DNA of 32,949 bases from Flavobacterium branchiophilum NBRC 15030 = ATCC 35035. GTDB lineage: Bacteria > Bacteroidota > Bacteroidia > Flavobacteriales > Flavobacteriaceae. Below, in pieces: positions 1 to 32,949 of this stretch (its first letter is position 1; each line of letters starts with the position of its first letter). The notes under the pieces were generated by a model. The model was not told the DNA's origin, made no database searches, and saw only the letters and a program-made list of their open reading frames with translations. The DNA is taken from contig NZ_MUGT01000004.1 in assembly GCF_002217205.1 (NCBI RefSeq), positions 23,943 through 56,891 on the forward strand. Reading direction: 5' to 3'. The translations under genes and the position numbers were made by a program.

Positions 1-10
1 AAAAAAATCG

Positions 11-103
11 TTGTATAGCTGGGCTACGGAACTGTTTTTTTGAATAATTTTAGCAAAAAAGTACCAGTAGATTGGACTATTTTATATGTATATTTGGTAT
101 AAA
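11..103 (+). repeat. Contig-end dispersed repeat, left copy
   Basis: This 93-bp stretch matches the reverse complement of 32857-32949 with five mismatches by hand alignment (about 95%). Its inner 24 bp (78-101) recur exactly at 13897-13920. It contains no convincing ORF. Its inner edge touches the ATG of a decayed gene remnant, so it may have truncated that gene. Because both contig ends lie in the same sequence, the repeat is probably multicopy in the genome and broke the assembly. The outer part may be the end of a longer element such as an IS or MITE; that is inference. Confidence 0.85.
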
Positions 104-349
104 ATGCCAGGTATCGACAAAATGGCTTTGGCAGTTAGAAAATTTGGTAATCAAACTTATCTAACAGGAACGATGGTATATACTAAGAAAAATTTCAATT
201 TCGACATGATGAATGCCATGATGATGAGAAGCATGAATACCAAATTATTAAACGGCATTTGAGCTGGCTACAAATTTTATATGGAAAAAGGCACAATTGT
301 AGATGAAAAAATACCGTTGGATACTACAAAAATCATGATTATTGAATAA
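104..349 (+). pseudogene. Decayed remnant of an unknown protein, interrupted by TGA
   Basis: The frame opens at ATG 104 and reads a coding-like, methionine-rich sequence (MPGIDKMALAVRKFGNQTYL at the start). An in-frame TGA sits at 260-262, after which the same frame continues as AGYKFYMEKGTIVDEK and so on to TAA 347-349. The interruption falls between NGI and AGYK, where a tryptophan (TGG to TGA) would fit well. The 5' side abuts the dispersed repeat directly, with a stop upstream at 68-70, so the original N-terminus is probably missing. I do not recognise the family. The continuation of coding character after the stop argues that this was one gene; alternatively it is chance, as the fragment is short. 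Confidence 0.5.
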
Positions 350-361
350 TCGAAAATCAAA

Positions 362-603
362 ATGATGTCAAGCAAAATATTTTTAATTGTAAATGCAGTG
401 CCTAATTCTGCAGACAAGACAAGTTTTCAGTTCTATTTATCACAAATAATCGAGGTTTTTGAACAATTTGAAGCGAGCAAAATGCAACGTTTCAAAAAAA
501 TAGACCAAGGCCACATAACCGCAATAGTATCTTTGAATTTCCAGATTTGGAATCCATACATAGGATGACTGCAAGTGAGGCTTTTAACCACTTAATGGAT
601 TAA
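362..603 (+). pseudogene. Frameshifted DUF1330-like protein remnant
   Basis: The first frame gives about 57 coding-like residues beginning MMSSKIFLIVNAVPNSADK. Near 530-535 the reading moves to another frame, which continues as EFPDLESIHRMTASEAF and ends at TAA 601-603. Restoring one T in the T run at 532-534 would join the halves into a single protein of about 80 residues. The pattern (N-terminal strand, then a long helix, then an EFPDLES strand) resembles the small ferredoxin-fold DUF1330 family, which typically shows an EFPS/EFPD strand. The family call is from memory and is moderate. The shift could be a real mutation or a homopolymer sequencing error. It lies beside another broken gene and the contig-end repeat, which suggests a decaying patch. 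Confidence 0.5.
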
Positions 604-743
604 GAAAAAAAGTCTATTTGCAAGAAGTAGATTTGATGATTTGCGAAACTTGAAAATAGCGGTTAATAGTAAAATTTTTATTTAAAATATTGATTTTAAT
701 ATTGCTTCAAGCTCTTTATTAATAAGTTCATAAAAAAAGTAAA

Positions 744-774
744 TTGGAATGTTGTTTGTTTATTTATACCTTTG
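744..774 (+). promoter_or_regulatory. Bacteroidota-type promoter for the VGIGT-repeat protein
   Basis: The -33-like TTGG (744-747) is followed by 19 bp and a perfect -7 box TACCTTTG (767-774), matching the Bacteroidota consensus TTTG-N17..23-TAnnTTTG. Transcription would start near 780, about 100 bp before ATG 879. Confidence 0.7.
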
Positions 775-908
775 CACTTTAATTTTTTAAATGGTATGTT
801 ATTCAATCGACAATAAATTATTTTTTAATAATATTTATAACATAAAATTTAATTTTAAACTTCAAGAAAAAGTTAAAAATGAAAAAACAAAGTTTACTAT
901 GATCTATT

Positions 909-3491
909 TTGCTATTTTTGGCAGCGGGTGCATTTGCACAAGTAGGAGTTGGAACAACCAATCCGCAAGGTGTTTTTAATGTTGATGGGGCCAAAGACAA
1001 CGCAACAACTGGAAATCCAACAACAGCACAGCAGCAAAATGATTTTATCATTACCTCTGCCGGTTCAGTCGGTATTGGTACTTTATCTCCGTTGAACAAA
1101 TTAGTCGTAATGGGGGTAGATGCACAACCCTCCGCATTAAGTGTTAATCAAACCAATGCCATTTTTAGAATTGATGGAGGTACCAATCATTCGCTAGACA
1201 TGGGTACAATGTCAGTTACACCTTATGGGGCTTATATCCAAACCCAAAACAAAACTGCCACAACTACTTTACCATTATCACTAAATCCAAAAGGAGGAAA
1301 TGTAGGGATTGGTACTTTAACACCCGCAAAATTATTGCATGTTCAAGATACTGGGACATCGTTAATTGCCTCATCGGGCAATAATGGTATTTTAATATCT
1401 GGAGCTACTACTGGCGGGGCTAGAATTATATTGGAGGATTTGAATGCAGGAACAGATCTAAAATCATCAGCTATTATCAATTTGAATGGCAAAACCATTT
1501 TTGGGGCATCTTTAATTGATGATGGTTCAACATTTGTAAATGCAGTAGGAATAACAATTTTACATAATAATGGCAATGTAGGCATAGGTGTTGGTACTCC
1601 TTTAGAAAAACTAGAAGTTAATGGTAATTTAAGATTTAACGGGACGCTCATTGCTAATGGTACCTCTGGAACTGATGGACAAATGTTGGTATCTAAAGGT
1701 TCGAGCACAGCACCACAATGGACTACTATGACAACAGCCAATTCACAAAACATTTACACTGGAAATGGTACCATAACTAATAATAGAGATATTACTGTAA
1801 ATGATAAAAACATCAGCTTTAATGCAACCACGGGTAATTTTATTTTTAATCCAAGCTCAACAGGTAAAATGGGCATCAAAACAGCATCGCCTGTTGGGCT
1901 ACTTTCAAATACAGCAACAAATATACTATCATCGGGTAGCTTAGCACAGGCACCAAACCAAGCACTAGCTTGGGCTACTTCATCAGGAGCTAGTTCAGCT
2001 TGGGCAGCGGCTGTGTATAATGCAGCTACCTCAAATGGTGGTGGATTGTTAGTCAAGTCGGCTACAATTACAGACAGCCCTGTTTTTGAGGTGGCTACTG
2101 GAAATGCATCAGACAAAGACAACGCTGGAGTGTCTGGAGCTACTAGATTATTTTCGGTTTCTGGAACAGGCAACGCTAGAGTAACTAATAATTTGGAAGT
2201 AGATACCAATACCTTTTTTGTTGATGCCGCTAACAATTATGTAGGTATTGGAACAGCTAGCCCCGCTAAAACACTTGATGTAAAAACAGCCCTTGAGTGG
2301 GGAGGCATACAAGTTACCAATACTGGAGCAGTAACCACAGGAGCAGCACAATTAGTACTAAAAGGCAGCAGATCATGGGCTTGGCAAAGTAATAGTGCTG
2401 GAAATGGTAATGGAAATGGTTTCTTGCAATTGGTAGATAATGATGCTTCAAATGCTGTTCGATTGAGTATTACCGATACAGGAAATTTTGGAGTAGGAAT
2501 CATAACACCAACTAATAAAATGACGGTAAAAGGGACTAACAACCAACCGTCGGCACAAAATGTAGATGCTACCAATGCTACTTTTCGAATCGATGGCAAT
2601 TCAAACCATGCTTTAGATTTTGGAACCTTTAGTTCCTCTCCATTTGGTTCCTATATTCAATCACAAAATAAATCTGGAACAACAGGTTTGCCTCTAGCAT
2701 TGAACCCAACAGACGGAAATGTAGGTGTTGGAACAGCCAATCCAATATCGAAACTAGATGTCCAATCAGCTGTAAAAGAAGTTGCAAGATTTACAAGTAG
2801 TCAAACATTAACAAATTTTGGAAGTATAGCAATAGGAAACAGCTCAGGAGCTTGGACAAAGTTAGCTGCAGGTTCTGGAGCATTTGCCGTTAGAAATTAC
2901 AGCACAGATGCCACTGTGTTGTATGCAGATTTAATTTCAGGAAATATGGGTATTGGAACAACTAGTCCGTCGGCTAAATTACATGTAAATGGCGATATGA
3001 ATATTTCTAATGTTCCAGATGTTTTAGGAACAGATGTGTCAAATAAATTGGTGATAACAAGTAGTGGCGAAGTTAAAAAAGAACCTAATAAGAATGTAAC
3101 CGTTACAGCAACTTCTTCAGCAGGATCTACATCAAGTTTGATTACAATTCCAACACAATTTAATGCAAGCTATGAAGTTATTATTACTACGGGTAATGGT
3201 TGTGGTTACAGTATTGTGTCTAAATTTTTATTAACAGGCTCAACACCAAATAATACTTGGGCATTGAGGCATAATGTAAGCGTTGTAGGTAATAATGTTC
3301 CTGCTGACTATACTGTAACTCAAAATTCTAAGGCTAATATTGCTATGACAGTAGCTACAGCGGGCTGTCAGGACGGCGGTGATACAACGCAATTTAATTA
3401 TACCATAGACGTTAATAATAATGGTGAACTGTCCGTTACAAATAATGGTAACGTGGACAGACAATATGGAATAAAATTAAATCAACTATAA
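909..3491 (+). CDS. Large secreted VGIGT-repeat (tail-fibre/adhesin-like) protein, signal peptide interrupted
   Basis: The protein has nine VGIGTxxPxxKLxVxG-type repeats (for example VGIGTLSPLNKLVV and MGIGTTSPSAKLHV), a pattern common in secreted Flavobacteriaceae proteins and phage tail-fibre-like proteins. The last ~110 residues form a separate beta-rich domain containing two cysteines (GNGCGYS and AGCQDGG). A 74-codon block is duplicated inside it (1095-1316 and 2514-2735). The natural start looks like ATG 879, giving MKKQSLL, then TGA at 900-902, then SILLFLAAGAFAQ, which is a textbook signal peptide apart from the stop at codon 8. The coordinates given use the first alternative start after the stop (TTG 909), which leaves a shortened hydrophobic leader. 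Whether the gene is alive is uncertain: the remaining 860 codons are fully open. It has its own promoter and terminator, and no T9SS tail was recognised. The role (surface structure, adhesion) is inferred. Confidence 0.7.
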   Translation: MLFLAAGAFAQVGVGTTNPQGVFNVDGAKDNATTGNPTTAQQQNDFIITSAGSVGIGTLSPLNKLVVMGVDAQPSALSVNQTNAIFRIDGGTNHSLDMGTMSVTPYGAYIQTQNKTATTTLPLSLNPKGGNVGIGTLTPAKLLHVQDTGTSLIASSGNNGILISGATTGGARIILEDLNAGTDLKSSAIINLNGKTIFGASLIDDGSTFVNAVGITILHNNGNVGIGVGTPLEKLEVNGNLRFNGTLIANGTSGTDGQMLVSKGSSTAPQWTTMTTANSQNIYTGNGTITNNRDITVNDKNISFNATTGNFIFNPSSTGKMGIKTASPVGLLSNTATNILSSGSLAQAPNQALAWATSSGASSAWAAAVYNAATSNGGGLLVKSATITDSPVFEVATGNASDKDNAGVSGATRLFSVSGTGNARVTNNLEVDTNTFFVDAANNYVGIGTASPAKTLDVKTALEWGGIQVTNTGAVTTGAAQLVLKGSRSWAWQSNSAGNGNGNGFLQLVDNDASNAVRLSITDTGNFGVGIITPTNKMTVKGTNNQPSAQNVDATNATFRIDGNSNHALDFGTFSSSPFGSYIQSQNKSGTTGLPLALNPTDGNVGVGTANPISKLDVQSAVKEVARFTSSQTLTNFGSIAIGNSSGAWTKLAAGSGAFAVRNYSTDATVLYADLISGNMGIGTTSPSAKLHVNGDMNISNVPDVLGTDVSNKLVITSSGEVKKEPNKNVTVTATSSAGSTSSLITIPTQFNASYEVIITTGNGCGYSIVSKFLLTGSTPNNTWALRHNVSVVGNNVPADYTVTQNSKANIAMTVATAGCQDGGDTTQFNYTIDVNNNGELSVTNNGNVDRQYGIKLNQL

Positions 3492-3527
3492 TGATATAGT
3501 TAATTAAAAGAAAAATAATTTCAAGCA

Positions 3528-3569
3528 TAACCTAATATTAATGATGTTGATATTAGGTTATTTTGTTTT
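3528..3569 (+). terminator. Intrinsic terminator after the VGIGT-repeat gene
   Basis: An 11-bp perfect stem (3528-3538 with 3550-3560, TAACCTAATAT/ATATTAGGTTA) with an 11-nt loop is followed by TTTTGTTTT. It lies 37 bp past the stop codon. Confidence 0.75.
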
Positions 3570-3709
3570 AATAAATCTAAAAAAATTATATTTTATATTC
3601 AATTTCAATAGATCAACAGCATCCCTCAATACAAATATGATCATATCATAATAGATTTGGTATTACTCTCAAAAAATAGCATTTTCAAAAAATGAACCCA
3701 ATTTTGGTT

Positions 3710-3740
3710 TTTGATATTTATAAAAAATATTGTATTTTTA
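3710..3740 (+). promoter_or_regulatory. Probable rnpA promoter
   Basis: TTTG (3710-3713), a 19-bp spacer and TATTTTTA (3733-3740) resemble TTTG-N19-TAnnTTTG, except that the last base is A instead of G. Its position supports ATG 3767 as the rnpA start: the upstream in-frame ATG at 3692 would precede the promoter. Confidence 0.45.
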
Positions 3741-3766
3741 CACAAAAAACAAATTCTTTTTTTGAA

Positions 3767-4165
3767 ATGACTTTTACCTATCCAAAATCTGAGCGATTGA
3801 AAAGCAAAAATACGATTGATTTATTGTTTTCAAACGGAAAATCTGTTTCAAAATACCCTTTGAGGTTGGTTTTTGTACCTACACAAAACCAAGACAACCA
3901 ACCAATTATAATGGGAGTTTCGGTATCCAAAAGGTATTTTAAAAAAGCGGTCGATCGCAATTATTTCAAACGAATACTTCGAGAAACCTATCGAAAAAAC
4001 AAATCTATTTTGACGGCAAACTGTTCCAAACAATACAGCATGATGTTGTTTTATCAAACCAAAGACCGCTATACCTATTCGGAAATAGAAATAAAAACCC
4101 AGCAAATTTTTGAAAAATTTATTCAAAATTTAAACGAACATACGGACATAGCACATACCATTTAA
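3767..4165 (+). CDS. rnpA: Ribonuclease P protein component
   Basis: RnpA is the protein subunit of RNase P; it binds the catalytic RNA and helps it cut 5' leaders from pre-tRNAs. The 132-residue product starts MTFTYPKSERLKSKNTIDLL, typical of Flavobacteriaceae RnpA, and has the conserved basic helix as DRNYFKRILRETYR (the RNR-motif region) and the FFKKAVDRN context. An in-frame ATG exists 75 bp upstream at 3692. The family N-terminus and the promoter at 3710-3740 both favour 3767. The S41 protease gene follows after 16 bp, so rnpA, the protease and the OmpA-like gene probably form one transcript. This differs from the rpmH-rnpA order of many bacteria but is familiar in flavobacteria. Confidence 0.93.
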   Translation: MTFTYPKSERLKSKNTIDLLFSNGKSVSKYPLRLVFVPTQNQDNQPIIMGVSVSKRYFKKAVDRNYFKRILRETYRKNKSILTANCSKQYSMMLFYQTKDRYTYSEIEIKTQQIFEKFIQNLNEHTDIAHTI

Positions 4166-4181
4166 TTAAAAAAAAACAAAA

Positions 4182-5813
4182 ATGACTATTCAAAAAAAAT
4201 ACATATTGCCAATTATAGCATCAGGCTTGTTTTTTATTGGTACTGCTTTTAAGGATAATTTTTTTGAAATTGCCAAGCAAATAGAAATATTTACGGAGTT
4301 GTATAAAACCCTTCATTTGAATTATGTAGATGACGTAAATCCTGCCGAATTGATGGATAAGTCTATCAAAAATATGCTTTCGGATTTGGATCCATATACT
4401 AATTTTTATAATGAACAAGAGGTGATAAAGGCTAGAATTTCGCAAGCAGGAGCTTATACATCCATTGGTGCAATTACCGAAAGAAGTGATGGGAAACTAA
4501 TTGTAAAAGAAGTTTTTAAAAACTATCCTTCGGATAAAGCGGGTATAAAACCTGGCGATGTCATTGTCCAAATTGGCGATGTTAATGTATCTGAGTTTAA
4601 AAACGATGTTTCGCAATTATTGCAAGGTTCTAAAAATACCAAATTGCAAATCAAATACTTACGACAAGGCATTATCCAAAGTACCAGCATTACGTTGGAC
4701 GAAATACCTATCAAGGCGGTACCTTATTATACGACAATGAATCAAAAAATTGGATACATTGTTTTGTCGGCTTTTAACGAAAAAACGACGCTCGAAACCA
4801 AGCATGCTCTTGAGGAATTGAAAAAAAAGGGGGTCGAAAAAATTATTTTAGACCTTCGAGGCAATCCTGGCGGGTTGTTGAACGAAGCTGTAAATATTTG
4901 CAATTTATTTGTTCCAAAAAACGAAATTATTGTTACTACAAAATCCAAAATAGAACAGTATAATACCGTTTACAAAACTGATAAAGAGCCAATAGACACC
5001 GAAATTCCATTGGCAATATTGGTAGATGGCAAAAGTGCTTCGGCCTCCGAAATTGTATCGGGAGCATTGCAAGATTTGGATAGAGCTGTAGTAATAGGCT
5101 GCCGAAGTTTTGGCAAAGGATTGGTTCAGCGCTATTTTGAAACCCCTTATGGCACCCAATGCAAAATTACAATTTCCAGATATTATACCCCTTCCGGACG
5201 GTGTATTCAGGCATTGGATTATTTGCACAAGGACGAAAATGGAAAAGCCATTAGAACAGAGGCTAAAAATTATACAGCTTTCAAAACCAAAAAAGGAAGA
5301 ACCGTTTATGACGGTGGAGGCATTTTGCCCGATATTGAGTTGTCTGAATCAAAAAGAAGTACCATTGGCGAATTATTATTAAAAAACAATGGTGTTTTTG
5401 ATTTTGCAACCCAATATTATTATCAACATCAAAATATTGGAAATGCCATGCCCGAAATTACATCAAAAGATTTTGAAGATTTTAAACAATTTTTAAAAAA
5501 ATCGAATTTTAATTTTGATACAGAAAGCGAAAAGGCATTGAAAAAAACCCTTGAAGCGGCTCAAAAAGAGCACATTGAAACAGCCATCAAGCCCGCATAC
5601 CAACAGCTGTATCAAGCCATTCAAAAAAGTCAGGAACAATTATTAGAAGACAACAAAGAGGAAATAAAAAAGTTATTGCAGGACGAAATTATAAAACGCT
5701 ATTATTATAGCGAAGGGCTTTATGAATATTACAGTCAAAACAATGTTGAAATTAAAAAGGCCATGGACATTTTGACAAATTTGGAAGCATACAACCGCAT
5801 TTTGAAAAAATAA
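4182..5813 (+). CDS. S41 C-terminal processing peptidase (CtpA/Prc family)
   Basis: This is a 543-residue periplasmic serine protease of the tail-specific (CtpA/Prc) family. A hydrophobic N-terminus (about residues 7-22) acts as signal or anchor. A short helical domain follows, with LSDLDPYTNFYN near 60-75, then a PDZ domain at about 85-165 (substrate tail binding, SDKAGIKPGDVIVQIGD). The peptidase core is at about 190-360. The catalytic dyad is visible: the middle serine of KSASASEI (Ser287) and the lysine of SFGKGLVQ (Lys312), 25 residues apart as in Prc. The C-terminal 150 residues are helical and lysine/glutamate rich, probably coiled. The gene sits between rnpA (16 bp) and the OmpA-like gene (13 bp). 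Such proteases trim or degrade periplasmic proteins; the substrate here cannot be read from sequence. Confidence 0.9.
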   Translation: MTIQKKYILPIIASGLFFIGTAFKDNFFEIAKQIEIFTELYKTLHLNYVDDVNPAELMDKSIKNMLSDLDPYTNFYNEQEVIKARISQAGAYTSIGAITERSDGKLIVKEVFKNYPSDKAGIKPGDVIVQIGDVNVSEFKNDVSQLLQGSKNTKLQIKYLRQGIIQSTSITLDEIPIKAVPYYTTMNQKIGYIVLSAFNEKTTLETKHALEELKKKGVEKIILDLRGNPGGLLNEAVNICNLFVPKNEIIVTTKSKIEQYNTVYKTDKEPIDTEIPLAILVDGKSASASEIVSGALQDLDRAVVIGCRSFGKGLVQRYFETPYGTQCKITISRYYTPSGRCIQALDYLHKDENGKAIRTEAKNYTAFKTKKGRTVYDGGGILPDIELSESKRSTIGELLLKNNGVFDFATQYYYQHQNIGNAMPEITSKDFEDFKQFLKKSNFNFDTESEKALKKTLEAAQKEHIETAIKPAYQQLYQAIQKSQEQLLEDNKEEIKKLLQDEIIKRYYYSEGLYEYYSQNNVEIKKAMDILTNLEAYNRILKK

Positions 5814-5826
5814 AAAAACAACAAGC

Positions 5827-6645
5827 ATGAAAATCAAAATAGCCCTCCTTTTTTTTTGGCAAATATTCCTTTTGCAAGCTCAAGAAGAAGCCGTACAATC
5901 TGTTTATTTTCAATTTGATAAATTCAATTTGGACGACAAACAAGCGGCTGATGTGATTAATTTTATAATAAAATCTGATACTAGCAGAATAGCCTCTGTA
6001 CAAATATTTGGTTATTGCGATGATAGAGGACAAGACGCATACAATTTTAAATTGAGTAATAACCGAGCCAACACCATCAAAAACAAGTTGATAGACAACG
6101 GCATCAAAAACAAAATCATTGTTACAATTGAAGGCAAAGGACGGGTGTTGATAGACGATGACATTGTAGAAAATTTACCCGAAATTAGATCCAAAAACAG
6201 GCGGGTGGATGTGGTGTTGAACTTGAAACCACTACCCAAACTTAACATTCCGGGGTTATACAATACCATCAAAAAAACTCACACTGTAGGCGATAGGATT
6301 TATTTAGAAAAAGTGTATTTTGAGAAAGGCAGTAGCCAATTAACATCAGAATCTGTAAAAGAGTTGTATCAAATAGCAAGACAATTACACAAATTTAAAA
6401 ATTTTGATTTTGAAATTCAAGGACACGTTTGTTGTACGCCTCCCTATCAAAAAGAAGCGATAGACAAAGATACCAAAAAAAGAGGATTGTCTAAAAATAG
6501 AGCCGAAGCTGTATATAATTATTTCATTTCTAAAAATATCAATAAAGACAGAATGACTTTTAAGGGCTATGGAAATACCAGACCTTTAAACAAAGGATCG
6601 GAATATGATAGGCGGGTAGAATTGGTGATTACTAAAACTTATTAA
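5827..6645 (+). CDS. OmpA-family protein with two OmpA-like peptidoglycan-binding domains
   Basis: The 272-residue product begins with a signal peptide (MKIKIALLFFWQIFLLQAQ). It then carries two successive OmpA-C-like domains. The first is at about residues 24-135, with YFQFDKFNLDD, GYCDDRGQDAYNFKLSNNRA and NRRVDVVL. The second is at about 155-272, with VYFEKGSSQL, LSKNRAEAVYNYF, GYGNTRPLNKGSEYDRRVEL. The NxxLSxxRA and RRVEL signatures mark peptidoglycan-binding folds. No beta-barrel or lipobox is seen, so it is probably a soluble periplasmic envelope-linking protein. It is the last gene of the rnpA-protease cluster. The second domain has an unusual cysteine pair (VCCTPPYQ). Confidence 0.88.
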   Translation: MKIKIALLFFWQIFLLQAQEEAVQSVYFQFDKFNLDDKQAADVINFIIKSDTSRIASVQIFGYCDDRGQDAYNFKLSNNRANTIKNKLIDNGIKNKIIVTIEGKGRVLIDDDIVENLPEIRSKNRRVDVVLNLKPLPKLNIPGLYNTIKKTHTVGDRIYLEKVYFEKGSSQLTSESVKELYQIARQLHKFKNFDFEIQGHVCCTPPYQKEAIDKDTKKRGLSKNRAEAVYNYFISKNINKDRMTFKGYGNTRPLNKGSEYDRRVELVITKTY

Positions 6646-6759
6646 TTAACATAAAATCAATGATTTGCATTATTTTACAATAATTTAACGATAAAAACAC
6701 GTTTTTTTATTAAAAATTCGCATCTTTGTCTTGAAAAAAATATCAAATTTACTTTCGTC

Positions 6760-9030
6760 ATGAAAAATTACAGAAACACTATATTTTACTTGATCATAAC
6801 AGGCGGTTTTTCTGCACTCATGTATTGGATTCTAACAAAAGGGAAGTCGTTAGAAATAGGTAAATTTAGTGCTTCAACAAATACAACAAATGATTATTGG
6901 AATGATTTTATGGCCTCTATGCAACACAATTTGCACCATCCATTAGCCATTTTATTAGTACAAATCATTACCATCATATTAGTATCTCGTTTTTTTGGTT
7001 GGATTTTTAGAAAAATTGGACAGCCCTCTGTAATTGGCGAAATTATTGCGGGTATTTTTTTAGGACCCTCGCTCGTTGGTATGTATTTTCCAGAATATTC
7101 TGCGGCATTGTTTCCTACGGAATCTTTAGGTAATTTACAATTTTTAAGTCAGATTGGGCTTATACTTTTTATGTTTGTCATTGGTATGGAGCTTGATTTG
7201 AAAATTCTAAAAAATAAAGCAAACGATGCTATAGTAATTAGTCATGCTAGTATTGTCATTCCGTTTACACTTGGTATTGCTTTGGCTTATTTTGTATATT
7301 ACCAGTTTGCTCCAAAGGGAGTAGCCTTTTTATCATTTGCGTTGTTTATGGGAATATCAATGAGTATAACAGCCTTTCCTGTTTTGGCCAGAATTGTTCA
7401 AGAAAGGGGTATTCATAAAACCAAGTTAGGTGCCATTGTAATTACTTGTGCAGCCGCAGACGATATTACAGCATGGTGCTTGCTTGCGGCCGTAATTGCC
7501 ATTGTAAAAGCAGGATCGGTATTGAGCTCTATTTATGTAATGGGGTTGGCTTTTGGTTATGTTTTGGCCATGTTGTTTTTAGTAAAACCTTTTCTTAAAA
7601 AAATTGGAGAACTGTATGGCGACAAAGAAAAATTAACCAAACCTGTTGTGGCTATTTTTTTTCTGACTTTAATAATGTCGGCTTATGCTACGGAAGTCAT
7701 TGGTATTCATGCCTTATTTGGTGCTTTTATGTCAGGAGTTATCATGCCCGATATAGCTAAATTTAGAAATATTTTTATCGAAAAAGTTGAAGATGTCTCT
7801 TTGATTTTACTCCTTCCATTGTTTTTTGTTTTTACGGGTTTGCGAACTCAAATTGGACTTATAAACGATGTGTACCTCTGGAAAGTAACTGGGTTTATCA
7901 TATTGGTTGCCGTTGTGGGTAAGTTTTTAGGAAGTGCTTTGGCTGCAAAATTTGTAGGGCAATCTTGGCGAGATAGTTTAACTATTGGTGCCTTGATGAA
8001 CACCCGTGGATTGATGGAACTCGTTGTACTTAATATTGGATTAGACCTCAAAGTACTAACACCAGAGGTATTTACTATGATGGTAATCATGGCATTGCTA
8101 ACTACATTCATGACAGGTCCGGCATTAAACCTTATCAATTACATTTTCAATACGAAAGACGTAGATGAAGATGAAGAAATTATCAATACATCGGATTTTA
8201 GAATATTATTGTCTTTTGGCAACAATGAAAAAGGCAAATCCTTATTAAAATTAGCCAATTGTTTGATAAAAAAACAACCCGAGACCTCCAAAATTACAGC
8301 CATGCACTTAACGCCTAGCGACGAAATGCACGCTTTTAATTTAGAGGAGGTTGAAAAAGAAAAATTTGGTCCTTTGTTAGAACAATCTAAAGTATTAAAA
8401 CAAAAATTGACCACCATTTTTAAAGCAACAACCGATATTGAAACCAATATTGCCGAGGTAGCCAATAACGGTGAATATGACTTGCTGTTGATTGGACTTG
8501 GAAAATCCATTTTTGAAGGCACTTTTCTGGGTAAAGTTCTTGGTTTTACGACCCGATTAATCAATCCAGACAGACTTTTGGATAAATTTAAAGGCAAAGA
8601 AGGCTTGTTTGAAAATTCGCCCTTTGATGAAAGAACCCGCCAAATTATTTCAAAAACCAAAACTCCTATTGGTATTTTGATTGATAATGATTTGCAAGAT
8701 GTTCAAAAAGTTTTTTTACCTATACTAAGTCAGGAAGATACTTTTTTGATAGACTATGCTCAAAAATTGATTTTCAACAACCAATCACAAATCACTATTT
8801 CGGATAGTCATAAAATTGTGAAAACCAATTTTGTATTACAAAGTGCCATTAGCTCTTTAGAAGAAAAATATCCAGACCATTTGGACATCAATAACAACAA
8901 AGAAATTCCAAAAGAACTGCTAGCCCATCACGACATCGTATTGATAAGTTTAGAAAGTTGGAAAAATTTAATTGACGCTCAAAGCAATTGGTTGAGCAAT
9001 ATTCCTTCGGTATTGATAATCAAACCTTAA
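6760..9030 (+). CDS. Kef-type (CPA2) cation:proton antiporter
   Basis: This is a 756-residue inner-membrane monovalent cation/proton antiporter. The N-terminus has an extra membrane segment and a short linker; the Na+/H+ exchanger domain spans about residues 60-450 with 12-13 hydrophobic helices. Visible family marks are GQPSVIGEIIAGIFLGPS, the acidic ion-binding pair in CAAADDITAW (Asp234 and Asp235), and MNTRGLMELVVLNIGL. The C-terminal ~290 residues are soluble and resemble tandem universal-stress-like folds, instead of the RCK/TrkA-N domain of KefB/C. The role is pH and K+/Na+ homeostasis; the exact cation is unknown. Its TAA overlaps the stop codon of the convergent ArsC-like gene. I saw no strong promoter, only a CATCTTTG box at 6721-6728. 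Confidence 0.9.
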   Translation: MKNYRNTIFYLIITGGFSALMYWILTKGKSLEIGKFSASTNTTNDYWNDFMASMQHNLHHPLAILLVQIITIILVSRFFGWIFRKIGQPSVIGEIIAGIFLGPSLVGMYFPEYSAALFPTESLGNLQFLSQIGLILFMFVIGMELDLKILKNKANDAIVISHASIVIPFTLGIALAYFVYYQFAPKGVAFLSFALFMGISMSITAFPVLARIVQERGIHKTKLGAIVITCAAADDITAWCLLAAVIAIVKAGSVLSSIYVMGLAFGYVLAMLFLVKPFLKKIGELYGDKEKLTKPVVAIFFLTLIMSAYATEVIGIHALFGAFMSGVIMPDIAKFRNIFIEKVEDVSLILLLPLFFVFTGLRTQIGLINDVYLWKVTGFIILVAVVGKFLGSALAAKFVGQSWRDSLTIGALMNTRGLMELVVLNIGLDLKVLTPEVFTMMVIMALLTTFMTGPALNLINYIFNTKDVDEDEEIINTSDFRILLSFGNNEKGKSLLKLANCLIKKQPETSKITAMHLTPSDEMHAFNLEEVEKEKFGPLLEQSKVLKQKLTTIFKATTDIETNIAEVANNGEYDLLLIGLGKSIFEGTFLGKVLGFTTRLINPDRLLDKFKGKEGLFENSPFDERTRQIISKTKTPIGILIDNDLQDVQKVFLPILSQEDTFLIDYAQKLIFNNQSQITISDSHKIVKTNFVLQSAISSLEEKYPDHLDINNNKEIPKELLAHHDIVLISLESWKNLIDAQSNWLSNIPSVLIIKP

Positions 9031-9380
9031 GATTGAATTACTTGAAGTACTTCGTTAATGTTTTTTTGACTATTGCCAATGTATATTTTTCCGTTGATAA
9101 TAAACACAGGACGACTCAAAAAAGTATAATGTTCGAGTAAATATTTTTTAAAATCGGCTTCGGTTAGCGTTTTGTTTTTCAAATCATACGTTTTGTATAA
9201 AACAGCTTTTTTGCTAAAAAGGGCTTCATAGCTTCCTGCCAATTGATACATTTGTTCCAACTCTATTTCAGAAATTGGATTTTGTTTGATGTCATGAAAA
9301 GTTAAAGAAATGTCTTTTGGCAACATTTTGATGATTTTTCTACAAGTATCGCAACTGGCCAAATAATAAATTTTGTTCAT
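9027..9380 (-). CDS. ArsC/Spx-family thioredoxin-fold protein
   Basis: The 117-residue product has the ArsC/Spx/YffB layout: an N-terminal strand with a CxxC motif (YLASCDTCRKII), a central helical part with LFSKKAVLYKTYDL, and a C-terminal FLSRPVFIINGKIYIGN segment typical of the family's RP(V/I) loop. Arsenate reduction or an Spx-like regulatory or redox role are all possible; no ars genes lie nearby, so I do not assign arsenate reductase activity. The start was placed at ATG 9380 (MNKIYYLAS) because it fits the family N-terminus; in-frame starts at 9392 and 9416 would add 4 or 12 residues. It is divergent from the DinB-like gene and its stop overlaps that of the antiporter. Confidence 0.8.
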   Translation of the reverse strand: MNKIYYLASCDTCRKIIKMLPKDISLTFHDIKQNPISEIELEQMYQLAGSYEALFSKKAVLYKTYDLKNKTLTEADFKKYLLEHYTFLSRPVFIINGKIYIGNSQKNINEVLQVIQS

Positions 9381-9449
9381 TGTTTTTTTCATGCAAAGAA
9401 AATAGTTTCTATTCAATAAAAATTAGTAATTTTATAAAAAAATAAAAAT

Positions 9450-9905
9450 ATGCAAGAATCATTTAAAATTACACAAACCAGCAGAAAAATTCTGGCTTCG
9501 TTTTTGGAGCAATATACGGTGGAACAACTCCATAAAATTCCAGACGGTTTTAGCAACAACTTGATTTGGAACATCGGACACGTTATTGTAACCGAGCAAT
9601 TATTAGTTTACAAACTTTCAGGACTCCCCATGATGGTAACCGACGAAATGGTCGAAAAATATCGAAAAGGAACAAAACCCAGTGAAGAAATTACTGAAAA
9701 CGAAGTGAAATTATTGCAAGAATTGCTGTTTGCTACCATAAATCAAACCCAAAAGGATTTTGAAAATGGCGTTTTTAAAAACTATCAAGAATACCCAACC
9801 TCCACCGGATTTGTTTTACAAAACGTAAAAGATGCCATTGCATTTAACAACCTGCACGAAGGAATTCATTTGGGAATTATTCTTGGATTACGCAAGTTTA
9901 TATAA
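9450..9905 (+). CDS. DinB-like four-helix metal-binding protein
   Basis: The 151-residue protein matches the DinB/YfiT-like fold: a long first helix, WNIGHVIVTEQLLVYKLSG with the first metal-ligand histidine near residue 48, and a C-terminal helix NNLHEGIHLGIILGLRK that supplies two more histidines. Such proteins bind a divalent metal and often act as thiol-dependent transferases or hydrolases or are induced by stress; the substrate is unknown. It is transcribed divergently from the ArsC-like gene across about 70 bp and is followed by a convergent glycosyltransferase gene. Confidence 0.8.
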   Translation: MQESFKITQTSRKILASFLEQYTVEQLHKIPDGFSNNLIWNIGHVIVTEQLLVYKLSGLPMMVTDEMVEKYRKGTKPSEEITENEVKLLQELLFATINQTQKDFENGVFKNYQEYPTSTGFVLQNVKDAIAFNNLHEGIHLGIILGLRKFI

Positions 9906-9935
9906 ATAACTCCAAGTTACTGCTTCAAATTCTAA

Positions 9936-11000
9936 CTAAGATTTTGAAGCAGTAAAAATTTCAAAAAAAGACTCCCAACAAACTGCATTTGCTGGAAAAA
10001 ATTCAGGAAACTCAAACGCCCGATCAAGATCTGAAAGCTCAAATTGGGATTGTTTGACACTATAAAAAAGGTGTTGCTTTTTTAAATAGGTAGCCAAATA
10101 CTCTTGTTCAAACTGCCCGGGAGTAGGTAGAAGCACCGCTTTTTTTTGCAATTGATACAAGTCCATAACTGTAGAATATCCCGACCTGCAAACCAGCAAT
10201 TGGCTACTCAAAATGGTCCATTCTAATTCCTTACTAGTCATAAAATTATAATATTCGATGCAACCTATTTTTTCATAAGTTTGCTTAGCTTCAACAATGC
10301 CTCTTATAAAAATAACAGATCCGTCAAAAAAAGAAAATTTTTTTTCCAATTCCAATTCCAAGATAGTCCGTTGAGGCTCTGGCCCCGATAGCAAAACCAT
10401 GACATCATATTTTTTTGAACAAATATGTTTTTCAAACCTCGATTGAGGTCCTAAATACTTGATAGGAAAATTAAAATTTTGTTGATGTCCTAGAGCTCCC
10501 GATAAATTTAGATGGTTTTCAAAATCAAAAATCCAACATTCATGAAACTGTTTGATGATTTTTTGATGAAAAAAACGAGTCAAAAAAGTTGTAAACCCCG
10601 AAAGAACTTGCAATTGATGTGTAAGATAAACCGAAGGAATTGTAGTGGAAAATACACCAAATCGGCTATCGGCTATTATTCCTTGCAAATCATAAGTAAC
10701 AATCCATTCTTGTACCAATTGGTTTTCGAGTTGTACGGCTCTTGCAATTTGGGGTGCTTGTAGCAAAAGAGACCAACGCAAAAAAGCACCCTTTTTAGGA
10801 TATGTAATGTGGTAGGAAGGCAATTCGAGAGTCAGAAGTTGAGGAAACTCCTTTTTTAAAAGCAACAGCGCCTTACCATCAGAAGCTAAAATAGGCGAAA
10901 AACCATGATCAATTAATGCTTTGATAATGGTTACACACCGTGTGGCATGCCCCAAACCCCAATAAAGAGGTGCTACTAAAATATTTTTTGGTTTTGGCAT
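9936..11000 (-). CDS. Glycosyltransferase-like protein (MurG / family 28-like, GT-B fold)
   Basis: The product of about 354 residues opens with NILVAPLYWGLGHATRC, the glycine-rich N-terminal loop seen in GT-B nucleotide-sugar transferases such as MurG. The C-terminal half has CRSGYSTVMDLYQLQKKAVL followed by PTPGQFEQEYLA, the sugar-nucleotide-binding pattern (G-Y-S-T, P..G..EQ..LA) of family 28 C-terminal domains. It is not MurG itself, since no mur genes lie nearby and the sequence is atypical. The start is placed at ATG 11000 (MPKPKNILVAP), which puts the glycine loop at the usual position; in-frame upstream ATGs up to 11027 are possible. It is divergent from trmB. Donor and acceptor are unknown. 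Confidence 0.75.
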   Translation of the reverse strand: MPKPKNILVAPLYWGLGHATRCVTIIKALIDHGFSPILASDGKALLLLKKEFPQLLTLELPSYHITYPKKGAFLRWSLLLQAPQIARAVQLENQLVQEWIVTYDLQGIIADSRFGVFSTTIPSVYLTHQLQVLSGFTTFLTRFFHQKIIKQFHECWIFDFENHLNLSGALGHQQNFNFPIKYLGPQSRFEKHICSKKYDVMVLLSGPEPQRTILELELEKKFSFFDGSVIFIRGIVEAKQTYEKIGCIEYYNFMTSKELEWTILSSQLLVCRSGYSTVMDLYQLQKKAVLLPTPGQFEQEYLATYLKKQHLFYSVKQSQFELSDLDRAFEFPEFFPANAVCWESFFEIFTASKS

Positions 11001-11088
11001 GGCAAAAGTGTTGGTTATCATTTGCAAAAATAATTTATTTTTATTTTCAAAAAATTGCTTAATTTTACAAAAAAATTATCGAATCATT

Positions 11089-11763
11089 GTGGGAAGTAAA
11101 AATAAGTTAAAAAGATTTAAAGAAAACGAAACATTTGAAAATGTTTTTCAACCAACAAGAGAAGAAGTTGTAAACAATTGTTTTGCTTTAAAAGGCAAAT
11201 GGAATACTGATTTTTTCAAAAACAACAACCCCTTGATAGTAGAATTGGGTTGTGGCAAAGGCGAATATGCAGTGGGTTTAGCGCAAGAATATCCAGACAA
11301 AAATTTTGTAGGAATAGACATCAAAGGGGCCCGATTTTGGCGTGGGGCAAAAACAGCCGTAGAAACAGGATTGCATAACGTAGCATTTGTTAGAACACAA
11401 ATTGAATTGATTCATCACATTTTTGAAAACCAAGAAGTAGATGAAATTTGGATTACATTTCCTGATCCACAAATAAAATACAAACGAACCAAACACAGAA
11501 TGACCAATGCGGAGTTTTTAAAATTATACAAAAAAATTCTTAAACCCGATGGAATTGTAAATTTAAAAACAGATTCCGAATTTATGCATGGCTATACCCT
11601 TGGATTGCTGCATGGCGAAGGTCATGAGGTGTTGTATGCCAATCATAATGTATATGAAAATCATGGAGCACCAAAAGAGGTTACTAGCATCCAAACTTTT
11701 TATGAAAAACAATATTTGGAAATCAAAAAAGCCATTACTTACATTCGATTTAAAATCAAATAA
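11089..11763 (+). CDS. trmB: tRNA (guanine-N7-)-methyltransferase
   Basis: TrmB methylates N7 of guanine 46 in the tRNA variable loop, using S-adenosylmethionine. The 224-residue product carries the SAM loop PLIVELGCGKGEYAVGLA (about 48-65), the acidic FVGIDIKGARFWRGAK strand, and the substrate motif ITFPDPQIKYKRTKHRM, all diagnostic of TrmB. I chose GTG 11089, which yields MGSKNKLKRFKENETF, the usual flavobacterial start. The open frame extends upstream to ATG 10999, but those residues look non-coding (FLFSKNCLILQKNYRII) and would run into the start region of the divergent glycosyltransferase. The stop codon abuts the ATG of the LysE-type gene, so the two are probably translationally coupled. 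Confidence 0.93.
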   Translation: MGSKNKLKRFKENETFENVFQPTREEVVNNCFALKGKWNTDFFKNNNPLIVELGCGKGEYAVGLAQEYPDKNFVGIDIKGARFWRGAKTAVETGLHNVAFVRTQIELIHHIFENQEVDEIWITFPDPQIKYKRTKHRMTNAEFLKLYKKILKPDGIVNLKTDSEFMHGYTLGLLHGEGHEVLYANHNVYENHGAPKEVTSIQTFYEKQYLEIKKAITYIRFKIK

Positions 11764-12384
11764 ATGAAAGAAATAATTCCGTTTTTATCTGGATTTATTT
11801 CAGCTTGTATAGGTATTGCCTTGCCAGGATTAATCAATATGACCGCAGCAAAAGTAAGTCTTAAAGACGGTAAAGACAGAGCCATATCGTTTGTGAGTGG
11901 TGCTTTGATTGTTATAGTGATGCAAACATTGTTAGCGGTATTATTTGCTCATTATATATACAATAGACCACATGTTATTTATGTTTTAAGAACCATTGGA
12001 ATGGTTATTTTTTCCCTATTAACCATTTATTTTTTAGGCATTGCCAAAAAGCCAATGGCCAAAAAAGAAAATATCAAAATCAAAAGCAAAAAAAGCCGTT
12101 TTTTTCTTGGCATGTTGTTGTCTGCTCTCAACTTTTTCCCAATTCCATATTATGTTTTAATAGCCACTACGCTGTCTAGCTACCACTATTTTACTTTTAA
12201 TGATGTGTCGATATTACTATTTTTATTGGGCGTTGCATTAGGTTCCTTTTTGGTTTTTTATATGTACATTCTGTTCTTTAAAAAAATAGAATCTAAAACG
12301 GATTTTTTCTTTAAAAATATGAATACAATTATTGGCTCCGTTACAGGAATTGTTACTTTGATAACCATTTATAAAATGTTCTAA
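11764..12384 (+). CDS. LysE-family transporter-like membrane protein
   Basis: The 206-residue polytopic membrane protein has about six hydrophobic segments in the LysE/RhtB arrangement. The first helix ends with the family-like glycine/proline pattern GIALPGLINMTAAKVSLKDG, in the position of the usual PGP..... motif, and a basic cytoplasmic loop (KKPMAKKENIKIKSKKSR) splits the two halves. LysE-type proteins export amino acids or small metabolites; the substrate is unknown. The ATG begins directly after the trmB TAA, and the next gene starts 11 bp downstream, so trmB, this gene and the alkyltransferase-like gene probably share a transcript. Confidence 0.78.
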   Translation: MKEIIPFLSGFISACIGIALPGLINMTAAKVSLKDGKDRAISFVSGALIVIVMQTLLAVLFAHYIYNRPHVIYVLRTIGMVIFSLLTIYFLGIAKKPMAKKENIKIKSKKSRFFLGMLLSALNFFPIPYYVLIATTLSSYHYFTFNDVSILLFLLGVALGSFLVFYMYILFFKKIESKTDFFFKNMNTIIGSVTGIVTLITIYKMF

Positions 12385-12395
12385 AACAAACAGCA

Positions 12396-12719
12396 ATGGA
12401 AGCTAATTTTTTTGAAAAAGTATATATTGTTGTAAGACAAATTCCAGAAGGTAAGGTAACTACTTATGGTGCTATAGCCAAGGTTCTTGGGGCGGCCAAA
12501 TCGGCACGAATGGTGGGTTGGGCCATGAATGCCTCACATCAATTAGCAGATGTACCCGCACACCGAGTAGTAAACAGAAAAGGTTTGCTAACAGGCAAAC
12601 ACCATTTTGACGGCACACTTTTGATGCAACAACTTTTGGAAAACGAAGGCATTCAGGTAGTTAACAATCAAATAGTCGATTTTGAAAACGTTTTTTGGGA
12701 ACCACAAATAGACAAATAA
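12396..12719 (+). CDS. Alkyltransferase-like protein (MGMT fold, active-site Cys replaced)
   Basis: The 107-residue product is the DNA-binding domain of O6-methylguanine-DNA methyltransferase without its N-terminal domain. Landmarks are IPEGKVTTYGAIAKVLG (helix-turn-helix entry), ARMVGWAMNASH (arginine finger region) and PAHRVVNRKG. In the true repair enzyme the motif is PCHRV; here the acceptor cysteine is Ala55, so it cannot transfer alkyl groups. Known alkyltransferase-like proteins, usually with Trp at this position, bind O6-alkylguanine and hand it to nucleotide excision repair; that role is inferred here. It lies 11 bp after the LysE-type gene and just upstream of the rpsP promoter. Confidence 0.88.
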   Translation: MEANFFEKVYIVVRQIPEGKVTTYGAIAKVLGAAKSARMVGWAMNASHQLADVPAHRVVNRKGLLTGKHHFDGTLLMQQLLENEGIQVVNNQIVDFENVFWEPQIDK

Positions 12720-12746
12720 AAAATATTTTTGTATCATAAAAAATAT

Positions 12747-12754
12747 TATATTTG
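12747..12754 (+). promoter_or_regulatory. -7 box of the rpsP-rimM promoter
   Basis: TATATTTG matches TAnnTTTG exactly. The best upstream TTTG (12728-12731) is only 15 bp away, shorter than the usual 17-23, so the -33 element is unclear. It lies 52 bp before the rpsP start. Confidence 0.5.
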
Positions 12755-12805
12755 CAACCTTAATTAATCGAGGTCGAGTACCTCAAAATTTAATCCATAA
12801 AGATT

Positions 12806-13342
12806 ATGTCAGTAAAAATCAGATTACAAAGACACGGAAAAAAAGGAAAACCTTTTTACTGGGTTGTTGCAGCAGATGCACGTTCAAAAAGAGATGGTAA
12901 ATACCTAGAAAAAATTGGTACTTACAATCCAAATACTAACCCAGCTACAATTGATTTAGATTTAGATGCAGCAGTAAAATGGTTGTTCAACGGAGCACAA
13001 CCAACAGATACTGCAAGAGCCATCTTGTCTTACAAAGGAGCCTTGTTGAAACACCATTTAGAAGGTGGAGTTCGCAAAGGAGCTATTACTGCAGAGCAAG
13101 CTGAAGCTAAATTAGCCGCATGGTTAGAAGCAAAAGCCAGCAAAGTAGATGCTAAAAAAGACGGATTGTCTAAAGAACAAGCCGCTGTAAAAGCCGCCGC
13201 TTTGAAAGCAGAACAAGAAGTAAATGCAAAACGTATTGCAGCAGCTCAAGAAGCAGCAGCAGCAGCAACAGCCGCTCAAGAAGCAGCCGCAGCTACTGAA
13301 GAAGCAGCTACTGAAGCAACTGACGAAACGACTGAAGCATAA
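12806..13342 (+). CDS. rpsP: 30S ribosomal protein S16
   Basis: S16 is a small-subunit assembly protein. The first ~80 residues are canonical: VKIRLQRHGKKGKPFYWVVA, DARSKRDGKYLEKIGTYNPN and AVKWLFNGAQPTDTARAIL. The total length of 178 is about twice that of E. coli S16. From about residue 90 on there is a tail dominated by Ala, Glu and Lys that ends in a low-complexity acidic segment (TEEAATEATDETTEA). Long Ala/Glu-rich S16 tails are usual in Flavobacteriaceae. The gene is followed after 20 bp by rimM, the S16-region maturation factor, a conserved pairing. Confidence 0.96.
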   Translation: MSVKIRLQRHGKKGKPFYWVVAADARSKRDGKYLEKIGTYNPNTNPATIDLDLDAAVKWLFNGAQPTDTARAILSYKGALLKHHLEGGVRKGAITAEQAEAKLAAWLEAKASKVDAKKDGLSKEQAAVKAAALKAEQEVNAKRIAAAQEAAAAATAAQEAAAATEEAATEATDETTEA

Positions 13343-13362
13343 ATTTAAAAAAAAAGCGACTT

Positions 13363-13887
13363 ATGCGTAAAGAAGATTGTTTCTATTTAGGTAAAATCGC
13401 TAAAAAATTTAGTTTCAAAGGCGAAATTCTGATGTATTTAGATACAGACGAGCCAGAGCTATACGAAAATTTGGAATCAGTGTTTGTTGAATTAAACAAA
13501 CACTTGGTTCCTTTTTTTATTGAAAACGCATCCTTATACAAAAACGATTTTTTAAGAGTACGGTTTGAAGACGTACAATCGGAAGCCGATGCCGATGCTA
13601 TAATGAATTGTGGCGTTTATTTGCCATTACAAATGTTGCCCAAACTATCGGGCAATCAATTTTACTTTCACGAAGTAATTGGTTTCGAAATCGAAGACCA
13701 ACGACTTGGAGTTTTTGGCATTATCCAATCGGTAAACGACAGTACTGCACAAGCACTTTTTGAAGTTTTAAATGGCGAAATCGAAATTCTAGTGCCCATA
13801 ATCGACCATTTTTTAGTACAAGTCGACCGAGAAAACAAAAAAATTATCATGAACTTGCCCGAAGGCTTAGTCGAAATGTATTTGTAA
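13363..13887 (+). CDS. rimM: Ribosome maturation factor RimM
   Basis: RimM assists 16S rRNA processing and assembly of the 30S head. The 174-residue product has the N-terminal RimM barrel (CFYLGKIAKKFSFKGEILMY, about 5-85) and a C-terminal PRC-barrel (FHEVIGFEIEDQRLGVFGII to IDHFLVQVDRENKKIIMNLP, about 100-168). It is close to the usual length of 170-180 and keeps the G-x-I / KGE signature in the first strand. It is co-transcribed with rpsP. Just past its stop (9 bp) lies the 24-bp core of the contig-end repeat, and upp converges from the other side. Confidence 0.94.
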   Translation: MRKEDCFYLGKIAKKFSFKGEILMYLDTDEPELYENLESVFVELNKHLVPFFIENASLYKNDFLRVRFEDVQSEADADAIMNCGVYLPLQMLPKLSGNQFYFHEVIGFEIEDQRLGVFGIIQSVNDSTAQALFEVLNGEIEILVPIIDHFLVQVDRENKKIIMNLPEGLVEMYL

Positions 13888-13896
13888 TATCAAATA

Positions 13897-13920
13897 TATT
13901 TTATATGTATATTTGGTATA
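13897..13920 (+). repeat. 24-bp core of the contig-end repeat, solo copy
   Basis: These 24 bp are identical to 78-101 and to the reverse complement of the matching part of 32857-32949. The copy sits between the convergent rimM and upp genes, 9 bp after the rimM stop. The remaining ~69 bp of the longer repeat are absent, so this is either a remnant or the minimal unit. A run of eight C residues (13926-13933) lies 5 bp downstream. Confidence 0.7.
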
Positions 13921-13973
13921 ATCAACCCCCCCCGTTCAATACCATTTCAACACTTTTATATATTTGCATCACA

Positions 13974-14621
13974 TTATAACTTACTGCCATAAGCCAAATC
14001 TCCCGCATCGCCCAATCCAGGAATAATGTACTTTTTGTCGTTCAACTTATCGTCGATAGAAGCAATCCACAAATGAACATGACTTGGCAACACCGATTCC
14101 AGAAAGGCTATCCCTTCAGGTGCAGCAATCACCACTGCTATATGAATCTCGTCAGGTGTGCCCATTAGCTTTAACTGATTTAAAACCGCAACAATAGACT
14201 GCCCTGTGGCCAACATCGGATCCAATAAAAGTAGTGTTTTGTGTGCCAAATCTGGAATAGCTTCATAACCAACTTCTATCTCAAAACCATCTCCAACATG
14301 TTTTCTAAAAGCAGCAACAAAACCATTCTCCGCTTCATCAAAATAATTCAAAAAACCCAAATGCAAAGGCAAACCCGCTCTCAAAATAGAGCAAAGCACT
14401 ACTTCATTGGATATCAAATAACTACTTTTGATGCCCAAAGGCGTTGTTACCTCACAATGGTCAAAATCGAGTGTTTTGCTTATTTCATAAGCCATTATTT
14501 CGCCAATTCGTTCCAAATTTCGCCGAAACCGCATACGGTCTTTTTGTGCGTCAACACTCCTAATTTGATTCAAAAAATGATTCAAAATACTATTTGATGT
14601 AGATACATGATGGATTTGCAT
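13974..14621 (-). CDS. upp: Uracil phosphoribosyltransferase
   Basis: This salvage enzyme converts uracil and PRPP to UMP. The 215-residue protein contains the PRPP-binding loop DPMLATGQS (about 134-142), the upstream SILRAGLPLHLGF segment (79-90), and the C-terminal uracil-contacting IIPGLGDAGDLAYG loop. The length fits the family (208-215). The N-terminus (MQIHHVSTSNSILNHFLNQIR) is the usual flavobacterial form. It converges on rimM and is divergent from the DUF4254 gene. No PyrR-type attenuator is evident in the short leader. Confidence 0.94.
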   Translation of the reverse strand: MQIHHVSTSNSILNHFLNQIRSVDAQKDRMRFRRNLERIGEIMAYEISKTLDFDHCEVTTPLGIKSSYLISNEVVLCSILRAGLPLHLGFLNYFDEAENGFVAAFRKHVGDGFEIEVGYEAIPDLAHKTLLLLDPMLATGQSIVAVLNQLKLMGTPDEIHIAVVIAAPEGIAFLESVLPSHVHLWIASIDDKLNDKKYIIPGLGDAGDLAYGSKL

Positions 14622-14658
14622 AATTTGTTATTGATATTAAAAAAAATAAACTAAAATA

Positions 14659-14689
14659 TTGAGATTTCAAAAGTATAAAACTATATTTG
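14659..14689 (+). promoter_or_regulatory. Promoter of the DUF4254 gene
   Basis: TTGA (14659-14662), 19 bp, and a perfect TATATTTG (14682-14689) give the Bacteroidota consensus. The predicted start of transcription near 14696 excludes the upstream in-frame ATG at 14687 and supports ATG 14708. Confidence 0.65.
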
Positions 14690-14707
14690 TATTTCAAATC
14701 AAAAATT

Positions 14708-15310
14708 ATGTTTTCTAAATTAGCTTATAGCATCTTCGAACAAAGCATCGCAGATTATCATCAATTTGACAATGTCGATCAACCCATTCAAAACCCTTAT
14801 TCCAAAAATGATTTTGAACATTTATTATACCACAAAAATTGGATAGACACCGTACAGTGGCATTTTGAAGACATCATCAGAGACCCCAATATCGATCCCG
14901 TAGCAGCACTAACCCTCAAACGCAGGATAGATGCTTCAAATCAGGAACGAACAGATATGGTGGAATATATAGACAGTTATTTCTTGAAAAAATACCAACA
15001 TGTTGCGGTAAAAAACAATGCCAAAATCAATTCCGAAAGTCCCGCATGGGCTTTTGACAGATTGTCCATTTTGGCCCTAAAAATCTACCACATGAAAGAA
15101 GAAGTAAACCGTCCAAACGCCACTTCAGATCACAAAGACAAATGTCAGGCCAAACTCAATATTCTGCTAGAACAACGCACAGATTTATCGTTGGCCATAG
15201 ACGATTTGTTGCAAGATATTGAACATGGCGACAAGTTTATGAAGGTATATAAACAAATGAAAATGTACAACGACGAAGAGTTGAATCCTATTTTATATCA
15301 AAATAAATAA
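14708..15310 (+). CDS. DUF4254 domain-containing protein
   Basis: The product of 200 residues is soluble and helical, beginning MFSKLAYSIFEQSIADYHQF. It shows features I associate with DUF4254: a WIDTVQWHFEDIIRD segment, DPVAALTLKRRIDASNQERTD, and AWAFDRLSILALKIYHM. The function of the family is unknown; in Bacteroidota it is often found near cell-surface glycosyltransferases, but no such gene is adjacent here. It starts at ATG 14708, as the promoter at 14659-14689 overlaps the earlier in-frame ATG. It is the last housekeeping-like gene before the accessory region. Confidence 0.8.
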   Translation: MFSKLAYSIFEQSIADYHQFDNVDQPIQNPYSKNDFEHLLYHKNWIDTVQWHFEDIIRDPNIDPVAALTLKRRIDASNQERTDMVEYIDSYFLKKYQHVAVKNNAKINSESPAWAFDRLSILALKIYHMKEEVNRPNATSDHKDKCQAKLNILLEQRTDLSLAIDDLLQDIEHGDKFMKVYKQMKMYNDEELNPILYQNK

Positions 15311-15387
15311 TCAATAGCTTGTTGGTTTCAGGTTTTGTTTTAGAACCAATTTCTAAAAAAAAACAACAACAAGCCAAAAGCAACTAT

Positions 15388-15512
15388 TTTTTTGGGCGTT
15401 CCCCTACGGGTCGGGCTATTCGTTCTAATCTTTTTTTGGGTGGGCACGGGCAGAAAAAGCCCGCACCCACCCAAAAAAAGGATTTCCACTGCTATCCCTA
15501 ACGCAAAATGCG
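15388..15512. repeat. Noncoding palindromic intergenic element with a 22-bp-arm hairpin
   Basis: The core is a near-perfect hairpin: arms 15430-15451 and 15459-15480 pair at 20 of 22 positions (central 2-base mismatch), with a 7-nt loop AGAAAAA. The GC-rich stem (GGGTGGG..CGGGC) stands out against the AT-rich surroundings. Flanks are a GGGCGTTCCCCTACGGG segment on the left and GGATTTCCACTGCTATCCC on the right, with a small CGCA-AAA-TGCG hairpin at 15502-15512. I recall similar flanks as a dispersed intergenic element in other Bacteroidota, but I cannot verify that here. It lies after the DUF4254 gene and may also act as its terminator. The 300 bp from 15311 to 15610 hold nothing else I can support. 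Confidence 0.6.
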
Positions 15513-15610
15513 GTAATAATAACATTCAGCCTATTTTATACCTCTATTGGGTATTAAATCAGTATCTAACTTTTTGTATTAATTTTTATACAAAAGCACC
15601 CTTTAAACAA

Positions 15611-16084
15611 TCAAATCGAGTCGGGGAGTGGCTCATTGGGAACTATTTTGTAATCCCATTTATACTTTTTATGATTGTTGCCAATAGCGGGTATTAACAC
15701 TCCAATGCCTGCTAATACAATGCCTGGCGGTACTAATAACAGCCCATAACCACCAACTGCAATACCCGTAACAAAGACAACCGTGCCAACAACTAGGTAA
15801 ATTCCAGAGAGTAGGGCCGAGGTTAAGGACATACTTCTGATTTTTGAAATCGACTCTATAGGAATGTTTATACCATCAATAGCAATGGTACTGTCGTCTA
15901 TAATTACCAGACGGCCTTTATACGTTTTGCCGTCTGCAGTGGTAATTTTTACTCTTTTATTGGCTCTAAAAAAATCAGTTTCGTCGTCTGTTTTGCTCGA
16001 CAAAAGCACCCCTTTTTGTTGCGAAAAAACAACATGGGTTGTTAAGAGTAGTGCTAAAATAATTTTTAAAAAAATGTTCATCAT
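15611..16084 (-). CDS. Secreted/membrane SH3-like hypothetical protein
   Basis: The 157-residue product starts with a signal peptide (MMNIFLKIILALLLTTHVVFSQ). A compact beta-rich part follows, with KRVKITTADGKTYKGRLVII and DDSTIAIDGINIPIESISKI (about 43-83), resembling an SH3/Sm-like barrel. Two hydrophobic, glycine-rich segments (about 90-135) and a basic end (NNHKKYKWDYKIV) close the protein. It is a paralogue of the gene at 23085-23567, with the same order of signal peptide, KI-T-GK-G strand set, two membrane segments and a HKK-KW-YKI tail. The pair brackets the lipase/lipoprotein array. Function unknown. It stops with TGA, the only clear TGA stop in the window. Confidence 0.65.
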   Translation of the reverse strand: MMNIFLKIILALLLTTHVVFSQQKGVLLSSKTDDETDFFRANKRVKITTADGKTYKGRLVIIDDSTIAIDGINIPIESISKIRSMSLTSALLSGIYLVVGTVVFVTGIAVGGYGLLLVPPGIVLAGIGVLIPAIGNNHKKYKWDYKIVPNEPLPDSI

Positions 16085-16266
16085 GGTTTTAATTTTTAAA
16101 ATTGTAATTTTTTTTTTTGTACTAATTTATAGTGTGAATTTAATGTTTAAAATGGTATTTGATGCCCATTGAAGTAAAATGCCAAACCATCAAAACGTTA
16201 CTATCATTTGTTGTTGTTCAAATTTAATTGTTCATTTTGGTCTATGATACTTCCGCTGTCAATAAC

Positions 16267-16467
16267 CTATTTATTGTTGATTTTTTCCCATTTGCCACCA
16301 CAAACCCCATTAGCCACACAATGATTTGAAAGGGTATCCAATTTAAAATAGGCTTCATAATAATAACCATTGCTACGGAACTCGAAACTTTTGGACAAAG
16401 CACATTCGCTTAACACTATTGCAATAACAAAAAACAGATTTTTATTGTTTTTTACCAAAAACAACAC
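16267..16467 (-). CDS. Small hypothetical protein, possibly truncated by TAG
   Basis: The short frame overlaps the end of the beta-barrel gene by 26 bp and has only GTG (16467) or TTG starts. With TTG 16458 it would begin MVKNNKNLFFVIAIVLSECA, a plausible signal peptide, followed by a tail with two cysteines (HCVANGVCGGKWEK). The frame ends at TAG 16267-16269, but it continues open for 20 more codons (VIDSGSIIDQNEQLNLNNNK) to TGA 16204-16206, and those residues look coding. The TAG may therefore be a premature stop in a protein of about 87 residues. No family is recognised, and the gene may not be real. Confidence 0.4.
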   Translation of the reverse strand: MLFLVKNNKNLFFVIAIVLSECALSKSFEFRSNGYYYEAYFKLDTLSNHCVANGVCGGKWEKINNK

Positions 16468-17077
16468 GTTTTATTCCGAAATTGATTAATATATTTTGGG
16501 TATAATAGTTTCTTTTAAAAATAAAAGTTTCGCTACTCCCTTTGTATCCCCCAAAAAAGTATCCTTCAACATCGGTATAAACGATATATTTTTTATCAAT
16601 CATATAATTTAAACCTATTCCTAAGTTTATGTTCAAATATGATTTTGCATAATCATTGGTGTATGTATAATTGCTTTCTGTTTCATGATTCCATGCTAAA
16701 CCAAGTTTTGCACTTGGATAAAATTTAGAATCAATATTAGAATTTAAGTTAAAATGAGCATTTATAGGAATACAAATTACGCTTCCGTCAAAATGACCAT
16801 ATTCTGGTTTGTATCCATTTGTAAACGAAACACCTGTTTTAATATACTTAAATCGTGCAGTAATACTGAATTTATCATTCAAAAAATATTCAGAAATGAA
16901 TCCCGATTGAAACGAATTTTTAGGTTCATTTAATTTGTAACCTAAAATGGTATTACTACCCATTTCTATACCAAAATACCATTGCCCCTTTGGATTGACA
17001 ACTGTTTTTTTGTTTTGTGCCGTGGATAAAGTTCCAGTGATGCATAGCGATAACAAGAGTGTTTTTTTTATAAGCAT
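16442..17077 (-). CDS. Outer-membrane beta-barrel protein
   Basis: The 211-residue product has a signal peptide (MLIKKTLLLSLCITGTLSTA) followed by about eight alternating hydrophobic/polar strands rich in Tyr, Phe and Gly (for example WYFGIEMGSNTILGYKL, FSITARFKYIKTGVSF, YLNINLGIGLNYMI). It ends with a strand near NILINFGIKRVVF. This is the pattern of small porin-like outer-membrane proteins common in Bacteroidota. It lies 52 bp downstream of the secreted lipase gene, with a terminator hairpin in between whose T-tract ends about 12 bp before the start codon. It may be expressed by readthrough. The ligand or role is unknown; an outer-membrane partner of the lipase is a guess from position only. 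Confidence 0.75.
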   Translation of the reverse strand: MLIKKTLLLSLCITGTLSTAQNKKTVVNPKGQWYFGIEMGSNTILGYKLNEPKNSFQSGFISEYFLNDKFSITARFKYIKTGVSFTNGYKPEYGHFDGSVICIPINAHFNLNSNIDSKFYPSAKLGLAWNHETESNYTYTNDYAKSYLNINLGIGLNYMIDKKYIVYTDVEGYFFGGYKGSSETFIFKRNYYTQNILINFGIKRVVFGKKQ

Positions 17078-17083
17078 TTTGAC

Positions 17084-17117
17084 TGATTTAAAAAAAGCCG
17101 TTTTTATACAAACGGCT
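17084..17117 (-). terminator. Intrinsic terminator after the lipase gene
   Basis: On the minus strand an 8-bp stem (AGCCGTTT/AAACGGCT, 17117-17110 with 17103-17096) with a 6-nt loop is followed by TTTTTTTAAA. It lies 12 bp after the lipase stop. Confidence 0.75.
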
Positions 17118-17129
17118 CGTTATTTTAGT

Positions 17130-20100
17130 TTATTGTTTTGTGAAATTGATGTCTTGATAAAAATTATCATAAGTAATTTTAGCGATATAATATCCTGACG
17201 GCAGGTTTGAAATATCATGAATGCTTGGATTACCACTAATAGTCTTAGTCCCAAAAAGCATTCCAGATTGATTGTAAATCCGTGCAATTATAGGACTTGT
17301 TGTTGAAGGATATAAACTAGCATTTTTTAAAGAAAACACCAATGTACTTGAAACAGGAATTGGTGTAATTTGATAAAAATTGACCATCACAGGACCTGCG
17401 GGTGGCAGCGTGGTACCGTCCGTCCAACTAAAATTTTTCCATGCACTCCAACAGTTGTTTGATTTTACTCTACATCTGAATTTCAAAGGATTGTTTGTTG
17501 GGTTTGCTCCCGTTACATAAAGGTTTGCTTGCGAGCCAGTAGCAGCTGTTGCAGTGTAACCGTTTGATCCATTAAAGAAAAAATTGCCCGATATTTTTTC
17601 CCACTGCCAGTCGGAATTGATTGGTGTATAATTACCCAAATTGGCACTCAAATTATAACTCAAATAATTATTATTTGCACCACCACTCAAAGCACAAGTA
17701 GCATCTATACTACCAGAATCATAACAACCATTTATAGTAGGTTGCAACGTTCCTAGTATGATTGACCTCACGTTAGTAAGACCATTGCTAAATGTTGCTG
17801 TGATGCTACTAGACGGATTTGTAAATAATGCTTTGACAGTAATACTGTAATTATCAGAACTGATAATTTGTAAATCGGGTGTTACAGCCCAATTTGAAAC
17901 AGGACTTGGTATTTTGCAAATGTCATACGTAAAAGTAGCTGTTGTGTTTATACACATTGCAGAAGGTCCAGACAAAGCATTTGCGGGAATTGGAAAATAA
18001 GGTGCTTGGGGATTACCCGCTAATTCTTTCAATAACCACTTCGCACTTTCTTTTGTAAAAGAAGTATGTTCTGTATTTTTACTTTCACCATAATAACTAT
18101 CAAAAGGAGTTTGTCTATTTGTTGAGCAAAGTAGATTGATATTTAATGGATTACTCCAGTTTTGATTGGGTTGTAAATGTGCTAATGCAGAAAATGTACT
18201 GATAAAAGAATTACTTTCTACATATTCATTTTCCTCTGTGTAACTTCTATATCCAGCTTCACTTGCACCACCTTCTATCGATTCTCTTAATTTTTTACCA
18301 AGTTTTAAAAAGCCACCAGGTACTACATCAAGACTTCCTCTAATGTCTTGATTATTTACATTCAAAGTCCATCTTGGATGTGGCAAACATGGATTACAGT
18401 TTAATCCTGTTAATGGATTCCAATGTAATGAGAATGCTGTAGTTTGTCCATCTCCTTTAAATACAGTTCCTGTTGAGCCGTAACTTGGGCAAAAAACATC
18501 TTGGAAACGAGCCAATGTTATGGTAGAACTTTGAAAAGGCCAAAGACCTCGAATATAAATTTTTGTTCTTAAAAAAGTTTGTCCTTCATAGCCTTGTTTT
18601 GTTCCTGTTAGTGAACCATTGGTCATAGCAATTTTTCTAAATGATGTGTTTGATACTGGATAGCCATTTGAACCTGCCACACCATTTGCATTTAAGGCAT
18701 TATAATAAGTATTGAAATAAGATGAGCCTAATAAATTATGATTGGGTGAAGTTCTGGCATATTCAAAGTTGGTAATACTCATTTGCTGACCTGCAACTGA
18801 ATTTAGATCGTTGTATTTTTCTACTGCTGATTTATTTCCCATTGGGTCTGCCATGAACCAAATATTGGCTTGAGCCCCAACTGGAATATTTGCTCCCAAA
18901 TGGGGACTATCGACACTTACCCAAAGTCGTGCATTGTGTTTCCAACTACTATCTCCTGTTTGTGCAAATTTCTTTTCCATATAGGCCAGTGCATAACGGG
19001 TTATTTGTCCGCCCATACTTGGACCAATTAAAACCAAACCATTTGTGCTTCCTGCGGTGGTTTGCAAGGGTTTTACATAACTTCTAATAAATGCAACCAG
19101 TGTTTTGGCATTTCGTTCTATATAATCGGCACCGCCATCTACTTGCACCATATTTGGGCGGGTTTCAAAATGACCTGGAAACGGAATGGGAACAAAAACC
19201 TGTTTGGTTGGCTGTGTAGGATGCACAAACTCATAATTGGGCTGATTGATGACGATTACATCGTAACCCAAGGTGCGTAATTCTTGCATTAGATTAATTG
19301 GACCAGGTGCTCCACTGGATAAAATGCCTTGATAAATCATCGAATCCTCAATTGATTCATGGCTTATGGGGTTGAAGGCAACAGTAATCATGGGATTGCT
19401 GCCAAAACCATTAAAAGTTATTTTTTTGTTCTCGTTAAAACATTTTGGGTCGCTTTCGCAGTCGCAATCTTGAACTTTTCGTTTGTCGCCAGGGTCAAAA
19501 CCATCAACAATAATTATGGGTTTTAGCATTTTTTTGGAGGTATTGGCATAGGCATAAAACACGGTATATTCAATTTGTCCTTTGAATGATAAATCGCCAG
19601 TATTGTATCCTGCAAAAGCTTCGGTTGCAGCAATTTCGGCAGTAGATGATGGAAAGATACCTTTGTCCCGAAGGGTTTCGGTACACAAAGTAGCCGTTGT
19701 TCTGCTATAATTGGCAGCCTCTACATTTACATAAAGGGTTGCATAGGTGGTAATAACAGAATTGTCAGTAAATGTGGCAATAAAAGTTAAAGTTTTAAGA
19801 CCAGAATTAGGATAGACCACATTTTTTGAGTTGATCAAATAACTACCATTACTGATAATTGCAACTGCGGTATTGGTTGCGGAATCTTCAAATTTTACAC
19901 TTAAATTTTTAATGGCAGTAGTAGCGTTGTTAAAAGTAAAATAATCGTTAAAATTGAAACTGATGCTGCTGCCCGAAACAACATTTTTTAAAGGAGAAGC
20001 GACCAAGATTTTTTTAGCAATAAACGAAGTTTTTCCTGCAACAGCAACGAATTGATTGTTGGTTACTGTTATCCCCGATAGTGCAACATTATCTTCATTG

Positions 20101-20477
20101 ATATTGAGTCGATGAAACGAAGTGTTGATAATGCCAATATCAACTGCATTCGGAATAGTAGTTCCAGCGATTCGGAGTTTTAAAGCATCAGAATTTATAA
20201 ACAAGGATTGGTTTGATGCTTGGTGCAATTCGGATAAGGCTTGAACAAAATGTTTGTTGTTGGAAATATTATTTTCAGTCGTGTTATAGTTGGTAAGATT
20301 AGAAAAATCTACAACTTTGTCTAATAATATGCCCGACGAGATCTGGGCAGTTGGTAAATTGGCGAGCATCACGGGCCAATTGGGATGCTCTTCGATTGCG
20401 GTAATTGTTGAACCGTTTTGGGCTGTGATTTTGCCTACTGCAAAAAACAGCAATACTGTAATGAAAATTTTTTTCAT
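17130..20477 (-). CDS. Secreted lipase-like alpha/beta hydrolase with T9SS C-terminal sorting domain
   Basis: The 1115-residue product starts with a signal peptide (MKKIFITVLLFFAVGKITAQ). Residues ~20-280 are a beta-rich N-terminal region. Residues ~320-700 form a hydrolase domain: KPIIIVDGFDPGDKRK, YDVIVINQPNYEF, and a nucleophile elbow in LVLIGPSMGGQITRYALAYM, with Ser487 in a G-x-S-x-G pentapeptide. This is the pattern of lipases/esterases of the PGAP1-like group. Residues ~830-1030 look like adhesive or Ig/PKD-like modules, and the last ~75 residues (IARIYNQSGMLFG, ISNLPSGYYIAKIT) are a type A T9SS sorting domain, so the protein is exported across the outer membrane. Catalytic Asp and His were not assigned. 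The first ~38 codons and upstream 21 bp are about 97% identical to the truncated copies at 21629-21762 and 22888-23021, then the sequences diverge sharply. The substrate is unknown. Confidence 0.85.
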   Translation of the reverse strand: MKKIFITVLLFFAVGKITAQNGSTITAIEEHPNWPVMLANLPTAQISSGILLDKVVDFSNLTNYNTTENNISNNKHFVQALSELHQASNQSLFINSDALKLRIAGTTIPNAVDIGIINTSFHRLNINEDNVALSGITVTNNQFVAVAGKTSFIAKKILVASPLKNVVSGSSISFNFNDYFTFNNATTAIKNLSVKFEDSATNTAVAIISNGSYLINSKNVVYPNSGLKTLTFIATFTDNSVITTYATLYVNVEAANYSRTTATLCTETLRDKGIFPSSTAEIAATEAFAGYNTGDLSFKGQIEYTVFYAYANTSKKMLKPIIIVDGFDPGDKRKVQDCDCESDPKCFNENKKITFNGFGSNPMITVAFNPISHESIEDSMIYQGILSSGAPGPINLMQELRTLGYDVIVINQPNYEFVHPTQPTKQVFVPIPFPGHFETRPNMVQVDGGADYIERNAKTLVAFIRSYVKPLQTTAGSTNGLVLIGPSMGGQITRYALAYMEKKFAQTGDSSWKHNARLWVSVDSPHLGANIPVGAQANIWFMADPMGNKSAVEKYNDLNSVAGQQMSITNFEYARTSPNHNLLGSSYFNTYYNALNANGVAGSNGYPVSNTSFRKIAMTNGSLTGTKQGYEGQTFLRTKIYIRGLWPFQSSTITLARFQDVFCPSYGSTGTVFKGDGQTTAFSLHWNPLTGLNCNPCLPHPRWTLNVNNQDIRGSLDVVPGGFLKLGKKLRESIEGGASEAGYRSYTEENEYVESNSFISTFSALAHLQPNQNWSNPLNINLLCSTNRQTPFDSYYGESKNTEHTSFTKESAKWLLKELAGNPQAPYFPIPANALSGPSAMCINTTATFTYDICKIPSPVSNWAVTPDLQIISSDNYSITVKALFTNPSSSITATFSNGLTNVRSIILGTLQPTINGCYDSGSIDATCALSGGANNNYLSYNLSANLGNYTPINSDWQWEKISGNFFFNGSNGYTATAATGSQANLYVTGANPTNNPLKFRCRVKSNNCWSAWKNFSWTDGTTLPPAGPVMVNFYQITPIPVSSTLVFSLKNASLYPSTTSPIIARIYNQSGMLFGTKTISGNPSIHDISNLPSGYYIAKITYDNFYQDINFTKQ

Positions 20478-20498
20478 AGTTTTGTAAAGATTAAATTA
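20365..20498 (-). repeat. Homogenised 5' block shared by three lipase starts
   Basis: The block covers the first ~38 codons of the lipase gene plus 21 bp upstream. It differs from 21629-21762 at about 4 of 134 positions, and 22888-23021 is a third, slightly more diverged copy. Downstream of the block the three genes are only distantly similar, so the edge is abrupt. Confidence 0.75.
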
Positions 20499-20534
20499 GT
20501 GAATTTTTTAGTGAATTTTTATTGTTTAATTATT

Positions 20535-20557
20535 GGGTACTATTTGGCGTAGTACCC
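20535..20557. terminator. Hairpin between lipoprotein 1 and the lipase gene
   Basis: A perfect 8-bp stem (GGGTACTA/TAGTACCC) with a 7-nt loop. In minus-strand transcription it follows the lipoprotein 1 stop by 8 bp, where a terminator is expected, yet the run of T's (TTTTTTATTT) lies on the plus-strand side. Confidence 0.55.
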
Positions 20558-20565
20558 TTTTTTAT

Positions 20566-21177
20566 TTAAGGAAATGTTGCATTTGGGAGTGTGTTCAAGT
20601 TTAAGTCAAACCTTCCGTCGGTAATTGTTATAAAATCATTAGGATTGTCATAGCGAACAAACTTACCTTTGAAATTTCCAGATAAAATCCAATTTCCAGT
20701 TAAACTACCATTAAATCGGGTTATCTTTATTTCTCCTTGATTTACAATTGAACCGTAATAAGCATAGTTTGATATATTAGCATCCCATATCTTAAAATAA
20801 ATATGATCAATTAAAGCACTATCAATGCCGTCATGAAAATTGCTATTAAATAAAGGGTAAATACCAATTGCATTTACTAAAAGTTCTTTGAAATGAATTG
20901 TCATTTGAAATCCGACAGCACTTTTGCCATCTTTAACAACAATTTCACTCCATGGTAGTGTGCTACTTCCAGTATAAACTAAACCATGCCCAGAAGGGCC
21001 AGTAAGCGTACCAGTTGGATCTCTTGGGATGTACACCTTGCCGTTTATGGTAACACCAAAGGTGTTGGCTCCCATCTGGGTTTCGGGTGGTAGTTTTGAT
21101 GCTTCAGTTTGAACATCGTCTTTGGAGCAGCCTACAAGTAACAATGTTGCTACAAGAGTTAAAATTTGTTTTTTCAT
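20566..21177 (-). CDS. Surface lipoprotein 1 of the array
   Basis: The 203-residue product has a lipoprotein signal peptide (MKKQILTLVATLLLVGC) with the lipid-bearing cysteine at residue 17 and the following SKDD, which resembles the Bacteroidota signal for export of lipoproteins to the cell surface. The mature part shares two blocks with lipoproteins 2 and 3: LPPETQMGANTFG..INGKVYIP near the start, and SGNFKGKF.....ITITDGRFDLNLNTL at the end. The middle is divergent. I recall this GANTFG-INGK family as an uncharacterised flavobacterial lipoprotein domain (possibly DUF6252). The signal peptide codons match those of lipoprotein 2 almost exactly. The gene lies between repeat copy A (upstream) and the full-length lipase gene (88 bp downstream). 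Confidence 0.8.
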   Translation of the reverse strand: MKKQILTLVATLLLVGCSKDDVQTEASKLPPETQMGANTFGVTINGKVYIPRDPTGTLTGPSGHGLVYTGSSTLPWSEIVVKDGKSAVGFQMTIHFKELLVNAIGIYPLFNSNFHDGIDSALIDHIYFKIWDANISNYAYYGSIVNQGEIKITRFNGSLTGNWILSGNFKGKFVRYDNPNDFITITDGRFDLNLNTLPNATFP

Positions 21178-21483
21178 TTTTTTTAGAATTAAAATTAATT
21201 TGAATAGAGATAAATCATTTTGGTAATTATCATTTTTTTAGGAAGAATCCATTTTTTTACTTTTTATAATTCCTGTGGTTGTTTGGGTTGTCATTTTTGT
21301 TTGAGTTTAATTTTTTAAAATACGGCTTTGTTGTTATGAGTCATTTTCAAAATAGTTGTGATGCACTGATTCTTGGCAACAAAAGTAGCGTTCGCTTAAA
21401 ATAAAGTGTCCCAAATTCTGCATTTTTACGGAATTTGGGACACATTTACAGAATTTGGGACAAAGTTTAACAGTTTTTGTTCC
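21175..21483 (-). repeat. Array repeat, copy A
   Basis: About 96% identical to copy B (roughly 11 substitutions and a small indel in ~309 bp). On the minus strand it starts with the 17-bp araC tail (GGAACAAAAACTGTTAA), then the araC-type terminator hairpin (21443-21406), and ends at the ATG of lipoprotein 1. It is joined on its upstream side to truncated lipase A. Confidence 0.9.
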
Positions 21484-21741
21484 AAAAATCGAAAATAGTT
21501 TGTTCCCAATTGCGTGGTCTGCATGAGAGAGGTTGTAATTGCCTCTATTAAAATCATACAAATTAGAAAACATTGCGGTTTTGTTATACAAAAAACCAGC
21601 TGTAATTTGTGATTGGTTGAGGTTAGAAAGCATCACGGGCCAATTGGGATGCTCTTCGATTGCGGTAATTGTTGAGCCGTTTTGGGCTGTGGTTTTGCCT
21701 ATTGCAAAAAACAGCAATACTGTAATGAAAATTTTTTTCAT
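21334..21741 (-). pseudogene. Truncated lipase A, fused to the array repeat
   Basis: The frame begins as the lipase does (MKKIFITVLLFFAIGKTTAQ, then NGSTITAIEEHPNWPVML) and stays homologous to the full-length lipase N-terminus to about residue 86 (NLSHADHAIGNKLFSIF). It then runs into the array repeat, which supplies 49 unrelated residues (GTKTVKLCPKFCK and on) to a TAA at 21334-21336. The hydrolase, adhesive modules and T9SS tail are all missing. The fusion still encodes a 135-residue protein with a signal peptide and a cysteine-rich tail, so expression cannot be excluded. Compared with copy B, all five substitutions between the signal peptide and the junction are synonymous. Confidence 0.75.
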
Positions 21742-21801
21742 ACTTTTGTAAAGATTAAATTATTAATTTTTTTGTAAATTTTTATTGTTTAATTGTAATT
21801 G

Positions 21802-21823
21802 AGAGGCGACGGCAATCGCCTCT
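21802..21823. terminator. Hairpin between lipoprotein 2 and truncated lipase A
   Basis: An 8-bp stem (AGAGGCGA/TCGCCTCT) with a 6-nt loop, 5 bp after the lipoprotein 2 stop in the minus direction. As with the other array hairpins, the T-rich side faces the plus strand. Confidence 0.55.
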
Positions 21824-21828
21824 TTATT

Positions 21829-22434
21829 TTAATGATTTAGTGTGGCTAGATTTATATCAAATCTACCATCCGTAACTTGTATTGTTTCTGATGGATTGTC
21901 TTTGTTATACAAAGTGCAGTTAAATGTGCCAGAATAATTACCATTTGGATAATCAAATCGAGAAATTACTATTGTTCCAGCATTGGCTGCGGACCAGTAA
22001 GTTTTATTTATCCCATTTTCTGATATACCTGCAATAATTTGATTATTATTTGGACCATACGAATATAATTCGCCATTTGATTGTCCAACAATATAACCAC
22101 CATTGCCAGTCGACATGTTTTTTATCCATAAAATAATACCGGCACCATTAATATCTTTTTTATTGGCAATTTCTAATTGCCAATAATCGCCTCCAATAGT
22201 CGGTGGGTGAAAATTTCCGCCCGCATTTAATTTTAAACCATAAAGTGGCGACCCTCCAATAGCTTGACTTCCATTTTTAGGAATTAAAAGTTTACCATTG
22301 ATATAACACCCAGCAGTATTTGCTCCTGTTGTTGTGGCAGGAGGTAGGGTGTCGGCTGGGGTTTCGGGTGCGGAGTCTTTTGAGCAACTGAATAGCAACA
22401 ATGTTGCTACAAGAGTTAAAATTTGTTTTTTCAT
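21829..22434 (-). CDS. Surface lipoprotein 2 of the array
   Basis: The 201-residue product carries the lipoprotein signal peptide MKKQILTLVATLLLFSC, followed by SKDSAPE after the acylated cysteine. Mature landmarks are LPPATTTGANTAGCYINGKL near the start, and NYSGTFNCTLYNKDNP plus IQVTDGRFDINLATL at the end. The central ~110 residues (glycine/asparagine rich, with KNMSTGNGGYIVGQSNGE) differ strongly from lipoproteins 1 and 3. It is preceded by repeat copy B and followed by a hairpin and truncated lipase A. The combination of near-identical upstream DNA and signal peptide with a divergent body makes it look like exchangeable cargo. Function unknown; surface exposure is inferred from the residues after Cys. 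Confidence 0.8.
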   Translation of the reverse strand: MKKQILTLVATLLLFSCSKDSAPETPADTLPPATTTGANTAGCYINGKLLIPKNGSQAIGGSPLYGLKLNAGGNFHPPTIGGDYWQLEIANKKDINGAGIILWIKNMSTGNGGYIVGQSNGELYSYGPNNNQIIAGISENGINKTYWSAANAGTIVISRFDYPNGNYSGTFNCTLYNKDNPSETIQVTDGRFDINLATLNH

Positions 22435-22742
22435 TTTTTTTAGAATTAAAATTAATTTGAATTGAAATAAATCATTTTGGTAATCATCATTTTTTTAGGA
22501 GGAATCCATTTTTTTACTTTTTATAATTCCTGTGGTTGTTTGGGCTGTCATTTTTGTTTGAGTTTTATTTTTTTTTAAATACGGCTTTGTTGTTATGAGT
22601 CATTTTCAAAATAGTTTTGATGCACTGTTTTTTGGCAACAAAAGTAGCGTTCGCTTAAAATAAAGTGTCCCAAATTCTGCATTTTTACGGAATTTGGGAC
22701 ACATTTACAGAATTTGGGACAAAGTTTAACAGTTTTTGTTCC
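22432..22742 (-). repeat. Array repeat, copy B
   Basis: Differs from copy C at about 5 of 311 positions, closer than it is to copy A. It has the same parts: araC tail, terminator hairpin (22702-22665), and an AT-rich leader ending at the lipoprotein 2 ATG. Confidence 0.9.
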
Positions 22743-23000
22743 AAAAATCGAAAATAGTTTGTTACCAATTGCGTGGTCTGCATGAGAGAGGTTGTAATTG
22801 CCTCTATTAAAATCATACAAATTAGAAAACATTGCAGTTTTGTTATACAAAAAACCAGCTGTGATTTGAGATTGGTTGAGGTTAGAAAGCATCACGGGCC
22901 AATTGGGATGCTCTTCGATTGCGGTAATTGTTGAACCGTTTTGGGCTGTGATTTTGCCTACTGCGAAAAATAGCACTACTGTAATAAAAAACTTTTTCAT
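22593..23000 (-). pseudogene. Truncated lipase B, fused to the array repeat
   Basis: The layout is the same as truncated lipase A: a signal peptide (MKKFFITVVLFFAVGKITAQ), the lipase N-terminal segment to about residue 86, an identical junction, and a repeat-encoded tail ending at TAA 22593. Against copy A it shows several amino-acid changes inside the signal peptide. There are none in residues 21-86 (five synonymous substitutions), and three amino-acid changes in the repeat-encoded tail (ES to KT, H to Q). Identical junctions show that A and B derive from one fusion event followed by duplication or conversion. It is listed as a pseudogene because the catalytic domain is gone, but the frame is intact. 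Confidence 0.75.
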
Positions 23001-23056
23001 TGTTTTGAATGGATTAAATTAATGAATTAGTGAATTATTTTTTGTTTTTTTAATTG

Positions 23057-23078
23057 AGAGGCGATGTCAGTCGCCTCT
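23057..23078. terminator. Hairpin between the SH3-like gene and truncated lipase B
   Basis: The same 8-bp stem as at 21802-21823 (AGAGGCGA/TCGCCTCT) with a different 6-nt loop (TGTCAG instead of CGGCAA). It lies 6 bp after the stop of the SH3-like gene. Confidence 0.55.
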
Positions 23079-23084
23079 TCTTGT

Positions 23085-23567
23085 TTAATTATTTGGTTTG
23101 CTATTGGTTATGATTTTGTAGGTCCATTTTATTTTTTTGTGTTTATTTTGTGAGGTTAATGGAAGAATAAATAAAAGTGACCCTGTTGGTAAACCAATAT
23201 ATGCAGCTAAACCAAGATCGTCACTTTTTTTAGCAAAAGGTATGTTATATAATGAAGGTGCAAGTATGCCACAACCAAGTGTTATCAAAACCGTTTCCAT
23301 AAATGTTGAAACGCCTGATGCTTTTCTGATTTTTACAATTTGGTCTAAATTTATTATCTGGTCTTTTATTTTTATTGTTGTAGAATCAATAATTGTAAAT
23401 TGTCCTGCAATATTCTTTCCATTGGTGGTTTTAATTTTAATTCGGTGATGTTCCTTTATAAATTCTAAATTACCATTTTTTTGATTAAAAAGTGATATGC
23501 CTTGCTGGGAGAGCATTGTATTGGTAATAAATAATAATACCAAGATGATTTTTAATTTGATTTTCAT
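23085..23567 (-). CDS. Secreted/membrane SH3-like hypothetical protein (paralogue of 15611-16084)
   Basis: The 160-residue product begins with a signal peptide (MKIKLKIILVLLFITNTMLS). It then has a beta-rich segment (HRIKIKTTNGKNIAGQFTII, STTIKIKDQIINLDQIVKI), two hydrophobic segments (about 92-105 and 122-140) and a basic end (NKHKKIKWTYKII). The arrangement and spaced residues match the protein at 15611-16084, so they are paralogues at opposite ends of the array. It lies between lipoprotein 3 (31 bp upstream) and truncated lipase B (84 bp downstream), and it is the only gene interrupting the regular lipoprotein-lipase alternation. Function unknown. Confidence 0.65.
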   Translation of the reverse strand: MKIKLKIILVLLFITNTMLSQQGISLFNQKNGNLEFIKEHHRIKIKTTNGKNIAGQFTIIDSTTIKIKDQIINLDQIVKIRKASGVSTFMETVLITLGCGILAPSLYNIPFAKKSDDLGLAAYIGLPTGSLLFILPLTSQNKHKKIKWTYKIITNSKPNN

Positions 23568-23598
23568 GTTTTACTTATTTAATTGTGAATTTTATTGT

Positions 23599-24201
23599 TT
23601 AAGGAAAACTGGTACTTGATATTGTAGAAGAGTTAATATCAAATCGCCCACTTTTAATATCAATCTCATCTGTACCATTATACAATCGTAACTTTCCACT
23701 AAAATTGCCTGATATAATGTTATCATACTTTGTAATTGTAACTTTGCCAGAATTTTGATACGAACTATAGTATTTATAAGAATTTGTTGCACTGTCATAA
23801 ATACGGGCATATACATAATTTTGCATCAAACCATTAATACTTGACTGAAAATTAGATTCCTGCCAGATATAATCTCCAAGTTGCTGTTGGTGCAAACCTT
23901 GTAAATGAATCATCATACTACTGGCTGGAATACCCGTTACACAATTAGTAATTTGAATTTCATTAAATTCTCTATTCCCACTTGGGTCTCCCCAAAATAT
24001 CACCCCTTTCTGTCCAGGATTTAAAGTAGAACTTGAGCAATCACGGGGGTAAAAAACTTGTCCGTTGATAATGCAGCCAAAGGTATTGGCACCTGTTTGG
24101 GTTTCGGGTGGTAGTTTTGCTAAAGGGTCTTCTATAACAGGTTCGTCTTTGCTGCACCCAAGCAGCATCATTGCTGTAATAGCTAAAAATAGTTTTTTCA
24201 T
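23599..24201 (-). CDS. Surface lipoprotein 3 of the array
   Basis: The 200-residue product has its own signal peptide (MKKLFLAITAMMLLGC, different from lipoproteins 1 and 2) and SKDEP after the cysteine, again resembling the surface-export signal. Family blocks are LPPETQTGANTFGCIINGQV followed by FYPRD, and ISGNFSGKLRLYNGTDEIDI plus SGRFDINSSTI. It is closer to lipoprotein 1 than to lipoprotein 2 in the first third (ETQ.GANTFG..ING.V..PRD) and at the extreme end (..FP). Repeat copy C precedes it, then araC, so this is likely the oldest position of the unit. Function unknown. Confidence 0.8.
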   Translation of the reverse strand: MKKLFLAITAMMLLGCSKDEPVIEDPLAKLPPETQTGANTFGCIINGQVFYPRDCSSSTLNPGQKGVIFWGDPSGNREFNEIQITNCVTGIPASSMMIHLQGLHQQQLGDYIWQESNFQSSINGLMQNYVYARIYDSATNSYKYYSSYQNSGKVTITKYDNIISGNFSGKLRLYNGTDEIDIKSGRFDINSSTISSTSFP

Positions 24202-24509
24202 TTTTTTTAGAATTAAAATTAATTTGAATTGAAATAAATCATTTTGGTAATCATCATTTTTTTAGGAGGAATCCATTTTTTTACTTTTTATAATTCCTGT
24301 GGTTGTTTGTGCTGTTATTTTTGTTTGAGTTTTATTTTTTTTTAAATACGGCTTTGTTGTTATGAGTCATTTTCAAAATAGTTATGATGCACTGATTCTT
24401 GGCAACAAAAGTAGCGTTCGCTTAAAATAAAGTGTCCCAAATTCTGCATTTTTACGGAATTTGGGACACATTTACAGAATTTGGGACAAAGTTTAACAGT
24501 TTTTGTTCC
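24199..24509 (-). repeat. Array repeat, copy C (araC-linked, probably ancestral)
   Basis: On the minus strand this copy starts inside the intact araC gene, using its last 17 bp, and includes the araC terminator. Copies A and B carry the same 17 bp detached from any araC gene, which suggests that copy C is the source. It contains GAATTTGGGACA twice in direct orientation and once inverted. Confidence 0.9.
24424..24469 (-). terminator. araC terminator (repeated in each array repeat)
   Basis: On the minus strand a perfect 13-bp stem (GTGTCCCAAATTC / GAATTTGGGACAC, 24469-24457 with 24444-24432) with a 12-nt loop is followed by TTTATTTT. Identical hairpins lie at 21406-21443 and 22665-22702, after the two truncated lipase segments. 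Confidence 0.7.
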
Positions 24510-25596
24510 GATAGTCGGTGGGAGTACTTTGAGTGTATTTAAGAAAAGCCCTATAAAAACTAGATTTGGAATTGAATCCACATTCTAGTCCAATAGCCGC
24601 TATGGTATAATCTTCGTATTGTTTGTCTTTCAATATCTCGATGGCTTTTTGTACCCTCAATTCATTGATGTAATCTGTAAAATTATTTTTTAAATTATTC
24701 TTTAAAATTTTAGATATTTTTCTGTCGCTCATATTCATTGATTCGGACAATTGTACCAGCGTAAATTTGGGACTCAAATAGCCGTGATGTGCTTTGATAT
24801 GCTGTTCGATTTCAGTAAATTGGAGGTCCAATGCCGGTTTTGGAGGCACACTACTTGGAATTTTGATTTGAATTATTTTTCGTAATTCTATCCGTTCGGT
24901 TAGCAAATTGTATTTAAAAAAACCGTGATAAGCCACCCAAAAAATAATCCATACAGACGACAACCGCAATGGGTAATATATTGGTATATTGGGACTTATC
25001 ACATTTCGGAGATTGAAAATGATGGCCACAATCCATAAAACCAAAATCACCAAGCCAAACCCAAAAAATTTTTTGAGCCACTGCATGTTGTCATAACTGG
25101 CAATGTTTTCGGGTATTTTGGATTGTGGCAAAAAAATATAAATCAGTTTGATATATAGAAAAAGGGTGTACCCAACGTTGATAATTTCCTCTATTTGTGC
25201 ATATTGAGCTACAATAAAATTGTTGTTTTCATGATGATAAAAAGGATACAATACCAATCGTAGGGCAATTTCTGCGGCAAACAACATTAACGAGATACCC
25301 ACAAAAGATTGAATTTGCTTTTCAATTTTGATGTAATGTACTACAAATGTGTAAAAAGAAGGAATAATCAATACGTAAAAAGGCAATAGCATTTTTCGTT
25401 CAAAAAAATTAAGCGAAATATAATGGTAATCTGCCAGCGTAATTTGTAGGTTGTTGATCGTAAAAAAAAGCACAAAAAAGTTCAGATAAATAATAGATTT
25501 ATCTTTTCGATGTGGCGAAAAATTGGTGTAAATGATAAAGCACACCCCAATAAACACCCCAATAAATAGGGCTATTTTAAATATTTCTGCTATCAT
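24493..25596 (-). CDS. Membrane-anchored AraC-family transcriptional regulator
   Basis: The 367-residue protein has about seven hydrophobic segments in residues 1-235 (for example ALFIGVFIGVCFIIYTNF, FFGFGLVILVLWIVAIIF) and a C-terminal AraC DNA-binding domain at about 258-365. That domain has two helix-turn-helix units, KFTLVQLSESMNMSDRKIS and DYTIAAIGLECGFNSKSSFY, followed by RAFLKYTQSTPTDYR. Membrane-bound AraC regulators are frequent in Bacteroidota and are thought to sense envelope signals. The last 17 bp of the gene belong to the array repeat. It is 27 bp downstream of ribE and heads the array, so it is the best local candidate for its regulator (inference from position). Confidence 0.88.
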   Translation of the reverse strand: MIAEIFKIALFIGVFIGVCFIIYTNFSPHRKDKSIIYLNFFVLFFTINNLQITLADYHYISLNFFERKMLLPFYVLIIPSFYTFVVHYIKIEKQIQSFVGISLMLFAAEIALRLVLYPFYHHENNNFIVAQYAQIEEIINVGYTLFLYIKLIYIFLPQSKIPENIASYDNMQWLKKFFGFGLVILVLWIVAIIFNLRNVISPNIPIYYPLRLSSVWIIFWVAYHGFFKYNLLTERIELRKIIQIKIPSSVPPKPALDLQFTEIEQHIKAHHGYLSPKFTLVQLSESMNMSDRKISKILKNNLKNNFTDYINELRVQKAIEILKDKQYEDYTIAAIGLECGFNSKSSFYRAFLKYTQSTPTDYRNKNC

Positions 25597-25623
25597 TATC
25601 CTAATTCAAAAAAAATGCAAATG

Positions 25624-26220
25624 CTATTTAGACCCTTGTACACCATACAAACGGGCCACATATTTACCTATCACGTCAAACTCTAAATTGATGGTTGTGC
25701 CAATTGTAAAATGTTTGAAATTGGTGTGTTCATACGTATAGGGGATGATGGCCACACTAAAACCATTTGGTTTTGAACCTACCACCGTCAAACTTACACC
25801 GTTTACGGTAATAGACCCTTTTTCGATGGTTATGTTGTGCAAGGCCTGGTCATATTCAAACGAAAAATACCAACTTCCGTTACTCGACGTAATGCTCACA
25901 CACTTGCCCGTTTGATCGACATGTCCCTGAACCAAATGCCCGTCTAATCGATCACCCAATTTCATGGCTCGTTCTAGGTTTATTTCGTCGCCAATACACC
26001 ATTCAGACAATGAAGTTTTAAGTAAAGTTTCTTTTATAGCAGTAACTTTGTAGGTATTGTTTATAATTTCAACTACCGTCAAACATACTCCGTTATGGGC
26101 CACACTTTGATCAATTTTCAATTCTGAGGTTATTGTTGATTGCATCCAAAAATGACAATTATCACCTTCCGTTACAATATCTGCAATTTTACCAATGGTT
26201 TCTATAATTCCTGTAAACAT
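25624..26220 (-). CDS. ribE: Riboflavin synthase (alpha subunit)
   Basis: The enzyme dismutates two 6,7-dimethyl-8-ribityllumazine molecules to riboflavin and a pyrimidinedione. The 198-residue product has the family's two repeated barrels: MFTGIIETIGKIADIV with VAHNGVCLTVVEI (about 1-90), and HLVQGHVDQTGKCVSI with ITVNGVSLTVVG (about 95-190). The N-terminal MFTGI, and GHLVQGHVD at the second barrel entry, are diagnostic. It is divergent from pdxA, across 188 bp, and araC follows on the same strand after 27 bp. No FMN riboswitch-like leader was seen. Confidence 0.95.
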   Translation of the reverse strand: MFTGIIETIGKIADIVTEGDNCHFWMQSTITSELKIDQSVAHNGVCLTVVEIINNTYKVTAIKETLLKTSLSEWCIGDEINLERAMKLGDRLDGHLVQGHVDQTGKCVSITSSNGSWYFSFEYDQALHNITIEKGSITVNGVSLTVVGSKPNGFSVAIIPYTYEHTNFKHFTIGTTINLEFDVIGKYVARLYGVQGSK

Positions 26221-26249
26221 AATTGTTTTATTTTTCTTAAATTTGCCCC

Positions 26250-26257
26250 CAAAAGTA
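26250..26257 (-). promoter_or_regulatory. -7 box upstream of ribE
   Basis: Read on the minus strand this is TACTTTTG, matching TAnnTTTG, 29 bp before the ribE start. The best TTTG-like -33 is at 24 bp, slightly too far, and TGTG at 19 bp is a weak alternative. Confidence 0.4.
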
Positions 26258-26408
26258 GCAATTAAAATTTGAAGTCCACATCAAAAGTACAATAAACAAA
26301 TGGTTTTTGAAATCAGAATCAAACAAAAGCCCCAAAAAGTAGCTTATTGAGACTCAAAAAAAGTTGCCATAACATAACAATCATTCAAATCTATAAAAAA
26401 ATAAGTTC

Positions 26409-27470
26409 ATGAAAAATGCAGAAAATATTATTGTTGGAATTTCTATCGGAGATTTAAACGGTATTGGAAGCGAAGTGGTTTTAAAAACATTTGAAGACAA
26501 TCGCATGTTAGAAATGTGTACTCCTGTTATTTTTGCAAATGTCAAAATAATTTCATTTGTCAAAAAAATAATTGGCAGCAACAGCATGATTCAAGGCATC
26601 GATCATTTGGATCAAATTGTTTTAGGAAAAATAAATGTACTCAATGTTTGGAAAGAAGGTGTCAATTTGAACTTTGGAACAAATGACGAAACGGTTGGCA
26701 AATATGCCATAAAGTCGTTTGTAGCCGCAACACAAGCCTTGCAAAATGGAGCCATAGATGTGCTAGTAACAGCACCAATCAACAAATACAACATCCAATC
26801 GGAAGATTTTCAGTTTCCAGGCCACACGGATTATTTGAACCAAGAGTTAGAAGGCAATGCCCTGATGCTTATGGTTCAGGACCAGCTACGGGTAGGTTTG
26901 CTAACAGACCATATTCCTGTAAGCGAGGTGTCAAAACATTTGACACCAGAATTGATTATCGAAAAAATTAAAACCATCAACCAATGTTTGATTCAAGATT
27001 TTAGTATAATAAAACCTAAAATAGCAGTGTTAGGAATCAATCCACATGCAGGCGATGGCGGTGTAATAGGAACAGAAGACGACAACATTATCAGACCCAC
27101 TTTAAAAAAATTATTTGACCAAGGGATTATGGCTTTTGGCCCTTATGCAGCCGATGGTTTTTTTGGTTCTAATCAATACGAAAAATATGATGCCGTTGTG
27201 GCTGTTTATCACGACCAAGGATTGATACCTTTCAAAACATTAGCGTTTGGCAAAGGAGTCAATTTTACGGCTGGGCTTCATAAAATTCGTACCTCGCCAG
27301 ACCACGGCACGGCCTATGAAATTGCGGGCAAAGGCATTGCCGATTTTAACTCTTTCAGAGAAGCCGTGTATTTGGCATTAGATGTGTTTCAGGCCAGAAA
27401 TCTGTACCACGAAATCAGCCAAAACCCTATGAAAATCAAAGAAAAACCAGAAGAACGAAATAATAGATAA
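26409..27470 (+). CDS. pdxA: 4-hydroxythreonine-4-phosphate dehydrogenase
   Basis: PdxA oxidises 4-phosphohydroxy-L-threonine in the DXP-dependent pathway to pyridoxal phosphate. The 353-residue product shows IGDLNGIGSEVVLK at the N-terminus, the substrate and metal-binding histidines in FPGHTDYLNQ, GINPHAGDGGVIG and AVYHDQGLIPFK, and the C-terminal IRTSPDHGTAYEIAGKGIAD signature. The length is typical (330-360). The gene is divergent from ribE and precedes the DUF177-rpmF pair, a common flavobacterial order. The gap of 80 bp and the strong promoter at 27489-27517 separate it from the next transcript. Confidence 0.95.
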   Translation: MKNAENIIVGISIGDLNGIGSEVVLKTFEDNRMLEMCTPVIFANVKIISFVKKIIGSNSMIQGIDHLDQIVLGKINVLNVWKEGVNLNFGTNDETVGKYAIKSFVAATQALQNGAIDVLVTAPINKYNIQSEDFQFPGHTDYLNQELEGNALMLMVQDQLRVGLLTDHIPVSEVSKHLTPELIIEKIKTINQCLIQDFSIIKPKIAVLGINPHAGDGGVIGTEDDNIIRPTLKKLFDQGIMAFGPYAADGFFGSNQYEKYDAVVAVYHDQGLIPFKTLAFGKGVNFTAGLHKIRTSPDHGTAYEIAGKGIADFNSFREAVYLALDVFQARNLYHEISQNPMKIKEKPEERNNR

Positions 27471-27488
27471 AAAAAAAGGGCTTAGAGT

Positions 27489-27517
27489 TTTGATTATCTA
27501 AAATTTTTATATCTTTG
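27489..27517 (+). promoter_or_regulatory. Promoter of the DUF177-rpmF operon
   Basis: TTTG (27489-27492), a 17-bp spacer and TATCTTTG (27510-27517) match the Bacteroidota consensus exactly, 33 bp before the DUF177 start codon. Confidence 0.75.
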
Positions 27518-27550
27518 CACTCCCAAAGTATTAGGGCAAAATGATGTATC

Positions 27551-28093
27551 ATGAAACAATTAAAAGAATTTTTAATCCCTTTTATAGGATTGAAGTTAGG
27601 AAAACATCAGTTTGAATATCAAATAAATAAAGCGTTCTTTGATAACTTTGATTTTGACGAATATGAAAATGCCAACATCAAAGTAGCAGTAGTTTTAGAA
27701 AAAAAAAGTACGATGCTCGAATTGCATTTCAAACACAAAGGCACGGTAACAGTTCCTTGCGATATTACAAGCGAGTCGTTTGAATTGCCAATAAAAGGTA
27801 AAATTAGATTGGTAGTACAGTTTGGTGAAGCGTTTAATAACGACAATGAAGAATTGTTGGTATTGCCTTATGCAGAACATCAAATAGACATTGCTCAATA
27901 TATTTATGAAATGATAGTATTGTCGGTACCCCTAAAACGCATACATCCAGGCGTCATTGATGGCTCACTAGAATCTGAAGCCTTAAACAAATGGAAAACA
28001 CTGCAAGTTGAAGAATTGAAACAAGAGATTGAAGAACAAGATAATATTGACCCACGATGGGACAAATTAAAACAACTATTAACGGATAAATAA
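27551..28093 (+). CDS. DUF177 (YceD-like) protein
   Basis: The 180-residue acidic protein precedes rpmF, the diagnostic location of the DUF177/YceD family, which is linked to ribosomal RNA or large-subunit biogenesis. Visible family features are HKGTVTVPCDITSESFELPI in the middle beta region, and the SVPLKRIHPG segment followed by the end DPRWDKLKQLL. The usual second cysteine is not evident, so a metal-binding CxxC is absent. rpmF follows after 9 bp and the promoter lies 33 bp upstream. Confidence 0.85.
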   Translation: MKQLKEFLIPFIGLKLGKHQFEYQINKAFFDNFDFDEYENANIKVAVVLEKKSTMLELHFKHKGTVTVPCDITSESFELPIKGKIRLVVQFGEAFNNDNEELLVLPYAEHQIDIAQYIYEMIVLSVPLKRIHPGVIDGSLESEALNKWKTLQVEELKQEIEEQDNIDPRWDKLKQLLTDK

Positions 28094-28102
28094 TATAGTA
28101 AA

Positions 28103-28300
28103 ATGGCACATCCAAAGAGAAAGATTTCCAAAACAAGAAGAGACAAAAGAAGAACTCATTATAAAGCAACTGTTGCTCAAATTGCTACCTGCCCAGTAAC
28201 TGGCGAAGCGCATTTGTATCACAGAGCCTACTGGCACGAAGGCAAAATGTATTACAGAGGTCAAGTAGTTATTGATAAATCTTCTGTTGCGCTTGCGTAA
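28103..28300 (+). CDS. rpmF: 50S ribosomal protein L32
   Basis: L32 is a small large-subunit protein. The 65-residue product begins [20 protein letters not shown], the classic basic N-terminus. It continues with [20 protein letters not shown], keeping only one cysteine, so it belongs to the zinc-free type. It is co-transcribed with the DUF177 gene, as in most bacteria, and is followed 22 bp later by a strong terminator. Confidence 0.96.
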
Positions 28301-28322
28301 TAATTTATAGTATAAGTTAATC

Positions 28323-28350
28323 AAACTCTCACGATGTGAGAGTTTTTTTT
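28323..28350 (+). terminator. Intrinsic terminator after rpmF
   Basis: A 10-bp perfect stem (AAACTCTCAC/GTGAGAGTTT) with a GAT loop, followed by a run of T's to 28350. Confidence 0.9.
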
Positions 28351-28723
28351 ATGGACTTAAAGTTTGCCGACAAAAATAATTTTTATTTCGGTTGGGTGTC
28401 AATTATTTTTTGTAATTTACACCGCTTTTCTAAATATTAGGAAATTATAAAGGAGTAGTTACATTTAGCATTGTTTAGAGCTTGAGGCATGTTTTTTTAT
28501 TTAAAAACGAAACAGAATTATTTTTTTTCTTTCTTTTTTAAATATCAAATGGACATGAAGTGTAATGTTTTGTTATTAAAAAATAACGTAATGCATCAAA
28601 ACTATTTAAAAATAATTACAATATACAAACGGTTTAAAAAGAAGGCTTTTTGTTTAACCAAAATGCCTAGTAACATACAAACCGAAAGTATAAGCTTATT
28701 AAGATAAATATAATTTTACAAAT
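28351..28723 (+). other. Intergenic region between rpmF and fabH
   Basis: About 370 bp separate the rpmF terminator from fabH. A weak promoter-like TTGG-N17-TAATTTAC occurs near 28394-28422. A 72-codon frame at 28489-28707 is rich in Phe, Lys and Asn and looks like translated AT-rich noncoding DNA. No RNA gene or riboswitch was recognised. A long leader to the fabH-accB-accC genes is possible. Confidence 0.4.
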
Positions 28724-29722
28724 ATGAATAAAATTACTGCCGCCATTACTGCCGTTGGAGGATATGTTCCTGATTATGTGTTATCTAATGCCGTATTAGA
28801 AACACTAGTAGATACCAACGACGAATGGATTACCAGCCGAACAGGTATCAAAGAAAGACGATTGCTAAAAGAAGAAGGACAAGGAACCTCCTATTTGGCC
28901 ATCAAAGCAGCCCAAGATTTACTAACCAAAGGGCAAATAGACCCCCTAGAAATTGATGTAGTAATAGTGGCTACTGCCACTCCCGATTTGCCAGTTGCTG
29001 CTACTGCAGTGTATGTAGCCAGTCAAATTGGAGCAACAAATGCTTTTGCGTTTGATATGCAAGCCGCTTGTTCTGGATTTTTATTTGGAATGTCCACGGC
29101 TTCTGCATATATCCAATCTGGCAAATACAAAAAAGTATTGCTAATTGGTGCCGACAAAATGTCGTCTATTATCGATTATACTGATCGTGCTACATGTATT
29201 ATTTTTGGAGACGGTGCTGGTGCTGTTTTGTTTGAACCCAATATTGATGGACTTGGACTTCAAGACGAAATTTTGAAAAGCGACGGTATAGGTAGAGAAT
29301 TTCTAAAAATAGAGGCTGGCGGATCAATTCTCCCACCAAGTGAGGAAACGGTTGCCAATAAACAACATTACGTTTTTCAGGACGGAAAAACAGTGTACAA
29401 ATATGCCGTTTCGGGCATGGCAGACGTGAGTGAAAAAATCATGCAACGCAATCAACTAACAAATGAAGACATCAATTGGTTAGTAGCCCATCAAGCCAAC
29501 AAACGAATCATCGATGCTACCTCAAGCAGAATCAACCTAGAAGACGACAAGGTTTTGATGAACATCCAACGCTATGGCAACACAACTTCGGCCACTTTGC
29601 CACTGCTATTAAACGATTTTGAACATTTATTAAAAAAAGGAGATAATATTATTTTTGCTGCCTTTGGTGGCGGATTTACATGGGGTTCTATTTATTTGAA
29701 ATGGGCCTACACAAAACAATAA
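28724..29722 (+). CDS. fabH: 3-oxoacyl-[acyl-carrier-protein] synthase III
   Basis: FabH starts fatty-acid synthesis by condensing a short acyl-CoA with malonyl-ACP. The 332-residue product has the KAS III catalytic triad: Cys116 in MQAACSGFLFG, His256 in WLVAHQANKRI, and Asn286 in RYGNTTSA. It also has the N-terminal ITAVGGYVPDYVLSN and NDEWITSRTGIKERR, and the final IIFAAFGGGFTWGSIYLKW. It is followed after 25 bp by accB and then accC, which supply malonyl-CoA, so these act as a fatty-acid initiation cluster. Confidence 0.95.
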   Translation: MNKITAAITAVGGYVPDYVLSNAVLETLVDTNDEWITSRTGIKERRLLKEEGQGTSYLAIKAAQDLLTKGQIDPLEIDVVIVATATPDLPVAATAVYVASQIGATNAFAFDMQAACSGFLFGMSTASAYIQSGKYKKVLLIGADKMSSIIDYTDRATCIIFGDGAGAVLFEPNIDGLGLQDEILKSDGIGREFLKIEAGGSILPPSEETVANKQHYVFQDGKTVYKYAVSGMADVSEKIMQRNQLTNEDINWLVAHQANKRIIDATSSRINLEDDKVLMNIQRYGNTTSATLPLLLNDFEHLLKKGDNIIFAAFGGGFTWGSIYLKWAYTKQ

Positions 29723-29747
29723 ACTATAAACTTAAACCAATTTGATT

Positions 29748-30233
29748 ATGGATATTAAAGAAATTCAAAACCTGATAAAATTTGTAGCAAACTCGGGCGT
29801 TGCAGAAGTAAAATTAGAAACAGGCGATGTGAAAATTACCATCAGAACCACGTTAGAAAACAACAGTTCAGATGTAACTTATGTGCAACAAATGCCTGCC
29901 CAAAATGTGATTCAGGCCACCGTTCCTCAACAAATTGCGGCACCAGCAGTAGCTCCAGAAACTGTTGCTCCTGTAGCTCCAGAAAGCAACAAATATGTAA
30001 CTGTCAAATCGCCAATGATTGGAACTTTTTACCGCAAACCAGCTCCAGACAAACCTGTATTTACAGAAGTTGGGGCAACTATTGCCAAAGGGGACGTGCT
30101 TTGTGTAATTGAAGCCATGAAGCTTTTTAACGAAATCGAATCTGAAATTTCTGGTAAAATAGTAAAAATATTGGTGGACGATATGTCGCCTGTAGAATTT
30201 GATCAACCATTGTTTTTAGTAGATCCATCATAA
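29748..30233 (+). CDS. accB: Biotin carboxyl carrier protein of acetyl-CoA carboxylase
   Basis: AccB carries the biotin that shuttles CO2 between AccC and the carboxyltransferase. The 161-residue product starts MDIKEIQNLIKFVANSGVAE, followed by a Pro/Ala/Val-rich flexible linker (about 48-80) and the biotinyl domain (about 82-160). The biotin-accepting Lys125 lies in IEAMKLFNEIES, the invariant motif. The start chosen is ATG 29748; a TTG two codons upstream (29742) is also in frame. accC starts 91 bp downstream. Confidence 0.96.
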   Translation: MDIKEIQNLIKFVANSGVAEVKLETGDVKITIRTTLENNSSDVTYVQQMPAQNVIQATVPQQIAAPAVAPETVAPVAPESNKYVTVKSPMIGTFYRKPAPDKPVFTEVGATIAKGDVLCVIEAMKLFNEIESEISGKIVKILVDDMSPVEFDQPLFLVDPS

Positions 30234-30324
30234 GTAATTATAAATTATGAATAATAAATTATGAATTGTTTCAAACCATTTATAACTTATATCTTAATTG
30301 CTCATAACTCATAATTTAAAAACT
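30234..30324 (+). repeat. Degenerate AT-rich repeats between accB and accC
   Basis: ATAAATTATGAAT occurs twice in tandem (around 30239-30266), and related inverted copies (CATAACTCATAATTTA) lie just before accC. It is low-complexity intergenic DNA with no gene. Weak hairpins are possible, but no function is supported. Confidence 0.4.
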
Positions 30325-31671
30325 ATGTTTAAAAAAATACTGATAGCCAATAGAGGCGAAATTGCTTTGCGAGTAATTAGAACTTGTAGAGAAATGGGTA
30401 TCAAAACCGTTGCAGTATATTCTACTGCCGATGCTGAAAGTTTGCACGTAAAATTTGCAGACGAGGCAGTTTGCATTGGGCCTCCGCCCAGCAATTTGTC
30501 TTATTTAAAAATGTCAAATATCATTGCAGCTGCCGAAATAACTAATGCCGATGCCATCCATCCTGGATATGGTTTTCTTTCTGAAAATGCCAAGTTCTCA
30601 AAAATTTGTCAAGAACATGGTATCAAATTTATTGGTGCATCTCCAGAAATGATAGACAGAATGGGCGATAAAGCCTCTGCAAAAGCCACCATGATAGAAG
30701 CAGGTGTGCCTTGTGTACCAGGTTCTGTTGGGATTTTAGAATCGTATGAACAAGCCGAACAATTGGCCTCCGAGTTTGGCTACCCAGTCATGCTAAAAGC
30801 TACTGCGGGTGGTGGTGGTAAAGGAATGAGAGCCGTTTGGAAACAAGAAGATTTACTCAAAGCCTGGGAAGGAGCCCGACAAGAATCGGCAGCAGCCTTT
30901 GGCAACGATGGCATGTATCTTGAAAAATTGATTGAAGAACCTCGACATATCGAAATACAAATTGTGGGTGATGCTTATGGAAAGGCCTGTCATTTGTCTG
31001 AAAGAGATTGTTCTGTGCAACGCCGCCATCAAAAACTTACCGAGGAAACTCCTTCGCCTTTTATGACAGACGAACTCCGAAACAAAATGGGAGAAGCTGC
31101 TGTAAAAGCTGCAGAATATATCAAATATGAAGGTGCTGGAACAGTTGAGTTTTTAGTAGATAAACACCGAAATTTCTATTTTATGGAAATGAACACTCGT
31201 ATTCAGGTTGAACATCCAATTACCGAACAAGTTATTGACTATGACCTGATTAGAGAACAAATTATGGTGGCTGCTGGTATTCCTATTTCAGGAAAAAATT
31301 ATTTTCCAATACTACATTCTATCGAATGTCGTATCAATGCCGAAGATCCTTATAACGATTTCAGACCTTCGCCAGGCAAAATTACAGTTTTGCACTCGCC
31401 AGGCGGTCATGGTGTGCGTTTGGATACTCATGTATATGCGGGCTATTCTATTCCGCCTAACTACGATTCCATGATTGCAAAGCTTATTACTACAGCTCAA
31501 ACTCGCGAAGAGGCTATTGCAAAAATGAAACGAGCATTGGACGAATTTGTAATTGAAGGCGTAAAAACAACCATACCCTTTCACCGTCAGTTGATGGAAA
31601 ACGAACAATATGTTGCGGGTAATTATACCACGGCATTTATGGAATCATTTAAAATGAATGATCCTGAATAA
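30325..31671 (+). CDS. accC: Biotin carboxylase subunit of acetyl-CoA carboxylase
   Basis: AccC uses ATP and bicarbonate to carboxylate the biotin on AccB. The 448-residue product has the three expected parts: [20 protein letters not shown] (N-terminal domain), an ATP-grasp domain with [15 protein letters not shown] and [18 protein letters not shown], and the C-terminal domain with [37 protein letters not shown] is also intact. The open frame reaches back to 30298, but the family start is clearly ATG 30325. A terminator follows 29 bp after the stop. Confidence 0.96.
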
Positions 31672-31699
31672 TTTTAATAGACATCAATACAAACAAAAA

Positions 31700-31735
31700 A
31701 GCGGCAAAATGAAAATGGAGCCGCTATTTTTTTAT
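31700..31735 (+). terminator. Intrinsic terminator after accC
   Basis: Stem AGCGGC (31700-31705) / GCCGCT (31720-31725) with a 14-nt loop, preceded by A's and followed by ATTTTTTTA. It ends 9 bp before hemW. Confidence 0.8.
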
Positions 31736-31743
31736 CCTTCAAC

Positions 31744-32883
31744 ATGAGTGGTATTTACTTGCATATTCCTTTTTGTAAACAGGCTTGTCATTATTGTGAT
31801 TTTCATTTTTCGACAGTTCTCAAGCATCAATCCAATTGGGTAACTGCTTTAGGTAGAGAACTCGAATTACGAAAAAATGAATTTCAAAATACAGCTGTAT
31901 CAACGATTTATTTTGGAGGTGGTACCCCAAGTTTGCTTACCATTAAGGAATTGGAATATATTTTAGATCAAATCAAAAAACAGTATGAAGTGGTGCCTCA
32001 ACCAGAAATTACACTTGAGGCCAACCCCGACGATTTGACAGCCGAAAAATTAAAACAATATTTGCATTTGGGCATCAATCGTTTGAGTATTGGGGTGCAA
32101 TCTTTTTTTGACGATGATTTGACCATGATGAATAGGGCACATTCTGCCTCCGAAGCCCTGAAGGGTTTGCAATTGGCTACGCAATATTTTGATAACATTT
32201 CTATCGACCTGATTTATGGGATTCCAAACATGTCGGCCCAAAAATGGTTGCACAACATTCAAACGGCAATACATTTAGGCATTCCACATATTTCAAGTTA
32301 TGCCCTTACCGTAGAGCCCAAAACAATGCTTCATCATTTGATACAAAAAGCAGTTTTACCACCTCTGAACGACGAGTTGGCTTCTGAACATTTTCAAATT
32401 TTGGTTCAGGAACTCACCCAAAACGGATTTATCCATTACGAATTATCGAATTTTAGCAAGCCAAATTATTTTTCACAAAACAATTCGGCCTATTGGTTGG
32501 GTAAAAAATATTTGGGTTTTGGTCCTTCGGCTCATAGTTTTGATGGTACATCTAGATCCTGGAATGTGTCTAATAATAATTTGTATATCAAATCGTTAGA
32601 ACAAAACAAACTGCCATCTGAAATGGAAATACTAACCCAGAACGATTTATATAACGAGTATGTGATGACAGGATTGCGAACTATTTGGGGTGTTGATTTT
32701 TTGGAAGTCGAACGCCGATTTGGGTTGCAAATGGTACTTTATTTGCAAAAACAAGCTTCCAAGTTTATACAAAATGATGTACTTGTTATTGAAAATAACG
32801 TATTGAAAACAACCCACAAAGGGCAATTTTTGTGCGATGGAATTGCTAGTGATTTGTTTATACCAAATATACATATAAAATAG
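31744..32883 (+). CDS. hemW: HemW-type radical SAM protein (coproporphyrinogen III oxidase-like)
   Basis: The 379-residue product begins MSGIYLHIPFCKQACHYCDF, with the radical-SAM cluster cysteines Cys11, Cys15 and Cys18. It continues with TIYFGGGTPSLL, TLEANPDDLT, GINRLSIGVQSFFDDDL and SAYWLGKKYLGFGPSAHSFD. The cysteine pattern, the missing HemN N-terminal extension and the length of about 380 favour HemW, a haem-binding chaperone-like protein, over true HemN. The C-terminus is normal to SDLF; the last residues (IPNIHIK) and the TAG stop are encoded by the contig-end repeat, so the repeat has replaced the original gene end. Function is probably unaffected. Confidence 0.92.
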   Translation: MSGIYLHIPFCKQACHYCDFHFSTVLKHQSNWVTALGRELELRKNEFQNTAVSTIYFGGGTPSLLTIKELEYILDQIKKQYEVVPQPEITLEANPDDLTAEKLKQYLHLGINRLSIGVQSFFDDDLTMMNRAHSASEALKGLQLATQYFDNISIDLIYGIPNMSAQKWLHNIQTAIHLGIPHISSYALTVEPKTMLHHLIQKAVLPPLNDELASEHFQILVQELTQNGFIHYELSNFSKPNYFSQNNSAYWLGKKYLGFGPSAHSFDGTSRSWNVSNNNLYIKSLEQNKLPSEMEILTQNDLYNEYVMTGLRTIWGVDFLEVERRFGLQMVLYLQKQASKFIQNDVLVIENNVLKTTHKGQFLCDGIASDLFIPNIHIK

Positions 32884-32949
32884 TCCAATCTACTTGTTCT
32901 TTTTTGCTAAAATTATCCAAAAAAATAGTTCCGTAGCCCAGCTATGCAA
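32857..32949 (-). repeat. Contig-end dispersed repeat, right copy (inverted)
   Basis: This is the inverted counterpart of 11-103, with five mismatches in 93 positions. It overlaps the last 27 bp of hemW. Its inner edge (TATACCAAATATACATATAA) is the same in all three copies in the window. Confidence 0.85.

What the first reader, a model, noticed from the sequence alone, without database searches (positions are those of the whole stretch)
20365..25596. Tandem lipase-lipoprotein array with conserved flanks and variable cargo
Three ~310-bp repeats (21175-21483, 22432-22742, 24199-24509) are 96-98% identical and each leads straight into a lipoprotein start codon. Two are also joined to a 258-bp lipase 5' fragment about 95% identical between copies. 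Lipoproteins 1 and 2 share nearly identical signal-peptide codons, yet their bodies share only short end blocks (GANT.G..INGK and GRFD.NL.TL). Sharp edges between near-identical and divergent DNA point to gene conversion or cassette exchange, not simple duplication. The result may be a source of variation in surface lipoproteins of this strain.
Basis: partly seen in the sequence, partly recalled or inferred. Interest (0 to 1): 0.65.

Follow-up and report, generated by a model that had tools for sequence, protein, structure and literature searches.

The report
Recombining lipoprotein cassettes sharing one switch
A bacterium, probably a Flavobacterium, carries three distantly related lipoprotein genes behind almost identical copies of one control region, a pattern best explained by recombination between shared flanks beside a lipase gene rather than by simple gene duplication.

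Summary
Three 309-311-bp repeats (96-98% identical) each run into a lipoprotein start codon, and two are fused to 258-bp lipase 5' stubs (95% identical).

It begins in the last codons of the neighbouring AraC-type regulator gene and carries a putative operator-promoter (two direct half-sites, an inverted half-site, a TAnnTTTG box). A similar arrangement follows about half of the regulator homologues tested. Exact half-sites occur in this draft genome only in these three repeats.

The lipoproteins belong to one NCBIfam family (Riean_0653) but to three separate subfamilies; a single clade is rejected (p-AU 0.0007). The lipase leaders are mosaic (12:0 against 0:69 sites). Simple duplication alone therefore fails. 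Recombination between shared flanks is supported, and 5'-homogenised tandem lipoproteins occur in relatives, up to seven copies.

In relatives the lipoprotein often sits directly upstream of a lipase, and their trees agree, so a lipase-partner role is likely but unproven. A Riemerella family member is needed for haemolysis without being haemolytic itself. Variation within this species is untested. Every copy has its own promoter, which argues against silent-cassette switching.

The parts
24493..25596 (-). AraC-type regulator, 367 aa, HTH at the C-terminus; N-terminal part looks membrane-spanning by eye
   Evidence: Pfam HTH_18 67.4 bits against cut-off 33.6; matches at E<=1e-40 in 9 of the 198 other genomes sampled
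24199..24509 (-). R3: repeat copy at its probable original place, starting in the last codons of the regulator gene
   Evidence: G050 has a 78% match to its operator part right after its own regulator gene
24406..24492 (-). Putative operator-promoter in R3: direct half-sites at 24471-24487 and 24451-24467, an inverted half-site, and the TACTTTTG box at 24406-24413
   Evidence: first 111 aligned columns of the repeat identical in all three copies
23599..24201 (-). Lipoprotein 3 (Riean_0653 family), nearest the Chryseobacterium sp. FH1 copy, 50% in the body
   Evidence: NF052634 129.1 bits against 57; tree
23085..23567 (-). Small protein with a signal-like N-terminus, weak Sm/Hfq-like resemblance only
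   Evidence: Pfam hits all under cut-off; 81% identical gene near regulator homologue and lipoprotein in G143
22743..23000 (-). Lipase 5' stub 2, fused to R2
22432..22742 (-). R2: second copy of the operator-promoter repeat
21829..22434 (-). Lipoprotein 2 (Riean_0653 family), nearest the G143 copy, 78% in the body
   Evidence: NF052634 136 bits against 57; tree
21484..21741 (-). Lipase 5' stub 1, fused to R1; its first part is closer to the full lipase, the rest matches stub 2
21175..21483 (-). R1: third copy of the operator-promoter repeat
20566..21177 (-). Lipoprotein 1 (Riean_0653 family), the copy next to the full lipase; nearest a G064 copy, 72% in the body
   Evidence: NF052634 119.6 bits against 57; tree
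17130..20477 (-). Full lipase/esterase, 1115 aa, GPSMGG motif, possible C-terminal secretion tail
   Evidence: Pfam DUF676 22.4 bits against 20.3; secretion-tail models under cut-off; motif identical in 3 of 3 aligned
16442..17077 (-). Outer-membrane beta-barrel protein, 52 nt after the lipase
   Evidence: Pfam OMP_b-brl 31.8 bits against 28.7; relatives near family lipoproteins in L054, L102 and L123
15611..16084 (-). Second small Sm-like protein, resembling 23085-23567
   Evidence: 33% to the G143 gene whose best match is 23085-23567; 37% to one in G016

Best explanation
The locus is a lipase/lipoprotein module beside an AraC-type regulator. The 310-bp repeat is the regulator's downstream operator-promoter plus leader, copied in front of two further lipoproteins so that all three answer to one switch. 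A duplication joined the regulator's 3' end and promoter to a lipase 5' end once, and the joint was then copied (inferred from two identical joints). The lipoprotein bodies lie between two homologous flanks: promoter and signal peptide upstream, lipase leader downstream. Recombination across these flanks keeps them alike while bringing together bodies of different, older subfamilies, and the lipases behind lipoproteins 2 and 3 survive only as stubs. Shown: the anatomy, non-monophyly of bodies, mosaic lipase leaders, similar arrays in some relatives. Inferred: that the regulator binds the motif, the order of events, and that each lipoprotein is an accessory partner of a lipase.
For: Repeat starts inside the regulator's last codons, and R1 and R2 carry the same tail. 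TAnnTTTG box 74-82 nt after the stop in 6 of 10 regulator loci tested, window included; in 5 of these 6 the direct repeat is matched by at most 8 of 300 shuffles, and in G050 (41 of 300) the inverted repeat by 0 of 300. Exact half-site 6 times in the genome, all inside R1-R3. Body tree: three window copies in separate places, p-AU 0.00074; lipo1+lipo2 4.2e-5. Lipase leaders: 12 sites join full lipase with stub1 and 0 the stubs from -30 to nt 66; 0 and 69 after that, Fisher p 1.4e-14. In 5 of 10 array loci at least one pair has same-amino-acid codons identical more often in the first 40 columns than in the middle at p<0.01. G022 has seven lipoproteins and lipase ORFs; G174, 97.4% identical over 2105 nt of one flank, has two and no lipase hit in 16 kb. 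Lipase and adjacent-lipoprotein distances agree, Mantel r 0.90, p 0.0002, 13 loci. Riean_0653 mutants have greatly reduced haemolysis, restored by plasmid in the one tested, while the protein is not haemolytic (PMC7881567, abstract and passages).
Against: No second strain of the species was available. In the window the codon test is not significant (p 0.066-0.32); nor in G064, G148 (0.066) and the second locus of this genome. Of the 10 regulator loci, G138 and G009 copy a show neither a significant repeat nor the box, G009 copy b has the box (66 nt) without a significant repeat, and G016 has the direct repeat without the box; the inverted repeats of G149 and G192 are not significant. Only 4 of 12 regulator matches, window included, lie near a family lipoprotein; three others sit at contig ends. 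Of 20 loci fetched by lipoprotein search 11 had no lipase hit in the stretch. Distal lipoprotein copies also correlate with the lipases over all 13 loci (r 0.81), and swapping lipo2 or lipo3 for lipo1 lowers the A+B value only from 0.77 to 0.69-0.70. Secretion-tail models fall under their cut-offs.
Confidence: 0.6

Rival explanations
1. Lipase-immunity module: the lipase attacks competitors, lipoprotein 1 protects the producer, and lipoproteins 2 and 3 are orphan immunity genes kept after their lipases were lost or taken up from rivals.
For: Lipoprotein next to lipase with agreeing trees; family lipoproteins without a lipase are common (11 of 20 loci); lipase stubs behind lipo2 and lipo3; copy-number turnover G022/G174.
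Against: A family member is needed for haemolysis in Riemerella (PMC7881567, passages), which fits an activating partner better than an inhibitor. The Pfam and NCBIfam scans hit no family named as immunity. No activity of this lipase is known.
Confidence: 0.22
2. Simple tandem duplication of promoter-lipoprotein-lipase followed by divergence of the lipoproteins.
For: The two identical lipase/regulator joints do need a duplication; R3 at the regulator looks original.
Against: Body tree rejects one clade; flanks are 96-98% identical while body dS between the window copies is 1.55, 1.87 and beyond the formula's range; mosaic leaders.
Confidence: 0.06
3. Antigenic or phase variation locus that switches surface lipoproteins by programmed recombination.
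For: Direct repeats of about 310 and 567 bp flank the bodies and could delete or exchange them.
Against: All three copies carry the promoter repeat and start codon, so none is silent by sequence; dN below dS in bodies. No recombinase was noticed by eye in the ORF list, but none was searched for.
Confidence: 0.08
4. Assembly artefact: collapsed or wrongly joined repeats.
For: Draft genome of 240 contigs with repeats of about 310-567 bp.
Against: The three repeats differ at defined sites, the contig is 83 kb, and other genomes show tandem copies of the same family.
Confidence: 0.04

Closest known systems
Riean_0653 family proteins (NCBIfam NF052634)
   Same: All three lipoproteins score far above the model cut-off; the named member is needed for full haemolysis though not itself a haemolysin (PMC7881567, abstract and passages).
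   Different: The passages read do not describe tandem arrays, a lipase neighbour or a shared operator. The Riemerella locus itself was not examined here.
Secreted phospholipase effector with lipoprotein immunity (Tle/Tli type; named from memory)
   Same: Lipase gene beside a small lipoprotein gene, with orphan lipoproteins.
   Different: A possible type IX-like tail rather than a type VI link (type VI genes were not searched for); no family named as immunity was hit; the Riemerella phenotype points to an activating role.
Lipoproteins with barrel folds such as LpqH, TbpB and NHBA
   Same: Predicted barrel of lipoprotein 1: LpqH Z 9.4 (rmsd 2.6, 104 aligned), TbpB and NHBA Z about 6-7.
   Different: Identity 9-17% to LpqH; Foldseek's best E-value is 0.0059. 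Resemblance of fold only.
Cassette and gene-conversion systems for surface proteins (recalled)
   Same: Shared flanks with differing bodies.
   Different: No silent copies; every body has its own promoter repeat.

Membership tests
Riean_0653 family (NF052634) | Score above curated cut-off of 57 bits over the whole model | tested here: met
   119.6, 136 and 129.1 bits
Riean_0653 family (NF052634) | Role in haemolysis, as for the named member | not testable with these tools
   Only PMC7881567, another species
Bacterial lipoprotein | Signal peptide with lipobox cysteine | tested here: inconclusive
   Cys 17 identical in 17 of 17 aligned; Pfam LPAM_1 17.2 and 13.4 bits for lipo1 and lipo2, under cut-off 20, and not listed for lipo3
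Serine lipase/esterase (DUF676) | Model score and GxSxG nucleophile motif | tested here: met
   DUF676 22.4 against 20.3 bits; PGAP1 16.2 against 24.3, under cut-off; GPSMGG identical in 3 of 3
Type IX secretion cargo | C-terminal sorting domain above cut-off | tested here: inconclusive
   TIGR04183 22.0 against 23; PF18962 16.6 against 27
AraC-type regulator | HTH_18 domain above cut-off | tested here: met
   67.4 against 33.6 bits
Operator of this regulator type | Repeated half-sites before a promoter box, conserved next to homologous regulators | tested here: inconclusive
   Box at 74-82 nt in 6 of 10 loci, direct repeat matched by at most 8 of 300 shuffles in 5 of those; the other 4 loci lack one or both. 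Two partial matches in G165 were not tested
Operator of this regulator type | Binding by this regulator | not testable with these tools
   Needs a binding or reporter assay
Lipase effector/immunity pair | Lipoprotein protects against the lipase | not testable with these tools
   No activity data
Silent-cassette antigenic variation | Promoterless silent copies feeding one expressed copy | tested here: not met
   All three copies carry the repeat with its promoter box and a start codon

The most novel reading that the evidence does not exclude
The operator-promoter with signal peptide on one side and the lipase leader on the other act as docking flanks. Lineages use them to capture and stack lipase-partner lipoproteins of foreign subfamilies by homologous recombination, placing each new one at once under the same dedicated regulator, so that a regulon grows by copying its operator together with its cargo.
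Probability: 0.3. Interest if true: 0.68.

Novelty: new variant of a known kind. Interest (0 to 1): 0.5.

Why it matters
It links a little-studied lipoprotein family to a lipase and a regulator with a proposed operator, which gives the Riemerella haemolysis phenotype a testable partner. It is also a clear natural case in which recombination between shared flanks, not point divergence alone, builds a set of lipoproteins behind one promoter type, with copy number and lipase content differing between near relatives.

Tried and rejected
Simple duplication as the only process was rejected by the tree and the mosaic leaders. Phage origin: megablast of 20400-25600 against phage records gave no match. 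RNA element in the repeat: Rfam gave five matches, all far below their gathering scores; the hairpin is better read as operator and possibly terminator, and the RNA fold z of -3.27 does not separate these. Positive selection on bodies: dN below dS in all body pairs compared, though many dS values are near saturation. Literature: searches for tandem lipoproteins with gene conversion (one unrelated paper), lipase with lipoprotein and T9SS in Riemerella (one review), phospholipase immunity with gene conversion (none) and lipoprotein antigenic variation in Flavobacterium (none) gave no such array; only listings were seen. A search for locus tags around Riean_0653 found nothing. A solved-structure sequence search with the lipase gave only three capsid proteins at E about 0.05. 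Fold search: no Foldseek match at E<=0.001.

What was left out of counts: the body tree used 35 of the fetched lipoproteins (3 of 7 G022 copies; short, interrupted and several single-copy ones were left out; G149 is partial). The lipase tree used 14 lipases without internal stops; L085, L094 and L096, split or incomplete, were left out. The Mantel test used 13. Of the 26 other genomes with a lipase match only the five closest were examined for neighbours. Of the four loci, L017 (match to the C-terminal part only) has no family lipoprotein and L018 is cut by the contig end.
Full report
The observation. Two are fused to 258-nt lipase 5' stubs, 95.0% identical to each other. Edges are sharp. The whole repeat is found nowhere else in the genome, apart from a 34-nt match of its start-codon end. 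None of the 198 other genomes sampled holds a full copy; 48 have short matches at E<=0.001, the best being 78 nt in G050.

What the repeat is. R3 begins in the last codons of the AraC-type regulator gene (24493-25596), and R1 and R2 carry the same gene tail, so they are copies of the region downstream of the regulator. The first 111 aligned columns are identical in all three copies; 14 of the other 200 vary (Fisher p 0.003, counts entered by hand). This part holds two direct half-sites 20 nt apart, an inverted half-site and a TACTTTTG box 79 nt after the stop. TAnnTTTG is the -7 motif described for Bacteroides and found in a strong Flavobacterium promoter (PMC2483708, passages). I tested 9 other regulator loci (the two partial G165 matches were not tested). 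G050, G143, G013, G149 and G192 have the box at 74-82 nt. Their direct repeats were reached by 41, 0, 8, 1 and 2 of 300 shuffles, their inverted repeats by 0, 0, 2, 170 and 134. G009 copy b has the box at 66 nt without a significant repeat; G016 has the direct repeat (3 of 300) without the box; G138 and G009 copy a have neither. The half-site letters differ between species. In this genome the exact half-site occurs six times, all in R1-R3; the other 17 matches have two mismatches, against 10 for the reversed control pattern. That the regulator binds there is inference.

The lipoproteins. All three belong to NF052634, the Riean_0653 family. A tree of 35 bodies puts lipo1 with G064, G156 and F. 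buctense copy a, lipo2 with G143, G149, G161 and G016, and lipo3 near the Chryseobacterium copy. One clade for all three is rejected (p-AU 0.00074) and so is lipo1 with lipo2 (4.2e-5). The closest relative of lipo2 (78% in the body) lies in G143 near a 55% regulator homologue and beside an 81% relative of the small protein 23085-23567, with no lipase hit in the 15 kb fetched.

Recombination inside the window. From -30 to nt 66 of the lipase reading frame, 12 sites join full lipase with stub1, none join the two stubs, and 6 join full lipase with stub2. Nucleotides 67-112 hold no differences. From nt 113 on none join full lipase with stub1, 69 join the stubs and 2 join full lipase with stub2; three sites overall differ in all. 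The Fisher test (p 1.4e-14) uses the first two classes.

Relatives. Of ten array loci tested, window included, five (G022, G174, G085, G161 contig 274, F. buctense) have at least one pair at p<0.01 for more identical same-amino-acid codons in the first 40 columns than in the middle. G161 contig 27 is at 0.034 and G148 at 0.066; G064, the second locus of this genome and the window are not significant. The 21 pairs of G022 are not independent; its best p is 4.6e-5. G022 has seven copies followed by a lipase in two ORFs. G174 shares one flank at 97.4% over 2105 nt but has two copies and no lipase hit within the 16 kb fetched; its copies match those of G022 at about 75-82%; the other flank does not align. 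From the listing I count, by eye, 10 of the 47 genomes with an over-cut-off member as holding tandem copies.

The lipase link. Of 20 loci fetched by lipoprotein search, eight have lipase ORFs directly downstream (two of them, L085 and L096, in two ORFs; one, L094, reaching only model position 720), one has a short remnant, and 11 have none in the stretch; one of these 11, L103, ends soon after the lipoprotein. Seven loci found by lipase search (L015, L016, L050-L054) have the lipoprotein directly upstream, one to three copies, but these were the closest lipase matches; L017 has none, L018 is cut by the contig end, and the other 21 genomes with weaker lipase matches were not examined. The lipase tree and the adjacent lipoproteins agree: Mantel r 0.90 over 13 loci and 0.77 within the eight A+B loci. 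With distal copies the values are 0.81 and 0.36; replacing only the window copy by lipo2 or lipo3 gives 0.69-0.70. So the pairing is supported across loci but weakly for the window alone.

Function. In Riemerella anatipestifer four transposon mutants in Riean_0653 had greatly reduced haemolysis, a plasmid copy restored it in the mutant tested, and the recombinant protein was not haemolytic (PMC7881567; abstract and passages). I did not see its neighbours. This fits an accessory partner of a membrane-active enzyme. An immunity role for the extra copies stays open. The predicted fold of lipoprotein 1 (pLDDT 76) is rich in strands and closest to LpqH, Z 9.4, which does not settle function.

Limits. 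No second strain was available, so variation within the species is untested. The genome is a draft of 240 contigs.

Noticed in passing
11-103 and 32857-32949: A 93-nt inverted repeat at both window ends is a dispersed element: 61 matches in the genome, at least ten of them as head-to-head pairs, as in a short palindromic mobile element.
   Followed up: partly
L019 4571-9381 (own genome, contig 187): Second lipase with two family lipoproteins and a 169-aa protein between them; a different lipase clade.
   Followed up: partly
L085 5240-12894: Seven tandem family lipoproteins before a lipase read in two ORFs; copies share their ends and differ in the middle.
   Followed up: partly
15611-16084 and 23085-23567: Two related small proteins with faint Sm/Hfq-like resemblance bracket the module; relatives lie near the regulator homologue in G143 and G016.
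   Followed up: partly
24764-24773: One further exact GTCCCAAATT lies inside the regulator coding sequence; chance or an autoregulatory site.
   Followed up: no
L088 7280-7468 and L092 1414-1946: Truncated or interrupted family lipoproteins in other arrays, signs of decay.
   Followed up: no
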